Assembly (NCBI GenBank): GCA_018667335.1
Contig: JABIVD010000061.1
Span: 1 to 64,000, forward strand
Direction of reading: 5' to 3'
Origin: Rhodospirillaceae bacterium
Lineage (GTDB): Bacteria; Pseudomonadota; Alphaproteobacteria; UBA6615
DNA length: 64,000 nt
Position 1 is the stretch's first letter. Each line of letters begins with the position of its first letter. A program made the translations under genes and the position numbers. Positions 1-64,000 of the stretch are shown here, piece after piece. The notes below the pieces were generated by a model that saw nothing but the letters and a program-made list of their open reading frames with translations, was not told where the DNA came from and did no database searches.

Positions 1-240
1 ATGGCGCGGATGCCCGGCTGCATCGCCGCGCGGGTGATGGTCTCGCTGGCCGGCTGGGCGAAATACTCGGTGATGTATGAGTTCACCTCGCTCCAGGCCC
101 GGCTCGAGAATTTCGAGGAACCCCATGAGGCCCTCGCGCTCGACGAGAACGAATGGACCGGCCGCGTCATCCGCTACACGATGCACACGCCCGGCTCGCC
201 GACGGTGGGCCAGCGTATCTGGCCACCGGTTACGGAATAG
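1..240 (+). CDS. C-terminal part of a small protein, possibly dimeric alpha/beta-barrel type (partial)
   Basis: This frame is open from the window edge to a TAG at 238-240. The visible 79 residues are probably only the C-terminal part of a longer gene, because no ribosome binding site can be seen before base 1. The segments MPGCIAARVM, KYSVMYEFTS and GRVIRYTMHTPG faintly resemble the beta strands of dimeric alpha/beta-barrel (EthD/YCII-like) proteins, but I cannot assign a family firmly. It lies 14 bases before the TRAP solute-binding gene on the same strand and may be cotranscribed with it. No catalytic motif is visible. Confidence 0.4.
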   Translation: MARMPGCIAARVMVSLAGWAKYSVMYEFTSLQARLENFEEPHEALALDENEWTGRVIRYTMHTPGSPTVGQRIWPPVTE

Positions 241-254
241 GGACGGCATTGCCA

Positions 255-1178
255 ATGGCATCGATCGATATCCGGTTCGGCGGCTACCAGGGGCCAAACT
301 CGGTGCACAGCCGCGCGGTCACGGTCTTCGGCGACACCCTGGCCCAGTCGCTGGGCGATGACCTGAACTTCGAGCACACGCTCAACGTCATGGATCTGGG
401 GCACCCGGCCACGGACCTCCTCGACATGGTCACCAGTGGCGAGATGACGTTCTGCTATTTCGCGGGCAGCTATCTGGGTGCGCAGGTGCCCGAGTTCGAG
501 CTGCTGGACCTGCCCTTCGCCGTTCGCGACCGGGCCCAGGGGCATGCGCTTCTGGATGGCCCGCTGTGCCAGTTCCTGACCGACAAGATCGCCGAGGTGG
601 CGGGCTACCGGATCGTGTCCTGGTGGGACAACGGGTTCCGGCATCTGACGAACGGGGTGCGGCCGATCCGCCGGCCCGAGGATTGCGTGGGCCTGAAAAT
701 CCGCACGCTGCGCAGCGATATCTACACCCAGACCTTCGCGACACTCGGCTTCGAGCCGGTCTTCACCGATGTGAAGGAACTGGCGGGCGCCGTGGCGTCG
801 GGCGAAGTTGATGCGCAGGAAAACGCGCTGGCCAACACCTTCAGCCTCGGGGCGAACAAGCATCATCGCTGGATCACCATGTCGGGCCATTTCTTCGGGC
901 CGACCGTGGTGCTCTGCCACAAGCCGACCTATGACGGCTGGCCGGACGATGTCCGCGCGGCGGTCGACCAGGCGCTGGCTGCGGCCACGACCGCCCAGCG
1001 GTCATATGCTGCGGCGGAAGAAGCGGCGGTGCTGGAAAAAAACGACACGTCCGGCAACGAGATCATCGAACTGACCGCCGACGAGCGCGCGGCGTTCGTC
1101 GCGGCGGTGCAGCCGGTCGTCGAGGCCACGGTGGCCCGGCATCGCGATGATCTGTTCGAGTATCTGCCGAAGGGCTAG
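255..1178 (+). CDS. TRAP-type solute-binding protein (DctP family) without a signal peptide
   Basis: 307 residues with the DctP fold signature: an early FGGYQGP strand, the segment ELLDLPFAVRDRAQ, the NGFRHLTNGVRPI block, GLKIRTLRS (carrying the arginine that usually binds the carboxylate ligand) and GEVDAQENALANTF. DctP proteins capture organic acids in the periplasm and deliver them to DctQ/DctM membrane subunits. Oddly, ATG 255 gives a protein that begins directly with the mature fold (MASIDIRFGGY). An in-frame upstream start at 153 adds no hydrophobic leader either and overlaps the previous gene. No dctQ or dctM is present in this window. The start at 255 is chosen for its GGGACGG upstream. 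Confidence 0.8.
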   Translation: MASIDIRFGGYQGPNSVHSRAVTVFGDTLAQSLGDDLNFEHTLNVMDLGHPATDLLDMVTSGEMTFCYFAGSYLGAQVPEFELLDLPFAVRDRAQGHALLDGPLCQFLTDKIAEVAGYRIVSWWDNGFRHLTNGVRPIRRPEDCVGLKIRTLRSDIYTQTFATLGFEPVFTDVKELAGAVASGEVDAQENALANTFSLGANKHHRWITMSGHFFGPTVVLCHKPTYDGWPDDVRAAVDQALAAATTAQRSYAAAEEAAVLEKNDTSGNEIIELTADERAAFVAAVQPVVEATVARHRDDLFEYLPKG

Positions 1179-1184
1179 AGAGCG

Positions 1185-1205
1185 GGCCGGCGCTGAGCGC
1201 CGGCC
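1185..1205. terminator. GC-rich hairpin between convergent genes
   Basis: A perfect 9-bp stem (GGCCGGCGC with GCGCCGGCC) around a TGA loop sits between the TAG of the TRAP gene and the stop of the converging dehydrogenase gene. There is no T-run, so intrinsic termination is uncertain, but the position between convergent genes fits a shared terminator. Confidence 0.45.
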
Positions 1206-1211
1206 GCCCGC

Positions 1212-2099
1212 CTACTCCATATCCCGGATGTCGTCGAAGGCCGGATACAGCAGGCTGTAGTCATCCTCCGCCATGCCGCGATCGATCGCCTTGTTCAGGA
1301 ATCCGCTCGTCTCGCGGGCGTAACGCGCATCCATGCCGAGGCTTTCGGCCAGGCGCACGGCCATTCCGAGATCCTTGTTCAGATTGTAGACCCGTGAGCG
1401 CGCGTCCCATTTCTCCGACAGGATATGTTTGGGGAAGCGGGCCTCGCTCGCATAGCTGCGCGCGTTCGACTTGTTGAAGACGGCGATCATGTCCTCGAGC
1501 TTGAGCCCGGCGCGTTCGGCCATGCGGCCCGCCTCGCAGTTGGTCAGGAAGACGGCGTGGACCACCATGTTGTGGATCAGCTTCATGGCATGACCCGAAC
1601 CGACATCGCCGAGAAAGAAAAGATTATCCGCGATGGCGTCGAGCCTCGCACGGCAGGCCTCGAAAGCAGCCTCGTCGCCGCCGACCATCAGGGTCAGCGA
1701 GCCCGCATCGGCACCCGTGGCCCCGCCGCTCATCGCCGCGTCGAGATAGGTGATGCCGCGTTCGGCCGCGCGGGCCGCGATCTGCTTCGTGTCCTCTGGG
1801 AAGGAGGTCGTCAGGTCGAAGATGATGGTGCCTTCGCCGGTCATGGCGAGCACGCCGTCCGGTCCCTCGAAGGAGCTTTCGATCTCGGGCGTGGCCGGGA
1901 CCACATAAACCATCATCGCGCCGGCCGCCGCCATCTCGCCCGGGCTCATGACAATCGTGTCAGAGCGCGCCTCGAATGGTGCGCGTGCGTCTGCGTTGAG
2001 GTCCCATACGGCGGTCGCGTGGCCGGCCCTGGCGAAATTGTCTGCGATGCCCCGGCCCATGTTGCCGAGCCCGATGACACCGATTTCCGGTGTGGTCAT
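1212..2099 (-). CDS. NAD(P)-binding beta-hydroxyacid dehydrogenase (3-hydroxyisobutyrate dehydrogenase family)
   Basis: 295 residues. The N-terminal Rossmann motif GVIGLGNMGRGIADNF follows the family pattern GLGxMGxxMAxNL. The substrate-binding segment MSGGATGADAGSLTLMVGG and the catalytic-lysine segment GSGHAMKLIHNM are both intact, and an all-alpha C-terminal domain follows. Family members oxidise beta-hydroxyacids such as 3-hydroxyisobutyrate, tartronate semialdehyde or related compounds; the substrate is not readable here. The frame is open further upstream to 2516, but that extension overlaps the GntR gene, so the ATG at 2099 is chosen. It follows the regulator by 34 bases on the same strand and is probably the last gene of the 4627-1212 operon. 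Confidence 0.9.
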   Translation of the reverse strand: MTTPEIGVIGLGNMGRGIADNFARAGHATAVWDLNADARAPFEARSDTIVMSPGEMAAAGAMMVYVVPATPEIESSFEGPDGVLAMTGEGTIIFDLTTSFPEDTKQIAARAAERGITYLDAAMSGGATGADAGSLTLMVGGDEAAFEACRARLDAIADNLFFLGDVGSGHAMKLIHNMVVHAVFLTNCEAGRMAERAGLKLEDMIAVFNKSNARSYASEARFPKHILSEKWDARSRVYNLNKDLGMAVRLAESLGMDARYARETSGFLNKAIDRGMAEDDYSLLYPAFDDIRDME

Positions 2100-2133
2100 G
2101 ATCTTTCTCCGATTTGATTTGTGCCTGGGCCGG

Positions 2134-2925
2134 TCAGCCCCGTTCGGCGACGTAACTATAGTTTGCGGTGTTGCAGCGGCTGACCCGCCACTCGACCGGT
2201 CGTCTGTCGATGGTGACGGCGACCCGGTCAATTTCAAGAAGGGGGGCGTCCGGCATGACGCCCAGAAGCTGGGCCTCCAGAGGGTCGGCGGCCACGGCGC
2301 GCACGGATTCAGCCGCCTTGGCGACCGTGACGCCATACTCGCCCTGGTAAAAACGATAGAGATTCTCCGGCAACTTCGTCTCGCCGCCCAGACCCGGAAA
2401 TAATTCCTGGGGCAGGGTGAGGCGCTCGACCATCGATGGTTTGTCATCGAGGGCACGAACCCGGTGGAGGGCGATGACCGCGGCACCGGGGGCAAGCTGC
2501 AGCCGGTCGCGCTCATCCTCGGTCGCGGAACGCTGCTCGCATGCGAGGATGCGGCTCACGGGCATGGCCCGCTCGCCATCGCGGCCGATCAGGTTGAAAT
2601 ACAAAAACAGGGCGCGCCGCTCGGTGTATTCCGAGACGAAGGTGCCGCGACCCTGGCGCCGTTCGAGCAGGTTTTCGGCCACCATGTCGTTGAGTGCCTT
2701 GCGCACGGTGCCCTGGCTGACGGCCAGCTCGCGCGCGAGATCGAATTCGCTCGGCAACACGTCACCCGGTTTCCAGTAATTGTCGATCAGGCGGCGGCGA
2801 ATGACTTCTTCGACCTGGGCATAGAGCGGCTTGCCCGGCGCGCGCTTGAGGCGTGGGGTTTTGGTTGTTTTCGGCTTCGCCTTGCGCGGCTTTGCCGTGT
2901 TTTCGGACTTGGCTTTTCCTGCCAT
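2134..2925 (-). CDS. GntR-family transcriptional regulator with UTRA domain (HutC subfamily)
   Basis: 263 residues. After a basic Lys/Pro-rich N-terminal tail (about residues 2-30), a winged helix-turn-helix follows (YAQVEEVIRRRLIDNYWKPG, then LAVSQGTVRKALNDMV, then GRGTFV). The C-terminal half is a UTRA effector domain, recognisable by the strand pattern VIALHRVRALDDKP. HutC-type regulators usually repress adjacent catabolic genes until a small ligand binds. The ATG at 2925 has a GGAGG about 9 bases upstream; earlier in-frame codons lack one. Its place between the YCII gene and the dehydrogenase gene suggests it regulates this cluster, possibly autogenously. Confidence 0.9.
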   Translation of the reverse strand: MAGKAKSENTAKPRKAKPKTTKTPRLKRAPGKPLYAQVEEVIRRRLIDNYWKPGDVLPSEFDLARELAVSQGTVRKALNDMVAENLLERRQGRGTFVSEYTERRALFLYFNLIGRDGERAMPVSRILACEQRSATEDERDRLQLAPGAAVIALHRVRALDDKPSMVERLTLPQELFPGLGGETKLPENLYRFYQGEYGVTVAKAAESVRAVAADPLEAQLLGVMPDAPLLEIDRVAVTIDRRPVEWRVSRCNTANYSYVAERG

Positions 2926-3069
2926 GAACCGATCGCCTCCCCGCTGTCGACATACGGGATCACGGGGTCCCGCGGCGCAGAGGATGCGCGACACAGCCCG
3001 TTTTTAATACGTTGTCGGTTGTGGAGGCGTCAATCTGCCGCCACGGCGGACATTCGGACGGGTGGCCGG

Positions 3070-3465
3070 TCAGTCGAGTTCTCGCGAACCCGAGGCGAAC
3101 CCGACCTTCACGGTGATCGTGCCTTCATTCACCAACCATGGCTGCACATGGAATTTGCGCGCGCCGGCGGCGTGCATCGGGTCTGCGGCCGCGATCTTCT
3201 CGGCCGCGGCGTTGTTTTCAGCGCGAATCACGACCATGCCCGAGCCGGACCATGTCTCGCCGCCGCGATCGGCCATTGGGCCGGCGGCGAACATCACGCC
3301 GGTATCCTCGAGCATCCGCTGATAGGCCAGATGCTCCGTGATGTTCTCCATGATCGGCTCGAGCCCATCGGCGGGATAGGTGAAGACGACGAACAATTCC
3401 TTGCCGAGAAAACTGTTTGTCTTCGCCCGTTCGAGCATCGAGGCCCAGGGTCGCGAGTCTGACAT
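3070..3465 (-). CDS. YCII-related domain protein
   Basis: 131 residues. It shows the YCII/dimeric alpha-beta barrel pattern: FVVFTYPADGLEPIMENI, HLAYQRMLEDTGVMFAAGP (a conserved His followed by GxMxxAGP-like residues), then VVIRAENNAAAEKIAAADP and a C-terminal strand. YCII proteins are small enzymes or binding proteins; some act as dehalogenase or lactonase-like accessory proteins in catabolic clusters. The ATG at 3465 is preceded by GAAAGGA. The gene lies 40 bases after the Gfo/Idh/MocA gene, so co-transcription is likely. The specific reaction is unknown. Confidence 0.8.
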   Translation of the reverse strand: MSDSRPWASMLERAKTNSFLGKELFVVFTYPADGLEPIMENITEHLAYQRMLEDTGVMFAAGPMADRGGETWSGSGMVVIRAENNAAAEKIAAADPMHAAGARKFHVQPWLVNEGTITVKVGFASGSRELD

Positions 3466-3505
3466 GGAGTTTTCCTTTCGGTTGCGCCGCGCGGGTGCCG
3501 CCGCG

Positions 3506-4627
3506 TTACGCGTAATAGTCGTCGATTTCGAGCGGCAGGTCGACCCGTTCGCCACGCTTCGCCGACAAATCCATCGCCATGGTCAGCAGGAGATTCCGGT
3601 GACCGTCCTGGGCCGTTGCGTGGGGTGTGTCGAGACCTGCGCACAGGCGCTGGTACCAGGAGTTGGTCTCCTCGCGCATCGGGCCCCAGAGCTGACCATT
3701 GTAGATGTCGCCCGGCGGGTAGCTGGTCATGAAATCCACATGGCGCTGGAATTCCGGCTCGAACCCGTCCGGCGCGTAGCCGGCGCCCTGCGGGATCTCC
3801 GATGCGATGATCATGTCGCGATGGGTGTCCTCGATATCGATCACACCCTTGTCGCCGATGATGCCGATCTCCAGTCCGTAGACCGCGCCCGGCCAGATGA
3901 TCGGGGCGGCCCAGGAAATGTTCATCGAGAACATCGTGCCGTCATCCATGGTGAAGATGCCGAAGGTGGAATCCTTGGTGCCGTATTGCGCCATCGCCTT
4001 GTCGTTTGACTGGGCGTAGATCGAGACGGGGGTTTTGCCCTCCATCAGCCACATGCACATGTCGAGCGCGTGGGTGCCCGACACCACCATCGGGGTCAGA
4101 TTTTCACGCTGGTTTGTGCGCGCAACCGTGGCGATGGGGACCATGCGGTTCATGATTGCGCGGGTGACCACGCCGGTCACTTCGCCGATCTGGCCGGTGA
4201 CGAGCCGTTCCTTGACGGTCAGGAACCGGCGGCGGAAGCGCTGGGTGTAGCCGACGACGGCATCGACGTCGTTGGTCTCGATCGCGTGTAGAACCGCCAG
4301 AGATTCACGCACATCGGTCGCCAGCGGTTTCTCGATGAACAATGCGTGGCCCGCATCCGCGGCCATGACCGTCGGGCCCATATGGTGATTTTCGTCCGTC
4401 GCGATGATCACCGCGTCGACCTCGGGCCGCTTGATCAGCTCTTCGTAGCTGGCGGTCTGGAAGTCGGCATTCGTGTCGGTTGCCAGCTTCTCGCGCAGGT
4501 CGTCCTTGATATCGCACAGACCGAGCCAGCCGATGCCGGGATAGTCGCGGGCGAATTCCGCGCGGATACGGCCAATCGTGCCGCAACCGATCACCGCCAG
4601 GCCGATTGTTTTCTTCTCGTCGCTCAT
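3506..4627 (-). CDS. Gfo/Idh/MocA-family oxidoreductase
   Basis: 373 residues. The N-terminal Rossmann fold carries AVIGCGTIGRIRAEF (GxGxxG), and the family's EKPLA motif supplies the conserved lysine. The C-terminal alpha/beta substrate domain includes GTHALDMCMWLMEG, with the His/Asp region typical of inositol and sugar dehydrogenases. Such enzymes oxidise cyclitols, sugars or their acids with NAD(P). ATG 4627 is chosen because a GGAGAG lies just upstream; an alternative ATG at 4642 has no such site. It is first in an apparent four-gene minus-strand operon with the YCII protein, the GntR regulator and the hydroxyacid dehydrogenase. Together these suggest sugar-acid or polyol catabolism. Confidence 0.9.
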   Translation of the reverse strand: MSDEKKTIGLAVIGCGTIGRIRAEFARDYPGIGWLGLCDIKDDLREKLATDTNADFQTASYEELIKRPEVDAVIIATDENHHMGPTVMAADAGHALFIEKPLATDVRESLAVLHAIETNDVDAVVGYTQRFRRRFLTVKERLVTGQIGEVTGVVTRAIMNRMVPIATVARTNQRENLTPMVVSGTHALDMCMWLMEGKTPVSIYAQSNDKAMAQYGTKDSTFGIFTMDDGTMFSMNISWAAPIIWPGAVYGLEIGIIGDKGVIDIEDTHRDMIIASEIPQGAGYAPDGFEPEFQRHVDFMTSYPPGDIYNGQLWGPMREETNSWYQRLCAGLDTPHATAQDGHRNLLLTMAMDLSAKRGERVDLPLEIDDYYA

Positions 4628-4824
4628 TTTGACACTCTCCACTGCGCGCGTTTCTGGACGCGGTTGTTTGGCCGGTCACCGGCCCTGTTCGGCTGCTGAT
4701 ATAGCATGTGTGACAGCAGCCGGCTGTTCCGCCTGGGCAAAACTTACACGCGGTTGTGGAGACATGTGCAAGGGCGCGTTAGAACGGATTGCACGTGGTG
4801 CGCAGCGGAGCGGGGACGAGGTTC

Positions 4825-5286
4825 ATGACGGAACAAACGATTTGCGTCCACGCGACCTGTGTTGCGCTGCCTGATGTAGACGGCGGCTGGTCCGGGGTGT
4901 TGTTGCGCGGCCCGTCGGGTGCCGGGAAATCGGACCTGGCACTGCGCATGATCGACGACGGTGCGCGGCTGGTGGCCGACGATCAGACGGAATTGCAGAA
5001 TGTTAACGGCGCCGTGGCGGCGCGGGCTCCGGAGATCATTGCGGGAAAAATCGAGGTGCGGGGTTTGGGCATACTCGAATTGCCGTATCTGGATACGGTC
5101 GCGCTGACCCTGGTCTGCGACCTCGTGGCGGCAGATCAGGTCGTGCGCCATCCCGATCCGGGGAGCGTGAATATCGCGGGTGTCGCGCTGCCGCAGCTCG
5201 CACTGACCCCGTTCGAGGCGTCGGCGCCGGTCAAGCTTCGGCTTGGCGTTGAGGCGGCGCGGCGCGGTATAGTCGGCATGCGCTAG
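4825..5286 (+). CDS. hprK: HPr kinase/phosphorylase, short alphaproteobacterial form
   Basis: 153 residues, about half the length of Firmicute HprK, because alphaproteobacterial HprK lacks the N-terminal domain. The Walker A motif GPSGAGKSDLALRMID and the following LVADDQTEL region (acidic catalytic residues) are intact, as is the signature segment GKIEVRGLGIL. It phosphorylates or dephosphorylates HPr on a serine using ATP or pyrophosphate and adjusts carbon and nitrogen signalling in the cytoplasm. ATG 4825 is chosen over the upstream in-frame ATG at 4789 because GACGAGG precedes it. The order hprK-rapZ-EIIA-HPr is a conserved alphaproteobacterial cluster; the chvG/chvI sensor genes often found upstream are not here. 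Confidence 0.93.
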   Translation: MTEQTICVHATCVALPDVDGGWSGVLLRGPSGAGKSDLALRMIDDGARLVADDQTELQNVNGAVAARAPEIIAGKIEVRGLGILELPYLDTVALTLVCDLVAADQVVRHPDPGSVNIAGVALPQLALTPFEASAPVKLRLGVEAARRGIVGMR

Positions 5287-5294
5287 GTGAGCCG

Positions 5295-6248
5295 TTGACT
5301 GATATGACCGAACCAACCGAGATCGAGACTGAGATCGAGACTGAGATCCCCGCGGCGCCCCTGTCGTTGGCGGGGCGGGTGCTTGTGGTCACGGGCCAGT
5401 CCGGGGCCGGTCGGACAACTGCGCTCAAGGCGCTTGAAGACATGAATTGCGAGGCGGTCGACAATTTGCCGGTTCGGTTGATGGCGACACTGGTGCGTCA
5501 GGGCCCGGCCGATGGACGCGGCCTGGCGATCGGCGTCGATGTGCGCACGCGCGACTTCAACGCCGACAAGTTCGCGCAGGAAATCGCCACGTTGCGCGCG
5601 GCCGTCGACGCGCCGGTCGAGATGCTGTTCCTCGACAGTGACGATGACGTGATTGAGCGGCGCTACACTGAATCCCGCCGCGTGCATCCCATGGCGAGCG
5701 ATCGGCCGCTGGCCGATGGAATTGCGGCGGAACGGCGCCTGCTGGCGCCGCTGCGCGAGGCGGCGGATTTCGTCATCGATACCAGTCACTCAAACATTCA
5801 TGAGTTCGCGCGTCTGCTGCGTGACCGCATGGTCGGCGCCGCCACGGGCGAGGCGAATGTGCTGGTCACCTCATTCTCATACCGGAACGGGGTGCCGCGG
5901 GACGCCGATATGGTCATCGACGTTCGATTTCTCCGCAATCCGCACTATGACCCGGCACTCCGGCCGCTTACCGGGCGTGATGCGGGGGTCGGTGCCTATG
6001 TCGCGGCCGACCCGGACTTTGACGGCTTCTTCACGCGTCTGACCGACCTGCTGGCATTGCTGCTCCCGCGGTTTAACGAAGAAGGCAAAAGCTATCTGAC
6101 GATCGCGATCGGGTGCACAGGCGGTCGCCACCGTTCGGTCTATGTGGCCGAACGCCTGCGGGATTGGATCGCGGAGCGCATGACCCAGGTCGAGTTGCGC
6201 CACCGCGAATTGTCTTTCGAACTCGGCGCAGATCAGGAACCCACATGA
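5295..6248 (+). CDS. rapZ: RNase adapter / nucleotide-binding protein RapZ (YvcJ family)
   Basis: 317 residues if TTG 5295 is used, 314 if ATG 5304. The N-terminal P-loop is GQSGAGRTTALKALED, with Arg-Thr where many homologues have Lys-Ser; I recall this variant in other alphaproteobacteria. The segments EAVDNLP, FLDSDDDVIERRYTESRR and the C-terminal IAIGCTGGRHRSVYVAE are family hallmarks. In enterobacteria RapZ binds small RNAs and controls glucosamine-6-phosphate synthase; in alphaproteobacteria its role is less clear. Residues 8-18 form an acidic repeat (EIETEIETEI) encoded by a 12-base tandem repeat. An AGGTGAG at 5285-5291 could serve either start. The stop overlaps the next ATG (ATGA). 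Confidence 0.93.
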   Translation: MTDMTEPTEIETEIETEIPAAPLSLAGRVLVVTGQSGAGRTTALKALEDMNCEAVDNLPVRLMATLVRQGPADGRGLAIGVDVRTRDFNADKFAQEIATLRAAVDAPVEMLFLDSDDDVIERRYTESRRVHPMASDRPLADGIAAERRLLAPLREAADFVIDTSHSNIHEFARLLRDRMVGAATGEANVLVTSFSYRNGVPRDADMVIDVRFLRNPHYDPALRPLTGRDAGVGAYVAADPDFDGFFTRLTDLLALLLPRFNEEGKSYLTIAIGCTGGRHRSVYVAERLRDWIAERMTQVELRHRELSFELGADQEPT

Positions 6249-6664
6249 TCGGATTGGTTCTCGTGACCCATGGCCGTCTGGCCGATGAATTTCGCGCTGC
6301 CCTTGAGCATGTCGTCGGCCCGCAGGAGCGGATTGAGGCGATCTCTATTGGCGCCGATGACGATATGGAACAGCGGCGGCAGGAAATCGTCAGTGCGGTG
6401 GGGCGGGTCGCCGGTGGCGAAGGCGTCGTGATCCTGACGGATATGTTCGGGGGGACGCCGTCCAACCTTGCGATTTCCGTGATGGATACCAAACAGCATG
6501 GCGGGCCGGTGGAGGTGATTGCCGGGGTGAATCTGCCCATGCTGATCAAGCTGGCGCAGGCACGCGGCGATTCGGATTTGCCGACGCTCGTTGAGGCCGC
6601 GCAGGAGGCCGGCCGGAAATACATCAGTGTTGCATCCGCGCTGCTGAGCCCGGATTCGGCATAA
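6245..6664 (+). CDS. PTS system mannose-type EIIA domain protein
   Basis: 139 residues. It starts MIGLVLVTHGRLADEF, where the histidine of VTHG is the phosphorylation site of the EIIA-Man fold. The segment VVILTDMFGGTPSNLA is the second family hallmark. There is no EIIB, EIIC or EIID gene nearby, so it is more likely a regulatory phospho-relay partner of HPr than part of a sugar permease. The ATG overlaps the rapZ stop by 4 bases, indicating translational coupling, and the HPr gene follows 5 bases after its stop. Confidence 0.92.
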   Translation: MIGLVLVTHGRLADEFRAALEHVVGPQERIEAISIGADDDMEQRRQEIVSAVGRVAGGEGVVILTDMFGGTPSNLAISVMDTKQHGGPVEVIAGVNLPMLIKLAQARGDSDLPTLVEAAQEAGRKYISVASALLSPDSA

Positions 6665-6669
6665 GCGCG

Positions 6670-6948
6670 ATGACGACGGACCCACTTTCACGGTCGGTCG
6701 AGATAACGAATACCCGCGGGCTGCATGCGCGTGCGGCCGCGCGCTTTGTCCGGCTGGCAGAGACCTTTGACGCCGATATTATCGTTGAAAAGGGTGGCGC
6801 GGTGGTGCCCGGCACGTCGATCATGGGCCTGATGATGCTCGCCGCAGCACCCGGTTCACAGATTCAAGTCAGAACGTCCGGCGCCGAAGCGCGGGAGGCC
6901 CTCGATGCGCTGGTGGCGCTGGTATCGGAGGGGTTCGGAGAGGAATAG
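6670..6948 (+). CDS. ptsH: Phosphocarrier protein HPr
   Basis: 92 residues, the usual HPr size. NTRGLHARAAARFV contains the histidine phosphorylated by enzyme I, and GTSIMGLMML contains the regulatory serine region that HprK modifies. It accepts phosphate from enzyme I and hands it to EIIA. Enzyme I is not encoded in this window. It is the last gene of the hprK-rapZ-EIIA-HPr operon and is followed directly by a strong hairpin terminator. Confidence 0.95.
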   Translation: MTTDPLSRSVEITNTRGLHARAAARFVRLAETFDADIIVEKGGAVVPGTSIMGLMMLAAAPGSQIQVRTSGAEAREALDALVALVSEGFGEE

Positions 6949-6949
6949 A

Positions 6950-6979
6950 AAACGGCGCCCCGATGAAGGGGCGCCGTTT
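6950..6979. terminator. Bidirectional intrinsic terminator shared by ptsH and the porin gene
   Basis: A perfect 12-bp stem (AAACGGCGCCCC at 6950-6961 with GGGGCGCCGTTT at 6968-6979) closes over a six-base loop GATGAA. The outer A/T pairs give a short U-tract in either direction. It lies just after the ptsH stop on the plus strand and just after the porin stop on the minus strand. Confidence 0.85.
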
Positions 6980-7001
6980 CCCAAAGCCCGGTCTGTAGGG
7001 A

Positions 7002-8138
7002 CTAGAAGTCGAACTGGTTCGAGATGATCACGACGGTGCCGTCGTTGTTCACCGGAACAGCCGTTGCGTTGATGTTGTCGGCCGAGACCGTGTTGGCGGA
7101 AAGATTGACTTCCCAGCCCGGCGCCACGGCGTAGGCGACGTCCAGCGAGATGATCCGAATGTCGGTGTCGCTGATGCCGGCGGTGTTGGCCTTGCTGCTT
7201 TCGAACCAGTTCAGGCTCACACCCCAGGGCCCCGTCTTGTAGGAGCCGCCGACCGTATAATACGAACCGGAATCCGCACCCCCGGTCATGGCGGCTGCCG
7301 TCTGGCCCTGTTCGGCCAGGTCGACATAGCCGACGCCAAGGCCGAAGCCCGCGAAGTTGACAATCGCACCGGCGGCGATGGTCTCAACATCACCGTTGGT
7401 GGCGGCGCCCGCCGCGGTTTCGCTGCTGCCGAACTCGCCGGTCAGGCTGAGCGCGAACGACACGTCGTCGAACTTGCCCTCATAGTTGGCGCCGATGCCG
7501 TACACATTCTCGAAATCACCATCTGAGTCGGAGTCGGCCACGGCCGCCCCGCCCGAGCTCTGGCCCGAATCCGGGGTCAGGGAGCCGCCGAGCTGGAAGC
7601 CGGCGAAGCGCGGGGTGAAGTAAGTCGCCTTCGTGGCGTCGCCCGTGATCGTGTTGCCGGTGGCAGAGATGCCGCCGCCGGTACCGAACGCGATAAAGTC
7701 GGCGACGTCGCCGTCAGGCCCGGCCCGGCCGACCAAAATGTCGTCGCTCTCGACAAAAATACGGTCGGTGGCGTCGTCCTGATCACCCAGTTCAACCCGG
7801 CCCCAGTTGGTGCTGTCGATGAAGGCGTAGGTCTCATCGGCTGCCGCCGTGTCGGCGCCGCCGGCATTCAATTCGATGCTGACCCCATACTTCAGGCCGT
7901 TGTCGGCCGTGGCTTCGGCACCGATCGCGATCTCGGACTCATCGACCTTGAACTGGTAGCCGCGACCGGCTGTTGCGGACACGTCCTGATCGAGGAAGCC
8001 GACCTGGAAGCGGAGCTGGCCGCCCAACGTCACGCTGAGGGCGTCCTTGGACCCGACCTGGCCGGCCATGGCCGGGGTCGCGATCATGGCGGCACCCGCG
8101 AGCGCGCTCGTGCTCAGCCAAAGGGTTTTCTTATTCAT
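7002..8138 (-). CDS. General porin (Gram-negative outer-membrane beta-barrel)
   Basis: 378 residues. A classical signal peptide (MNKKTLWLSTSALAGAAMIA, cleavage probably after TPAMA) precedes a mature part starting QVGSKDALSVTLGGQLRFQ. Alternating hydrophobic strands and Gly/Asp/Ala-rich loops follow, and the protein ends in phenylalanine (SNQFDF), the C-terminal signal for BamA-mediated insertion. This is the usual pattern of alphaproteobacterial general porins forming trimeric diffusion channels. A GGAGA lies upstream of the ATG at 8138. It is convergent with ptsH and shares its terminator. A truncated relative lies just upstream at 8447-8709. Confidence 0.92.
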   Translation of the reverse strand: MNKKTLWLSTSALAGAAMIATPAMAGQVGSKDALSVTLGGQLRFQVGFLDQDVSATAGRGYQFKVDESEIAIGAEATADNGLKYGVSIELNAGGADTAAADETYAFIDSTNWGRVELGDQDDATDRIFVESDDILVGRAGPDGDVADFIAFGTGGGISATGNTITGDATKATYFTPRFAGFQLGGSLTPDSGQSSGGAAVADSDSDGDFENVYGIGANYEGKFDDVSFALSLTGEFGSSETAAGAATNGDVETIAAGAIVNFAGFGLGVGYVDLAEQGQTAAAMTGGADSGSYYTVGGSYKTGPWGVSLNWFESSKANTAGISDTDIRIISLDVAYAVAPGWEVNLSANTVSADNINATAVPVNNDGTVVIISNQFDF

Positions 8139-8446
8139 GGAACATAGTCTCCAACAGGTGGTACCCGCGCATCATGCGTGGGACTTGAAACTCAAGACAC
8201 AGGATTCGCCTCTTCTGGACCTCACGGGCCCATCGCTGGCGTTGCGTCCTCCACTTTATTGGGATTTTGATTATTATTTGATGAAGAGGAACGGCGACCA
8301 TCCTATTGGGATGGGCGTGGACCGCAATCGTGAAAGGCCGGCGGGCGAGCCATTATTTTGCGATGTTGCAGAAATACATCAATTGAATGAATGACTTGCA
8401 CGTTTTCTGAGCAAGGCTGCCCAATCCCTATGCAGGCGGTAGATGT
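8139..8446. other. Gene-free upstream region of the porin gene
   Basis: 308 bases with no supportable gene. They hold the porin's ribosome binding site (next to 8138) and presumably its promoter. The stretch around 8255-8285 is clearly AT-richer than its surroundings, but I cannot place a convincing -35/-10 pair. The small plus-strand open frame across it has no ribosome binding site or family resemblance. Confidence 0.5.
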
Positions 8447-8709
8447 CATGGGGCGACGCGCAACGGAGGTCGGAACCCGAGCTCGTTGAAGTTCACGAAG
8501 ACGTCGTCGTCGTTGTTCACGTGGAGGGGAAAAATGGTGACATCGGTGTCACCGCCACCGCCGGTGGGGCTGGCGAATGAGTTTTCGAACCCGCTCAGGC
8601 TGACACCCCAAGCCTTGCTGTCGACAATGACGAAAGCTTCGTCGGCGGCCTGATCAGCCGTTTCGCCACCACCGGCGTCCAGTTCGATGCCGACGCCTTA
8701 TTCGACTGG
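8447..8709 (-). pseudogene. Relic of a second porin gene with internal deletions and a nonsense codon
   Basis: Read on the minus strand, this piece encodes [20 protein letters not shown], then [19 protein letters not shown], and near the end HVNNDDDVFVNFNELGF. The first part matches residues about 84-110 of the neighbouring porin (YGVSIELNAGG to FIDSTNWG). The WGVSL part matches about residue 305, and VNND plus the terminal Phe match the porin's C-terminus. So two central blocks are missing, and an in-frame TAA (8698-8700) stands where the porin has Tyr before GVSIEL. The frame continues for a few residues past the expected final Phe to a TGA at 8447-8449. No start codon or signal peptide survives. 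I see it as a decayed tandem duplicate. Confidence 0.75.
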
Positions 8710-8789
8710 TTGTGGCGACCCCAGTTGCTCTGCTATATGCCGCTCGCGAACGGGTGCGCCCGTTGAACGAATTCAAATGGAGAGAATGC

Positions 8790-10217
8790 ATGTCTTCCGC
8801 TGTCGATTCACCCGCCGGCGACGGCGATTATATTGTTGCCGATATTTCGCTGTCCGACTGGGGCCGTAAAGAACTGGATCTCGCCGAAGTGGAGATGCCG
8901 GGACTGATGGCGCTCCGCGAGGAATATGGCGAGTCCAAGCCGCTCGCGGGCGCTCGCATCGCGGGCTCGCTGCACATGACCATCCAGACGGCGGTGCTGA
9001 TCGAGACGCTGCAGGCGCTTGGTGCGGATATCCGCTGGGCATCGTGCAACATCTATTCGACGCAAGACCACGCTGCCGCCGCGATTGCCGCGACCGGCAC
9101 GCCTGTGTTCGCGATCAAGGGTGAGACGCTCGAGGAATACTGGGACTACGCCCACCGCATTTTCGACTGGGCCGATGGCGGTGTCCCGAACATGATCCTG
9201 GACGACGGTGGCGACGCAACGATGCTGATCCATCTGGGCAAGCAGGCGGAGACCGATCCGTCGGTGCTCGACAATCCCGAGAATGAAGAAGAAGTGGCCG
9301 CCTACGCCTCGATCAAACAGCGCTTGGCAGAGCAGCCGGGCTGGTATTCCAAGGTGGCGGAGAGCCTCAAGGGCGTCACCGAGGAGACAACCACCGGTGT
9401 CCACCGTCTCTACGATATGGCGAAAGACGGCACGCTCCTGATCCCCGCCATCAACGTGAATGATTCGGTGACCAAGTCGAAGTTCGACAATCTCTATGGT
9501 TGCCGCGAGAGCCTGGTTGATGGCATTCGCCGCGGCACCGACGTGATGATGTCGGGCAAAGTCGCCGTCGTCGCGGGATATGGCGAAGTGGGCAAGGGGT
9601 CTGCCGAATCCCTGCGCAATGCCGGTTGTCGCGTGATGGTCACGGAAATTGACCCCATCTGCGCTCTGCAGGCCGCGATGGAAGGCTTCGAGGTCGTCAC
9701 GATGGAAGAGGGTGCTGCCCAGGGCGATATCTTCTGCACCGCGACGGGCAATGTGGATGTCATCACCGTTGACCATATGCGGGCGATGAAGGACCGGGCG
9801 ATCGTGTGCAACATCGGTCACTTCGATTCCGAGATTCAGGTCGGCGGTCTGCGCAATTTCAAATGGCAGAACATCAAGCCACAGGTTGACGAGATCGAGT
9901 TTCCCGACGGCAAGAAGATGATCCTCCTGTCGGAAGGCCGCCTTGTGAACCTTGGCAATGCCACCGGCCATCCGAGCTTCGTGATGAGCATGTCCTTCAC
10001 CAACCAGGTGCTGGCGCAGATCGAGCTGTGGAAAAACAACAGCGATGGAAAGTACGGCCTGGACGTCTATGTGCTGCCGAAGCATCTCGACGAGAAGGTC
10101 GCCACTCTGCATCTGAGCAAGGTCGGCGCGAACCTCACATCGCTGACCGCCCGCCAGTCGGAATATCTCGGTATTCCGGTCGCCGGCCCTTACAAGCCCG
10201 AGGCCTATCGCTACTAG
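8790..10217 (+). CDS. ahcY: Adenosylhomocysteinase (S-adenosylhomocysteine hydrolase)
   Basis: 475 residues, the normal bacterial length. It starts with [20 protein letters not shown], contains [17 protein letters not shown], and has the NAD-binding motif [19 protein letters not shown]. The C-terminus ends PYKPEAYRY, as in nearly all AhcY proteins. The enzyme splits S-adenosylhomocysteine into adenosine and homocysteine and so keeps methylation running in the cytoplasm. ATG 8790 is preceded by GGAGAG; the frame is open upstream to 8712 but without family similarity. A weak GC-rich hairpin without T-run follows at 10243-10278. In related genomes this gene often follows ptsH directly; here the porin and its relic intervene. 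Confidence 0.97.
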
Positions 10218-10333
10218 CCGGCGGGTGACGAACGGCCGGACAGGCCCGGGTTGGCAAGGAAGCGGTTCAAACCGGGCCAACAAGGCACTAAACTCGTATT
10301 GTTCCGCCCGATTCGAAGCGGTCTGCCGGCCGT

Positions 10334-12724
10334 GTGGCCGGCTGGTATGACTGTGCGAGACTGCAGCGCGTGTCGACACAAGTATTGATACTGGTGATTG
10401 CCGCGGTCGCGGGTGCGTCCGCCATCACGGGCTATGCGCTCGGCAGGTTCTCAGGGACTCGCCAATTGCGCGATACTGATGCGTCACGTTCCCGTCTTGG
10501 CGCGACGCTTGCCACCGTTCCCGGCGGGTTCGTGACCTGGCTCGATGGGGGCGATCCGGTTGTATCCGATGGCCTGACCGCGATGCTGGATGACGGCGTG
10601 GCTGGTTTCGACGGGTTCCTGGGGAAATTTGGCGAGGCTGACCGCCAGCGAATTACCCGCCTGATCGAGGGATTGCAGACCCGTGGCGAGGGGTTCTCCC
10701 TGACGATGCTGACCATCGACGCGGGCCAGGCCTTGCGGATCGACGGCCGACGCGCACGCGATGTGCCACTCGATGTGTTGTGGGTCGCCGATGTTACGAA
10801 TGAGACGGCCATCCAGTCCGATACGGCAATCCAGCTGACCGCGGCGCAAGTAGAGCGTGACGGCTATCGCGCAATGCTCGATGCCTTGCCGTTCATGGTT
10901 TGGCGTCGAAGCCGTGATCTGGCCCTGGCGCAGGTCAACCGGGCCTATGTCGACGCGATCAACCCGGAAGCCGGCGATAGTGATGCACGGCCTTCCGAAC
11001 TCGAGAATCTGGAAGCCAATGTCGAGGCGGAGATCGCGGCCCGCGCGCAATCTACCGGGACGCCGCAGTCCGAAAGCAGGCACGTGGTGATCGACGGTGC
11101 GCGCCGTCTTCTGGAGTTCAACGAGGTGCCGGCGGACGATCTGGGCGTGATCGGCTACGCCGTGGATTTCACGCAGCTCGAGGAGGTGCAAGAGGAATTG
11201 TCGAGCCATGTCGCGGCCCAGAGCGATGTGCTGGAGAATCTTGCGGTCGCCGTCGCGATCTATGGCTCGGACACGCGGCTGAAATTCTACAACAGCGCCT
11301 ATGCGCGATTGTGGGATGCCGATTCTGCCTGGCTCGACAGCGAGCCGACGCTCGGCGACGAACTCGAGACATTGCGTGATCGCCGCCTGGTGTCCGAGGA
11401 GGTCGATTTTCGCGCCTACAAACATGAGCAGATCGCGCTCTTTACGTCCCTGATTGCACCGACCGAGACGTTGGTTCATCTGCCGGACGGCAAGACCCTT
11501 TTCAAGCGTATCTCGCCGCATCCGCTGGGCGGGTTGATGTTCACCTATGAGGATGTGACAGATCGCCTGACGATGGAGGCGCAATACAACACCCTGATCG
11601 AGGTGCAACGCCGGACGCTCGACAACCTCTATGAAGGTGTCGCCCTGGTCGGGCCGGACGGGAGGCTCAAGCTGTGCGACTCGGCCTACAGCCGCATCTG
11701 GCAGTTCAGCGAGGCCGACCTCGCGGGCGAGCCGCAGATCTCCGGCCTGGTGGACAAGGTCCGGCACTACCATGGGGTCGATGACGAGGATTCCTGGGGC
11801 GAGCTTAAGAAGACGATCATAGGCCGTCTGATGTCCCGTGAGCCGGTCTCCGGCACCCAGGAACGTGCCGACGGCACGGTCATCCAATATACCGGTGTGC
11901 CGTTGCCCGACGGCATGATGTTGATGACCTATTTCGACGTCTCGGATTCGAACCGTGTGGAGCGCGCCCTGCGCGAACGCAACGAGGCGCTCGAGGAAGC
12001 TGACCGGCTGAAGTCGGAATTCGTGGCGAATGTGTCTTACGAGCTGCGCACGCCGCTGAATACGATCATCGGGTTTGCCGAAGTTCTGAACGGGGACATG
12101 TTCGGCCCGCTCAATGAACGGCAAAGCGATTATATGAGCGGCATTCTTGAGGCCAGTGAAGCGTTGCTCGAGTTGATCAACGACATCCTCGATCTGGCGA
12201 CGATCGAGGCCGGGTACATGACGCTCGATCGGGGCCAGTTCAATATTCACACGATGATTGCGGGTGTCTTTGCGCTCAATCGTGAACGGGCAAAGGCCAA
12301 GGAGCAAAGGCTGGTTCTCGATTGCGCGCCGGACATCGGGTCGATGTTCGCCGACGAACGACGGCTGAAACAGGTGCTGTTCAATCTCGTCAGCAACGCC
12401 ATCAAATTCACGCCCGATCGCGGCGTCATCACCCTGTCGTCAAAGATCGTCGATGATGACGTCGAGTATCGCGTTGCCGATACCGGGGTCGGAATTCACG
12501 CCGATGAGCGCGAGCGGGTGCTGGAGAAATTCGAGCGCGGCAATCGCCCGCGTGGCCGGCAATCCGGCGTGGGTGCCGGGTTGGGCCTGAGCCTGGTGAA
12601 GAGCTTCGTCGAACTGCATGGCGGCGAAGTCCGTATCGAATCGGAGCCCGACGAGGGCACGGCCATCGTGTGCCTGTTGCCCCGCCGTCCGGCCAGCCTC
12701 GAACCCGAGGATGATGCGGTATGA
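10334..12724 (+). CDS. divL: DivL-like PAS-domain sensor kinase with tyrosine at the phospho-acceptor position
   Basis: 796 residues from GTG 10334, or 784 from GTG 10370; neither has a strong ribosome binding site. One transmembrane helix (VLILVIAAVAGASAITGYAL) is followed by PAS-like modules, one starting near YRAMLDALPFMVWRRSRDLA and others around SDVLENLAVAVAIYG and RRTLDNLYEGVALVG. The dimerisation box reads FVANVSYELRTPLNTIIGF, with Tyr (codon 12038-12040) where histidine kinases have His. The ATPase domain keeps LKQVLFNLVSNAIKFTP, DTGVGI and GLGLSLVKSF. This Tyr substitution is the hallmark of Caulobacter DivL, which controls the DivK/CckA/CtrA cell-cycle pathway. It overlaps tsaE by ATGA. 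Confidence 0.85.
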   Translation: MAGWYDCARLQRVSTQVLILVIAAVAGASAITGYALGRFSGTRQLRDTDASRSRLGATLATVPGGFVTWLDGGDPVVSDGLTAMLDDGVAGFDGFLGKFGEADRQRITRLIEGLQTRGEGFSLTMLTIDAGQALRIDGRRARDVPLDVLWVADVTNETAIQSDTAIQLTAAQVERDGYRAMLDALPFMVWRRSRDLALAQVNRAYVDAINPEAGDSDARPSELENLEANVEAEIAARAQSTGTPQSESRHVVIDGARRLLEFNEVPADDLGVIGYAVDFTQLEEVQEELSSHVAAQSDVLENLAVAVAIYGSDTRLKFYNSAYARLWDADSAWLDSEPTLGDELETLRDRRLVSEEVDFRAYKHEQIALFTSLIAPTETLVHLPDGKTLFKRISPHPLGGLMFTYEDVTDRLTMEAQYNTLIEVQRRTLDNLYEGVALVGPDGRLKLCDSAYSRIWQFSEADLAGEPQISGLVDKVRHYHGVDDEDSWGELKKTIIGRLMSREPVSGTQERADGTVIQYTGVPLPDGMMLMTYFDVSDSNRVERALRERNEALEEADRLKSEFVANVSYELRTPLNTIIGFAEVLNGDMFGPLNERQSDYMSGILEASEALLELINDILDLATIEAGYMTLDRGQFNIHTMIAGVFALNRERAKAKEQRLVLDCAPDIGSMFADERRLKQVLFNLVSNAIKFTPDRGVITLSSKIVDDDVEYRVADTGVGIHADERERVLEKFERGNRPRGRQSGVGAGLGLSLVKSFVELHGGEVRIESEPDEGTAIVCLLPRRPASLEPEDDAV

Positions 12725-13230
12725 ACGCGCAGGGGCCGGCGGTCGAGCCGGACCGGGCGCCCGCGGACGGTTATGCCCGGCGCTTCGATCTGCCCGATGC
12801 CGCCGCGACGGCGGCCCTTGGTGCGGCGCTCGCCCCGCATCTGCGCCAGGGTGATTTACTCGCCCTGGGGGGTGATCTTGGTGCCGGCAAGACGACGCTG
12901 GCGCGGGGTCTGATCGGCGGGCTGGGTTACGGCGGGCCAGTGCCGAGCCCGACCTTCACGCTCGTGCAGCAGTACGAAACCGATCCGGTTCATGTCTGGC
13001 ATTTCGATCTCTACCGCATTGGCCATCCCGACGAGGTGATCGAGCTCGGCTTCGACGAAGCCAGGGCGGATGGGATCGTCCTGCTCGAATGGGCGGTGCG
13101 ATTGGGCGCGGAATTGCCCGCGACATGTCTTGAAATCCAACTCGACTATGACGCGTCCGGCCACACCCGCATCGCGCGGCTGTCGGGCCAACCGGCCTGG
13201 GCGGACCGGCTGCAAGACCTGCGCCCATGA
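12721..13230 (+). CDS. tsaE: tRNA threonylcarbamoyladenosine biosynthesis ATPase TsaE
   Basis: 169 residues. Walker A is GDLGAGKTTLARGLIGGLGY, followed by the diagnostic VPSPTFTLVQQYE and HFDLYRI. TsaE is the ATPase partner of TsaD/TsaB in forming t6A on ANN-decoding tRNAs. Its ATG overlaps the divL stop and its stop overlaps the addB start, both as ATGA, so translation is probably coupled. In related alphaproteobacteria the amgK/murU recycling genes often sit between tsaE and addB; they are absent here. Confidence 0.95.
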   Translation: MNAQGPAVEPDRAPADGYARRFDLPDAAATAALGAALAPHLRQGDLLALGGDLGAGKTTLARGLIGGLGYGGPVPSPTFTLVQQYETDPVHVWHFDLYRIGHPDEVIELGFDEARADGIVLLEWAVRLGAELPATCLEIQLDYDASGHTRIARLSGQPAWADRLQDLRP

Positions 13231-16200
13231 CCACGCCCGGGCGTGAATCTGCTGCACTCCCGACGCCGGGGCTCTACTCGATTGCGGCGCATCGCCCTTT
13301 TCTCGCGGAGTTGGCATCCCGAATTCTGTCGGCGTCCGAATCCGATGACGATCCTCTGGCTCTTGCGCGAACGACGGTTTTGCTGCCGACCCGGCGGGCC
13401 TGCCGCACGATGCAGGATGTCTTTCTCCGCCTGACCGACGGCGCGCCTCTGGTCCTGCCGCGGTTGATTCCGATCGGTGATATCGACGAGGACGAGATGC
13501 TGCTGACCGGCGAACCTGCGGCTCTGCTCGGGGTCGATGGGGAGATGCCGCCTGCGGTTCCGGAGTTGCGCCGGCGGATCTTGTTGGCGCGGTTGCTGCA
13601 GGCCCGCCCGATCGGCGACGCGCAAAGCCCGCCGGTTGATCATGCGATGGAGCTGGCGGGCGAGCTCGGGCGCCTGCTGGACCAGGTGCAGACCGAGCGT
13701 CTCGACTTCGAGGCGCTCGAAGGCCTGGTGCCCGATGCCTACGCCGCGCATTGGCAGGAGACACTCGGTTTTCTGAAAATCCTGACCGAGACATGGCCGG
13801 CTGTGCTCGACGGCGAGGGCGCGATCGACCCGGCGGAACGGCGCAATCGCCTGTTGCACGCGCGCGGTGCGGCCTGGCGCCGTGATCCGCCGGCCGATCC
13901 GGTGATTGCCGCCGGCAGTACGGGCAGTATTCCGGCGACGGCTGATTTGTTGGCGACGGTCGCGGGGTTGCCGGCAGGATATGTCGTGCTGCCCGGCCTC
14001 GACCGGATACTCGACGCACCGTCATGGGCGAGCCTCGATGCGGGGCATCCGCAATTCGGTCTGCGGCAACTGCTGCAACGGCTCGATGTGGACCGGATGG
14101 ATGTGGGGGAGTGGCCGTCCTCTGTTGATGTGGCGGGCGCGGCGGCCGGAGAGGGGGCCGAGAACGGCCCCGCGCGTGAACGCCTGATCGGCGAGGCGCT
14201 GCGACCCGCCGCCACGACCCAGGCCTGGCGCGATGAGCGCGGCAGCATTGGCGCCGACGCCCTGCGCGGGGTGGTCCAGATCGAGGCGCAGGAGCCCCAT
14301 GAGGAAGCGGGAATCATCGCGCTCGTGTTGCGCGAGGCGCTGGAGACCGAGGGCCGTACGGCAGCGTTGATCACGCCCGACAGGGATCTGGCGCGGCGTG
14401 TGGCGTCGATCATGGGCCGTTGGGATGTCGAAATCGACGACAGTGCGGGCACGCCACTGGCGGAGACGCCGCCCGGTATTTTTCTGCGCCTGGCGATCCG
14501 CGCACTGCATGAGGGGGTGGCACCCATCCCCCTCCTGTCGGTATTGAAGCACCCCCTGGCGGCCTGTGGTCGCCCGCCGGCGGCGTTCCGGGCGTCGGCC
14601 CGGGAGCTGGAGCGTCTCGTCCTGCGCGGCCCGCGTCCGGCGAGCGGGTTTGCGGGACTGCGATCCGCCGCACAGGCGCGGCATGAACGCGCCGTCGACC
14701 GGGCGGCGGCGGGGCTGCGCCCGCGCGACAACGCGGACCCTCAGGGCTATGACGCGGTGCTGGCCCTGATCGACAGAATTGCGGAAATCGGGGCACCGCT
14801 CACGGACCTGCAGCGAACAGCCGCGGTGTCTTTGCCCGATTATGTGCGGGCCCATATCGCGTTCTGCGAGGCGCTGGCCGCGAGCGACGAGAGCTCGGGA
14901 GCCGCGCGGGTTTGGCGCGGCGATGCCGGCGAAGCGCTGGCGACGTTTGTGTCGGAGCTGCTGGAGGCGGGCACCGCGCTTGGACCCATCCCGCCGGCGC
15001 GTTACCCGGCCCTGTTCGATGCGTTGCTGGCCGGCCGCATGGTGCGACCCAGATATGGCGCGCATCCCAGGCTGGCGATTCTCGGCCCGCTGGAAGCGCG
15101 GCTCCAGCATTTCGATGTGACGGTGCTGGGCAGTCTGAACGAGAGAAGCTGGCCGCCGGAGCCTTCCGTTGACCCGTGGATGGGGCGGACCATGCGCGCC
15201 GATTTCGGCCTGCCGTCGCCCGAACGCCGGATCGGGCTGAGCGCCCATGATTTTGCCCAGGCATTCTGTGCGGGGGAGATCGTCCTCACCCGGTCCGCAC
15301 GGGTGGACGGTGCCCCGAGCATGCCGTCGCGCTGGCTGACCCGCCTGGACGTTGCGACACGTGCCCTGGACCTTCAGGCCGACCCCGAGACCGAGACGCG
15401 CGCACGCGCCTATCGAGATTGGTGGCGTGAGCTGGACGGGCCGGGTGATAAATTCACTCCGGACGCAGAGCCCGCCGCGGATGCGTCTGCGATACGCCCA
15501 CGCCCGTCGCCGCCCGTCGCGGCACGGCCGCGCCGATTGTCGGTCACCCAGATCGAAACCTGGATGCGCGACCCGTATGCGATCTATGCGCGCGAAATTC
15601 TCAAACTGCGTGCCTTGCCGCCCCTCGATCAGAATGCGGATGCGGCGATCTACGGCTCGTTGATCCACGATATCCTGGATTCGTTCCTGGCCGAGTTGCC
15701 AGCGGGGCCGTTGCCAGCCGACGTGGCAGCCCGGCTGCATGCGCATGGCACGGCGGCACTGGCACCCTATCGCAGTGTGCCCGCGGTCTGGACGTTCTGG
15801 TGGCCGCGATTCCAACGCATCGCGGACTGGGTGCTGTCGATCGAATCCGCGCGCCGAGAGCGCCTGGAGGCGACCCATATGGAGGTCGGTGGCGCGATCG
15901 AATTCGATGCGCCCGGCGGCCGGTTCCGGCTGACGGCGCGGGCCGACCGGATCGACGAGCTGGTCGGCGGCGGTATTGCCGTGATTGATTTCAAGACCGG
16001 CGCGCCGCCCACCAAGCGCGAGGTGCAGGCAGGATTCGCACCGCAGTTGCCCCTTGAGGCGGCGATGGTAGCCCAGGGTGGCTTCGAGGGCGTACCGGCC
16101 AAGCCGGTCGAGGAGCTGGCCTTCTGGCGCCTGTCGGGCGGGCGTGAGCCGGGTCAGGTGCGCGATGCGGCCGATGACCCCGCGCAGGTTGCCGCCGAGG

Positions 16201-16352
16201 CCCTGGTCGGGGTCAAGGCGTTGGTTGCGCGGTTCGACGACCCGGCAACGGTCTATGAGGCGCGCCCGCGGCCCGATCACGCGCCGGCCTATTCCGATTA
16301 CGAGCATCTGGCGCGGGTCAAGGAGTGGGCGAGCGGGGAGGGAGACGGATGA
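13227..16352 (+). CDS. addB: Double-strand break repair protein AddB
   Basis: 1041 residues, as expected for alphaproteobacterial AddB. The N-terminal helicase-like half is degenerate. The C-terminal part carries a RecB-type nuclease: LSVTQIETWMRDPYAIYARE, YGSLIHDILDSFLAEL, then ARADRIDEL and IAVIDFKTG, with the Asp and Lys of the PD-(D/E)XK site. With AddA it forms the helicase-nuclease that processes double-strand ends for RecA-mediated repair. It is coupled by ATGA overlaps on both sides. Confidence 0.93.
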   Translation: MTTPGRESAALPTPGLYSIAAHRPFLAELASRILSASESDDDPLALARTTVLLPTRRACRTMQDVFLRLTDGAPLVLPRLIPIGDIDEDEMLLTGEPAALLGVDGEMPPAVPELRRRILLARLLQARPIGDAQSPPVDHAMELAGELGRLLDQVQTERLDFEALEGLVPDAYAAHWQETLGFLKILTETWPAVLDGEGAIDPAERRNRLLHARGAAWRRDPPADPVIAAGSTGSIPATADLLATVAGLPAGYVVLPGLDRILDAPSWASLDAGHPQFGLRQLLQRLDVDRMDVGEWPSSVDVAGAAAGEGAENGPARERLIGEALRPAATTQAWRDERGSIGADALRGVVQIEAQEPHEEAGIIALVLREALETEGRTAALITPDRDLARRVASIMGRWDVEIDDSAGTPLAETPPGIFLRLAIRALHEGVAPIPLLSVLKHPLAACGRPPAAFRASARELERLVLRGPRPASGFAGLRSAAQARHERAVDRAAAGLRPRDNADPQGYDAVLALIDRIAEIGAPLTDLQRTAAVSLPDYVRAHIAFCEALAASDESSGAARVWRGDAGEALATFVSELLEAGTALGPIPPARYPALFDALLAGRMVRPRYGAHPRLAILGPLEARLQHFDVTVLGSLNERSWPPEPSVDPWMGRTMRADFGLPSPERRIGLSAHDFAQAFCAGEIVLTRSARVDGAPSMPSRWLTRLDVATRALDLQADPETETRARAYRDWWRELDGPGDKFTPDAEPAADASAIRPRPSPPVAARPRRLSVTQIETWMRDPYAIYAREILKLRALPPLDQNADAAIYGSLIHDILDSFLAELPAGPLPADVAARLHAHGTAALAPYRSVPAVWTFWWPRFQRIADWVLSIESARRERLEATHMEVGGAIEFDAPGGRFRLTARADRIDELVGGGIAVIDFKTGAPPTKREVQAGFAPQLPLEAAMVAQGGFEGVPAKPVEELAFWRLSGGREPGQVRDAADDPAQVAAEALVGVKALVARFDDPATVYEARPRPDHAPAYSDYEHLARVKEWASGEGDG

Positions 16353-19300
16353 GCGTCACCAGTTTCGACCCCGATCTTCTCGAGCGTGTCAGCGCGCGGC
16401 AGCGTGACGGTGCGAATCCTGGGGTCAGCGCCTGGGTGTCCGCGTCGGCGGGCGCGGGCAAGACCCGGGTCCTGCGCGACCGGGTCTTGCGGCTGCTGCT
16501 CGCGGGTGTGGCGCCGCAGCGGGTGCTCTGCCTGACCTTCACCAAGGCTGCGGCAGCGGAAATGGCCCGGCGGATCAATGCCGAGCTGGGCGACTGGGCA
16601 GTCCTGGATGATGTGGGGCTTCACGGGAGGCTGGAAGACCTTCTGGGGGAGGCACCCCCCGAGGACGCGTCACGCCGTGCCCGCCAATTGTTCGCGCGTG
16701 TGCTGGAGGCGCCGGGTGGCATGAAGATCATGACCATCCATGCGTTCTGCCAGTCGGTGTTGCGGCGCTTCCCGCTGGAGGCAGGCGTGGTGCCCCACTT
16801 CCAGGTGATGGAGGAGCGTGACGCCGGGGAGTTGCTGGAAGACGCCAAGGCGGCGTTGCTGGCGAGCGCCCATATGGATGACGGCGATCTGGGCATGGCC
16901 GTCGCCAATGTAGCCGGTCGCGTACACGAAACCCGGTTCCCCGACCTGCTGAACGAAATATCCCGGGCCCGGGCCCCCTTCGCCGACATGTTGCAGGAAT
17001 TTGGTGGCCTCGACGGGGTGCGCACGCGAATTGCCGAGATTCTCGATGTGGCGCCGGATACCGATCCGGTGGCGGTTCTCGCCGACGCATGCGCCGAAGA
17101 CGCGTTCGACGGACCTGGCTTGCGGCATGCGGCTTCAGTGCTTGCCGCTGGCTCGTCCGGCGACGCCAAGCGCGCCGTTCTGGTCGGTGACTGGCTGGCG
17201 GGGGACTCGGACACGCGCCGCGAATCCTTCGACGCCTACGCGTTGGCCTACCTGACCCAGCAGGGTGAGTTGCGCAAACAGCTCGCGACCAAGGCGATCC
17301 GGGAAAACCACCCCGATTCCGATGCGGCCCTGCACGCTGAAGGCGAACGGTTGTTGTCGGTGCGTGAGTTGTTGCGGAAAGCCGATCTCTATCAGGCGAA
17401 CAACGCGCTTATCCGGCTCGCTGCGGAACTGGTGTCGCGTTACGAGGCACGCAAGGCGGCGAGCGGCCGGCTGGATTATGATGACCTGATCGCGCGCACC
17501 CGCGCCCTCTTGCGGGGTGACGGTGCGGCCGCCTGGGTTCTGTTCAAGCTCGATGGCGGCATCGACCATGTCCTGATCGACGAGGCGCAGGACACCAACC
17601 CCGAGCAGTGGGACGTGGTGCTGGCTCTGGTGGAGGAGTTCTTCGCGGGCATGGGCGCCGGTGATGAGGCGCCCGAGGCGGCGGGCCTGCCGGCGCGCAG
17701 TGTGTTCGCCGTCGGTGACGCGAAGCAGTCGATCTATAGCTTCCAGGGCGCAGATCCCGCTCGATTCGAGGCTGTTCGCAAGTTACTCGAGACCCGTGCC
17801 ACGGGCTCGGAGCGGACCTGGAAGAACGTCGCACTGGATTTCTCGTTCCGCTCCGCGCGCCCCGTGCTCGAGGCGGTTGACCGGGTCTTTGCCGAGACGC
17901 CGGCCGGAACCGGTGTGGTGGATCCCGAAGCACCCGTACAGCACACGCCATTGCGTCACGAAATGGCCGGCCGCGTGGAAATCTGGCCGCCGTTGATTGT
18001 CGACAAGCTCGACGAGCCGGAGCCCTGGAAACCGCCGGTGGACCCGGTTACCCGCGCCGGTGCCATGGAGCAACTGGCCGGGTTGATCGCGGCGCGGACG
18101 GCCGATTGGCTGGACTCTGGCGAGCTTCTCGAGAGCCAGGGCCGGCCGATCGAGGCCGGAGACATCATGGTGCTCGTGCGCCAGCGCGGCGACTTCGTCG
18201 AGGCGCTGGTCCGGGCGTTCAAGGCCCGCAATGTGCCGGTCGCAGGCGTCGATCGTATGGTACTGAGCGAGCAGATCGCGGTCATGGACCTGCTGGCGCT
18301 GGGGGCGTTCCTGCTGTTGCCGGAAGATGATCTGACCCTCGCGACGCTGCTCAAGAGCCCGTTGATCGGGTTCGACGAGGATCTTCTTTTTGCGCTTGCC
18401 CATGACCGGGGTGAGACCAGTCTCTGGCGGACGCTCGCCCATCGCCGGGATAAGCATGGGCTGTTTGCGGAGGCCCATGATGCGCTCTCAGATCTTCTGG
18501 CGCGGGTCGATTTCGAGCGTCCCTACGAGCTCTATGCCGGCGTTCTGGCGCGCGGTGGCCGGGAACGGCTGTTTGCCCGCCTCGGGCCCGATGCGGCGGA
18601 TCCGATCGATGAGTTCCTTTCCCTCGCGCTGACCTATGAGCGCAGCCATGCGCCGACCCTGCAGGGGTTTTTGCACTGGGTCGCGGCGGGGCAGGCGGAG
18701 GTCAAGCGGGACCTCGACCAGACCAGCGGCGCGGTTCGGGTGATGACCGTGCATGGCGCCAAGGGGCTGGAGGCCCCGATTGTTTTCCTGCCCGACACGA
18801 CCCGGCTGCCGCGCATGCTGCCGAACATTCTCTGGGATGAGGACGATCGTGGGCCGTATTTTCTCTGGTTGCCGCGCGCCGATGACGCCGATGCCCGCAC
18901 CCAGGCGGTGCGTGATCGGGTTCGTGCGCGACGCGACGAGGAGTATCGCCGGCTTCTCTATGTGGCCATGACCCGGGCCGAGGAACGCCTTTATGTTTGC
19001 GGCTGGAACGCGCCCGCGGAAGGCTCCTGGTATGATCTTGTCCGTCCCGCACTGGCGCCGGTGGCGCGCGTGGTCGAGGAGCCGGTCCTGGCGTCGATCG
19101 TTACCGAGGATATGCCGGTGTTGCGCCTGTCTGCCGCCCAGCGGGGCGACATCGTGCGCGACGCCGCGGATGCGCTCCCGCCGGTTGCCGCACCGCCGCC
19201 GTGGATCGGCCAGCACGCGCCGCCCGAGCCCGCGCCACCGCGGCCGCTGGCCCCGTCCAATCCCGGTGAAGACCCGCCGGTGCGTGCGCCCGTCGGCCTC

Positions 19301-19840
19301 GACGAGGACGGCGCGCGGTTCGCCCGCGGAAATATTCTGCATCGATTGCTGCAATGGTTGCCGGCGCTGGCGCCCGAGTTGCGGCGCGATTCGGCGCTGC
19401 GTTATCTCGCGCGGCCCGGACTGGACCTCGACCCGACGGCGCAAACCGCGCTTGCGGGCGAGGTGATGGGCGTTCTTGAATCGGCTGATTTTGCGCATTT
19501 GTTTGGCCCTGAAAGCCTGGCCGAGGTGTCGATCACCGGAACCGCGACGGGACCGGACGGCACAATTTCTGTGATCTCGGGGCAAATCGATCGGCTCGTG
19601 ATCTCCGACGGCCGGGTCGCGATTGTCGACTACAAATCAAACCGCCCGCCCCCGGAGCAGCCCGGTGCCGTGGCCCCGGTTTACCTGCGCCAGATGGCGG
19701 CTTACCGGCATGTTATCCAGGCAACATGGCCCGACCGTGTGGTGGACGCCTTCCTGTTGTGGACCGACGCGCCGCGCTTGATGGCGCTTCCGGCCGAAGT
19801 TCTCGACCCCTATGCACCGGCGGTCCGCACGCCCGTGTGA
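16349..19840 (+). CDS. addA: Double-strand break repair helicase-nuclease AddA
   Basis: 1163 residues. UvrD-type helicase motifs are complete: Walker A ASAGAGKTRVL, LTFTKAAAAEMARRI, Walker B HVLIDEAQDTNPEQW, GDAKQSIYSFQGADP, VMTVHGAKGLEAPIVFLPD and LLYVAMTRAEERLYV. The C-terminal nuclease has RGNILHRLLQWLP, SGQIDRLVI and VAIVDYKSNRPPP. It is the motor and second nuclease of the AddAB complex. ATG 16349, preceded by GGGAGGGAGACGG, overlaps the addB stop; the in-frame ATG at 16325 lies inside addB and is less likely. Confidence 0.95.
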   Translation: MSVTSFDPDLLERVSARQRDGANPGVSAWVSASAGAGKTRVLRDRVLRLLLAGVAPQRVLCLTFTKAAAAEMARRINAELGDWAVLDDVGLHGRLEDLLGEAPPEDASRRARQLFARVLEAPGGMKIMTIHAFCQSVLRRFPLEAGVVPHFQVMEERDAGELLEDAKAALLASAHMDDGDLGMAVANVAGRVHETRFPDLLNEISRARAPFADMLQEFGGLDGVRTRIAEILDVAPDTDPVAVLADACAEDAFDGPGLRHAASVLAAGSSGDAKRAVLVGDWLAGDSDTRRESFDAYALAYLTQQGELRKQLATKAIRENHPDSDAALHAEGERLLSVRELLRKADLYQANNALIRLAAELVSRYEARKAASGRLDYDDLIARTRALLRGDGAAAWVLFKLDGGIDHVLIDEAQDTNPEQWDVVLALVEEFFAGMGAGDEAPEAAGLPARSVFAVGDAKQSIYSFQGADPARFEAVRKLLETRATGSERTWKNVALDFSFRSARPVLEAVDRVFAETPAGTGVVDPEAPVQHTPLRHEMAGRVEIWPPLIVDKLDEPEPWKPPVDPVTRAGAMEQLAGLIAARTADWLDSGELLESQGRPIEAGDIMVLVRQRGDFVEALVRAFKARNVPVAGVDRMVLSEQIAVMDLLALGAFLLLPEDDLTLATLLKSPLIGFDEDLLFALAHDRGETSLWRTLAHRRDKHGLFAEAHDALSDLLARVDFERPYELYAGVLARGGRERLFARLGPDAADPIDEFLSLALTYERSHAPTLQGFLHWVAAGQAEVKRDLDQTSGAVRVMTVHGAKGLEAPIVFLPDTTRLPRMLPNILWDEDDRGPYFLWLPRADDADARTQAVRDRVRARRDEEYRRLLYVAMTRAEERLYVCGWNAPAEGSWYDLVRPALAPVARVVEEPVLASIVTEDMPVLRLSAAQRGDIVRDAADALPPVAAPPPWIGQHAPPEPAPPRPLAPSNPGEDPPVRAPVGLDEDGARFARGNILHRLLQWLPALAPELRRDSALRYLARPGLDLDPTAQTALAGEVMGVLESADFAHLFGPESLAEVSITGTATGPDGTISVISGQIDRLVISDGRVAIVDYKSNRPPPEQPGAVAPVYLRQMAAYRHVIQATWPDRVVDAFLLWTDAPRLMALPAEVLDPYAPAVRTPV

Positions 19841-19862
19841 TCGCGCGGTGAGGTCCGAATTC

Positions 19863-19891
19863 TTGACGACGCATTCGTGTGAACCTACGTT
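19863..19891 (+). promoter_or_regulatory. Possible housekeeping promoter for trxA
   Basis: TTGACG at 19863-19868 and TACGTT at 19886-19891 are separated by 17 bases, upstream of trxA by about 64 bases. The -35 box is near consensus and the -10 box is poor. It is located in the 114-base gap after addA, so trxA may be expressed independently. Confidence 0.4.
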
Positions 19892-19954
19892 CATTCTCAA
19901 CGAAAGTTACACAGAGGCGCATGTGCGCGCCCGGACAGCCGAAAAGGATTGAGC

Positions 19955-20275
19955 ATGCCTTCCAAACAAATCACGGACGATTCCTTCGAAGTCGACGTTC
20001 TGCAGTCGGACAAGCCTGTTTTGGTGGATTTCTGGGCCGAATGGTGTGGCCCCTGCAAGCAGATCGGCCCGACCCTGGAAGAGCTCGCCAATGACAAGGA
20101 TGGCGATGTGGTCGTCGCGAAGCTGAACATCGATGACAACCCGATGACGCCGTCTAAATACGGTGTCCGCGGCATCCCGACATTGCTGCTTTTCAAAGAC
20201 GGCCAGGTGGCCTCGATGAAGGTCGGCAGCCTGCCGAAGAGCCAGATTTATGACTGGGTCGATTCGGTCCTCTAG
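19955..20275 (+). CDS. trxA: Thioredoxin
   Basis: 106 residues. The active site is [19 protein letters not shown], and the cis-proline segment [11 protein letters not shown] is intact. Thioredoxin reduces protein disulfides in the cytoplasm with electrons from thioredoxin reductase. ATG 19955 has AAAAGGA about eight bases upstream; the in-frame TTG at 19949 is less likely. It follows addA, as is common in alphaproteobacteria, and ends at a good terminator. Confidence 0.97.
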
Positions 20276-20296
20276 ACCGTTTCACACGCGAAATAC

Positions 20297-20323
20297 AAAA
20301 CCCCGCCTTGTCGGCGGGGTTTT
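20297..20323. terminator. Bidirectional intrinsic terminator after trxA
   Basis: AAAACCCCGCC at 20297-20307 pairs with GGCGGGGTTTT at 20313-20323 around the loop TTGTC, followed by more T residues. The symmetric A/T flanks allow it to end both trxA and the oppositely oriented oxygenase gene. Confidence 0.88.
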
Positions 20324-20358
20324 TCTTTGGCTGGCTCCTGTGGTGCCGCCAGCGAAAT

Positions 20359-21435
20359 CTAGGTTACCTGCCCTTTGTCGCGGTAGCGCTCCAGGAACTG
20401 ACGGCCACTTTCGTCATACATGAACGACAACAGGGTGTAGCGCTGTCCCCTGGTCACGTCGGTCGCCTCGTGCAGCAGGTTGCAGGAAAAGATCGCCGCT
20501 TCACCGGTTGCCGGTCGATAGCTGGCCTGGCCGTATTCGGGGAACCGCAACTCGCCGCCGTCATAGTCCTCGGTGTTGAGGTTGAGGGTCATCGCGAAAC
20601 GGCGATGCGCCGTGCCGATCGTGGTGTTGTCACGATGGGGCCGGAAGAACCCGCCAACATCGGAATCGTAGCGCACGATCTTGAACTCCTCGACGAAGCG
20701 GACCGCGCAATGGAAGGCGTTTTCGATTTCCGGCAGGACGCGGCGTTCGATCCGGCTGCCGATCGCTTCGAGCAAATCCTGGTCGACCACATGATGATCG
20801 CGCCGCCGTTTGGTCTCGCCGTCGGTGATGTGGACCATCTTGCCGGCTTCCATGCGCAACGTGCCGGATGGCTCGTTGCCACGGGTCTCGAACTGCTCGA
20901 TCAGCCATTGGCAGAAGGATGGCGAGAACACTTCGGGGATGACGAGTATGGGCGGATGCAGCTGCGCCGGCACCGCGACCGGTGCTTCCATGGTCGCGAT
21001 CTCGGCTGCCGCCCGTTCGGCGATCGGCGTGTCGCCGGGCCGCAGCACCGTGCGGACCTTCTGGTCGGGCCCGAAAACAAATCCGACCAGCTTGCCGTGC
21101 GCGCCGAAACGGGTCGCGACCTTCTTGTCGGCGTCGGACAATAGAAAGAAGCCCGCATCGTTCTCGCCCGCGATTTTCTGCACCAGCGGCATTGGATCGG
21201 CGCTGATTGCGAACAGATGCGCACCCGCCGCCAGCATGGCCGGTGCGGCCTTGAACATCGCCTGCAGCTCGCCCAGCGCACCGGGGTCTTTCTGCGTCGG
21301 GTAGAGCAGGACGAACAGCGGCCCGCCGCGGGCCTTGTCGTTCAGGTTGATGACGATGTCGCGCTGATCGGGCAGGAAGAAATTCGGCGCGCGGTCGCCC
21401 CGTTCGAGCAGGTCTTCAAGCTTGGGTGTGCTCAT
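20359..21435 (-). CDS. Peroxiredoxin-like / 2OG-Fe(II) oxygenase fusion protein
   Basis: 358 residues in two parts. Residues 1 to about 165 look like a redoxin fold (GDRAPNFFLPDQ, LFVLLYPTQKDPGALGELQ, FFLLSDADKKVATRFGA). However, no cysteine occupies the peroxidatic position, so peroxidase activity is doubtful. The C-terminal part is a prolyl-4-hydroxylase-like dioxygenase. FFRPHRDNTTIGTAHRRFA supplies the first His and the Asp of the iron triad, and FSCNLLHEATDVTRGQRYTL supplies the distal His and the 2-oxoglutarate-binding Arg. The substrate is unknown. ATG 21435 has a GGAG upstream. It is separated from folC by 84 bases. Confidence 0.85.
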   Translation of the reverse strand: MSTPKLEDLLERGDRAPNFFLPDQRDIVINLNDKARGGPLFVLLYPTQKDPGALGELQAMFKAAPAMLAAGAHLFAISADPMPLVQKIAGENDAGFFLLSDADKKVATRFGAHGKLVGFVFGPDQKVRTVLRPGDTPIAERAAAEIATMEAPVAVPAQLHPPILVIPEVFSPSFCQWLIEQFETRGNEPSGTLRMEAGKMVHITDGETKRRRDHHVVDQDLLEAIGSRIERRVLPEIENAFHCAVRFVEEFKIVRYDSDVGGFFRPHRDNTTIGTAHRRFAMTLNLNTEDYDGGELRFPEYGQASYRPATGEAAIFSCNLLHEATDVTRGQRYTLLSFMYDESGRQFLERYRDKGQVT

Positions 21436-21519
21436 GCGCTTGGCGCTCCAGTCGACCGATCCGTGTATTTGGTCTGCCACTCACAATACTGCCGGTCCGG
21501 CACCGGGTCCAACCGCCGA

Positions 21520-22839
21520 TCAGGCGTTCGCGCGTAATGCCGCACCCACCAGAAGATGGGACCCGGTGATGAGTACCCGTCCCGGCGTGAAACTCTGGGC
21601 GATTTGCGATAAGGCGGCCGCGATGGATTTGGCAGGATGTGCAGACAGACCGGACCGTTCGGCGTCGGTGACCATCTTCGGCACGGGCTGGGCGCGTGGC
21701 GCGTCGAGAGGTACAGCGGTGACGCTGGTGGCGGATGACGAGAAAGGAGCCAGAAACCCGGCGATATCCTTGTCGTCCAGCATGGCGACGACGAGATGCA
21801 ACGGGCGTGAATCGCGTGTCTCGAGGTCGCCGAATGCGCGCGCCAGGGCGGCCGCACCCATCGGATTGTGCGCCGCGTCGAGCCACAATTCGCTGTCGGC
21901 GGAAAGCAATTCGACGAGGGTCCCCGATGTCAGCCGCTGCATCCGGCCCGGCCAGCGTGCCCCGGCGATGCCGCTCTGGACCGTCTCGGGGGTCACCCCG
22001 GGAAATCCGCACACGTCGAGGCAGGCCGTGGCGAGCGCGGCATTGTCCAGTTGATGGCGGCCCGGCAGTCCCGGCTCGGGCAAGTGCCAGCTGGTCTGGC
22101 CACGTGTGTAACGCCCACCGCCATCCGCAGCCGTCGTGAATTGCCACTCGTGACCGGCACGATACAGGGGCGCGCCGATATCCGCGGCGAAGGACGAGAT
22201 CACTGTGGCGGCCTCCGGGGCCTGAGGTGCCACGAACGACGGCACGTCGGGTTTTTGGATAGCGGCCTTCTCGCCCGCGATTTCAGCCAGCGTGTTGCCG
22301 AGGAACCCCATATGGTCGTAGCCGACCGGGGTGATCACGGTGGCAACGGGTTTGGCGACGACGTTGGTGGCATCGAAACGTCCACCCAGCCCGGTCTCGA
22401 GAATCACGATGTCCGCCGGCGCACGCGCCATGGCGTGGAAGGCTGCGGCCGTGGTGATTTCATACTCGGTGATGGGTTTGCCGGCGTTGTGCGCGTCGAT
22501 TTCCTCGAACAGTGCCCGCAACACGGCGTCGGTGATGATCTCGCCCGCAATCCGGTAGCGCTCGGCGAATCGCACGAGATGGGGCGAGGTGTAGGCGCTG
22601 ACACGCAGCCCGGATGCCGTCAGGACAGCGTCGAGGAAGGCGGTCGTGGAACCCTTGCCGTTGGTGCCGGCGATATGGATGACCGGCGGCAGGTTTTCGT
22701 GCGGGTTTCCCAGATCCGACAGCAGCCGGAGCATGCGGTCGAGTGACAGATCGATACGGTCGGGATGGTATTTGACGAACCGCGCGAGAATGTCCGCGAT
22801 CGCGCTTTCGTCCGCGTCTTTGCTGACGCTAGTCGCCAT
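21520..22839 (-). CDS. folC: Bifunctional dihydrofolate synthase / folylpolyglutamate synthase
   Basis: 439 residues. The nucleotide-binding loop HIAGTNGKGSTTAFLDAVL is diagnostic for the Mur-ligase-like FolC family. TSPHLVRFAERYRI and the later LDAAHNPMGAAALARAF are also conserved. It adds the first glutamate to dihydropteroate and later glutamates to tetrahydrofolate. The ATG at 22839 overlaps the end of accD by 11 bases, an arrangement frequent in proteobacteria; the longer open frame to 22914 lies inside accD. Confidence 0.95.
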   Translation of the reverse strand: MATSVSKDADESAIADILARFVKYHPDRIDLSLDRMLRLLSDLGNPHENLPPVIHIAGTNGKGSTTAFLDAVLTASGLRVSAYTSPHLVRFAERYRIAGEIITDAVLRALFEEIDAHNAGKPITEYEITTAAAFHAMARAPADIVILETGLGGRFDATNVVAKPVATVITPVGYDHMGFLGNTLAEIAGEKAAIQKPDVPSFVAPQAPEAATVISSFAADIGAPLYRAGHEWQFTTAADGGGRYTRGQTSWHLPEPGLPGRHQLDNAALATACLDVCGFPGVTPETVQSGIAGARWPGRMQRLTSGTLVELLSADSELWLDAAHNPMGAAALARAFGDLETRDSRPLHLVVAMLDDKDIAGFLAPFSSSATSVTAVPLDAPRAQPVPKMVTDAERSGLSAHPAKSIAAALSQIAQSFTPGRVLITGSHLLVGAALRANA

Positions 22840-23761
22840 GGGCCGAGTCGGGGGCCATACCGGAGGCCGCGTCCGGTGCGGCAAGCGCGATGGGTGTCTC
22901 CACGCTGGCGCCACGGCCCTCGCGCAGGAGGTTCAGAACCCGCGCGATGGTGGCCTGCATTTCGCCGCGCGGGACGACCATGTCGACCATCCCGTGCTCC
23001 CGCAGGGATTCCGCTGTCTGGAAGCCCTCGGGCAGTTCCTCGCGGATCGTGTCCTTGATGACACGCTTGCCGGCGAAGCCGATGGTGGCGCCGGGCTCGG
23101 CGATCTGGATGTCCCCCAGCATCGCGAAGGACGCGGACACGCCACCGGTGGTCGGGTCGGTCAGGATGACGATGTAGGGCAGGCCCGCTTCGCGCACCTG
23201 CTCCACCGCCAGCACGGTGCGCGGCATCTGGATCAGGCTGAGCATGCCCTCCTGCATCCGCGCGCCGCCGGATGCGGGGATGGCGATGAGTGCCGCGTTC
23301 CGCGTGACCGCTTCGCGGGCCGCCGCGAGGAGGCCTTCGCCCACGGCCTGGCCCATGGACCCGCCCATGAAGCCGAAATCAAACGCCGCGATGACGGCGC
23401 CCTGGCCGCCGATCGTGCCATGGCCGACGACGATCGCCTCTTTCTCACCGGACTTGCTTTGGGCGTCCTTGAGACGGTCGGTGTATCGCTTGCTGTCACG
23501 GAACTTCAGCGGATCGGGCGTGACGGACTGGAATTCCACCCGGGTGAATTCACCGCCATCGAACAGGAAACCCATACGCTCCTTGGCGGCGAGGCGGAGA
23601 TGATGTCCGCAGGCATGACACACATGCAGATTGTCGCTGAGCTCGCGGTGGAACAGCATCTGCTCGCACGCAGGGCATTTGTGCCAGAGATTGTCCGGGA
23701 CGTCCTTCTTGCCGACGAGTGCGCGAATCTTCGGGCGGACGAATTCGTTCAGCCAGCTCAT
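22829..23761 (-). CDS. accD: Acetyl-CoA carboxylase carboxyltransferase subunit beta
   Basis: 310 residues. The N-terminal zinc ribbon is CPACEQM and CHACGHHL, four cysteines. The crotonase-like core includes GSMGQAVGEGLLAAAREAV, PASGGARMQEGMLSLIQMP and LTDPTTGGVSASFAMLGD. With AccA it transfers carboxyl from biotin to acetyl-CoA to make malonyl-CoA. It sits between trpA and folC, the usual alphaproteobacterial order. A variable Ala-rich tail ends the protein. Confidence 0.96.
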   Translation of the reverse strand: MSWLNEFVRPKIRALVGKKDVPDNLWHKCPACEQMLFHRELSDNLHVCHACGHHLRLAAKERMGFLFDGGEFTRVEFQSVTPDPLKFRDSKRYTDRLKDAQSKSGEKEAIVVGHGTIGGQGAVIAAFDFGFMGGSMGQAVGEGLLAAAREAVTRNAALIAIPASGGARMQEGMLSLIQMPRTVLAVEQVREAGLPYIVILTDPTTGGVSASFAMLGDIQIAEPGATIGFAGKRVIKDTIREELPEGFQTAESLREHGMVDMVVPRGEMQATIARVLNLLREGRGASVETPIALAAPDAASGMAPDSAHGD

Positions 23762-23780
23762 CGGGTCCTCGCGCGCATGG

Positions 23781-24635
23781 TCATTCTGCAGCCTTGCGCG
23801 CGGCGGCGCGCACGCCGTTCGCGAGCGACTGGGAAAGCCCGAGGACGTTGCCCACGAGTTCCGGGGTCGCTTTGCCGTCCGCGTCCAGATTATCTGCGAC
23901 GACCTGTACGATGGCCGACCCGACCACGGCGGCGTCGGCGATCGCCGCGATCGCTTCGGCCTGCTCCGGTGTCTTGATGCCGAAACCGACGGCGACCGGG
24001 AGGTCGGTGTGGCGCTTTAGCCGTTCGACCGCGGATTGGATTTCCCCGGCATCGGCCGATTTCGTACCGGTTATGCCCGCGATCGCGACGTAGTAGACGA
24101 AGCCCGACGTGTTGGCGATCACGGCGGGCAACCGCGCATCGTCGGTTGTCGGGGTGGCGAGGCGGATGAAATGCATACCCGCAGCCAGCGCCGGCAGGCA
24201 GAGCTCGACGTCTTCCTCGGGGGGCAGATCGACGACGATCAGCCCGTCGACCCCGGCCTCGGCCGCATCGGCGAGGAATCGCTCGACGCCGTAGATGTAC
24301 ATCGGGTTGTAGTAGCCCATCAGGATGATCGGCGTGTCGTTGTCACCGACCCGGAAGCGCCGCACCATGTCCAGCGTCCGGTCGAGGCGGGCACCGCCGG
24401 CCTTGGCGCGCAGGCCTGCCGCCTGGATCGCCGGCCCGTCGGCCATGGGGTCGGAAAATATCACGCCAAGCTCGATCAGGTCGGCGCCCGCGCCGGGCAG
24501 CCCCTGCAGGATCTCGAAACTGGTCTCAAGGTCGGGGTCCGCGGCCATGATGAATGGGATGAAGGCCGCGCGGCCTTCGCCGGCGAGCTTCTCGAACCGG
24601 GCCTCGATGCGGCCGCTGGTCGCGCCCCGGCTCAC
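23781..24635 (-). CDS. trpA: Tryptophan synthase alpha subunit
   Basis: 284 residues from GTG 24635, which overlaps the trpB stop by 4 bases (GTGA). [19 protein letters not shown] contains the catalytic Glu and the loop Asp region. [13 protein letters not shown] and [17 protein letters not shown] are further signatures. It cleaves indole-3-glycerol phosphate to indole, which tunnels to TrpB. The frame is open upstream to 24692, but only within trpB. accD follows 19 bases downstream. Confidence 0.95.
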
Positions 24636-25846
24636 AGTTCCACCCCCAGGGCGTCGGCGATGGTGAACACATCCTTGTCGCCGCGTCCGCACAAATTCAT
24701 GACCATCAGATGGTCGGCCGGCAGGTCGGCTGCGATCTTGCCCACATGAGCCAGCGCATGGGACGGCTCAAGCGCGGGAATGATGCCCTCCAGGCGCGAG
24801 CAGAGCTGGAAGGCGTCGAGCGCCTCCTGATCGGTGACCGAGACATACTCGACCCGGCCGGATTCGTGCAGCCAGGAATGCTCCGGTCCGATGCCCGGAT
24901 AGTCGAGCCCGGCGGAAATCGAGTGGGCATCGAGAATTTGGCCGTCGTCATCCTGTAGCAGGAAGGTCCGGTTGCCATGCAACACACCCGGGCGCCCGCC
25001 GGTCAGGGATGCGGCATGCGCGCCGGTCTCGATGCCGTGGCCGGCCGCCTCGACCCCGATGATGCGGACGTCCGTGTCGTCGAGGAACGGGTAGAACAGG
25101 CCCATCGCGTTCGAACCACCGCCGATGCAGGCGATGAGTGAATCCGGCAGGCGGCCTTCGGCGGCCTGCATCTGCACGCGGGTTTCCTCGCCGATCACCT
25201 TCTGGAAGTCCCGCACCATGGCGGGGTAGGGGTGCGGTCCCGCGACCGTGCCGATCAGATAGTAGGTGTCATCGACGTTCGAGACCCAGTCGCGCAGCGC
25301 GTCGTTCATCGCATCCTTGAGGGTCGCGGTGCCACTGGTAACGGGTATGACCTCGGCGCCCAGAAGTTTCATCCGGAACACGTTGGGGGCCTGTCGCTCG
25401 ATGTCGGTCGCGCCCATATAGACCACGCATTCCAGGCCGAAGCGTGCGCAGACCGTTGCCGTCGCCACCCCGTGCTGGCCGGCGCCGGTCTCGGCAATGA
25501 TCCGCTTCTTTCCCATACGCCGGGCGAGCAGGATCTGGCCCATGCAATTGTTGATCTTGTGGGCGCCGGTGTGGTTCAGCTCGTCGCGCTTGAAATAGAG
25601 TTTCGCGCCGCCGAAATGCTCGGTGATCCGCTCGGCGAAATACAACGGGCTGGGCCGCCCCACGTAATGGGTAAGATAGTCGTCCAGCTCGGCCTGGAAG
25701 CCCGGGTCGGCCTTCGCGTCTTCGTAGGCCTGTTCGACTTCGAGAATCAGGGGCATCAGCGTTTCGGCGACGAACCGGCCGCCGAATATGCCGAAATGCC
25801 CGTGTTCGTCCGGGCCGTTCTGATAGCTGTTGGGTTCCGCGCTCAT
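24632..25846 (-). CDS. trpB: Tryptophan synthase beta subunit
   Basis: 404 residues. The PLP lysine lies in [19 protein letters not shown], the phosphate-binding loop is [12 protein letters not shown], and [19 protein letters not shown] is conserved. It condenses indole with serine to give tryptophan. It is the TrpB1 type that pairs with TrpA, and the gene overlaps trpA. trpF lies 52 bases upstream on the same strand. Confidence 0.97.
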
Positions 25847-25898
25847 CGTATTCCGGGCTGCTTATACATCGTTGTTGGCATGCTCAACAGGAAACCCG

Positions 25899-26546
25899 TC
25901 AAAGGCTTCCCACCTCCTCGAGAAACGTCCGAATCCGATCCGGGTCCTTGCGGCCCGGGGCCGTCTCCACACCCGATGATACATCGACGATGGTGGCGCC
26001 CGAAGCGAGTACGGCCTCGGTTACGTTGTCGGCGTTGAGGCCGCCCGCGAGCATCCAGGGCACGGGCCATTCATGGGCCGACAGGAGGGTCCAGTCAAAG
26101 GCCAGCGCATTGCCGCCGGGCAGAGCGTTGGTCATCTCCTTCGGCGCCTTGGCGTCGAACATCAGCCAGTCTACCGCGCCGGCATAGGCGTGGGTCGCCT
26201 CGATATCGGCCGCGTTCGCGACCTTGATTACTTTCATGACGGGCAATGCGGTGCGCGCGCGGATGTCGAGGCAGCGCTCGGGGCTCTCGTCGCCGTGCAG
26301 CTGAATCAGATCGAGGGGCACCTTCGCCAGCACCGCGTCGAGCAGCGCGTCTTCGGGGTCGACGAACAGCCCCACCGTTGCCACGCCGGTGGGCACGAGT
26401 GCGGCCAGCGTCGCGGCCGTGTCGGGATTGAGCGCGCGGGGGCTCGGCGGATAAAACACAAGTCCGACGAACCGCGCGCCCGCCTCGATGGCAGTCCGCA
26501 TCGCGGTCTCGTCGTTGATGCCGCAAATCTTGGCGGTCACGCTCAT
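25899..26546 (-). CDS. trpF: Phosphoribosylanthranilate isomerase
   Basis: 215 residues. VTAKICGINDETAMRTAIEA carries the catalytic Cys, DLIQLHGDESPERC is the second hallmark, and the phosphate-binding end is LAGGLNADNVTEAV with VDVSSGVE. It performs the Amadori rearrangement of phosphoribosylanthranilate in tryptophan synthesis. The ATG overlaps the pyrF stop (ATGA), as often seen in alphaproteobacteria. Confidence 0.95.
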   Translation of the reverse strand: MSVTAKICGINDETAMRTAIEAGARFVGLVFYPPSPRALNPDTAATLAALVPTGVATVGLFVDPEDALLDAVLAKVPLDLIQLHGDESPERCLDIRARTALPVMKVIKVANAADIEATHAYAGAVDWLMFDAKAPKEMTNALPGGNALAFDWTLLSAHEWPVPWMLAGGLNADNVTEAVLASGATIVDVSSGVETAPGRKDPDRIRTFLEEVGSL

Positions 26547-27262
26547 TGGCCGAGCTCGTCCGCGATCCGTTCTGCCGCAGCACCGGGATCGTCGGCGCCC
26601 GTGATCGGCCGGCCGATGACCAGGATATCGGCGCCGTCATCGCGGGCCTGGGCCGGGGTCGTGATCCGCTTTTGGTCGCCGGTCGCGGCCCAGCTGGGCC
26701 GGATGCCCGGCACGATCAGTTTGAAGTCGGCGCCGCATGCGGCGCGGATCGCTGTGATTTCGGCCGGTGAGCACACCACCCCGTCGAGCCCCTCTGACTG
26801 GGCGAGCTGCGCCAGGCGCACGACCTGGTCGCGGGCCGGAACGGACTGGCCGACCGCCGAAAGATCCGAATCGTCGAGGCTGGTCAGGACGGTCACGGCG
26901 ATCACCATTGGCCGGGTGCCGCGACCGGGCCGCTCGGCGGCCTCGCGTGCGGCGGCCAGCATCGCCGGTCCGCCCGCGGCGTGGACGTTGACGATTGCCG
27001 CGCCGAGATCGGCGACGGCGCGGACCGCACCGGCCACCGTGTTGGGGATGTCGTGAAATTTGAGGTCGAGGAAGACAGGCAGGCCGAGATCGACGATACG
27101 TCGCACCCCGTCGGCCCCGTTCGCCGAAAAGAATTCAAGACCGGTCTTCACCCCGCCGACATGGCCGCGCAGCGCCTCGGCCCAGGCGAGGGCCTGGTCC
27201 AAATCCGGTGTGTCGAGGGCCGCGAACACGGGGTTTGCGCGCAGTTGTGGCTGATCTGTCAT
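26543..27262 (-). CDS. pyrF: Orotidine 5'-phosphate decarboxylase
   Basis: 239 residues. It begins FAALDTPDLDQALAWAEAL. VGGVKTGLEFF and the catalytic Asp-Lys array LDLKFHDIPNTV are present, and the C-terminal phosphate loop lies in DILVIGRPIT. It makes UMP from OMP. ATG 27262 is chosen because the family starts here and the in-frame upstream codons lack a ribosome binding site. The 13-base gap to the upstream epimerase-family gene suggests one transcript. Confidence 0.95.
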   Translation of the reverse strand: MTDQPQLRANPVFAALDTPDLDQALAWAEALRGHVGGVKTGLEFFSANGADGVRRIVDLGLPVFLDLKFHDIPNTVAGAVRAVADLGAAIVNVHAAGGPAMLAAAREAAERPGRGTRPMVIAVTVLTSLDDSDLSAVGQSVPARDQVVRLAQLAQSEGLDGVVCSPAEITAIRAACGADFKLIVPGIRPSWAATGDQKRITTPAQARDDGADILVIGRPITGADDPGAAAERIADELGQ

Positions 27263-27275
27263 GGCAGCGCAGCTT

Positions 27276-28487
27276 CTAGCAGAGGTCCGCCCGCTGGTCA
27301 CGTACGCGCAGCACCTCGGTCAGGCAGACAAACAGGTGATAAAAGCTCGATGCGGGCGCGGATTGGGCGATTGCCCCGCCATGTGCGTCCAGATGATCCT
27401 GCCAATTGCCGTGTCCGACGGCCAGATACAGGCCAAACAAGCGCTCCAGCAGCAGCTCCAGACGTTCGGATGCGGCGGGGTCAGCACCATCCTCAAGCCG
27501 CGCCAGCTGCGCCTTGATGGCCTCGGTCTGGACCCACAGGCGCTTGTTGTCGTCCAGCGAGGTGCCGTGGCCGAGCCGTTCGTCGGCGCCGCGGCGCAGG
27601 ACCGAGTCAAACGCCAGGCCCTGGGCCGGTCCCGGCGCTTGATCGCAGCCATGGGTCGAGGCGAACTGGTACAGCGCATCCGCCATGTCGCCGGTGTCGT
27701 CGCCGGTGGCATCGGCGGTGGCCTTGGCGTAACGCCGCAGAAGCCAGACCCACTCGAAGTGATGTCCGGGCTCGACGATTTGGCCGGCCGTGCCGGGGGC
27801 GGGCGCCCAGTCGGCCGCGAAGAACTCACCCAGGGTGCCTGTTTCCGTATCGAATAATTTGCGTCGGAAAAGGTCGACGATTGCGCGCGCGCGGTCGAGA
27901 TGGGCCGCGTCCCCGGTGGTCGCGTGCCATGCCAGCAGTGCTTCCAGCAGATGCATGTGGGGGTTCTGGCGCCGCGGCAGGTCGTGGGACAGGTTCTCGA
28001 AATATCCGCCATGTTCGCGATCCGCGAGAACCTCTTCAAGAAAGGAATACGTGTGTTCGGCCCATATTAAGGCGTCGGGATCGCCGCTGGCCCGGTGGTA
28101 CCAGGCGAACGCAAACAGGGCGAAGGCCTGCTCGTAGGCCTCGACCCGGGTATCGGCCTGTGTGCCGTCGCGTGCAGTCGAGAAAACAAAGCCGCCGCCA
28201 TCGCCGTGCCAATAGTGGCGGGTCAAGAAATCAAAGCCGCCGCGTGCGACATCGAGGGCGCTCGGGCCGCCGGCGGGCGGGGCCCAGCCGAGGAGATGGG
28301 CGTGGCTGTACACATAGATTTGCCGGGCCTGGACGCGCATGCGTTTGTCGCGGTCGAAAAGCGGTTGGCCATCCAGGGTCAGGCATTCGACGAACCCGCC
28401 GGCCGCCTCGTCGTAACCGGCATGGGACCAGAGCGGCAGCGCCTGTCGGGTCAGCCAGTCATGGATCAGCGCTGCGTCGATGCTCAT
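27276..28487 (-). CDS. N-acylglucosamine 2-epimerase (AGE)-family sugar isomerase
   Basis: 403 residues with the alpha/alpha-toroid pattern. RMRVQARQIYVYSHAHLLGW near the N-terminus, RVEAYEQAFALFAFAWYHR, RRQNPHMHLLEALLAWH and VEPGHHFEWVWLLRRY (a conserved His motif) are typical. Family members epimerise or isomerise N-acylglucosamine, mannose or sulfoquinovose; the substrate cannot be read here. Its ATG overlaps the stop of the upstream cyclodeaminase-family gene, so the two form a pair inside the housekeeping run. Confidence 0.88.
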   Translation of the reverse strand: MSIDAALIHDWLTRQALPLWSHAGYDEAAGGFVECLTLDGQPLFDRDKRMRVQARQIYVYSHAHLLGWAPPAGGPSALDVARGGFDFLTRHYWHGDGGGFVFSTARDGTQADTRVEAYEQAFALFAFAWYHRASGDPDALIWAEHTYSFLEEVLADREHGGYFENLSHDLPRRQNPHMHLLEALLAWHATTGDAAHLDRARAIVDLFRRKLFDTETGTLGEFFAADWAPAPGTAGQIVEPGHHFEWVWLLRRYAKATADATGDDTGDMADALYQFASTHGCDQAPGPAQGLAFDSVLRRGADERLGHGTSLDDNKRLWVQTEAIKAQLARLEDGADPAASERLELLLERLFGLYLAVGHGNWQDHLDAHGGAIAQSAPASSFYHLFVCLTEVLRVRDQRADLC

Positions 28488-29440
28488 GGTGCCACCCGGT
28501 CGATCAGGAGTTCCGCGGCTGCGAGATCCTCAAGCGCCGTTCCGACGGACTTGAAGAGGGTGATTTCGCCGACCGATGCGCGCCCGACATGCTCGTCCCG
28601 GCACAGCTCGGAAAGCTCCGCGATAATATCGTCCGCCGTGATCAGTCCCGATTCCATGGGCTGCACAATATCACCGGCCTCGGACATCGCGCCCGCGCGG
28701 GTGTCGACAAAAATGCGCGCGCGGCCGATGGCCGTGTCGTCGGCCTCACGCATGTCCGGGCGGAAGCCGCCCACCAGATCGACATGGGTGCCGGGTGTGA
28801 GCCACGCGCCATCGAAGACAGGTGTTCGTGACGTGGTCGCGCAGCTGACGATGTCGGCGTTTGTAACCGCGGCCTCGAGATCGGTGCATGCCTCGACCGG
28901 GAACCCGAGGTCGAACATCCGGTGGACGAGTTTCTCGGTGTTCGCCTGATTGCGGCCCCACACCGAGACATGGTCGATCGGGCGTTCGGCGCAATGGGCA
29001 ACGATCAGATCGGGCACGAGCCGGCCGGTGCCGATCATGACGAGCCGTTGGGATTCAGGCCGTGACAGGAACCGGGAGGCCAGCGCCGATGCCGCGGCGG
29101 TGCGGCGCGCGGTCAGCGCGGGCCCGTCGATCAGGGCGCGGGGTACGCCTGTTTGCCCGTCGAGCAGGAGATAGACGCCCTGCACGGATGGTTGGTGCGT
29201 GCTCTGGGCCGGATTGTCGGGATGGACGGTGACGGTTTTGACGCCGATATGGCGCGGGGGTACCTCGCTGTCCCATGCCGGCATCAGCAGCAGTGTCGCG
29301 TCATCGCGCGTGCCCATCGGGATGTTGTGGTGGTGGCGCACCGGCGTCACGGCCCCATCCCGGAATGCTGCATGCAGCGCCGCCACCAGGCTGGGGACAT
29401 CGAGCAGCGCGTCTACCGTTGCCGGGTCGATGGTCTGCAA
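28484..29440 (-). CDS. Ornithine cyclodeaminase / mu-crystallin family protein
   Basis: 318 residues. An N-terminal dimerisation region with GVKTVTVHPDNPAQ and PSVQGVYLLLDGQTGVPRAL precedes a Rossmann domain. LTARRTAAASALASRFL and LVMIGTGRLVPDLIVAH (glycine-rich NAD loop) mark the family. Members include ornithine cyclodeaminase, alanine dehydrogenase and imine reductases. The specific reaction is uncertain because key substrate residues cannot be modelled from sequence. It overlaps the AGE-family gene by 4 bases and starts 7 bases after lapA ends. Confidence 0.87.
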   Translation of the reverse strand: MQTIDPATVDALLDVPSLVAALHAAFRDGAVTPVRHHHNIPMGTRDDATLLLMPAWDSEVPPRHIGVKTVTVHPDNPAQSTHQPSVQGVYLLLDGQTGVPRALIDGPALTARRTAAASALASRFLSRPESQRLVMIGTGRLVPDLIVAHCAERPIDHVSVWGRNQANTEKLVHRMFDLGFPVEACTDLEAAVTNADIVSCATTSRTPVFDGAWLTPGTHVDLVGGFRPDMREADDTAIGRARIFVDTRAGAMSEAGDIVQPMESGLITADDIIAELSELCRDEHVGRASVGEITLFKSVGTALEDLAAAELLIDRVAP

Positions 29441-29447
29441 GTTAGGG

Positions 29448-29810
29448 CTAGTCCGTCCGCACCGGCGGCGGCGCCACGGGTGTCATGGTGCTGGGGGTGC
29501 TGGGGGTGCCGGTGGTGACGGGTGCGGCCATGGTTGCGCGTTCGGCGGTTTCCGACGCGCGCTCGAGTTCGCGGATCCGGCCCGCGCGTTCGCGCGCCCG
29601 CCGGCGTGTCGGTGCGGCGGTGAACCACGTCAAAACGGCGCCGAGGGCAAAGCCGACGCCAGCCCCGATGAACACGAACGCAAACAGCGGCCATGTGATG
29701 ATCAGATCGAAGGGCCAGAGATTGACACCGGCGTCGCCGCGGTTGTTGACGGCGAAGACGACCACGATGATCGCGACCGGAATGGTTATCAGCCAGCGCA
29801 AGCGGTTCAC
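29448..29810 (-). CDS. LapA-domain (DUF1049) small inner-membrane protein
   Basis: 120 residues. Two transmembrane helices (LITIPVAIIVVVFAVNN and LFAFVFIGAGVGFALGAVLTW) flank a short linker, and a basic helix rich in Arg/Glu follows. The last 30 residues are Thr/Pro-rich. LapA/YciS relatives assemble with LapB in LPS regulation in enterobacteria; whether this protein does so is inference. GTG 29810 is preceded by AGGAAATA. It lies between ihfB and the cyclodeaminase gene, the normal site in alphaproteobacteria. Confidence 0.82.
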   Translation of the reverse strand: MNRLRWLITIPVAIIVVVFAVNNRGDAGVNLWPFDLIITWPLFAFVFIGAGVGFALGAVLTWFTAAPTRRRARERAGRIRELERASETAERATMAAPVTTGTPSTPSTMTPVAPPPVRTD

Positions 29811-30020
29811 GGGTATTTCCTATGGTCGGTCATGAATACGGATCGGTCATGAAAACGGGTCTGTGGTTCATAGCGTTCCCATTGGCCGGGCATAGCAAAC
29901 GCCCGCGCCAATCGATATGGCCGACTTTACCCCATTCGCTGTGTGAATGAATGATGTGAGTGAAATTGGGTGGCCGAAATACCGGCCCGCAACATGGCGC
30001 GTTGGGCCATGTCGTGCTGG

Positions 30021-30302
30021 CTACTCGCCGTTGAGGCGCTCGCGCAGCTCCTTGCCGGTCTTGAAATACGGAACCACCTTGGCGTCCACGTCCACGGCCT
30101 CGCCGGTACGCGGGTTCCGGCCGGTTCGCGCGGCGCGTTGCTTCACGGAGAACGCACCAAAACCGCGCAATTCCACCCGGTCGCCGCGGGCCAGCGCGGC
30201 GGTAATCTCTTCCAGTATTGTTGCCACGATACGTTCCGCATCCCGCTGAAGCAGGTGCGGGTTGCGCTCGGCCAGGCGTTGTATCAATTCCGACTTTGTC
30301 AT
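30021..30302 (-). CDS. ihfB: Integration host factor beta subunit
   Basis: 93 residues of the HU/IHF fold. [19 protein letters not shown] at the N-terminus and [20 protein letters not shown] with NPRTGEAV in the beta-ribbon arm are typical of IhfB. It bends DNA at specific sites with IhfA and takes part in replication, transcription and recombination. ATG 30302 has a G-rich site (GGGGGGAATACG) directly upstream. The gene follows sppA, in the usual rpsA-sppA-ihfB order. Confidence 0.94.
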
Positions 30303-30375
30303 CGTATTCCCCCCGGGATTCGCCAATCCCGAATATTCGCCTTCCCCCGAAGGCTCAGCCGCCGCTCAATTAACG

Positions 30376-31287
30376 TCAGCGCGGCGAAGGTTGCCAAAGC
30401 GAAACCAGACCGTCAAGTGTTAATGCGTTGGAAAACAACGATTTTCCTGCAAGTCCGGTGATTTTCTCCAGGAGGCCGTCTTCGTCCGGGCTGGTCCGCA
30501 GGGTTTCAACAGGAAGTCCGCCCGGCAGATCGTGTTCGCGAACCATCCAGTCGATTGCGGCGGCTTCGTCGCCGATCGCATCGATCAGATTGTTCTGCAC
30601 GGCCTGACGCCCGGAGAACACCCGGCCATCGGCCAGGAGGCGAACGGCACCGGCATCAATCGGCCGGCGTTCGATCACCAGATCGACGAAGAAATCATAG
30701 AGATCGAGCACCACCTGCTCTGTCGCAGCCCGGCCTTCCGGCGTGAGGGGTTCGACGGGCGAGGGGACGCCCTTCAGCGCGGTCGATTTGATGGTGATGG
30801 GTTCAATGCCGATCCGCCCGAGAAGCTCGCTCACATTGGCGGTTTGCAGGATGACCCCGATCGACCCGGTGATCGTGCCCTCACGGGCGAAAATGCGGTC
30901 GGTCGCGATGGCGGTCATATAGGCGGCCGAGGTGGCGACCGTCCCCATGACGGTGGCGACCGGTTTCGTCTCGGCGATGGCACGCAGGCTGTTGTACAGA
31001 TCCTCGCCGCCGACAACGCTTCCGCCGGGGCTGTCGACATGCACGATCACGCCGCGCACGTCGTCGTCCTTGGCCAGCCGGGCCAGGGTCCGGCGACGGG
31101 CATCGTCGCGGACGATTATCCCTTCGACATGGATACGGACGATCCGTTCGCCCCGGAACAAATTTCCCTGGGTCTGGAGGAAGGTCAGGATTGCGCCGAC
31201 AACGACCAGGAGCGTGACGGCCTGCCAGACGCGCAGCCGGCGTTTCAGCCGGCGGCGGTCAAGCAGGGCGTCCGCATCATAGGACAT
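30376..31287 (-). CDS. sppA: Signal peptide peptidase SppA (short form)
   Basis: 303 residues. One N-terminal transmembrane helix (VWQAVTLLVVVGAILTFL) anchors an S49 protease domain. VIVHVDSPGGSVVGGEDLY forms the oxyanion region, the nucleophile is Ser120 in VATSAAYMTA, and TGSIGVI and the ITIKSTALKG segment, which holds the general-base lysine, follow. It degrades leftover signal peptides in the inner membrane. Length matches the half-size SppA of Bacillus and alphaproteobacteria. It is 24 bases downstream of rpsA. Confidence 0.92.
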   Translation of the reverse strand: MSYDADALLDRRRLKRRLRVWQAVTLLVVVGAILTFLQTQGNLFRGERIVRIHVEGIIVRDDARRRTLARLAKDDDVRGVIVHVDSPGGSVVGGEDLYNSLRAIAETKPVATVMGTVATSAAYMTAIATDRIFAREGTITGSIGVILQTANVSELLGRIGIEPITIKSTALKGVPSPVEPLTPEGRAATEQVVLDLYDFFVDLVIERRPIDAGAVRLLADGRVFSGRQAVQNNLIDAIGDEAAAIDWMVREHDLPGGLPVETLRTSPDEDGLLEKITGLAGKSLFSNALTLDGLVSLWQPSPR

Positions 31288-31311
31288 GTCGGCCGATCAG
31301 GCGGGGAAGTC

Positions 31312-33228
<1,917 letters not shown>

Positions 33229-33360
33229 GGGACGATACGTCCTTTCAGGTCATACTTGTCATGCCAACCGGTTGGCTCCGGTGGTCTTTCGCATCCACCC
33301 GTCTGTCCGGCCAATCCGGACATAGAAACGGCGCTGGATACGCAATCATTCCGGCCGAGG

Positions 33361-33993
33361 TTAAGTGGATCGATCCTCGATATAGGCCCGCGTCTCATCG
33401 AAGACGGCATCGGGCGTTTTATCTGAAGTATCGATCTCGCACGCGTCTCCCGTCAGCAATGGGGAGACCTTTCGAGTGCGATCGCGTTCATCACGCGCTT
33501 CTATCTCAGCCAGGACGGCGGGATATGTACTCTCTAAGCCCTTTTCCTGCAACTCTTTATGGCGCCGTTCCGCCCGGATTTCAGGGCGGGCGGTGACGAA
33601 GAGTTTCACGTCGGCGTCCGGGCAGACGACGGAACCGATGTCACGCCCGTCCAGGACCGCCCCGGTCTTGCCGCCGGGAGGTGTCCGGGCGAAGGCCCGC
33701 TGGAAGTCGAGCAGCACCGCGCGCACATCGGGAATCGCCGCCACCTGCGAGGCCGCTTCGGCGATCTTCTCCGTGTGCAGGTCGACGGAATCCAGTTTTG
33801 CGGGGTCGAGGGTCTGCGCCGCCCGCACCGCGTCACCCTCGTTCGACGGATCGCCACCCGCTGCCAGCACCAGGTACCCGACGGCACGGTAGAGCCGGCC
33901 CGTGTCGAGAAAGGCGAAATCGAAATGCGCCGCCAGGCGCTTGGCCAGGGTGCCCTTGCCGGCGGCGGCCGGGCCGTCGATCGCGATGATCAT
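33361..33993 (-). CDS. cmk: Cytidylate kinase
   Basis: 210 residues. It starts [20 protein letters not shown] (Walker A), then [13 protein letters not shown], and the CMP-binding [20 protein letters not shown]. It phosphorylates CMP and dCMP. ATG 33993 overlaps the aroA stop by four bases (ATGA), and the aroA-cmk-rpsA order is conserved across proteobacteria. The longer open frame to 34053 lies within aroA and is not used. Confidence 0.96.
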
Positions 33994-35396
33994 GGGGCCC
34001 CGTCTGTATGGTCGTTTGTTTGATCGGACGAGATATCCGCGCCGAGGCCGCACATGGTCTCGATGAAACCGGGAAAACTCGTCTCGACGGTGCGGACATC
34101 ATCGATCGTGACCGGGTTCTCCGCCGCGAGGCCGAGAACCATGAAGCTCATGGCGATCCGGTGGTCGAGGTTGGCCGCGATGTCGCCACCGCCCGGCGGC
34201 GGGCCGCCGCAGCCCTGGATGACCATCCGGTCCTCCTCGGTCCAGACCGCGACGCCGCAGGCGGCAAGCCCGGCCTCGACGGCCGCCAGCCGGTCACTCT
34301 CCTTGACGCGCAGCTCGCCGACGCCTTCGAACACGGTGGTGCCGGCAGCACAGGCGGCCGCCGCCGCCAGCACCGGATACTCGTCGATCATCGACGGCGC
34401 GCGCGATGCGGGCACGATCACGCCGGTGAGTGACCCGGCGCGGATGTGCAGATCGGCGACGGGCTCGCCGCCGGCGTCGCGCGGATTGTCGCGGGAGATG
34501 TCCGCGCCCATCTCCACCAACGTGTCGAACAGGCCGATGCGGGCCGGGTTCATGCCGACCGCCGGCAGGTAAATATCGGAGCCCGGCACGATCGCCGCGG
34601 CGACGGCGGGGAACGCGGCCGAACTGGGGTCGGCGGGAACCTGTATCTCGACCGGGGTCAGCTCCGGCTGCCCGGTGATCGTGATCCGGCGGCCGTCGAC
34701 GGTGTCGGTGATCTCCAGCTCGGCACCCATATGGGCGAGCATGCGCTCGGTATGGTCGCGGGTCGCCAGCGCCTCGACCACGCTCGTGCGCCCCGGCGCG
34801 TGGAGTCCCGCCAGCAACACCGCCGACTTCACCTGGGCCGACGGTACCGGCAGCACATATTCGATCGGCAGCAGGTCGGTGGTGCCGGTGATCGACAGCG
34901 GCATGCGGCCGCCATCGCGCGACGCCGTCTGCACGCCCATCTCGGTCAGCGGTGCGACGACCCGGCCCATGGGCCGCGCGCGCAGGGAATCGTCGCCGGT
35001 CAGGATGGCGGTGAAGTCATGGCCCGCCAGCAGGCCGCAGAGCAGCCGGGCCGCGGTGCCGGAGTTTCCCAGGTCGAGCACGTCGTCGGGCGCGTGCAGG
35101 CCGCCCACGCCCACGCCCTCGATCAGCCAGACCCCATTATCGTCGCGTGTGATCCCGACGCCCATGCGGCGCAGGGCCGCCGCCGTCGCCAGCACGTCCT
35201 CACCCTCGAGCAGCCCTTCGGCCCGCGTCGTGCCCACGGCCAGCGCCCCCAGCATCAGGGCGCGGTGGGAGATCGACTTGTCACCCGGCACCCGTGCGGT
35301 GCCGGACAGGGCCGTGCCGACGTGCGCCGTTGCAGGCCTTGGTGCGGCCCCCGGTCCGGGGCTTGAGGATGATGTGGGTGCGGTGTGGTCGGTCAT
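33990..35396 (-). CDS. aroA: 3-phosphoshikimate 1-carboxyvinyltransferase (EPSP synthase)
   Basis: 468 residues. After a Pro/Ala/Ser-rich head of about 30 residues, [20 protein letters not shown] begins the first domain. [39 protein letters not shown] and KESDRLAAV are signatures. The [16 protein letters not shown] stretch resembles the class II (Agrobacterium CP4-type) enzymes, though the GNSGT loop keeps its glycine. It makes EPSP in the shikimate pathway. ATG 35396 is the first plausible start at the head of this long minus-strand run. Confidence 0.95.
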
Positions 35397-35598
35397 GTCT
35401 GCAGTCTTGTTTGAGCGGCGACCGATTAGCACAAGTTTCGGTGCTGGGCCACGGCTGGACCACGAAGGGATGCCCATTTGTGGTGTCAAAGACGGCCGGG
35501 CGAGACGACAAAGTGACGGTGCATTGCGGATTTGCTTTTGACAGACCGTGTCGTTCGTGGCACACGGCGCCTCCGAAACACACCGGAGGGTACCACCA

Positions 35599-35955
35599 GT
35601 GGCAAAACCGGAATGGGGCGTTAAGCGGGCATGTTTGGCATGCGGCGCGCGCTTCTATGACATGCAGAATTCGCCGATCGTATGCCCGAGCTGCGAGACC
35701 GTCTTCGATCCCGAGGCAATCTTCCGTCCGCGGCGCAATCGCCCCGTCGAGCCGGATGCACCGGCGCCGGCGAACGATGACGCCGCCAAGCCGAAGGCCA
35801 AGGATGCCGAGGATGAAGTCGAGGCGCTGATCAGCGACGTTGTGGTCGAAGACGACGACGAAGATGATGATGCCCCGCCTGCGCTCGACGATGATGACGA
35901 CGACGAGGCAGAGGTCGTCCCCGTTCCCAAGCCGGGCGTGAGCGACGACAGCTAG
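35599..35955 (+). CDS. TIGR02300 family (FYDLN-acid) zinc-ribbon protein
   Basis: 118 residues from GTG 35599, which has GGAGG about nine bases upstream. The N-terminus AKPEWGVKRACLACGARFYD with SPIVCPSCETVFDPE gives two CxxC pairs of a zinc ribbon. After a Pro/Ala linker, the rest is nearly all Asp and Glu. The family is confined to alphaproteobacteria and its role is unknown. It is divergent from aroA and lies 85 bases before tRNA-Ala. Confidence 0.9.
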   Translation: MAKPEWGVKRACLACGARFYDMQNSPIVCPSCETVFDPEAIFRPRRNRPVEPDAPAPANDDAAKPKAKDAEDEVEALISDVVVEDDDEDDDAPPALDDDDDDEAEVVPVPKPGVSDDS

Positions 35956-36040
35956 GTATCGGAGAAACCACTTGCGTTGATCGGCGGGTCCAGTATCTTC
36001 CCGCCGCCCGGCCGAGAGGCTGATCGCAATAGTATTTGAG

Positions 36041-36120
<80 letters not shown>

Positions 36121-36135
<15 letters not shown>

Positions 36136-36163
36136 CAGAAATGGCTGAGCCCTTTGTTTTTTT
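36121..36163 (+). terminator. tRNA-Ala terminator
   Basis: A long hairpin begins five bases after the tRNA CCA. AGCCA pairs with TGGCT around GAAA, extended by AAGGGCTT with G.T wobble pairs down to AAAC/GTTT, and ends in seven T residues (36157-36163). Confidence 0.88.
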
Positions 36164-36273
36164 CGTGAGAGGCCCGGTTCGGAATAGGCAAAAGTACCCA
36201 TGCGTGCCCATATCGCGGCACGGCTTTCCACATCCGGTCTGCTGAGTCATTCTGACGAGGGAGATTCGCGCTC

Positions 36274-37962
36274 ATGCAACAAATTCTTGCGGCCATACTG
36301 GTTGCCGATGTGGTGGGGTATTCGAAACTGATGGGCGCGGACCAGTCCGCGACCCTCGCTGCTTTGCGAAAACTGCGGTCGGAACTTTTTACGCCTTCAG
36401 TCGCCCGGCATGACGGCGAAATCGTCAAGAGCATGGGCGATGGCTGGATCGTAACGTTCGCGAGTGTCTCGAATGCCGTGAAATGCGCGGTCGAAATCCA
36501 GAGCGGCATTCCGGATATCGTTCAGCTTCAGTTGCGCGTGGGCATTCACCTCGGAGACATTGTACGGGAAGACGAGGACGTGTTCGGCGACGGCGTCAAC
36601 ATCGCAGCGCGCCTGGAGGCCGCGGCGTCGCCAGGCGATGTCCTGATTTCGGACGTCGTGTATCACAGCCTGGACGGTCGCCTCGCCAGCGCCTTCCGCG
36701 AGAGGCCGCCGCTGAAGTTGAAGAACATCGAGCGTCCGGTTCTCGCGTTCTCCTGGAGCGAAGCACCGACGTCGACCGACGCCGCGAGCGGGAGCGGCGA
36801 TCAGGGATTCGTTGACGATAAGACGATCGGCCTGGGGTTTGTTGATCTGGAATTGAGGGCCGGTGATGACGAGGCAAAAATTTTGTGCGACGGGGTCAAC
36901 GAGGCGGTCCGTATGGCCATCGCCAATCAGACCGGCATGACCCTTATGGCAGACGTCGCCGAGGCCGACATGCTGGTCGAGGGATCCATGCAGGTGCTCG
37001 GCGCCCGTTATCGAGCCATCGTTCGCCTGGTCGACCAGGGAAACCAGAAACTGATCAAATCGGAGCGATTCGAGGGCGTAATCGCCGATTTGTTCGAGGC
37101 GGAGGATGATCTGGCGCTGCGGATTTGTACGTCGCTCAGGTTTGCCGCCTTCCGTTATGAATCGTCTTCCCTGGACAAATCCGATCTACCGATTGCGGAA
37201 CAGAACAGCAGCGTCATTCGTGTGCACACGGGCGGCCTGTTGTCCGACCTGTCCTACCCGGAATGGGTCGAGGCCCGGTCCTTGATGGAAATCGTCCTGG
37301 AGCGTGATCCGGATGATGCCAGTGCCCTCGCGATGGCTGGGATGTCTTGCATCATCGAGCCAAACTGCGGCTGGCGGAGCTCAACGTTGGAACAGCGTGA
37401 ACAGGCAATTGTGTATCTGCGGAAGGCCGTGGAGCTCAATCCGGGCAGTGATTTCGCACAGGCGATGCTGATCTATGCGTTTCTCGAACTCGAGGAGGAC
37501 CATGCCCGCGCGTTGTTTGCTGCCGAACAATTGATGAAGACCGCTCCCCACTACGCGCAAGGTCAGATGGCGCATGCGGCGTCTCTGATGTGCAGTGGAA
37601 AGGTCGAAGAAGGCACGAACCTGGCGTTGAAGGCGATCGAGCCGCTGAGAGGCTTACGTCTGTTCTCTCAAAACGCCGTTTACTTGATGCTCGGCCTGTC
37701 GCTCTCGCAACGCCATGACGAGGTGTTGCACTGGGGCCAGTTGGTTGAACAGAACATAAAAAACGTGCCACGCAACCTCTTGCTGATGATAGCCGCGGCG
37801 GCGCACTCGGAGGACGTTGCGCGCGCGCGGGAATACGCCGACCGGCTGCTCGAATGCCGCGCGGATTTCAGGCTCGGTGACATGCGGACCTGGCCCCTAA
37901 AACGGCCCGGTGACTGGGATCAATTGGTGGCGGGATGGCGCCTGGCCGGCCTGCCGGAATGA
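36274..37962 (+). CDS. Class III adenylate/guanylate cyclase with C-terminal TPR-like region
   Basis: 562 residues. The N-terminal cyclase domain (about 1-165) starts AAILVADVVGYSKLMGADQ, with the first metal-binding Asp, and has KSMGDGWIVTF (second Asp), LRVGIHLGDIV and EDVFGDGVNIAARLEA. The middle part (about 185-310), with LVEGSMQVLGARYRAIVRLV, resembles the conserved linker of cyclase-TPR proteins. The C-terminal 250 residues are helical TPR-like repeats (RKAVELNPGSDFAQAM). It should make cAMP (or cGMP) in the cytoplasm. It is the first gene after tRNA-Ala, in a block of visibly lower GC than the flanks. Confidence 0.88.
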   Translation: MQQILAAILVADVVGYSKLMGADQSATLAALRKLRSELFTPSVARHDGEIVKSMGDGWIVTFASVSNAVKCAVEIQSGIPDIVQLQLRVGIHLGDIVREDEDVFGDGVNIAARLEAAASPGDVLISDVVYHSLDGRLASAFRERPPLKLKNIERPVLAFSWSEAPTSTDAASGSGDQGFVDDKTIGLGFVDLELRAGDDEAKILCDGVNEAVRMAIANQTGMTLMADVAEADMLVEGSMQVLGARYRAIVRLVDQGNQKLIKSERFEGVIADLFEAEDDLALRICTSLRFAAFRYESSSLDKSDLPIAEQNSSVIRVHTGGLLSDLSYPEWVEARSLMEIVLERDPDDASALAMAGMSCIIEPNCGWRSSTLEQREQAIVYLRKAVELNPGSDFAQAMLIYAFLELEEDHARALFAAEQLMKTAPHYAQGQMAHAASLMCSGKVEEGTNLALKAIEPLRGLRLFSQNAVYLMLGLSLSQRHDEVLHWGQLVEQNIKNVPRNLLLMIAAAAHSEDVARAREYADRLLECRADFRLGDMRTWPLKRPGDWDQLVAGWRLAGLPE

Positions 37963-38043
37963 CGGCACCGGGTTGCGGGAGAAATTTCGTGCCAAGCGCG
38001 AACGTTGCTTTCTGGAAGCAGCGGGTTTTCTCTATTGGGTCAC

Positions 38044-39120
38044 CTAATTCGCCGCCTTGATCAACTTTTCCATCGCATCGAAGCACGGAGGCCAGAACGC
38101 CGACAGAAAGCCGACCGCCTCCTGTTCGGACGTTTCGGAGCGATTGCCGTCAGCGTCGTGGGCCTCCCCGATCGTATAGCGCAACTCCGTACCGGACTCC
38201 GTCGATGTCAGGTGATAGGTCTCAGGCATGCTGATGCCGCCGCGTGCCGGGTCATCGATACGCGTGGAAAAATAGTCGAAAGGCTCCCAGTCGGTGACTC
38301 GATAGCGAAAGTCGGCTGCTTCGTGTGCGCAGTGATAATTCGATCCGGTGCCAATGCGGTTCTCGGGATTGTCGACGGTCACCGATTTCATGTCCACCAT
38401 CCAACGCTCTTTGAGTCCGGGCGCGGTCAGCGCTTCCCAGGCAACCGCAATCGGAACGTCCAAATGGCGACGGTAGGTCCACACACCGTCCTGTTCGTTC
38501 AAAAAATAGCGTTCGCGCCCGGCATGAAATTTCTCCCAGGCTTTGGCCAGGTCGTAGACCTGCATCGAAACTTCGCCAAAATGCTCGAACGGTTGCGAAA
38601 ACGGCACGAGTGCCGCCTTGAGTTCCATGGCCTCGACCGCTGCATCGCTGAAAAGAGCGTAGCTTCGAATGCCGGTCGTGGCGCTCACATCGGTCTTGGA
38701 CATACGGTGCACCAGGATAACATCCGAACCGGAGATGTCCTTCACCGGGCCGACCTCCATCTCGTCGAATTCGCCGTGATGGGCCATGATTTTTAGGTCC
38801 AGCATTCCGACATTGGCGCAGGCTTGGCATGGACAGGTCGTGTTTACGATGATGTCCTGTCGACGGGTGGTGAACGCGTTGTAGAGGTTCTCGCAGATCG
38901 TCAGAAACGTCTCGCCGGAGGGAAATTCGTTCTGCGTCGAATAGGCCAGCACCGCATCACCGTCCATCTTCCAGAATTGAAGCGGCTCTCCCACCTGCTC
39001 GATCAAGGAACTTAACAGCGACTGCAGAATTGGATTGGCGTGATCCTGTTCGGAGGATGTCAGGAACTGCGTATAGCCTGAAATATCAGCAATCAGCAGA
39101 TATCCGGTATGGTTCGTCAT
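38044..39120 (-). CDS. DUF2652 (nucleotide-cyclase-like) / SRPBCC fusion protein
   Basis: 358 residues. The N-terminal part starts TGYLLIADISGYTQFLTSS and has FWKMDGDAVLAYS, the two Asp-bearing motifs of the class III cyclase fold as in DUF2652. Between them and the C-terminal domain lies a cysteine cluster, TCPCQACANVG. From about residue 215, RHLDVPIAVAWEALTAPGLK and the following strands match SRPBCC (START-like) ligand-binding proteins. Catalytic activity is uncertain. It converges with the cyclase-TPR gene. The stop codon TAA is at 38044-38046. Confidence 0.8.
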   Translation of the reverse strand: MTNHTGYLLIADISGYTQFLTSSEQDHANPILQSLLSSLIEQVGEPLQFWKMDGDAVLAYSTQNEFPSGETFLTICENLYNAFTTRRQDIIVNTTCPCQACANVGMLDLKIMAHHGEFDEMEVGPVKDISGSDVILVHRMSKTDVSATTGIRSYALFSDAAVEAMELKAALVPFSQPFEHFGEVSMQVYDLAKAWEKFHAGRERYFLNEQDGVWTYRRHLDVPIAVAWEALTAPGLKERWMVDMKSVTVDNPENRIGTGSNYHCAHEAADFRYRVTDWEPFDYFSTRIDDPARGGISMPETYHLTSTESGTELRYTIGEAHDADGNRSETSEQEAVGFLSAFWPPCFDAMEKLIKAAN

Positions 39121-39204
39121 CGGGATTCTCCAAGGTTTTGAAGTGCAATCAATTCAGAACGCAGAGTCCCGCCGGTCTTCCGGATGGCAAAAAAACGCGG
39201 CCTT

Positions 39205-39510
39205 CTAGGTGTAAAACAGCTGTTCATGTGAAACACCGTCATCCCCGAAAGTGATCAATCCGGCACCAACGATGTCACCCAATTCCCACTTGCACCATGC
39301 CGTGCTGCCCTCGACGACGACATCAGTGATGATCATTTTGTCGCCCAGCTTTGTGAGCTCGGCGATGTAATCGGGTAAGTCACCCTTTCCGTATGATTTT
39401 CCGTCCTTATCGAGGAGTTTGTAATCATCGGTCACATTTGCGGCAATTTGATCCGCCTTCAGCTCTCCAAACCCAGTTGCATAGCCACCCAACTTTTCTG
39501 ATGCCGACAT
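39205..39510 (-). CDS. SnoaL/NTF2-like small protein
   Basis: 101 residues. The pattern GYATGFGELKADQIAANVTD, then YKLLDKDGKSYGKGDLPDYI and TAWCKWELGDIVGAGLITF, fits the NTF2-like cone fold (SnoaL family). The ATG at 39510 has a strong GGAGGAAG upstream. No catalytic residues can be assigned. It lies 84 bases upstream of the DUF2652/SRPBCC gene on the same strand and could be cotranscribed. Base composition is low in GC for this window. Confidence 0.7.
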   Translation of the reverse strand: MSASEKLGGYATGFGELKADQIAANVTDDYKLLDKDGKSYGKGDLPDYIAELTKLGDKMIITDVVVEGSTAWCKWELGDIVGAGLITFGDDGVSHEQLFYT

Positions 39511-39955
39511 TTTTCTTCCTCCGTTTGCGCGCTGATATGTGACGCAGAAGCACGATAACAGAACCGTGAGTGGATGCCACAGCTAGGAAGCCATCGCGGG
39601 CGTTGGCGGGTTTCAGGAGCCGATGCGACGATTGAGATCAACGCCTTGGGTGCACTCCCTGCTGTGATTGATCTGGTAATCGAAGCAACGGAGGCCGGTG
39701 AACTTGATCAAGTTCCGGAGGTCGTCGGTTCGACCCCGTCGGGCTCCACCAAATTAAACAAGGGCTTAGCGAGAAATCGCTGGGCTTTTTGTTTTTGCGG
39801 GCATGCGTGATCCGAACTGCCCGGTCCCCGGGGTTCGCGAAGTCTATCGACAGGGTCTAATCCGGCATCATAGTGTTATGCGGAAACTCTTGTGGGGTAT
39901 CCGCCGGGACGATCAAAAATATCGTTCTGGATAGGTCAAACAGGGAGAAACGATC
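39511..39955. other. Gene-free stretch holding the right-hand tRNA tail copy
   Basis: 445 bases without a supportable gene. It contains the SnoaL-like gene's upstream region, the tRNA 3'-end copy at 39718-39770 with its own terminator-like hairpin (39759-39795), and the upstream region of the ankyrin gene. A small plus-strand frame (39574-39810) runs through the tRNA copy and is not credible as a protein. Confidence 0.6.
39718..39770 (+). repeat. Direct repeat, copy 2 (tRNA-Ala 3' half, attachment-site-like)
   Basis: This copy matches 36083-36135 at 51 of 53 positions and is not joined to a tRNA 5' half; the sequence to its left (a GAACTTGATCAAGTTC palindrome) is unrelated. The hairpin that follows keeps its shape by a paired change (AGCGA/TCGCT here, AGCCA/TGGCT at copy 1) and ends in T residues. 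Confidence 0.75.
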
Positions 39956-40396
39956 ATGCGCAATGCATCGCTTTCTTTAGCATCGCTGGCCTTCGCTATG
40001 ATGTTCGCCCATCCGGTTTACGCCGATGAACGGTGTAGCTCGTTGGGCGATGCTGCATCCAGCGGCGACACCAATGAGATGTCACGGCTGATCGCATCCG
40101 GAGTTGGTGTCAATTGCACCTACACGGCGAGCTATGTGGATTCAGATAGCGGCGAGACCGTCACCTACACCTCTACGCCTCTGATCGAGGCGGCATACGC
40201 TGCCCGCATGAAACCCGTACAACTCCTGTTGAGCCAAGGCGCAAACGTCAACATCAGGGATGGCTACGGGCATACGCCGCTCGACGAAGTGGATATGGCC
40301 CTTGAAGATATGTTTTGGGACGCGAGTGAGCGGGAGTTCGAGGAAGGCGAGGAAGTTTATCGTCTACTGGAAAACGCTGGCGCGAGGCACAATTGA
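39956..40396 (+). CDS. Secreted ankyrin-repeat protein
   Basis: 146 residues. A signal peptide (MRNASLSLASLAFAMMFAHP, probable cleavage after VYA) precedes ankyrin repeats: GDTNEMSRLIASGVGVNC, TPLIEAAYAARMKPVQLLLS, then GANVNIRDGYGHTPLDEVD. It is probably periplasmic and probably binds a protein; no enzyme motif is visible. GGGAGAAACG precedes the ATG. It lies just beyond the tRNA tail copy, so it may belong to an older inserted layer. Confidence 0.85.
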   Translation: MRNASLSLASLAFAMMFAHPVYADERCSSLGDAASSGDTNEMSRLIASGVGVNCTYTASYVDSDSGETVTYTSTPLIEAAYAARMKPVQLLLSQGANVNIRDGYGHTPLDEVDMALEDMFWDASEREFEEGEEVYRLLENAGARHN

Positions 40397-40452
40397 GTTC
40401 ATGGAATTATTGAGGCCGGCCCTCAAAGATGTCCGGTCCCACCAAAATCCAG

Positions 40453-40480
40453 AAAAGCCCGGCCTTGCGCCGGGCTTTTT
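40453..40480 (+). terminator. Intrinsic terminator after the ankyrin gene
   Basis: AAAAGCCCGG at 40453-40462 pairs with CCGGGCTTTT at 40470-40479 around CCTTGCG, followed by T. The A/T flanks would allow use from either side. Confidence 0.82.
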
Positions 40481-40555
40481 CGTGTCTCGTCCCCGTTGCC
40501 GCGACATTGCCGCGGGTATTGGTTAACCTGATCGGCACATCAGGAGGAATGGAAC

Positions 40556-41353
40556 ATGCCCCAACTCATCGATCTCACCCGGCCCATCGACACCAAGAAC
40601 CGCGAGCTCGTCTCCGAGGAGATGCAAGGCCTGGCGAGCATCTTCGGCCCCAAGATCACCTATCACCGGCCCGAGGATATGGGCCGCGAGCGCATGATGG
40701 GATTCTTCGGCTGTGCTGCAGAACATCTGCCCGACGGTGAGGGCTGGGGCGAGGAAATGCTGAACGACATGAACACCCATTGCTCAACCCATGTGGACGC
40801 GCCCTATCACAGCGGCAACACCATCGAGGGGAAGCCCGCGCGCAAGATCCACGAGATCGATGTGCAGGAGCTGTACTGCCCCGGGATGGTCCTGGACATG
40901 CGGCCCTATGCCAAGCCGAACGAGGCCTTTTCCATCGAGGATCTGCAGGCGGCAATCGACACGGTTGGCCGGCCGATCGCGGAGGGCGATGCGGTCATGC
41001 TGCGCACGGGCCAGGAACGCTACGGTATGAAGGATCCCGAGTTCTGGACCTATCCGGGCATGACCCGCGATAGCACGGTGTTCCTGACGGGGCAGGGCGC
41101 GCGGGTGCTCGGCACGGACGCGGTCGGTTGGGACCGGCCATTCCCAGTGATGAAGAAGGCCTTCGAGGAGACCGGCGACAAGTCGGAGATCTGGGATGGC
41201 CATTTCGCGGTGCGCGAGCGGGAGGCCTTCATCGTGCAGCAGCTCGACAACCTCGCCGCCTTGCCGCCGACCGGCTACATGGTCGCCTTCTTCCCGATCA
41301 AGCTGGTCGGGACCAGCGCCGCACCCGCGCGGGTCGTGGCGTTTCTGGACTAG
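40556..41353 (+). CDS. Cyclase-family metal hydrolase (kynurenine formamidase-like)
   Basis: 265 residues. MNTHCSTHVDAPYHSG is a variant of the family metal-binding motif HxGTHxDxPxH, with Ser for Gly. PIAEGDAVMLRTGQERYG and VGWDRPF near the C-terminus are also typical. Family members hydrolyse amides or lactone-like substrates such as N-formylkynurenine; this one's substrate is not known. GGAGGAAT precedes ATG 40556. The SDR gene starts 29 bases later and RidA follows, which suggests a small catabolic operon. Confidence 0.87.
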   Translation: MPQLIDLTRPIDTKNRELVSEEMQGLASIFGPKITYHRPEDMGRERMMGFFGCAAEHLPDGEGWGEEMLNDMNTHCSTHVDAPYHSGNTIEGKPARKIHEIDVQELYCPGMVLDMRPYAKPNEAFSIEDLQAAIDTVGRPIAEGDAVMLRTGQERYGMKDPEFWTYPGMTRDSTVFLTGQGARVLGTDAVGWDRPFPVMKKAFEETGDKSEIWDGHFAVREREAFIVQQLDNLAALPPTGYMVAFFPIKLVGTSAAPARVVAFLD

Positions 41354-41382
41354 GTTGTGGGGACCGCCGCCGGGAAAGAAAT

Positions 41383-42174
41383 ATGTCGTATCTGACAGGC
41401 ATGCGGGCGCTGGTGACCGGCGGCAGCCGGGGCATCGGCCTGGCCATCGCCGGGGCGTTCGCGCGCGAGGGTGCGGATCTGTGCCTGGCCGCGACGGATC
41501 GCGGGCGCCTCGAGAATGCGCGCGCCGGGATCGAGGGGGCTGTCGCAACCGCCGCCGCGCCCATCGAGCTGGCGGACTTTGATATCACCGACCGGGCGGC
41601 CTGTTTCGATGCCGTTGCCCGTCTGAACGCCGAATGGGGACGGATCGACATTCTGGTCAATTGTGCCGGTGCGTACCGGGCCTCGCGGTTTCTCGACTAT
41701 GACATCGACGAAATCGACCGCCTGATGCGGGTCAATTATATGGGCACCGTGCACATGATGCAGGCCGCCCTGCCGGGCATGCAGGCGCGTGAATACGGGC
41801 GGGTCATCAACATCGCCTCGACCGCGGGCAAATGGGGTTCGGCCAACCAGAGCGCCTACAATGCCAGCAAGCATGCCGTTGTCGGCCTGACCCGTTCGGT
41901 GGCGCTTGAGATGGCAGGGGTGGGCGTCACGGTCAACGCCATCTGTCCGGGGCTCGTCGACACCGAACTCGGCGAGGGGCTGGTCGCCGAATATGCCGAC
42001 ATAAGCGGCACGACTGCGGAGGCGATGATGCAGGCGCTCCTGGCGCGGATACCGGTCGGCCGGGTGATCCAGCCCGAGGAAGTGGCCGAACTCGCCGTCT
42101 ATCTGGCGCGGCGTGAGTCCGGCGGCATGACCGGCCAGTCGCTGTTGTATGACGGCGGTATGCTGATGGTGTGA
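41383..42174 (+). CDS. Short-chain dehydrogenase/reductase (SDR family)
   Basis: 263 residues. RALVTGGSRGIGLAIAGAF is the cofactor loop (TGxxxGxG) and NCAGAY the NAG motif. The catalytic Ser-Tyr-Lys can be read in NIASTAGKWG and SAYNASKHAVVGLTR. AICPGLVDTEL and GQSLLYDGG close the fold. It oxidises or reduces an alcohol/ketone with NAD(P). ATG 41383 has GGGAAAGAAAT upstream; the longer frame overlaps the cyclase-family gene. It is second in a three-gene group. Confidence 0.93.
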   Translation: MSYLTGMRALVTGGSRGIGLAIAGAFAREGADLCLAATDRGRLENARAGIEGAVATAAAPIELADFDITDRAACFDAVARLNAEWGRIDILVNCAGAYRASRFLDYDIDEIDRLMRVNYMGTVHMMQAALPGMQAREYGRVINIASTAGKWGSANQSAYNASKHAVVGLTRSVALEMAGVGVTVNAICPGLVDTELGEGLVAEYADISGTTAEAMMQALLARIPVGRVIQPEEVAELAVYLARRESGGMTGQSLLYDGGMLMV

Positions 42175-42222
42175 CGGAAGCGTCATGACGCCGCTCATGG
42201 GAAAATATCAGAGGGGAAGACA

Positions 42223-42612
42223 ATGCGGAAAACAGTATCGGCACCCGGTGCGAAATCACCGGCACGCGCGGCCCTGACAGGCGGGGTCGCGCTGGGTGAT
42301 CAAGTCATCCTGAGCGGCCAGATGGCCTATGACCCGGAATATGACGGCATTCCCCCGGACATGGACGCGGCGGCACAGACCCGGGCCATCATGGAGAAGA
42401 TCGGGGCGCTGCTCGCATCGGAAGGGCTCGATCATGGCGATATCGTCAAGGTCACGATCTTCCTCACCGATATCGGGGATCTGCGGGCGATGAACGAGGT
42501 GTATTCGAGCTACGTCCGTGAGCCCTATCCGGCGCGTTCGACCGTCGGTGTGACGTTCCTTGCGGTCCCCAACGGCCGGGTCGAGATCGAGGCACTGGCC
42601 ATTCGCTCCTGA
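42223..42612 (+). CDS. RidA/YjgF/YER057c-family protein
   Basis: 129 residues. The family pattern is clear: GDQVILSGQMAYDP, DHGDIVKVTIFLTDIGDLRA and YPARSTVGVTFLAVPNGRVE, with the arginine of PARSTVGV that binds the imine acid. RidA-type proteins hydrolyse reactive enamine/imine intermediates; members in catabolic operons often act on the pathway's own imine. It lies 48 bases after the SDR gene. Confidence 0.92.
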   Translation: MRKTVSAPGAKSPARAALTGGVALGDQVILSGQMAYDPEYDGIPPDMDAAAQTRAIMEKIGALLASEGLDHGDIVKVTIFLTDIGDLRAMNEVYSSYVREPYPARSTVGVTFLAVPNGRVEIEALAIRS

Positions 42613-42956
42613 CGCCAGCGCGTCTGCACGTTGCTGGCGACTGCACCCGTGGCCCCCCTGCAACGAATGTCTAATAGACTGGCGCAATGCACTCGGGTTG
42701 ATTGGAGGCTCGGAGGCGGTTGCGCAGTTTTGCTGCAACGCCATCTAGTTCCTCCGTTCCCCCGACCCTTTCATGGGGTCATCTCAGTGCAGGGCTCTGC
42801 CCTGCACTTTTTTTGTCTGCGTTTTGTCGAGGCTGCGCCTCGGTGTTTCGCCCGGGCTTCGTCTTGTATCCGGGCTTCGTCGTGCATCTTTTATGCTACG
42901 TTTTGCGCCCGGGCCGGTCGTGACGACCGGCTGGATTGCATGAGTGCGGCGAGCAG
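42613..42956. other. Gene-free stretch with terminator and short direct repeats
   Basis: 344 bases without a gene. They hold the terminator at 42787-42814, a small palindrome (GAGGC-TGC-GCCTC) near 42829-42841, and a repeated CCGGGCTTCGTC around 42850-42885. The start region of the large sensor kinase follows. Confidence 0.6.
42787..42814 (+). terminator. Intrinsic terminator after the RidA operon
   Basis: A perfect 9-bp stem (GTGCAGGGC at 42787-42795 with GCCCTGCAC at 42799-42807), TCT loop and seven T residues. It lies 175 bases after the RidA gene's stop, and no other gene precedes it on this strand. Confidence 0.88.
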
Positions 42957-45900
42957 ATGCTAACCAACTGGACCATTCTCGGCGCGTCGCTGGTCTATAT
43001 CGGCGTGCTGTTCGCGATCGCCTATTGGGGTGACCGCACGGCGCAGCGCCACGGCTCGCGCATTCGCGCCAAGCCCGTGATCTACGCCCTGTCGCTCGCG
43101 GTCTACTGCACCTCCTGGACTTTCTACGGCAGCGTCGGGCTGGCCTCGAGCTCCGGCTATGATTTCATCCCGGTCTATCTCGGCCCGGTCCTGCTGTTCA
43201 CGGCGGGCTATTTCGTGCTGCGCAAGATCGTGCGGATCGGCAAGGCCGAGAACATCACCACCATCGCCGATTTCATCGCCGCCCGCTTCGGCAAGAGCCA
43301 GGCGCTGGCCGCGATCGTGACCCTGTTCGTCGTGATCGGCATCCTTCCCTATATCGCGCTGCAGCTGAAGGCGGTGTCGACCAGCTTCAACGTGCTGGTC
43401 AGCTATCCCGAGATCATCATGCCGGCCGGCGTCGCGGGCACGGCCTGGTGGGCCGATACCGCGCTCGTGGTGGCGCTGCTGATGGCCGTGTTCTCGATCA
43501 TGTTCGGGACCCGCAACATCGACGCGACGGAGCACCATCAGGGGATGATGCTGGCGATCGCGTTTGAATCGATCGTCAAGCTGGTGGCGTTCCTCGCGGC
43601 CGGTATCTTCGTGACGTTCTACATGTTCGACGGGTTCGGGGATCTGGCGGCGCGCGCGGGCGCGGTGGATAGCATCGCCGCGCGCTTCGCCGTTGATATC
43701 CACACGTCCAAATGGGTAACGATCACGCTCCTGTCGCTGATGGCGATTATCTGCCTGCCCCGCCAGTTCCATGTGGCGGTGGTCGAGAATGCGGACGAAG
43801 GCGAGCTCAAGACCGCGGCCTGGATGTTCCCGGCCTATCTCGTGCTGATTAATATTTTCGTCATCCCGATCGCGCTGGCCGGCCTGCTGTTGTTCGATGG
43901 TGGTGGTAGCGGCGGCGGGGTCGATGCCGACACGTTCGTCCTGACCCTGCCGATGCTGGCGCAGCAGGAGACGCTCACCCTGTTGGTCTTCATCGGTGGT
44001 CTGTCGGCGGCCACGGGGATGGTGATTGTCGCCACGGTGGCACTGGCGACGATGATCTCGAACGACGTCTTCACGCCGCTGTATCTGCGCTACTGGTATG
44101 GCGATGCGCGCAGCGACGCCGATGTCGGCGCGACCCTGCTGAATGTCCGCCGCATCGCGATGACGGCCATCCTGCTTCTGGCCTTCGCCTATTACCGCGT
44201 GGCTGGCGACGGCCAGGCGCTGGCGTCGATCGGGTTGATTTCCTTTGCCGGGGTCGCGCAGTTCGCGCCGGCGATCTTCGGCGGAATATTCTGGTCCCGG
44301 GCGACCCGCGTCGGCGCGCTCGCCGGCATCCTGGCGGGCAGCGGGGTCTGGCTCTACACGCTGTTGCTGCCGACCTTCGCGGCCAGCTCATGGTTCCCCG
44401 ACACGCTGCTCACGGCGGGCCCGGCGGGCATCGCTATGCTGCGCCCCCAGGCTTTGTTCGGAATCGAATTCGGCGATCCCCTGTCTCACGGCGTGTTCTG
44501 GAGCCTGTCGGCCAACATCGCGCTGCTGGTCGTGTTGTCGCTGACCAACAGGCCGAGCGTGGTCGAACGCGGCCAGGCGCGTGCCTTCGTCGAGGTCATG
44601 GGGGCGGAACGCACCGCCCGGCCGCGGGCCTACAAGGGCGCGCTGACGATCCGCGATCTGGAGGAGCTGGCGGGGCGCTATCTCGGGGCCGCCGTGTCGG
44701 AACGGGCCTTCGCGCAGTATCTTGCCGAGCGCGAGCCGGCCCTGTCGGCCGATGACCCGGTCGATGCCGGTGTTCTGCGTTTCTCCGAGCGGCTGCTCGC
44801 CAGCGCCATTGGCGCGTCGTCCGCGCGGTTGGTCATCGCCTTGTCGCTCGAGCGCGAGGATATCGACATGGAAAGCGCCATGTCGCTGCTCGACGATGCG
44901 TCGGCCGCCATCCAGTACAATCGCGAATTGCTGCAGATGACCATGGAGAACATGCGCCAGGGCATCGCGGTGTTCGACGAGGATCTGCGCCTCGCCTGGC
45001 TCAATGAGCGGTTCAGGGATTATCTCGGTCTGCCCGAGAAATACGGCCGCGTGGGCGTGCCCGTCGAGGAAATCATTCGCTACAGCGCCGAGCAGGGCGA
45101 GTATGGGCCGGGCGAGGTCGAGACGATCGTCAACGACCTGCTGGCCCAGTATCAACTGCGCGCACCCGCAACCTATGAGCGCCGGCTCGATGACGGCACC
45201 GTCCTCGAGGTCCGAACAAGCCCGATGCCGGCCGGCGGCGTCGCGGTGAGTCTGATGGATCTGACCGATCGCGTGGAGGCCGCGGCCGAGCTCGAAGTTG
45301 CCAAGCGCGACCTGGAGCAGCGCGTCGATGAGCGTACCCGCGACCTGATGGATTTGAACGAACAATTGCGCCGCGCCTCTGACGCCGCGCAACAGGCCAA
45401 CCTCGGCAAGACCCGTTTCCTGGCCGCGGCCAGCCATGATCTGCTGCAACCGCTCAACGCCGCCCGGCTGTTCCTGTCGTCGCTCGCCGAACGACCGATC
45501 GAGCATGAGAATGCCGAGCTGGTAGGCCGGGTCGATGCGTCGTTGCGCTCGGTCGAGGATCTGCTCTCGGGCCTGCTCGATATCTCGAAGCTCGATGCCG
45601 GTGGCGTCGCGCCGCAGGTCGAGGACTTCGCGCTCGAAGAATTATTGCGCGCGATGGGCACCGAGTTTGCCCCCTTCGCCGAGGAGCGCGACATCGACCT
45701 GCGGATCGTCGCGTCGCGCCGCATCGTGCGTAGCGACCGGCGCCAGTTGCGGCGCATCCTGCAAAATCTCATGTCCAACGCCATCCGCTACACCCCACCT
45801 GGCGGGCGCGTGCTCATCGGCTGCCGCAACGCGGGTGAGCGCGTGAAGCTGGAAGTCTGGGACACGGGTCCGGGCATCCCCGAGGATATGCGCGATGCGG

Positions 45901-46517
45901 TGTTCCAGGAGTTTCAGCGTCTGCCTCATGGCGACGCGGACGATCAGGGCCTCGGTCTCGGGCTCGCCATCGTCGAGCGGATCGCGCGCATTCTCGGCCA
46001 CACGATCGAGCTGCGCAGCATCAAGGACAGCGGATCGGTTTTCGCCGTCACGGTGCCGCGCGGCCAGGGGTCAAAGGTGGCCGATGGTCCGGCGGCACAA
46101 CCCGTAATCCGCGCCGGAGAGCTGACCGGCGCCGTGGTGCTGTGCATCGACGACAATCTCGATGTGCGCGACGGGATGGAGGCGTTGCTGGGGGGGTGGA
46201 ATTGCGATGTGCGCACAGCTGCGGCCGGCAGCGAATGGCGGCGCGTGCTGGAAGGCGACGCGCCCGACCTCATCCTCGCCGACTATCATCTCGCCGGCGA
46301 CGAGAAGGGCCCCGACGTGGTGACCGAAGTTTGCGGCGTGTTCGAACGCGTGATCCCCGCGATCATCATCACGGCCGACCCGTCCGAGGAACTCCGCGTG
46401 GAGGCGGGCCGCCGCGGCCAGGTGGTGCTCAGTAAGCCGGTCAAACCCGCGGCCTTGCGGGCCCTGATGACCCGCATGCTGGCCCAGCGCGCCACCGTGA
46501 GTCGCCAGGCGTCGTGA
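42957..46517 (+). CDS. Hybrid sensor histidine kinase with sodium:solute symporter domain (CrbS/CbrA-like)
   Basis: 1186 residues from ATG 42957; a TTG at 42936 is in frame. The first ~560 residues are about 13 membrane helices of the SSS family (KPVIYALSLAVYCTSWTFYG, then NITTIADFIAARFGKSQALA). A PAS-like domain follows (MENMRQGIAVFDEDLRLAWL), then a coiled coil with LEQRVDERTRDL. The H-box is FLAAASHDLLQPLNAARLF, with ATPase motifs NLMSNAIRYTP, WDTGPGI and GLGLGLAIVERI. A receiver domain at the end has CIDDNLDVRDG and LILADYHLAGDEKG, with the phospho-Asp. Relatives sense acetate or amino acids (CrbS, CbrA). The LuxR regulator gene converges with it. Confidence 0.92.
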   Translation: MLTNWTILGASLVYIGVLFAIAYWGDRTAQRHGSRIRAKPVIYALSLAVYCTSWTFYGSVGLASSSGYDFIPVYLGPVLLFTAGYFVLRKIVRIGKAENITTIADFIAARFGKSQALAAIVTLFVVIGILPYIALQLKAVSTSFNVLVSYPEIIMPAGVAGTAWWADTALVVALLMAVFSIMFGTRNIDATEHHQGMMLAIAFESIVKLVAFLAAGIFVTFYMFDGFGDLAARAGAVDSIAARFAVDIHTSKWVTITLLSLMAIICLPRQFHVAVVENADEGELKTAAWMFPAYLVLINIFVIPIALAGLLLFDGGGSGGGVDADTFVLTLPMLAQQETLTLLVFIGGLSAATGMVIVATVALATMISNDVFTPLYLRYWYGDARSDADVGATLLNVRRIAMTAILLLAFAYYRVAGDGQALASIGLISFAGVAQFAPAIFGGIFWSRATRVGALAGILAGSGVWLYTLLLPTFAASSWFPDTLLTAGPAGIAMLRPQALFGIEFGDPLSHGVFWSLSANIALLVVLSLTNRPSVVERGQARAFVEVMGAERTARPRAYKGALTIRDLEELAGRYLGAAVSERAFAQYLAEREPALSADDPVDAGVLRFSERLLASAIGASSARLVIALSLEREDIDMESAMSLLDDASAAIQYNRELLQMTMENMRQGIAVFDEDLRLAWLNERFRDYLGLPEKYGRVGVPVEEIIRYSAEQGEYGPGEVETIVNDLLAQYQLRAPATYERRLDDGTVLEVRTSPMPAGGVAVSLMDLTDRVEAAAELEVAKRDLEQRVDERTRDLMDLNEQLRRASDAAQQANLGKTRFLAAASHDLLQPLNAARLFLSSLAERPIEHENAELVGRVDASLRSVEDLLSGLLDISKLDAGGVAPQVEDFALEELLRAMGTEFAPFAEERDIDLRIVASRRIVRSDRRQLRRILQNLMSNAIRYTPPGGRVLIGCRNAGERVKLEVWDTGPGIPEDMRDAVFQEFQRLPHGDADDQGLGLGLAIVERIARILGHTIELRSIKDSGSVFAVTVPRGQGSKVADGPAAQPVIRAGELTGAVVLCIDDNLDVRDGMEALLGGWNCDVRTAAAGSEWRRVLEGDAPDLILADYHLAGDEKGPDVVTEVCGVFERVIPAIIITADPSEELRVEAGRRGQVVLSKPVKPAALRALMTRMLAQRATVSRQAS

Positions 46518-46546
46518 AGTGCCAGGTGTCATAAACTGAAAGTCGC

Positions 46547-47212
46547 CTAGCTGGCGGGAATGCCGCGGGCGGGATCCTCGACATGCAGGCGGCCGGCCAG
46601 GATGACGGCCTGTGTCCGGCTGTTGACGTCCAGCTTCTGCAGGATCGCCGAGACGTGTGACTTGACCGTCGCTTCGGAAATTTCGAGATCGTATGCGATC
46701 TGCTTGTTCAGTTTGCCGTCCGACAGCATGCCGAGCACCCGCAGCTGCTGGGGGGTCAGTGCTGCGAGCCGGGCGGCGAGCATTGCGTCCTCCGCAGAGG
46801 TGTCGGGCAGGTCGTTTGTCCCCGTCGGCAACCAGGTGTTGCCGGCGATGATGTCGCGCACCGCGCTGCGGATGTCGTCCATGGCGGCTGATTTGGGGAT
46901 GAAGCCGGCCGCACCATAGTCGACGGCCTGGCGCATGATGCGCGCGTCCGTGCTGGCCGAGATCATCGCGATCGGGACTTCGGGAAACTCGGAACGCAGG
47001 TAGACGAGCCCCGTGAAGCCGCGCATCCCGGGCATGTGCAGGTCGAGCAGGAGGAGATCGGGTGCACCCTCGCGGCGGATCGTCGCCTCCGCTTCCGCCA
47101 GGCTCGCGGCCTCGTGGAAAACGGCGCCGGACATATCCTGCGCGATGGTCTGCTTGAGTGCATCGCGCACCAGCGGATGGTCGTCCGCTATGACGATGAC
47201 GCAGTCTGACAT
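46547..47212 (-). CDS. LuxR/NarL-type response regulator (CrbR-like)
   Basis: 221 residues. The receiver starts VIVIADDHPLVRDAL and has LLLLDLHMPGMRGF with the phospho-Asp and a C-terminal lysine in GFIPKSAAMDD. The HTH is LTPQQLRVLGMLSDGKLNKQ followed by ISEATVKSHVSAILQKL. ATG 47212 has GGGGGGAGG upstream. The neighbouring SSS-kinase is the natural partner, as in CrbS/CrbR, which control acetyl-CoA synthetase in other bacteria; the target here is inferred only. Confidence 0.93.
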   Translation of the reverse strand: MSDCVIVIADDHPLVRDALKQTIAQDMSGAVFHEAASLAEAEATIRREGAPDLLLLDLHMPGMRGFTGLVYLRSEFPEVPIAMISASTDARIMRQAVDYGAAGFIPKSAAMDDIRSAVRDIIAGNTWLPTGTNDLPDTSAEDAMLAARLAALTPQQLRVLGMLSDGKLNKQIAYDLEISEATVKSHVSAILQKLDVNSRTQAVILAGRLHVEDPARGIPAS

Positions 47213-47307
47213 GGGCCTCCCCCCGATTCCGGATCGTTGTCCGGGCACGCTTGCGATTACCTTATGCTTGCCGGGCGGACGGCGTCCAGCATGGTCTGGC
47301 GCGCGGA

Positions 47308-48078
47308 TCAGGCGCTATTCAGCGACCAGTCATAGGCAAGCCACCCGCGTTGCGGTTTTCCCGCAATCTCCGGCGCATAGCGGGCGGCGAAATTTTGCAC
47401 GGAGTTCGCTGACTGAACGAAGTCGCCCTCGTACCAGCGGTAGATTTTGCTCAGCGCGTATCCGTCGGGCGTGGCATGCAGCCAGCGCGCGCCGGTATGC
47501 ACGTCGCGCGTGTGCGCGGCGAGTTCGGCGTCGATCGATGGACCCGTGAAAGCCGCGTTGCGCAGTTTGGGGCAGCCGATACTGGCGCAGTTGATCGCGA
47601 AGTGAATGCGCGGCTCGTCGAACTTGGCACGGAGTTCCACATTCTCGATGTCGGCCAGGCTCATGGTCTTCCCGCCGACGGTCCAGCGCCGGGCCGTCCA
47701 GCGTGCCTTTGCCGGGATGTCGCGGATCGATGCGACAGGCATGTGGTCGAGGATCAGGCGCAGGGTGGCGGCGTTGTAGACGTTGATCAAAAGCGCCAGC
47801 TTCTCGTCGCGCGCGAGACCGGCGAAATCGACGGCGGCGACGCGCGACAGATACCCGTCGAGCAGCCCGGCGTAGCGGGCGAGCCCGGCATAGTCGACGA
47901 AACCCGCGCCGTCGACACAGCGCCGGAGCAGATCATCCAGCGCGCCGTGGTTGAACGTGCCGGTACCGGAATTTTCGCCATAGGCCTCGCGCAGCGTGAC
48001 CCGGGGCGGGCCGAATAGCGCCAGCAGCCAGCGCCAGGTGTCAGGCGACGGGATCAAGGACTTGGGTATAGGTGGCAT
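47308..48078 (-). CDS. DUF547 domain protein
   Basis: 256 residues. The family's core is seen in EKLALLINVYNAATLRLIL and HFAINCASIGCPKLRNAAF, with the conserved cysteines of NCASIGCP. WLHATPDGYALSKIYRWYEG is the C-terminal signature. DUF547 proteins have no settled function; a papain-like or thiol role has been suggested. The start at 48078 is chosen over 48120 because it shortens the overlap with the radical SAM gene to 38 bases. The pair is probably one transcript. Confidence 0.82.
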   Translation of the reverse strand: MPPIPKSLIPSPDTWRWLLALFGPPRVTLREAYGENSGTGTFNHGALDDLLRRCVDGAGFVDYAGLARYAGLLDGYLSRVAAVDFAGLARDEKLALLINVYNAATLRLILDHMPVASIRDIPAKARWTARRWTVGGKTMSLADIENVELRAKFDEPRIHFAINCASIGCPKLRNAAFTGPSIDAELAAHTRDVHTGARWLHATPDGYALSKIYRWYEGDFVQSANSVQNFAARYAPEIAGKPQRGWLAYDWSLNSA

Positions 48079-49486
48079 CTGATTTTCGGGCGGGGGCGTC
48101 CATGGCTGCCATGTTCGCATAAAGCCGGTCGCGCAGGCCCGCGCCGTTGACCTCGCACATGGATTTAAGCTCGCCGTCGATCGGCACCTTGAACGCGCAA
48201 TGGGAGATGCGTTCGCGCCCGGCGGGCGTGTCGAGCTCGTCGGCGCTCATGAAGTGATGGGCAACGACCGAGAAGCGATGCAGCTGTGTTCGGCCAACCA
48301 GGGCCCGCAGGGCAAACCGCAGCGGCCGGTCCGGTTCGAAGCGCCGGGCCCAGCTCCAGGCGTTCGCGGGGACGTCCCACAGGAAGAATTTCGGCGCGCG
48401 GAGGGCCATACCGGTGATGCGTGCGGCGGCCTCGGCGGGCCGGTCGGCGCGGAAGGTGGCCCCGGCGAAATGGGCGAACAGCCGGTCGAGAAACCGCCGG
48501 TCCCGGGCGCTGCTCTCGGGGCTCAGAGGTAGGAAACGCGAGCCCGTGCCGGTTTCCGCCGTGAGGCCGATCACGAAGCGACTGCAGTCCGGATGCGCCA
48601 TGAACCATTGATTGGCGGTGAGCCGGTCCCGGTTGCTGTCCTCGATCGCCAGCCCGCGTTCGATCTCGGACCACAGGGCGTCGGCCGTGATCCGGCCGAT
48701 GCCGTCCTCGGTGCGCCCGACCTGGGCGACCGGCAGCAGTGCGACCATGCGGAACACGTCCGCATTCGTCTGGGCGAAGCGCACGATGTCGCCCACCTCC
48801 GGCAGATTGTCCTGTGTCACGGTCACGGTGCTCGCGACCCGCAGCGTGCGGCCGGTCTCGCGGCGGACCCGGCGGATCATGGCGGCGAACCGCTCGCGCA
48901 GCGCCATGAGCTCCGCCTCGCGGGTGGCGTATTTGAAGTCCCGGTCGCGGCGGCCGCGCTGGGTGGTGTCGATGTGCAGGCTGAGTTCTTCCAGCCCGCC
49001 CTCGACCATCAGGCGCTTGAGCAGTTCGGGGTCGCGCAGGAACCCGTCGCCATGGCTCATCAGCATCGGGATCAGCTCGATGTCGCGCGCATGGCGCAGG
49101 ATCTCGATCACCTCGTCGGCCGGCCTGAGCGACACTTCGCCGTCGGTCAGCTGCACACTGCCCCCGGGGCCGAGCGCCGCACGCAGCAGGTCGAGCTGCG
49201 CCTTCACGTCGGCCAGGGGGAGTTCGGGGGTGCGGTTGGCGTCGGCGCCCAGGTAGCAGCCGCGGCACGCGAAATCGCATTTCGGCATCACGCCGATGGT
49301 GGCGCCACAGCCTGCTTCCTGGCGGCCATACATCTGGTTTGTGGTGCGGAAACGCGGGTCGAGCTTTGCCCAGGCCGCGTTCAGGTGCGCGCGGGTCTCG
49401 GGGGACACGGGTGTGCGCAGCAGCCGCCAGAGGCGGCCCGGACCCACCGGTTGTTGGTGCGTGGAGGTTGTCCCCAGAAATGTCAT
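48041..49486 (-). CDS. Radical SAM protein
   Basis: 481 residues from ATG 49486 (GGGTGGGCGAC upstream); the frame is open to 49609, but that head is repeat-rich. PKCDFACRGCYLGADANRTP holds the CX3CX2C motif for the 4Fe-4S cluster, and VQLTDGEVSLRPADEVIEIL follows the GGE-like position as TDGE. Barrel elements such as EELSLHIDTTQRG and RVASTVTVTQDNL are present. Two later cysteines (SHCAFKVP and SMCEVNG) might bind another cluster. Substrate unknown. It overlaps the DUF547 gene downstream. Confidence 0.85.
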   Translation of the reverse strand: MTFLGTTSTHQQPVGPGRLWRLLRTPVSPETRAHLNAAWAKLDPRFRTTNQMYGRQEAGCGATIGVMPKCDFACRGCYLGADANRTPELPLADVKAQLDLLRAALGPGGSVQLTDGEVSLRPADEVIEILRHARDIELIPMLMSHGDGFLRDPELLKRLMVEGGLEELSLHIDTTQRGRRDRDFKYATREAELMALRERFAAMIRRVRRETGRTLRVASTVTVTQDNLPEVGDIVRFAQTNADVFRMVALLPVAQVGRTEDGIGRITADALWSEIERGLAIEDSNRDRLTANQWFMAHPDCSRFVIGLTAETGTGSRFLPLSPESSARDRRFLDRLFAHFAGATFRADRPAEAAARITGMALRAPKFFLWDVPANAWSWARRFEPDRPLRFALRALVGRTQLHRFSVVAHHFMSADELDTPAGRERISHCAFKVPIDGELKSMCEVNGAGLRDRLYANMAAMDAPARKSDATYTQVLDPVA

Positions 49487-49609
49487 CGCGTCGCCCACCC
49501 TCACGCCCGTTTGTGCAAAATACTGCGGGTCTTCGAGGGGCTTATGTAGCGACCGCCCGGGTGGGCGGGGACTCAACTTATCGTGTGGGGTGGTCCAGTC
49601 GATGTGCAC

Positions 49610-49630
49610 GGGCGGGTTTGAAACCCGCCC
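49610..49630. repeat. Short palindromic intergenic repeat
   Basis: GGGCGGGTTT-G-AAACCCGCCC is a perfect 10-bp inverted repeat with one central base. I recall such elements as dispersed in alphaproteobacterial genomes. It lies between the radical SAM and YCII genes. Confidence 0.7.
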
Positions 49631-49644
49631 CTACAGACCAGATG

Positions 49645-49720
49645 CGTCATGCCCGGACTTGATCCGGGCATCTCCTTTGATGCGGAGACGAGATACGCGG
49701 GTCGAGCCCGCGTATGACGG
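49645..49720. repeat. Dispersed 76-bp palindromic repeat, copy 1
   Basis: It begins CGTCATGCCCGGACTTGATC and ends GAGCCCGCGTATGACG, with inverted CGTCAT/ATGACG ends and two inner hairpins. A second copy of the same length lies at 50509-50584. Such elements look like REP/MITE-type intergenic repeats. Confidence 0.75.
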
Positions 49721-49734
49721 ACTTGGGGGTGCGC

Positions 49735-50424
49735 CTAGCCCAGCGACTTGCCGTAGCGCCAGCGCTCGATGGTGACGTCGGCGAACACGCCGCCATAGTT
49801 GAGCGGCTCGCCGGCCCAGAACTCGTCGCAGGCCGCGCGGTCGGGATACTCCATGATCATCATGGAGCCGATCATCTGGTTGCCGTCATCGGTGAACATC
49901 GGCCCGCGGGCCACATAGCGATCCATCACCGAGGCCTGGTATTTGTGATGGGCCTCGGCGACCGCGGCACGCGCGTCCTTGGCGTCGGGTATGTCGATCG
50001 CGGTGATGGCGAATTGCTGCCAGCCCTCGGTGCGCGGATAGTCCGCCTGGCGCAGCTCCATCGATGACGACCAGCGGGTGTAGGTCACCTCGCCGAAGAT
50101 GCCGGCCATGAAGAACGGCTCGGCGGCCAGCCACGCCTCGGCCCCGGCCCGGTCGGGCGCGTCGATCAACGACATGGCGCCGCAGGCCTCGCCCGCGTCG
50201 TCGAGCAGCGGCCCGGAGAAGCGGATTTGGTTGGCGGTCGAGCGCAGATATTCGATGTGTGGCTCGAGGATCGCGGCCCGGTCGGCACCGGCGTCGGGCT
50301 TCATCACCTGGCGGATGATCCAGCACGGGCTCTTGGTGCGGTAATATTCGTCGAGCTCGGCCTTGGACAGGCCGTAGCGCGGGTCGCCGGGCAGGGCGCC
50401 GGACGGGTTGCTGGGATCGGACAT
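49735..50424 (-). CDS. Tandem YCII-domain protein
   Basis: 229 residues with two YCII-like modules. The first runs from about CWIIRQVMKPDAGADRAAIL to IFGEVTYTRW, the second from QFAITAIDIPDAKDARAAVA to VFADVTIERWRYG. Both contain the pattern of a strand, a helix with a conserved His (EPHIEYL and EAHHKYQ), then the GPL/GPM strand and a Pro-Asp-Arg-Ala segment. A YCII dimer is thus made within one chain. Function unknown. ATG 50424 is preceded by AGGGGGAAC; the longer frame runs into the repeat. Confidence 0.82.
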   Translation of the reverse strand: MSDPSNPSGALPGDPRYGLSKAELDEYYRTKSPCWIIRQVMKPDAGADRAAILEPHIEYLRSTANQIRFSGPLLDDAGEACGAMSLIDAPDRAGAEAWLAAEPFFMAGIFGEVTYTRWSSSMELRQADYPRTEGWQQFAITAIDIPDAKDARAAVAEAHHKYQASVMDRYVARGPMFTDDGNQMIGSMMIMEYPDRAACDEFWAGEPLNYGGVFADVTIERWRYGKSLG

Positions 50425-50508
50425 GATGGTGGTTCCCCCTGGATAGAATGTTGTTGGCCATATGGTCGCCGTCCGGGCAGCGGGACGCAAGCCTGCGGGA
50501 TCCAAAAT

Positions 50509-50584
50509 CGTCATGCCCGGACTTGATCCGGCCAGCATCTTTCGTTGCGGAGCCGGGATGCGTGGGGCGCGCCCGCGCATGACG
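50509..50584. repeat. Dispersed 76-bp palindromic repeat, copy 2
   Basis: It shares the CGTCATGCCCGGACTTGATC start with the copy at 49645-49720 and ends GCGCATGACG. The central part differs, but length and inverted ends are the same. It lies in the divergent gap between the tandem YCII gene and the cupin gene. Confidence 0.75.
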
Positions 50585-50671
50585 AAATTGGAGATTCGCC
50601 CGGCGGGGCCATTCCCGTTTAAGCTACGGGGCAACGCTGAAGAGCAACGAAATCAGGGGAGGACACACATC

Positions 50672-51196
50672 ATGGCACGCACATTCCGCCGCGTGGTCAC
50701 CGGCCACAATGACGCCGGCAAATCCATCATCTGGAAGGACGGGCCGGCACCCCAGTCAATCGAGCCGCTGCCGGGCCTGTTCCTGCACGAATATTGGGAG
50801 ACCACCGCACCCGCCGACAACACGACCCATGCGGACACCGCGATCCGGGAGAACTCCATCGAGCCCCACGACCCGTCGGGCACTATTTTTCGGGTCGTCG
50901 ATTTCCCGCCCGACGAGGTCTGGAAGGGCGCCGATGTGGGCGCGGCCTTCGACGAGATGGGCAGCGGCGGCGCCCATGACGGCGACGCTGAGACGGCCGG
51001 CATGCACGAGACCCAGACGACCGACTTCGCCATCGTCCTCGAGGGCGAGATGTGGGCGGTCATGGAGGAGGGCGAGACCCTGCTCAAGGCCGGTGACGTG
51101 CTGGTCCAGCGCGGCACCAACCACGCCTGGTCGAACCGGTCCGACAAGAACGCCGCCATCGCCTTCGTGCTGATCGGCGCCAAGCCGCGGAGCTAG
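50672..51196 (+). CDS. Cupin-domain protein
   Basis: 174 residues. The C-terminal half has the cupin barrel: HETQTTDFAIVLEGEMWAVM, then EEGETLLKAGDVLVQRGTNH and AWSNRSDKNAAIAFVLIGA. The histidines and glutamate expected for metal binding are partly present (HETQTTD and GTNHAW). ATG 50672 has AGGGGAGG upstream; the longer frame lies in the repeat. Similar cupins accompany catabolic or dioxygenase genes. Substrate unknown. Confidence 0.88.
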   Translation: MARTFRRVVTGHNDAGKSIIWKDGPAPQSIEPLPGLFLHEYWETTAPADNTTHADTAIRENSIEPHDPSGTIFRVVDFPPDEVWKGADVGAAFDEMGSGGAHDGDAETAGMHETQTTDFAIVLEGEMWAVMEEGETLLKAGDVLVQRGTNHAWSNRSDKNAAIAFVLIGAKPRS

Positions 51197-51201
51197 TTCA
51201 C

Positions 51202-51711
51202 GTGTCCAATGCTGCAGCTGTCTCAGTAGTTCTGCGCCTCGTTGGTGTCTGGATCATTGTCCACAACTTGTGGCTTTGGAGTCTTTTTCCTCAGCTGTTT
51301 TCGGAGAATTTTTCGCTCGCTAACAAAGCTTCGATCATAGGTCAGACAGCTTGGTTCCTATTCGGTTTGTTCCTGACGCTATGGCCGACGGTGTTGGCGA
51401 AGCGGATAACTCCAAGGTCCGAACGTGGGCAAGCTGAGACGGATTGGACACCTGAAACCTTTCGTACAGTAGCGTTTCAGGCAGTCGGCCTTTTCTTTCT
51501 CATAAGAGGCTTGGCATCCCAATCCACTTGGGGTGCTGTCTTTCTGATTTTTTCAGTTGAGGATAGAAGCACCGGATGGGTTAACTTTGGGACGGTCCTG
51601 GAGGCTGTCGTCGGGATTGGCGCTGGTATTTGGCTTGTTGTTGGCGCACCGGGCATGAAGCAAATGGTCCGGACTACGCGCCGGGCTCGATTGGATAACA
51701 ACCTCCCATGA
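51202..51711 (+). CDS. Hypothetical four-helix membrane protein of low GC content
   Basis: 169 residues from GTG 51202, five bases after the cupin stop. Four hydrophobic segments can be seen: VVLRLVGVWIIVHNLWLWSL, IIGQTAWFLFGLFLTLWPTV, VAFQAVGLFFLIRGLA and AVVGIGAGIWLVVGAPG. I recognise no family. Its base composition is strikingly different: the lines at 51241 and 51541 each have 27 G+C in 60, against 46 in 60 at 50941. It therefore looks transferred, yet it overlaps the following VOC gene by ATGA and sits tightly behind the cupin gene. Confidence 0.7.
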   Translation: MSNAAAVSVVLRLVGVWIIVHNLWLWSLFPQLFSENFSLANKASIIGQTAWFLFGLFLTLWPTVLAKRITPRSERGQAETDWTPETFRTVAFQAVGLFFLIRGLASQSTWGAVFLIFSVEDRSTGWVNFGTVLEAVVGIGAGIWLVVGAPGMKQMVRTTRRARLDNNLP

Positions 51712-52112
51712 GTAACCGTATGACTGCCAAGCTCCGCCATTTCGCCCTGTCCGTGCCCGACCCGCAGAAGGCCGCGGCCTTCTATGAGACCGCACTCGGC
51801 ATGACCCGGGTTGGCGAGAACGACCATCCCGGTGCGACGGCGATCTATCTCACCGACGGTACGGTCAATCTGGCGTTGCTGCGCTACAAGACCGAGGAGG
51901 CCGCGGGTGGCGACCCGGACAAGTTCGGGGTGCATCACTTCGGCTTCGTCGTCGATGACGTGGCGGACGCGCAGGGCGAGATCGAGGCGGCCGGCGGCAA
52001 CTGGCTGATGGGCGAGGCGAAGGACGCCGGGGCGTTCTACGAGATCAAGTTCAGGGACCCGGACGGGGTGCTCTTCGACATCAACGAGGGCGGCTGGAAG
52101 ACGGAGGAGTAG
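51708..52112 (+). CDS. VOC-family (glyoxalase-like) protein
   Basis: 134 residues. HFALSVPDPQKAAAFYETAL is the first beta-alpha-beta module start and GVHHFGFVVDDVADAQGEIE the second; DPDGVLFDINEGGW closes it with the terminal metal-ligand Glu/Asp region. The family covers lyases, dioxygenases and resistance proteins. ATG 51708 overlaps the previous stop; ATG 51720 (MTAKLRHFAL) is an alternative. It converges with the TauD-family gene, with 3 bases between the stops. Confidence 0.87.
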   Translation: MSNRMTAKLRHFALSVPDPQKAAAFYETALGMTRVGENDHPGATAIYLTDGTVNLALLRYKTEEAAGGDPDKFGVHHFGFVVDDVADAQGEIEAAGGNWLMGEAKDAGAFYEIKFRDPDGVLFDINEGGWKTEE

Positions 52113-52115
52113 ACC

Positions 52116-53000
52116 TCACCCCTCCAATGCCACGCCCGCGAGCGTGATCCGGTGCATCAGCCGCCGGTGGCCGTGATAGTCGTTCAGGGCGAGGTGCCAG
52201 GTGGCGCGGTTGTCCCAGAGCGCGATCGAGCCCGGCTCCCATTCGAAGCGATAGATATGCTCGGGGCGCTTGGCGTGCTCGAAGAGTAGTTGCAGGAGCT
52301 CGTCGCTCTCGGCCTCGGGCAACCCATCGATCCGCACCGCAAAATCAGGATTCACATACAGGGATTTGCGGCCCGACAGGGGATGGCGGATCACCACCGG
52401 GTGCCAGACGTCCTGGGTGGCGGCGTCGGGGTTGCCGTAGCGGTCGCCCTGGTCGTTGTCCGGGTCGTTCAGGTGGGCCGCACCGGCGCCGAACACATGG
52501 CGGCTCGAATGCAGCGCCCGCAGGCCGGAGATCCGCTCCCGGATGTCGGCCGGCAGGCTGTCATGGGCGGCGTACATCCCGGCGAACAGCGTATCGCCGC
52601 CCGCGGGCGGGAGTTCCTTCGCCACCAGGATCGAGCCCATGGCGGGCACCTGGTCGTAGCTGTGGTCGGCGTGCCAGGCGCCGCCGATATTGTCCTTCTG
52701 GTCGGCCTCCTTGCGCACTTCGGCGATGTTCGGATAGCCGTCGACGGGCGTGAAGAAGCGGTTGATGACGATGGGCGCCAGCGCCTCGGCAAACGCGATA
52801 TGGGCCTCGGGCGTGAGGCTCTGCTCGCGGAAGAACAGGACCCCGTGCGTGCCGAGTGCGGTGCGGAGTGTGTCGGCCGTTGCCGGGTCCGGCGTCTTGG
52901 CCAGGTCGATCCCGGACACGAATGCGCCGACCGGGCCGTCTGTCGCTTGGATGGAAAGGCTCGCCATGGCCGCGATGTTAGCATTCTTTGGCCGGCCCAT
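52116..53000 (-). CDS. TauD/TfdA-family 2-oxoglutarate dioxygenase
   Basis: 294 residues from ATG 53000; ATG 52967 (MASLSIQATDG) is an alternative that matches the usual family start, but neither has a clear ribosome binding site. GGAWHADHSYDQVPAMGS contains the HxD iron ligands; ATWHLALNDYHGHRRLMHRI has the distal His and the Arg that binds 2-oxoglutarate. NRFFTPVDGYPNIAEVRKEA is typical of TauD. The enzyme should hydroxylate a small substrate (taurine, alkylsulfonate or phenoxyacetate-like). It is divergent from the amidohydrolase gene. Confidence 0.9.
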   Translation of the reverse strand: MGRPKNANIAAMASLSIQATDGPVGAFVSGIDLAKTPDPATADTLRTALGTHGVLFFREQSLTPEAHIAFAEALAPIVINRFFTPVDGYPNIAEVRKEADQKDNIGGAWHADHSYDQVPAMGSILVAKELPPAGGDTLFAGMYAAHDSLPADIRERISGLRALHSSRHVFGAGAAHLNDPDNDQGDRYGNPDAATQDVWHPVVIRHPLSGRKSLYVNPDFAVRIDGLPEAESDELLQLLFEHAKRPEHIYRFEWEPGSIALWDNRATWHLALNDYHGHRRLMHRITLAGVALEG

Positions 53001-53137
53001 AATGTGCTCGCCCGTTGAGCAGATCGTGAAGGGCGCATAGTGAACAGGCATCCGACGTGGGACGTTTCCCTGCATGGGTCGGGCGCGGTAGTCTGCGGCC
53101 AACGAACAATAAAACACCCTTCCGAGGAGACTACGTG

Positions 53138-54508
53138 ATGGCGCGCACACTGATCAAAGGCGGCTGGGTCGTGTCGATGGACGACGCGATCGGCGACATT
53201 CGCGGCGGGGACGTGCTGATCGAGGACGACCGGATCGTCGAGGTGGGCCGCGACATCGATGGCGGCGATGCGCAGGTGATCGACGCATCGAACATGATCG
53301 TCAGCCCCGGCATGATCAACATGCACGAGCATACCTGGCAGACCGGCGTGCGCGGCGTGGTCGCCGACTGGACGATGTTCGAATACTCCCAGCTGATGCA
53401 TGCGACGGCGGTGCCCCATTTTACCCCCGACGACATCCGGCTCGCCAACCTGTGCGGGGCGCTGAACCAGCTCAACTCGGGCACCACGACCTTGTTCGAC
53501 TGGCATCATTGCAACGCGACGACCGATCACACGGATGCGGCGATTGATTCCCTCGAGGAAGCAGGCATCCGCGCGATTTATGGCCACGGCCAGACCAAGA
53601 CGGACCCGAAGCCCGGCGAGGCCCCGTTCAACGAGCGGCCACATTCGCGCGAGCGGGTGGAGCGCCTGCGCAAGGGGCGGTTGTCGTCCGACGACGCGCT
53701 GATCACCATGGCCATGTGCATCCAGGGGATCGGCTTCTCGGTCTGGGACTGCATCGAACATGACGTGCGCCTGGCCAAGGATATGGGCCTGCGCTGGTCC
53801 AACCATACCGGCGCCCAGGGCATTCCCCTGTTCGCCGAAAACCCGATCCACCGGCTCGACGAGCTGGGGCTTCTCGGACCCGATGCGGACTTCGTGCATG
53901 CCAACAACTTCTCCGACGATGAAATCAAGCTGATCATCGACCGGGGCGGCTCGATCACGGTCGCGCCGGAATGCGAGTGCAACTTCGGCCACGGCAACCC
54001 GGCGACCGGGCGCGTGCTCGCGGCGGGCGGCACGCCGTCCTTTGGTGTCGACCTGGAGTCCAACATCTCCGGCGACATGTTCTCGGTCGTGCGCTTCTCC
54101 CTGCAGCTTGAGCGCGGCATGTACACCGACGCGCGGCCGCGCCCGACCAAGACGATGCCGGAACATCTGAAGACCCGGGTGGCCCTCGAATGGGCGACCA
54201 TCGGCAACGCCCGGGCGCTGGGCATGGACGACAGGATCGGCTCCCTGACGCCGGGCAAGCAGGCCGATGTGATCCTGACCCGGGGCGACGATCTCAACAC
54301 CTGCCCGGTGCATGACCCGATCCAGACGCTGGTCTTCATGGCCACGCCGTTCAACGTGGACACGGTCTTCGTCAACGGCGCGGTGAAGAAGCGCGACGGC
54401 AAGCTGATCTATCCCGAGGCGGCCCTGCGTGAGACGCTCACCAAGCTGACCGCGTCCGGTCGCCGCATCCTCGACGCTGCCGGCGTGATCAAGGCGGCGG
54501 CCGAGTAG
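53138..54508 (+). CDS. Amidohydrolase (ATZ/TRZ-like, cytosine-deaminase superfamily)
   Basis: 456 residues. After a short beta domain (LIKGGWVVSMDD), the barrel starts with IVSPGMINMHEHTWQTGVRG, the HxH metal ligands. Later ligands are the His of WSNHTGAQG, the His of DFVHANNFSDDE and the Asp of SFGVDLESN. It ends with IGSLTPGKQADVILTRGDD, the usual C-terminal beta-domain return. It should deaminate or hydrolyse a cyclic amide or aminated ring. GAGGAGAC precedes ATG 53138. The MFS gene 24 bases later may import its substrate. Confidence 0.9.
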   Translation: MARTLIKGGWVVSMDDAIGDIRGGDVLIEDDRIVEVGRDIDGGDAQVIDASNMIVSPGMINMHEHTWQTGVRGVVADWTMFEYSQLMHATAVPHFTPDDIRLANLCGALNQLNSGTTTLFDWHHCNATTDHTDAAIDSLEEAGIRAIYGHGQTKTDPKPGEAPFNERPHSRERVERLRKGRLSSDDALITMAMCIQGIGFSVWDCIEHDVRLAKDMGLRWSNHTGAQGIPLFAENPIHRLDELGLLGPDADFVHANNFSDDEIKLIIDRGGSITVAPECECNFGHGNPATGRVLAAGGTPSFGVDLESNISGDMFSVVRFSLQLERGMYTDARPRPTKTMPEHLKTRVALEWATIGNARALGMDDRIGSLTPGKQADVILTRGDDLNTCPVHDPIQTLVFMATPFNVDTVFVNGAVKKRDGKLIYPEAALRETLTKLTASGRRILDAAGVIKAAAE

Positions 54509-54532
54509 AGCGACGAAGGCGAGCGCGGCATC

Positions 54533-55699
54533 ATGATGACCAACCGGTGGCTTGTCCTCGGCGCGCTCTTCGTGGCGCGTTCGGCGCTCGGCTTTCATTT
54601 CCAGTCCGTCGCCTCGGTGGCGCCGTTGCTGGTCGAGGATCTCGGCATCGACTTCACGGCGATCGGCACCCTGATCGGCCTGTTCAGCCTGCTCGGCGTG
54701 GTCACGGCCCTGCCGGCGGGGTTCCTGGGTCAGCGGTTCGGTGAGCGCAGGGTCTGCATTTTCGGGCTCGCGCTGATGACGCTCGGCGGGTTCGTCATGT
54801 GGCTCGGAGACGGGTTCGCCATGATCGCGGTTGGCCGGATGATCGCCGGCACCGGGGGTGTCGTGATCACGGTCATCATGGTGAAGATCGTCGGCGACCT
54901 GTTCGAGGGCAAGGAGGTCGTCACCGCCATGGCGATCCTGATGAACAGCTGGCCGGTCGGCATCGCCATCGGCCTGTGGAGCCAGGGCGCGCTGGCAGAA
55001 ACCTGGGGTTGGCAGGCGGTATTCCTCGTCGCCGGGATCGGTTCCTTCGTCGGCATGCTGCTGGTCGCGGCGGTGTATCGGCCGGGGGTGCCGGCGGTCG
55101 TGCGGCCGCTGCAGCGCCTCGCCATCACGCGGATGGAGGCGGCCAAGGTCTCGCTCGCGGGCATCGTCTGGGTGCTCTACAACGCCGGATACCTGATGGT
55201 GCTGTCCTTCGGGCCGGCGATGCTCGTCATGCGCGGGCTCGACGTCGCGGCGGCCGGTCTGCTCATCGCTAACGCGACCTTCGTTTACATGTTCGCGATT
55301 CCGCTCGGCGGGTGGCTGTCGGAAAAACTCGCCCGTCCCAACCTCGTCATGGTCTCCTGCTTTGCGCTCGGGGCGATCACGGTCGCGCTCGTGCCACTCG
55401 TCGATTCCCCGTTGATGCTTTTCATCCTCGCGGCGATCTTCATCGGCATCCCGACCGGGAACGTGATGGCACTGACCGTCGAGACGGTGCCGGCCGAGCA
55501 TCGCAACACGGGCACCGGCCTGTATCACACCTGGAATCATGCGGGTCTGTTCGTGGGCCCGGCGTTGGCCGGCTGGATCGTCACCCAGACCGGCGATCCG
55601 GCGACGGCCATGTTCGTCGGCGGCACGACCATGGCCCTCGCCATCGTCGCGCTGGGCGCGCTGCGCGCCTTGCAGTGGCGCGAAGCCCGTGCCTACTGA
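54533..55699 (+). CDS. Major facilitator superfamily transporter
   Basis: 388 residues with 12 predicted membrane helices. The loop 2-3 motif GQRFGERRVCIFG follows the MFS pattern GxxxDRxGRR in relaxed form; loop 8-9 has GGWLSEKLARPN. VGRMIAGTGGVVITVIMV is helix 4. The substrate is unknown; position suggests uptake of the amidohydrolase substrate or export linked to the downstream glycosyltransferase pair. It overlaps the next gene by 11 bases. Confidence 0.9.
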   Translation: MMTNRWLVLGALFVARSALGFHFQSVASVAPLLVEDLGIDFTAIGTLIGLFSLLGVVTALPAGFLGQRFGERRVCIFGLALMTLGGFVMWLGDGFAMIAVGRMIAGTGGVVITVIMVKIVGDLFEGKEVVTAMAILMNSWPVGIAIGLWSQGALAETWGWQAVFLVAGIGSFVGMLLVAAVYRPGVPAVVRPLQRLAITRMEAAKVSLAGIVWVLYNAGYLMVLSFGPAMLVMRGLDVAAAGLLIANATFVYMFAIPLGGWLSEKLARPNLVMVSCFALGAITVALVPLVDSPLMLFILAAIFIGIPTGNVMALTVETVPAEHRNTGTGLYHTWNHAGLFVGPALAGWIVTQTGDPATAMFVGGTTMALAIVALGALRALQWREARAY

Positions 55700-56387
55700 A
55701 CCGAGCCTCGGCGTCGTCATCCCCGCGCTGAATGCGGGGCCGGGCCTCGCGCACACACTCGAGGCCCTCGCCGAAGCCCGGGCAGTTTTCGATCTCGATA
55801 TCCTGGTCGTCGATGGCGGTTCCGACGACGACACGGTCGCTGTCGCCGAGACCGCCACCGAATCCTGCGGCGCGCGGGTGATCTCGTCCGCCAGGGGCCG
55901 CGGCACCCAGCTCGCGGCGGGCGCAGACGCCGTGCGGGGTGACTGGTTTTTGTTCCTCCATGCCGACACGGTTTTGCAGGCAGGTTGGGCGCGCGAGCTG
56001 GCGGCGTTCATGGCCACCGGGCGTAACCGCGCCGCCTATTTCAGTTTGCGGCTCGACGATGACGCGCCGGGTGCGCGGCGGATCGAGCGGCTGGTGGCGT
56101 GGCGCTGCCGGGTGCTGGGTCTTCCCTATGGCGACCAGGGGCTGGCGCTCGCGCGCGATCTGTATACGGCGTTCGGCGGCTATCCCGACCAGCCCCTGAT
56201 GGAGGATGTGTATCTTGCCCGGCGGTTCGGCCGCAGCCGGCTGGTCTGCCTCGAGACGTCAGCGGTGACCTCCGCGCGGCGGTATCGACAAGGGGGGTAC
56301 TGGCGACGTCCGTCGCGGAATTTGTTCTGCCTGATGCTGTATCTCCTCGGCGTCCCCGCGCGGATGATTGTCGGGATCTACCGATGA
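55689..56387 (+). CDS. TIGR04283-type glycosyltransferase (rSAM/selenodomain-associated transferase 2)
   Basis: 232 residues from GTG 55689. The GT2 fold shows SLGVVIPALNAGPGLAHTLE, ILVVDGGSDDDTVAVAE, GRGTQLAAGADAV and FLFLHADTVL with the metal-binding H-A-D. GLPYGDQGLALARDLYTAFG and PLMEDVYLARRF are family signatures. Homologues occur beside radical SAM genes of arsenosugar and related pathways. GTG 55689 overlaps the MFS stop, and the stop overlaps the next ATG. Confidence 0.88.
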   Translation: MPTEPSLGVVIPALNAGPGLAHTLEALAEARAVFDLDILVVDGGSDDDTVAVAETATESCGARVISSARGRGTQLAAGADAVRGDWFLFLHADTVLQAGWARELAAFMATGRNRAAYFSLRLDDDAPGARRIERLVAWRCRVLGLPYGDQGLALARDLYTAFGGYPDQPLMEDVYLARRFGRSRLVCLETSAVTSARRYRQGGYWRRPSRNLFCLMLYLLGVPARMIVGIYR

Positions 56388-57010
56388 ATCTGGAGCACCA
56401 TCTGGTCATCTTTGCCCGCACACCCCGGCGTGGCGCGGTCAAACGGCGGCTCGCCGCCGACATCGGTGCGGGCCCCGCGCTCGCCTTCTATCGCCGGACC
56501 CTCAATGACGTGACGCGGCGGCTGGGCAGCGATCCGCGTTGGCGGACCTGGCTGGCCGTGACCCCGGACGGGGACGCGCTGCACCCCGGCCTCTGGCCGC
56601 TCGTGCCCGGCGTGGGTCTGATCCCGCAGGGGCAGGGCGATCTGGGCGCGCGTATGGCCCGGCCCATGGTCGAGCTCCCGCCCGGGCCCGTGATGGTCAT
56701 CGGGACGGACATCCCCGATATCGCCCCGGGCCATATAGCCGACGGTTTCGCCGCGCTCGGCACCCATGACTTCGTGTTTGGCCCGGCGGCCGACGGCGGC
56801 TACTGGCTGGTCGGCGCGCGCCGCCGCCCGGTTGTGCCCGCCGGCCTGTTTCGCGATGTGCGCTGGAGCACGGCGCATGCCCTGGCGGATACGCTGGCGG
56901 GGCTGCCCCGGCGTGCGCGGGTGGCGATGCTGGACGAACTCGACGATGTCGACGACGGCGCGGCGTGGGCCGCCTGGCGTGAGAGTCGACGCAAACGCGT
57001 CACGCCATAG
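56384..57010 (+). CDS. TIGR04282/DUF2064 glycosyltransferase-like protein (rSAM/selenodomain-associated transferase 1)
   Basis: 208 residues of the nucleotidyltransferase-like GT-A fold. LVIFARTPRRGAVKRRLAAD is the start, VMVIGTDIPDIAPGHI the central Asp motif and FGPAADGGYWLVGARR the hallmark GPAxDGGYxLxG. It is nearly always paired with TIGR04283, as here, with a four-base ATGA overlap. The pair is thought to modify a small molecule; the product in this organism is not known. Confidence 0.9.
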   Translation: MNLEHHLVIFARTPRRGAVKRRLAADIGAGPALAFYRRTLNDVTRRLGSDPRWRTWLAVTPDGDALHPGLWPLVPGVGLIPQGQGDLGARMARPMVELPPGPVMVIGTDIPDIAPGHIADGFAALGTHDFVFGPAADGGYWLVGARRRPVVPAGLFRDVRWSTAHALADTLAGLPRRARVAMLDELDDVDDGAAWAAWRESRRKRVTP

Positions 57011-57102
57011 CTGGCAAACCTGTCAACAAACCGTGACGTGACAACGAACCTGTTCCTTCCGACATGGTGACCGCTACAATCGCGATCCCAGCGGGGAAAA
57101 AC

Positions 57103-58143
57103 ATGGAATCGATTTACTACGTCATCTCGTGGCTCTGCCACCGGCGATGCGCGCATTGTTACGACACGCGCTTCCGCCCCTATGTGCGCGACGAACGCGA
57201 CGCGGTGGTGGGCGAGGCGGTGACGAGTCACGCGAAGATCGTGGCCAACCTGCCCGACCGCATGACCTATCGCGAGACCGACGATGGCCCGGAAATGCCC
57301 GGCCGCATCATTCTGTCGGGCGGCGAGGTGCTGCTTGATGAGATCCGTGAGCCGGTGCTGTACCCGGTGATGGACATGCTGCGCGAGAAATATGCGGGTG
57401 TGGGAGGGGTGCGTGTGGTGGTGCAGACGACGGGCGACCTCGTCACCGCGGAAATCCTCGACGAGCTCCTGTCCCATGGCCTGTGGCAACTCTCGATCAC
57501 CGGCATGGATGATTTCCACGTCGGCCATGAGGGCGAGAAACGTGTGCCCCTGATGGCGCATCTGACCGGTCTGGTCGAGGCGGCGGGCCTGGCGCCGACC
57601 GGTCGCCGCCATGACGGCACCGATGCGCGCGGCACCGAGACACCGGTCTATTCGTTCATGGGTGCGAACCCCGAGGAATGGATCGGGCCGATCTGGCCGC
57701 GCGGGCGGGCCTGGGACAATGAACTGTCCACCGCGACCCTCGACGACAATTTCTGCAATCGTTGGTCGGGCGGGCTCAACTTCATGAATCACGGCAGGCT
57801 CGGCTCGGAGGTCTCGATCGAGCCCAACGGCAACGTCTATCCCTGCTGCCTCAAGACCAAGGCGCCGCTCGGCAACCTGACCGAGGAGCAGCTCACGGAT
57901 ATCCTCGACAGCCTGGCCGGGCATCCGGCCTTCGAGGCCCTCAACGATGGCGCGCCCGACCGTATGGGGGCGGCGTTCGGCTGGGACGAGGAGACGTTCC
58001 GCAAGCAGAGTGAGACGAAGACCCCATCGGGCGAGACCTATCGCAATCTCTGCATTGGCTGTGACCGGTTCCACGAACAGGTGCTCGGCCCGATCATCGA
58101 CGGACTTCGTCAGGAGCGCCTGCACGGGCGCACAGCGGCTTGA
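57103..58143 (+). CDS. Radical SAM / SPASM-like protein
   Basis: 346 residues from ATG 57103 (GCGGGGAAAAAC upstream); ATG 57064 is in frame but without a ribosome binding site. WLCHRRCAHCYDTRFRPY carries the CX3CX2C cluster motif and GRIILSGGEVLLDEI the GGE. ELSIT-like strands (LWQLSITGMDDFH) form the barrel. A C-terminal cysteine set (NVYPCCLKTKAPLGNL and NLCIGCDRFHEQ) looks like a SPASM/twitch extension holding an extra cluster. The substrate is unknown. The stop overlaps the start of the kinase-like gene (TTGA). Confidence 0.85.
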   Translation: MESIYYVISWLCHRRCAHCYDTRFRPYVRDERDAVVGEAVTSHAKIVANLPDRMTYRETDDGPEMPGRIILSGGEVLLDEIREPVLYPVMDMLREKYAGVGGVRVVVQTTGDLVTAEILDELLSHGLWQLSITGMDDFHVGHEGEKRVPLMAHLTGLVEAAGLAPTGRRHDGTDARGTETPVYSFMGANPEEWIGPIWPRGRAWDNELSTATLDDNFCNRWSGGLNFMNHGRLGSEVSIEPNGNVYPCCLKTKAPLGNLTEEQLTDILDSLAGHPAFEALNDGAPDRMGAAFGWDEETFRKQSETKTPSGETYRNLCIGCDRFHEQVLGPIIDGLRQERLHGRTAA

Positions 58144-59249
58144 GCGGGCAGGACCGGATAGCGGCTGTCTGTGTGGCGCTGGCCGCGCGGCTTGGCGTGC
58201 CGGTCGCGGATCTGCACCCGTTGCCCGACACGGGCCTCGCCCATGACCATGTCCGCATCGGCGACACGGGAACCCTGGCGCGGGTGCCCAAACAGAGCCA
58301 GCTCGGCCTCGCGGCGGCAGAAAACCTCGACTATCAGGCCGCGTGTTTCGCGCGTGCGTCGGCCAGCGGGCATGTGCCCCACCTGCACGAAAAATTATCG
58401 CCCGACGACGGGCTGCCGATGGGCGCATTGATCGTCGATCTGATCGACGGCAAACCCTTGGCGCTGCCGGGCGATCTGGCGGCGATGGCGGAGTGTCTGG
58501 CGGCGATCCATGCGTTGCCTTTGCCGGAGTCCAATCAGCGCGCGCCCCTGAAAGACCCGGTCGATCCGATGGCCGACACCTTCATGGAGATCATGACCCA
58601 GGCGGCCTATATCGCGGCAGCGGACCTGCATCCGGACGCGGAATCCCAGATCCGCGAGGAACTGCAGGCGGCGGGGGCGACGCTGGCACGCAAGGCCCGC
58701 CCACCCCGGACACTCATTGCGTTCGATGCCCATCCGGGAAACTACCTGATGACGTCAGACGGACCGGCGGAAGGCGGGGCGATCCTGGTGGATCTGGAGA
58801 AGGCGCGCTACGGCGCAGCCGCCTTCGATCTCGCCCACGCCACCCTCTACACCTCGACCACCTGGGATGTGGACAGTCACGCCGTCCTGGATCGTGCTCA
58901 GGTGGCGGACTTCCATCAGGTCTGGCTCGACACGGTGCCGGGTGATCTCGCCGCCGCGACCGAACCCTGGCTGCTGCCGCTGCGCCGGATGATGTGGCTC
59001 TGGTCCGTGACCTGGTGCGCCAAGTGGCAGGTCGAGTCCCGGCAGTCCGCCGAGACGGTGGCAGCGGGCAACACGTCCACTGAAAATTGGTCGGCGGAGC
59101 TCAGCGAAGATGCGCTCGTCGCCCATGTCGCCGGCCGGGTCGACGACTATCTGGATCCCGAAACCATCACCCGCGTTCGCGCCGACTGGCACGATGCGAC
59201 TCAATCACCCGGACCCGCCGCCTCGATCCAGTCGGCGCGGGCGGGCTGA
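58140..59249 (+). CDS. Aminoglycoside phosphotransferase (APH)-family kinase
   Basis: 369 residues from TTG 58140, overlapping the previous stop by four bases. Kinase-like motifs: PMGALIVDLIDGKPLALPGD (hinge region), LIAFDAHPGNYLMT with catalytic Asp and the Asn, and ILVDLEKARYGAAAFDLAHA with the metal-binding Asp. The Brenner motif lacks the usual first His-Gly. Such kinases often phosphorylate small alcohols, e.g. choline, ethanolamine or sugars. Its tight coupling to the radical SAM gene and the ABC components suggests a common substrate. Confidence 0.85.
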   Translation: MSGQDRIAAVCVALAARLGVPVADLHPLPDTGLAHDHVRIGDTGTLARVPKQSQLGLAAAENLDYQAACFARASASGHVPHLHEKLSPDDGLPMGALIVDLIDGKPLALPGDLAAMAECLAAIHALPLPESNQRAPLKDPVDPMADTFMEIMTQAAYIAAADLHPDAESQIREELQAAGATLARKARPPRTLIAFDAHPGNYLMTSDGPAEGGAILVDLEKARYGAAAFDLAHATLYTSTTWDVDSHAVLDRAQVADFHQVWLDTVPGDLAAATEPWLLPLRRMMWLWSVTWCAKWQVESRQSAETVAAGNTSTENWSAELSEDALVAHVAGRVDDYLDPETITRVRADWHDATQSPGPAASIQSARAG

Positions 59250-59271
59250 ACAACATGAAAGAGGTCTGCAG

Positions 59272-60468
59272 ATGCGTATCCTGACCGCGGCACTGGCCGC
59301 CGTTCTCACATTTACGCCGCTCGCCGCGGCGTCGGCCCAGAGCTGGGATGAGGTGGTCGACAAGGCGCGGGGCCAGCTTGTGTTCTGGAACGCCTGGGGG
59401 GGCGACGAGCGGATCAACGCCTACATCACCTGGGCCGGCGATCAGGTCCAGGCGCGCTATGGCGTGACGGTGCAGCATGTGAAACTTGCCGACACCTCGG
59501 AAGCGGTTGCCCGGGTGGTGGCGGAGAAGGCCGCAGGCCGCAGCGACGGTGGCTCGGTCGACCTCATCTGGATCAATGGCGAGAACTTCGCGGCGATGAA
59601 GCGAAATAATTTGCTGTTCGGACCCTGGACCGCCGATGCGCCGAACTACCGCTATGTGGACACCGTGAACAAGAAGACCACGACCGTGGACTTCACGGTG
59701 CCCGTCGATCATCTGGAGGCACCCTGGGGCATGGCCCAGTTCGTCTTCATGCACGACACGGCACATGTCAAAACCCCGCCGGAGTCGATTCTGGGACTTC
59801 TGGAGTGGGCGAAGAACAACCCCGGCCGGTTCACCTTTCCCCAGCCGCCGAACTTCCTGGGCACGACGTTCCTCAAGCAGGCGCTGATCGAGCTCGTCGT
59901 CACGCCGGCGGTGCTCCAGGCACCGGCTGCGGACATTCAGGAAAACACGGCACCGCTATGGGCCTATCTCGATGCGCTGCACCCGCTGATGTGGCGCCGC
60001 GGCGAGGTCTACCCGCAGAACGGCCCGGCCCTGCAGCGCCTCCTCGACGATGGCGAAGTGTCGATCGCGCTGTCCTTCCAGCCGGCCGAGGCGTCGGGCC
60101 TGATCGCCCAGGGTAAGCTGCCCGATACGGTGCGCACTTTCGTGCTCAACAACGGCACCATCGGCAACACCAACTTCGTTGCCATCCCGTTCAATGCGAA
60201 TGCCAAGGAGGGTGCGATGGTCATGGCCAACTTCCTGATGTCGCCCGAGGCCCAGGCCCATAAGCAGAATCCGGAAGTCTGGGGCAGCTTTACGGTGCTC
60301 GACGTCGAGCGGCTGCCCGAGGACGCCAAGGCGACATTCCAGAATCTCCAGCTTGGGGTCGCCACCCTGTCGCCGGGAGAGCTCGGTATCACCCAGCTGG
60401 AGCCGCACCCGTCCTGGGTGGCCGCGCTTGAGGCCGAGTGGGCCAAACGCTACGCCAGCGGAAAATAG
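59272..60468 (+). CDS. ABC transporter substrate-binding protein (YnjB-like)
   Basis: 398 residues. The signal peptide MRILTAALAAVLTFTPLAAA ends near ASAQ. The mature part has QLVFWNAWGGDERINAYITW, VDLIWINGENFAAMKRNNLL and FLGTTFLKQALIELV, matching the YnjB family. E. coli YnjB is of unknown substrate. GAGG lies about 8 bases before ATG 59272. The permease gene begins 5 bases after its stop. Confidence 0.85.
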   Translation: MRILTAALAAVLTFTPLAAASAQSWDEVVDKARGQLVFWNAWGGDERINAYITWAGDQVQARYGVTVQHVKLADTSEAVARVVAEKAAGRSDGGSVDLIWINGENFAAMKRNNLLFGPWTADAPNYRYVDTVNKKTTTVDFTVPVDHLEAPWGMAQFVFMHDTAHVKTPPESILGLLEWAKNNPGRFTFPQPPNFLGTTFLKQALIELVVTPAVLQAPAADIQENTAPLWAYLDALHPLMWRRGEVYPQNGPALQRLLDDGEVSIALSFQPAEASGLIAQGKLPDTVRTFVLNNGTIGNTNFVAIPFNANAKEGAMVMANFLMSPEAQAHKQNPEVWGSFTVLDVERLPEDAKATFQNLQLGVATLSPGELGITQLEPHPSWVAALEAEWAKRYASGK

Positions 60469-60473
60469 CCACG

Positions 60474-62171
60474 ATGGGGGCGTCCTCCCCGCTGCGTTGG
60501 CTGCCCGCGCTGACCCTGCTGTTGCTGCTGGGCCCGGTCGTGGCCGGCCTGTTCGGGACCGTGCTGCCGGCCTTCGGCTACCTGCCGGCTCTCGGCCGCG
60601 CGACTTTGAGTTTGGAGCCCTGGCGGGCGTTGTTCGCCGCGCCGGGCGTGGCGGAATCCATCCGCCTTTCCTTCGTGACCGGACTGGCGGTCACGATTGT
60701 GTCCTTTACCGTCGTCATCCTGTTCGTCGCCGGCTGGCACGGCACGCGCTCGTTTGCGCGGGTCCAGAAACTGCTGTCGCCGCTCCTGTCGGTGCCCCAT
60801 GTGACCGTCGCGTTCGGGCTGGCCTTCCTGCTCGCCCCGTCGGGCTGGATCTTCCGCCTGACCTCGCCCTGGCTGACCGGCTATGACAGGCCGCCGGACC
60901 TGATTATCGTCCAGGACCCGGACGGTCTGGCGTTGATTGCCGGCCTCGTGGTCAAGGAAATCCCGTTCCTGTTTCTGATGACCCTGGCCGCGATCGGGCA
61001 GGTGGATGCGGCCCGCGTGCGCACCATGGCTCGCACGATGGGCTACGGCGCAACTGCGGCCTGGCTGAAGGCTGTGTTCCCGCTTGTCTACCGGCAGATC
61101 CGCCTGCCGGTGTTCGCCGTCCTCGCCTTCGCAGCCTCGGTGGTCGATGTTTCCGTGGTGCTGGCACCGTCAACCCCGCCGCCGCTCGCGGTGCAGCTCG
61201 TGCGCTGGTTCAACGATCCCGACCTGGCGCTGCGGTTCGTGGCGTCCGCGGGCGCCATCGTGCAACTCGGCCTCGTGGTCGCGGCGATCCTCGTCTGGTG
61301 GGTTGGCGAGCGCGTGGTCGCGTGCCTCGGTCGTATCTGGATACGCGCCGGCAGCCGTGGGCGCCGGGATTTTCCGCTGCGTATCGTGGCGGCCGCGGCG
61401 CTGTCGGTGAGTTTCCTGGCAGCGTTCCTGGGGCTGGCGAGCATGGCGCTCTGGTCGATCGCGGGGCGCTGGCGGTTCCCCGATGCGCTGCCGTCGGAGG
61501 TCTCGCTCAACGCCTGGACCGCCAATGCCGACCGGCTGGCGACCGCGACCATGAACACCGCGACCATCGGGGTCGCCGCGGCGTTCGTTGGGTTGGCGCT
61601 GACTGTGGGATGCCTGGAGAACGAGGCCCGCTTCGGGAAGCGCGCCACCAACCGGGCGTTGCTGCTGCTCTATGTGCCGCTGCTGGTGCCCCAGATCGCG
61701 TTCCTGTTTGGCACGCAGATTCTGCTCGTGATGAGCGATCTCGACGGTGCCTGGATCGCGGTCGCCTGGGCCCATCTGGTCTTCGTCCTGCCCTATGTGT
61801 TCCTGTCCCTGGCTGACCCTTACCGGGCCTGGGACGAGCGCTATGCGCGTGCCGCCCTGTGCCTCGGCGCGTCGCCCATGCGGGTGTTTTGTCGGGTCAA
61901 GCTGCCGATGCTGCTGCGGCCGATCCTGGTCGCCACCGCCGTCGGGTTCACCGTCTCGATGGGCCAGTATCTGCCGACATTGTTTGCCGGTGCCGGGCGC
62001 CTCGATACGCTGACCACCGAGGCGGTATCGCTGGCGTCAGGCGCGGACCGGCGGGCCATCGGCGCCTACGCGCTGTTGCAGATGACCCTGCCATTCATCG
62101 CCTTCGGGCTCGCCGCCGCCGCGCCCGCCTGGCTGTTTCGCAACCGGCGCGGGCTCAGGGTTACGGCTTGA
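60474..62171 (+). CDS. ABC transporter permease, two fused membrane halves (YnjC-like)
   Basis: 565 residues with about 12 membrane helices, made of two BPD_transp_1 units. The ABC-interaction (EAA) loops are MGYGATAAWLKAVFPLVYRQ in the first half and LGASPMRVFCRVKLPMLLRP in the second. The YnjC-like double-domain form pairs with YnjB. The ATPase (YnjD) is not next to it: the following gene is a GST. ATG 60474 is preceded by GCGGAAAATAGCC. Confidence 0.88.
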   Translation: MGASSPLRWLPALTLLLLLGPVVAGLFGTVLPAFGYLPALGRATLSLEPWRALFAAPGVAESIRLSFVTGLAVTIVSFTVVILFVAGWHGTRSFARVQKLLSPLLSVPHVTVAFGLAFLLAPSGWIFRLTSPWLTGYDRPPDLIIVQDPDGLALIAGLVVKEIPFLFLMTLAAIGQVDAARVRTMARTMGYGATAAWLKAVFPLVYRQIRLPVFAVLAFAASVVDVSVVLAPSTPPPLAVQLVRWFNDPDLALRFVASAGAIVQLGLVVAAILVWWVGERVVACLGRIWIRAGSRGRRDFPLRIVAAAALSVSFLAAFLGLASMALWSIAGRWRFPDALPSEVSLNAWTANADRLATATMNTATIGVAAAFVGLALTVGCLENEARFGKRATNRALLLLYVPLLVPQIAFLFGTQILLVMSDLDGAWIAVAWAHLVFVLPYVFLSLADPYRAWDERYARAALCLGASPMRVFCRVKLPMLLRPILVATAVGFTVSMGQYLPTLFAGAGRLDTLTTEAVSLASGADRRAIGAYALLQMTLPFIAFGLAAAAPAWLFRNRRGLRVTA

Positions 62172-62236
62172 CAGGCCGACCACCGAACAGGCCCACTGCG
62201 GCCAACAAAACGAACACAGAACTCCTGGGAGACATC

Positions 62237-62890
62237 ATGAAATTATTCGGCTACTGGCGCTCGCTCGCCGCCTTCCGCGTGCGCATCGCGCTCAACCTCA
62301 AGGGCCAGGCCTTCGAGGTCGTCTCGACCGACCTGATCAAGGGTGAGCAGTTCGATCCCGAGTATCTCAAGATCAATCCCCAAGGCGTCGTACCGGCGCT
62401 GGTCACCGATGACGGGACCACGCTGACCCAGTCGATGGCGATCCTCGAATATCTCGATGAGGTCTATCCCGAGCCCGCACTGCTGCCGGCCGATGCCGCA
62501 GCCCGCGCCCGGGTGCGCGCGCTGTGCATGATCCTGGTCGCCGACATGCATCCGCTGGTGGTGCCGCGTATCCGCAAATACGTTACCCAGGATCTGGGCC
62601 ACAGCGAGGAAGAGCTCGGCGCGTGGATTGGCAACTGGACGACCAAGGGCCTCGAAGCGATCGAGAAGCATCTGGCCGAGGACGGCCATTCGGGCACCTA
62701 TTGCGAGGGCGACCAGGTGACCATGGCCGACCTGTGCCTGGTGCCCCAGATCGGCGCCGCAGTGCTGTTCAAGATCCCGCTCGACGCCTATCCGAACTGC
62801 CAGCGCATCTTCAAATCCTGCATGGAGCTACCAGCGTTCTTCGACGCGCGGCCCCAGGCCCAGCCGGACTTCCCCGAAGAGATGAAGTAG
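62237..62890 (+). CDS. Zeta-class glutathione S-transferase (maleylacetoacetate isomerase-like)
   Basis: 217 residues. LFGYWRSLAAFRVRIALNLK resembles the zeta-class SSCSxRVRIAL motif, but only one Ser remains. INPQGVVPALVTDDGTTLTQ and SMAILEYLDEVYPEPALLP bind glutathione. GTYCEGDQVTMADLCLVPQI is the C-terminal helix motif. The usual reaction is isomerisation of maleylacetoacetate, with glutathione as cofactor; no tyrosine-degradation genes are near, so substrate is not sure. GGGAG precedes ATG 62237. Confidence 0.88.
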   Translation: MKLFGYWRSLAAFRVRIALNLKGQAFEVVSTDLIKGEQFDPEYLKINPQGVVPALVTDDGTTLTQSMAILEYLDEVYPEPALLPADAAARARVRALCMILVADMHPLVVPRIRKYVTQDLGHSEEELGAWIGNWTTKGLEAIEKHLAEDGHSGTYCEGDQVTMADLCLVPQIGAAVLFKIPLDAYPNCQRIFKSCMELPAFFDARPQAQPDFPEEMK

Positions 62891-62898
62891 AGGAAGTC

Positions 62899-62920
62899 GG
62901 GCGGCTCAGCCGCCCTTCTT
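62899..62920 (+). terminator. Terminator hairpin over the DsbA-like gene's stop codon
   Basis: GGGCGGC at 62899-62905 pairs with GCCGCCC at 62909-62915 around TCA, and TTCTT follows. The loop TCA is the minus-strand TGA stop (62906-62908) of the converging DsbA-family gene, so GST transcription would end inside that gene's tail. Confidence 0.55.
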
Positions 62921-63529
62921 CTGCGCTCCCGCCGAATCCATCAGCTGTTCCAGCACTTCGTAGGGCTGGGCGCCGACGACGCCCTTGGCATCGGCCACAT
63001 AGGTCGGCACGCCGGTGACGCCATACTGGCGGGACTTCTCCCAGTCGGCATCGATCGCGTCCGAGAACGTACGCTTCTCGAGCACCTCGCGCGCGGCCGC
63101 GCCATCGAGCCCGACCCCCTCGGCGATCTCGACCAGGGTATCGGCATCACCGATGTTCCGGCCCTCGACGAAATAGGCCTCGTAGAGCTTCATATGGATG
63201 GCGTCGCCGCCTTCCTGGGTGTCGGCCCACTTGCCGAGTTCCTGGGCGAGCCGGCTGTTGTAGGTGTGGGTGCGCTTGCCATAGGGCAGGCCTTCCTCGG
63301 CCATCCGCGCCTTCATGCTCTCATACATGCCGTCGAGATCGACGTCGCGGCCGGCGAACAGGGCTTCGAGGGTCTGGCCGTCGAGCGGCGTGTCGGGGTG
63401 CAGCGGGAAGTGCACGGTCTGGATGTCGACGTCGTAGGCCTGGCGGAGTTTTTCAACACGCACGGTGCTGAGGTAACACCAGGGTCAAACGTAGTCGGCG
63501 AAAACCTCAAGGGTGACGGGATCGGACAT
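62906..63529 (-). CDS. DsbA/FrnE-family oxidoreductase, probable selenoprotein (UPWC active site)
   Basis: 207 residues if TGA at 63485-63487 is read as selenocysteine. From ATG 63529 (AAGGA upstream) the protein reads MSDPVTLEVFADYV, then TGA, then PWCYLSTVRVEKLRQAY. In homologues this position is the first Cys of CPWC. The cis-Pro segment GVTGVPTYVADAKG, LYEAYFVEGRNIGDADTLVE and the helical insert are intact, and the frame stays open to TGA 62906. A hairpin at 63453-63471 fits a bacterial SECIS. Without Sec decoding, translation would stop at residue 14; the downstream GTG at 63463 would give a protein lacking its active site. A nonsense mutation or base error cannot be excluded. Confidence 0.8.
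63453..63471 (-). promoter_or_regulatory. Candidate bacterial SECIS stem-loop
   Basis: In the mRNA, counting from the base after UGA, bases 14-20 (UCAGCAC) pair with bases 26-32 (GUGUUGA): seven pairs, one being G.U. The five-base loop is CGUGC, at bases 21-25. Known bSECIS elements have an apical loop about 16-37 bases after UGA with a G in the first two loop positions; both hold here. The element lies within the coding region, as is normal in bacteria. An outer CCUGG/CCAGG pairing (bases 2-6 with the CCAGG about 40 bases on) could close it further. Confidence 0.6.
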
Positions 63530-63644
63530 GGATATATTCCTTCGTTTGAGACAGTCGACATCATAGCAGAGAGGGCCCTGCACGCGATAACATTGCGGGG
63601 AGATGCCTCATACAAAGCCCCCTGAAGCCCCCTGGAGCCACACC

Positions 63645-64000
63645 ATGACCGAACACACAATTCCGTCGCGCAAGCTCACCCATGACGGGGTGCGCGCCCT
63701 GATCGATGCCGCCGTCGCCAAGGCCGACGAGATGGGCGTGCCCATGGGCATCGCGATCGCCAATGACGGCGCGCGGATCGTCGGCTACCTGCTGATGGAC
63801 GGCGCGCGAATTCTGGCGCAGGACTCCGCCAGCGCCAAGGCGATGACGGCGGCGAGCCACCGCATGCCCACCCATGCGATCGACTATAATATCGGGATGG
63901 GCCTGTCGGTCTCGACCCAGGGCAAGGTGCTGCCGCTGAGGGGCGGCGTGCCGATCATCATCGACGGCTATTGCGTCGGCGGCATCGGCTGCGGGTCGGG
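63645..64000 (+). CDS. GlcG/HbpS-family (DUF336) protein, partial at window end
   Basis: The first 118 residues are visible and the frame is still open at 64000. It starts MTEHTIPSRKLTHDGVRALI and continues with AVAKADEMGVPMGIAIANDG, then SASAKAMTAASHRMPTH. LPLRGGVPIIIDGYCVGGIG is the family hallmark (usually GGxPxxxxGxxxGAIGVSGG). Members bind heme or cobalamin or serve in diol and glycolate pathways; the role here is not known. ATG 63645 has GGAG seven bases upstream. The in-frame ATG at 63603 has no properly spaced site. Confidence 0.85.
   Translation, partial: MTEHTIPSRKLTHDGVRALIDAAVAKADEMGVPMGIAIANDGARIVGYLLMDGARILAQDSASAKAMTAASHRMPTHAIDYNIGMGLSVSTQGKVLPLRGGVPIIIDGYCVGGIGCGS

Follow-up and report, generated by a model that had tools for sequence, protein, structure and literature searches.

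A DsbA/FrnE-like selenoprotein gene with UGA at the first active-site position in an alphaproteobacterial genome

Selenocysteine (Sec)-containing DsbA-like proteins with a UxxC motif (COG2761) have been listed since 2005, when nine sequences were identified from the Sargasso Sea (PMC1088965). The GOS data yielded 63 sequences of a family termed "DsbA 1," which was commoner in marine samples (PMC2398784), and by 2016 Sec DsbA-like proteins were recorded from 41 organisms (PMC5029168). A 2026 review lists a "DsbA-like protein form 1" and describes the functions of these families as largely uncharacterised (PMC13188914). In 2006, FdhA was the sole selenoprotein family known in Alphaproteobacteria (PMC1794560). 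The gene described here lies on the minus strand of a 64,000-nt stretch of a Rhodospirillaceae contig (the window), and a preliminary description had proposed it as a new selenoprotein. Its status as a genuine selenoprotein gene is strongly supported by our results; its novelty is not upheld, the gene being an additional member of the COG2761 UxxC family, whose DsbA-like selenoproteins were indeed known from metagenomic surveys, as that description also said and as the Sargasso Sea and GOS papers document.

The reading frame (positions 62906 to 63529, minus strand) is as first proposed. It runs from ATG 63529 through a TGA at 63487-63485, which is followed directly by CCC TGG TGT (PWC) and 192 open codons, and ends at a TGA stop at 62908-62906, for a total of 207 codons plus the stop. 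The internal TGA, codon 15, is the only one in the frame and falls on the first Cys of a CPWC motif. That placement, originally read from the motif, agrees with alignments to Cys-containing homologues and with a match to Pfam DSBA (PF01323; residues 6-197, E 2.2e-37 with Cys placed at the UGA position), such that the protein combines PF01323 with a UxxC motif. AAGGA occurs 8 nt upstream of the ATG as part of a likely ribosome binding site (AAGGAA, 63537-63542), in line with the site noted earlier, and purine-rich motifs precede the ATG in most relatives. The codon for Cys18, the resolving residue of UPWC (63476-63478), is invariant in two homologue alignments, and besides Sec15 the protein has no other Cys. 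V174-P175 is invariant in an alignment of 44 sequences that includes Cys homologues; Pro175 (63005-63007), in a GVPT loop, is expected to be the cis-proline of thioredoxin folds. Codons 28-200 are under purifying selection relative to five congeners (pN 0.05-0.09, pS 0.24-0.41). The frame is not a product of chance, because the Pfam match is near full length and because the TGA and the downstream hairpin described below recur in every close relative.

No NCBIfam model scored above its own cut-off for this protein, which makes it plausible that automatic annotation loses the active site of this gene. The gene is solitary in the window, flanked by a convergent GST-family gene (62243-62890, plus strand) and a divergent HbpS-like gene (63603-63998, plus strand). 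A codon-score scan of the window for other genes with an in-frame TGA gave no convincing second case, although the scan is insensitive, having ranked the real gene low. No close relative of the gene was found among PLSDB plasmids.

The genome contains the machinery that Sec insertion requires. The search for it, suggested in the preliminary description, recovered selA, selB, a tRNA-Sec (anticodon UCA), and a fused selD in this same genome, all on contig C5. The selA gene (584 bits) directly precedes selB (C5:154932-156803, 466 bits), and the tRNA-Sec gene (71 bits) is located some 7 kb beyond selB (C5:154932-164086), closely followed by selD (L023:304-2535). The latter encodes a 743-aa fusion with an N-terminal Pyr_redox_2 (pyridine nucleotide-disulfide oxidoreductase) domain ahead of the SelD domains. 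In several alphaproteobacterial groups selC is nested inside selB (PMC8124441), whereas here it is downstream. The formate dehydrogenase alpha-like genes of the genome (contigs C50, C37, and others), the best match included, have no in-frame TGA. Formate dehydrogenase, usually the main client of the Sec machinery, is thus apparently not a selenoprotein in this genome, and one or more other proteins, the FrnE-like Sec protein among them, would have to account for the machinery being kept.

The codon comparison among homologues that had likewise been suggested shows the UGA to be conserved. Among 60 relatives searched, every genome with the gene start has a single in-frame TGA at codon 15, and their full-length copies are 60-92% identical. 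We also retrieved loci from named genomes with the motif YNSRLAQE and with DYVCPWC, which if anything favors Cys forms: the best 80 comprise 77 with TGA, two with TGT, and one with TGC, and less similar loci may include more Cys forms. By title, these loci come mostly from Alphaproteobacteria but also from Beta-, Gamma-, and "Delta"-proteobacteria and Rokubacteria. Of 386 evenly sampled alphaproteobacterial genomes (completeness of at least 90%, gene called at E < 1e-50), 16 contain the gene, with TGA in all 16; selB is present in 63 of the 386, and all 16 gene-bearing genomes are among these 63 (hypergeometric p about 4e-14, counting genomes as independent and ignoring kinship). Three metagenome-assembled genomes (MAGs) with the TGA gene, G002 (87% complete), G034 (77%), and G417, gave no selA, and the first two gave no selB either; these absences likely reflect genome incompleteness. 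The gene is also present in public MAGs titled Klebsiella pneumoniae (L094) and Rhizobium sp. (L125). In the tree the former pairs closely with L111, a sequence from a betaproteobacterial MAG of Lake Baikal, and the Klebsiella title, at least, therefore seems mistaken.

The UGA aligns with a Cys in distant FrnE homologues and in three close orthologues (L088, L116, and L118). The genomes of these three orthologues have no selA above the family cut-off. The three occupy two separate places among the Sec sequences in the tree, an arrangement that fits replacement of Sec by Cys after loss of the machinery. We infer the direction of replacement, the tree being unrooted.

The element that would specify Sec at this UGA is a SECIS-like hairpin (63453-63471, minus strand) that begins 13 nt 3' of the TGA, with a 7-bp stem (UCAGCAC/GUGUUGA) and the apical loop CGUGC (63460-63464). 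It had been noticed in the sequence from the start; we find it within the predicted minimum free energy structure (-14.4 kcal/mol, z -2.55) and, in relatives, both kept and covarying. The consensus is UCAGYAC-CGKGC-GURUUGA; of 80 distinct sequences, 74 form all seven pairs and none forms fewer than six. The loop G (position 25) never varies, and the base after it is U or G, giving the conserved downstream hairpin with a G-containing small apical loop that is typical of bacterial SECIS elements. Pair 21-31 is C-G in 19 sequences and U-A in 66, without exception among the 85. On the tree, each of the two positions has switched at least seven times, although only three of the independent coupled switches lie on well supported branches, too few for a sign test to reach significance. 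Each such switch couples a silent Ser codon change (AGC/AGT) to replacement of Val by Ile or the reverse four codons on, a coupling that selection on the protein alone would not produce. A second covarying pair, 19-33, is A-U, G-C, or U-A; L082, L104, and L114 carry the compensatory changes (G-C or U-A for A-U), and L082 also has a C-U mismatch at the neighboring pair. Synonymous differences in nine-codon windows are lowest at codons 19-27 (0.18 versus 0.45 overall). Single-sequence folds are weak for a few members, and in L042 one pair is broken and the sequence by itself adopts another fold. None of 10 Cys homologues keeps six or more hairpin pairs, and the three close Cys orthologues are without the hairpin.

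These observations bear on whether the UGA might be something other than a Sec codon. The simplest such account is that of a pseudogene, in which an ordinary Cys-type frnE has acquired a nonsense mutation or a sequencing error. A single base change turns TGC or TGT into TGA, and the assembly is a draft of 62 contigs, but an accident would not be shared by every gene-bearing relative and by 77 of the best 80 named-genome loci, assembled in many different projects, nor would it leave the downstream gene under purifying selection and the hairpin constrained. We reject this account on the conservation of the UGA and regard it as exceedingly improbable, in keeping with the earlier argument that a random nonsense mutation was an unlikely source of this codon.

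It is also very improbable that the UGA is a true stop and that translation really begins at GTG 63463, giving a DsbA-like domain devoid of the catalytic motif. The mechanical listing of reading frames does show exactly this shortened gene, a 185-aa frame, and so bears out the expectation that the gene would be truncated past its active site. Against it stand the 14 codons upstream of the UGA, which are protein-like and conserved (pN < pS), the RBS-like motif before ATG 63529, the invariant PWC directly after the UGA, and a predicted fold that takes in the strand at residues 5-11 as well as the helix following the motif; on these grounds we reject the GTG start. Leaky reading of UGA occurs in bacteria, and a near-cognate tRNA, such as that for Trp or Cys, could provide readthrough by a route other than Sec. 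We give this route very little credence and reject it, given the strict co-occurrence of the gene with selB, the SECIS-like hairpin with its invariant loop G, and the presence of Cys in place of Sec in genomes without selA above the cut-off.

We are therefore highly confident that the gene encodes a thioredoxin-fold DsbA/FrnE-like selenoprotein, probably cytosolic and active in thiol/disulfide exchange, with Sec inserted at UGA codon 15 by way of the hairpin and SelB. The ribosome would meet the UGA at codon 15, and the mRNA hairpin just downstream would recruit SelB with Sec-tRNA(Sec), placing selenocysteine at 63485-63487 as the N-terminal nucleophile of U-P-W-C. Sec15 would then attack disulfides and Cys18 would resolve the mixed bond, with formation of a Sec15-Cys18 selenenylsulfide. 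The enzyme probably reduces or isomerises disulfides, its substrates being oxidised proteins of the cytosol or small disulfides. The cytosol is its probable location because Cys18 is the only Cys and because the protein starts straight into its first strand. By analogy with known families we infer both Sec insertion itself and the cytosolic location, redox direction, substrate, and physiological role. Gene neighborhoods offer no functional hint, no conserved arrangement being found and the commonest neighbor cluster occurring near only 9 of 84 loci.

A wider reading is possible, and we put it forward tentatively, as somewhat short of probable. The gene may belong to a broadly distributed FrnE subfamily whose normal and probably ancestral state is Sec, with Cys secondary, following loss of the Sec machinery, and the Sec protein may be among those that keep the machinery under selection where formate dehydrogenase lacks a TGA. 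The family has been known chiefly through metagenome surveys, and the results place its catalytic residue firmly as Sec across numerous uncultured alphaproteobacteria and several further groups, in which normal gene calling would lose the active site. They also offer a clear comparative example of Cys taking the place of Sec in genomes without the Sec machinery.

Comparison with characterized proteins points to FrnE as the nearest match. The structure was modelled with 17 close sequences (pLDDT 67) and that model was replaced by one built with 44 (pLDDT 95.8). Its best structural match is Deinococcus radiodurans FrnE (DR_0659; PDB 5cnw, 5co3, 5coh, 5cp1, 5xwh) with a TM score of 0.89 and 34% identity, and two of these entries (5cp1/5cnw) are also the closest solved sequences (E about 1e-27). 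Judged by sequence and fold, the protein has the features of the FrnE subfamily (cd03024), namely a DsbA-like thioredoxin domain, a CPWC-type motif, and FrnE as its closest fold. The two proteins are alike in fold, in the CPWC/UPWC motif, and in having no evident signal peptide; they differ in that Sec here replaces Cys at the first active-site position and in that our protein is without the C-terminal CX4C. The D. radiodurans enzyme acts in the cytoplasm as a disulfide reductase/isomerase and has been tied to tolerance of cadmium and oxidative stress, and its CX4C is thought to regenerate the active site; the motif is found in many but not all FrnE members and is lacking in that of S. roseofulvus (PMC8945050). 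Without it, the oxidised form of our protein must be regenerated another way, for instance, perhaps, via thioredoxin or glutathione.

SCO1869 of Streptomyces coelicolor (PDB 3gl5) shares the DsbA/FrnE-like fold (TM 0.87) at about 32% identity and is not a selenoprotein as solved. A weaker match is given by 2-hydroxychromene-2-carboxylate (HCCA) isomerase and kappa-class GST (PDB 2imd, 1r4w), which are alike in their DsbA-type fold (TM about 0.72) at 15-19% identity. Known HCCA isomerases and kappa GSTs use glutathione at a Ser and not at a CxxC pair. A protein of Mamiellophyceae algae is likewise named as a Sec-containing FrnE oxidoreductase, and Sec insertion there is eukaryotic (PMC6627142). 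The closest correspondence is with the published Sec DsbA-like UxxC family (COG2761/PF01323), with which this protein shares the PF01323 match, the UxxC motif with Sec in first place, a bacterial SECIS element whose small apical loop contains a G, and a marine occurrence; compared by description, it likely belongs to the same exact subfamily as the published DsbA-like form 1 (AACY01178397, NIP15863.1).
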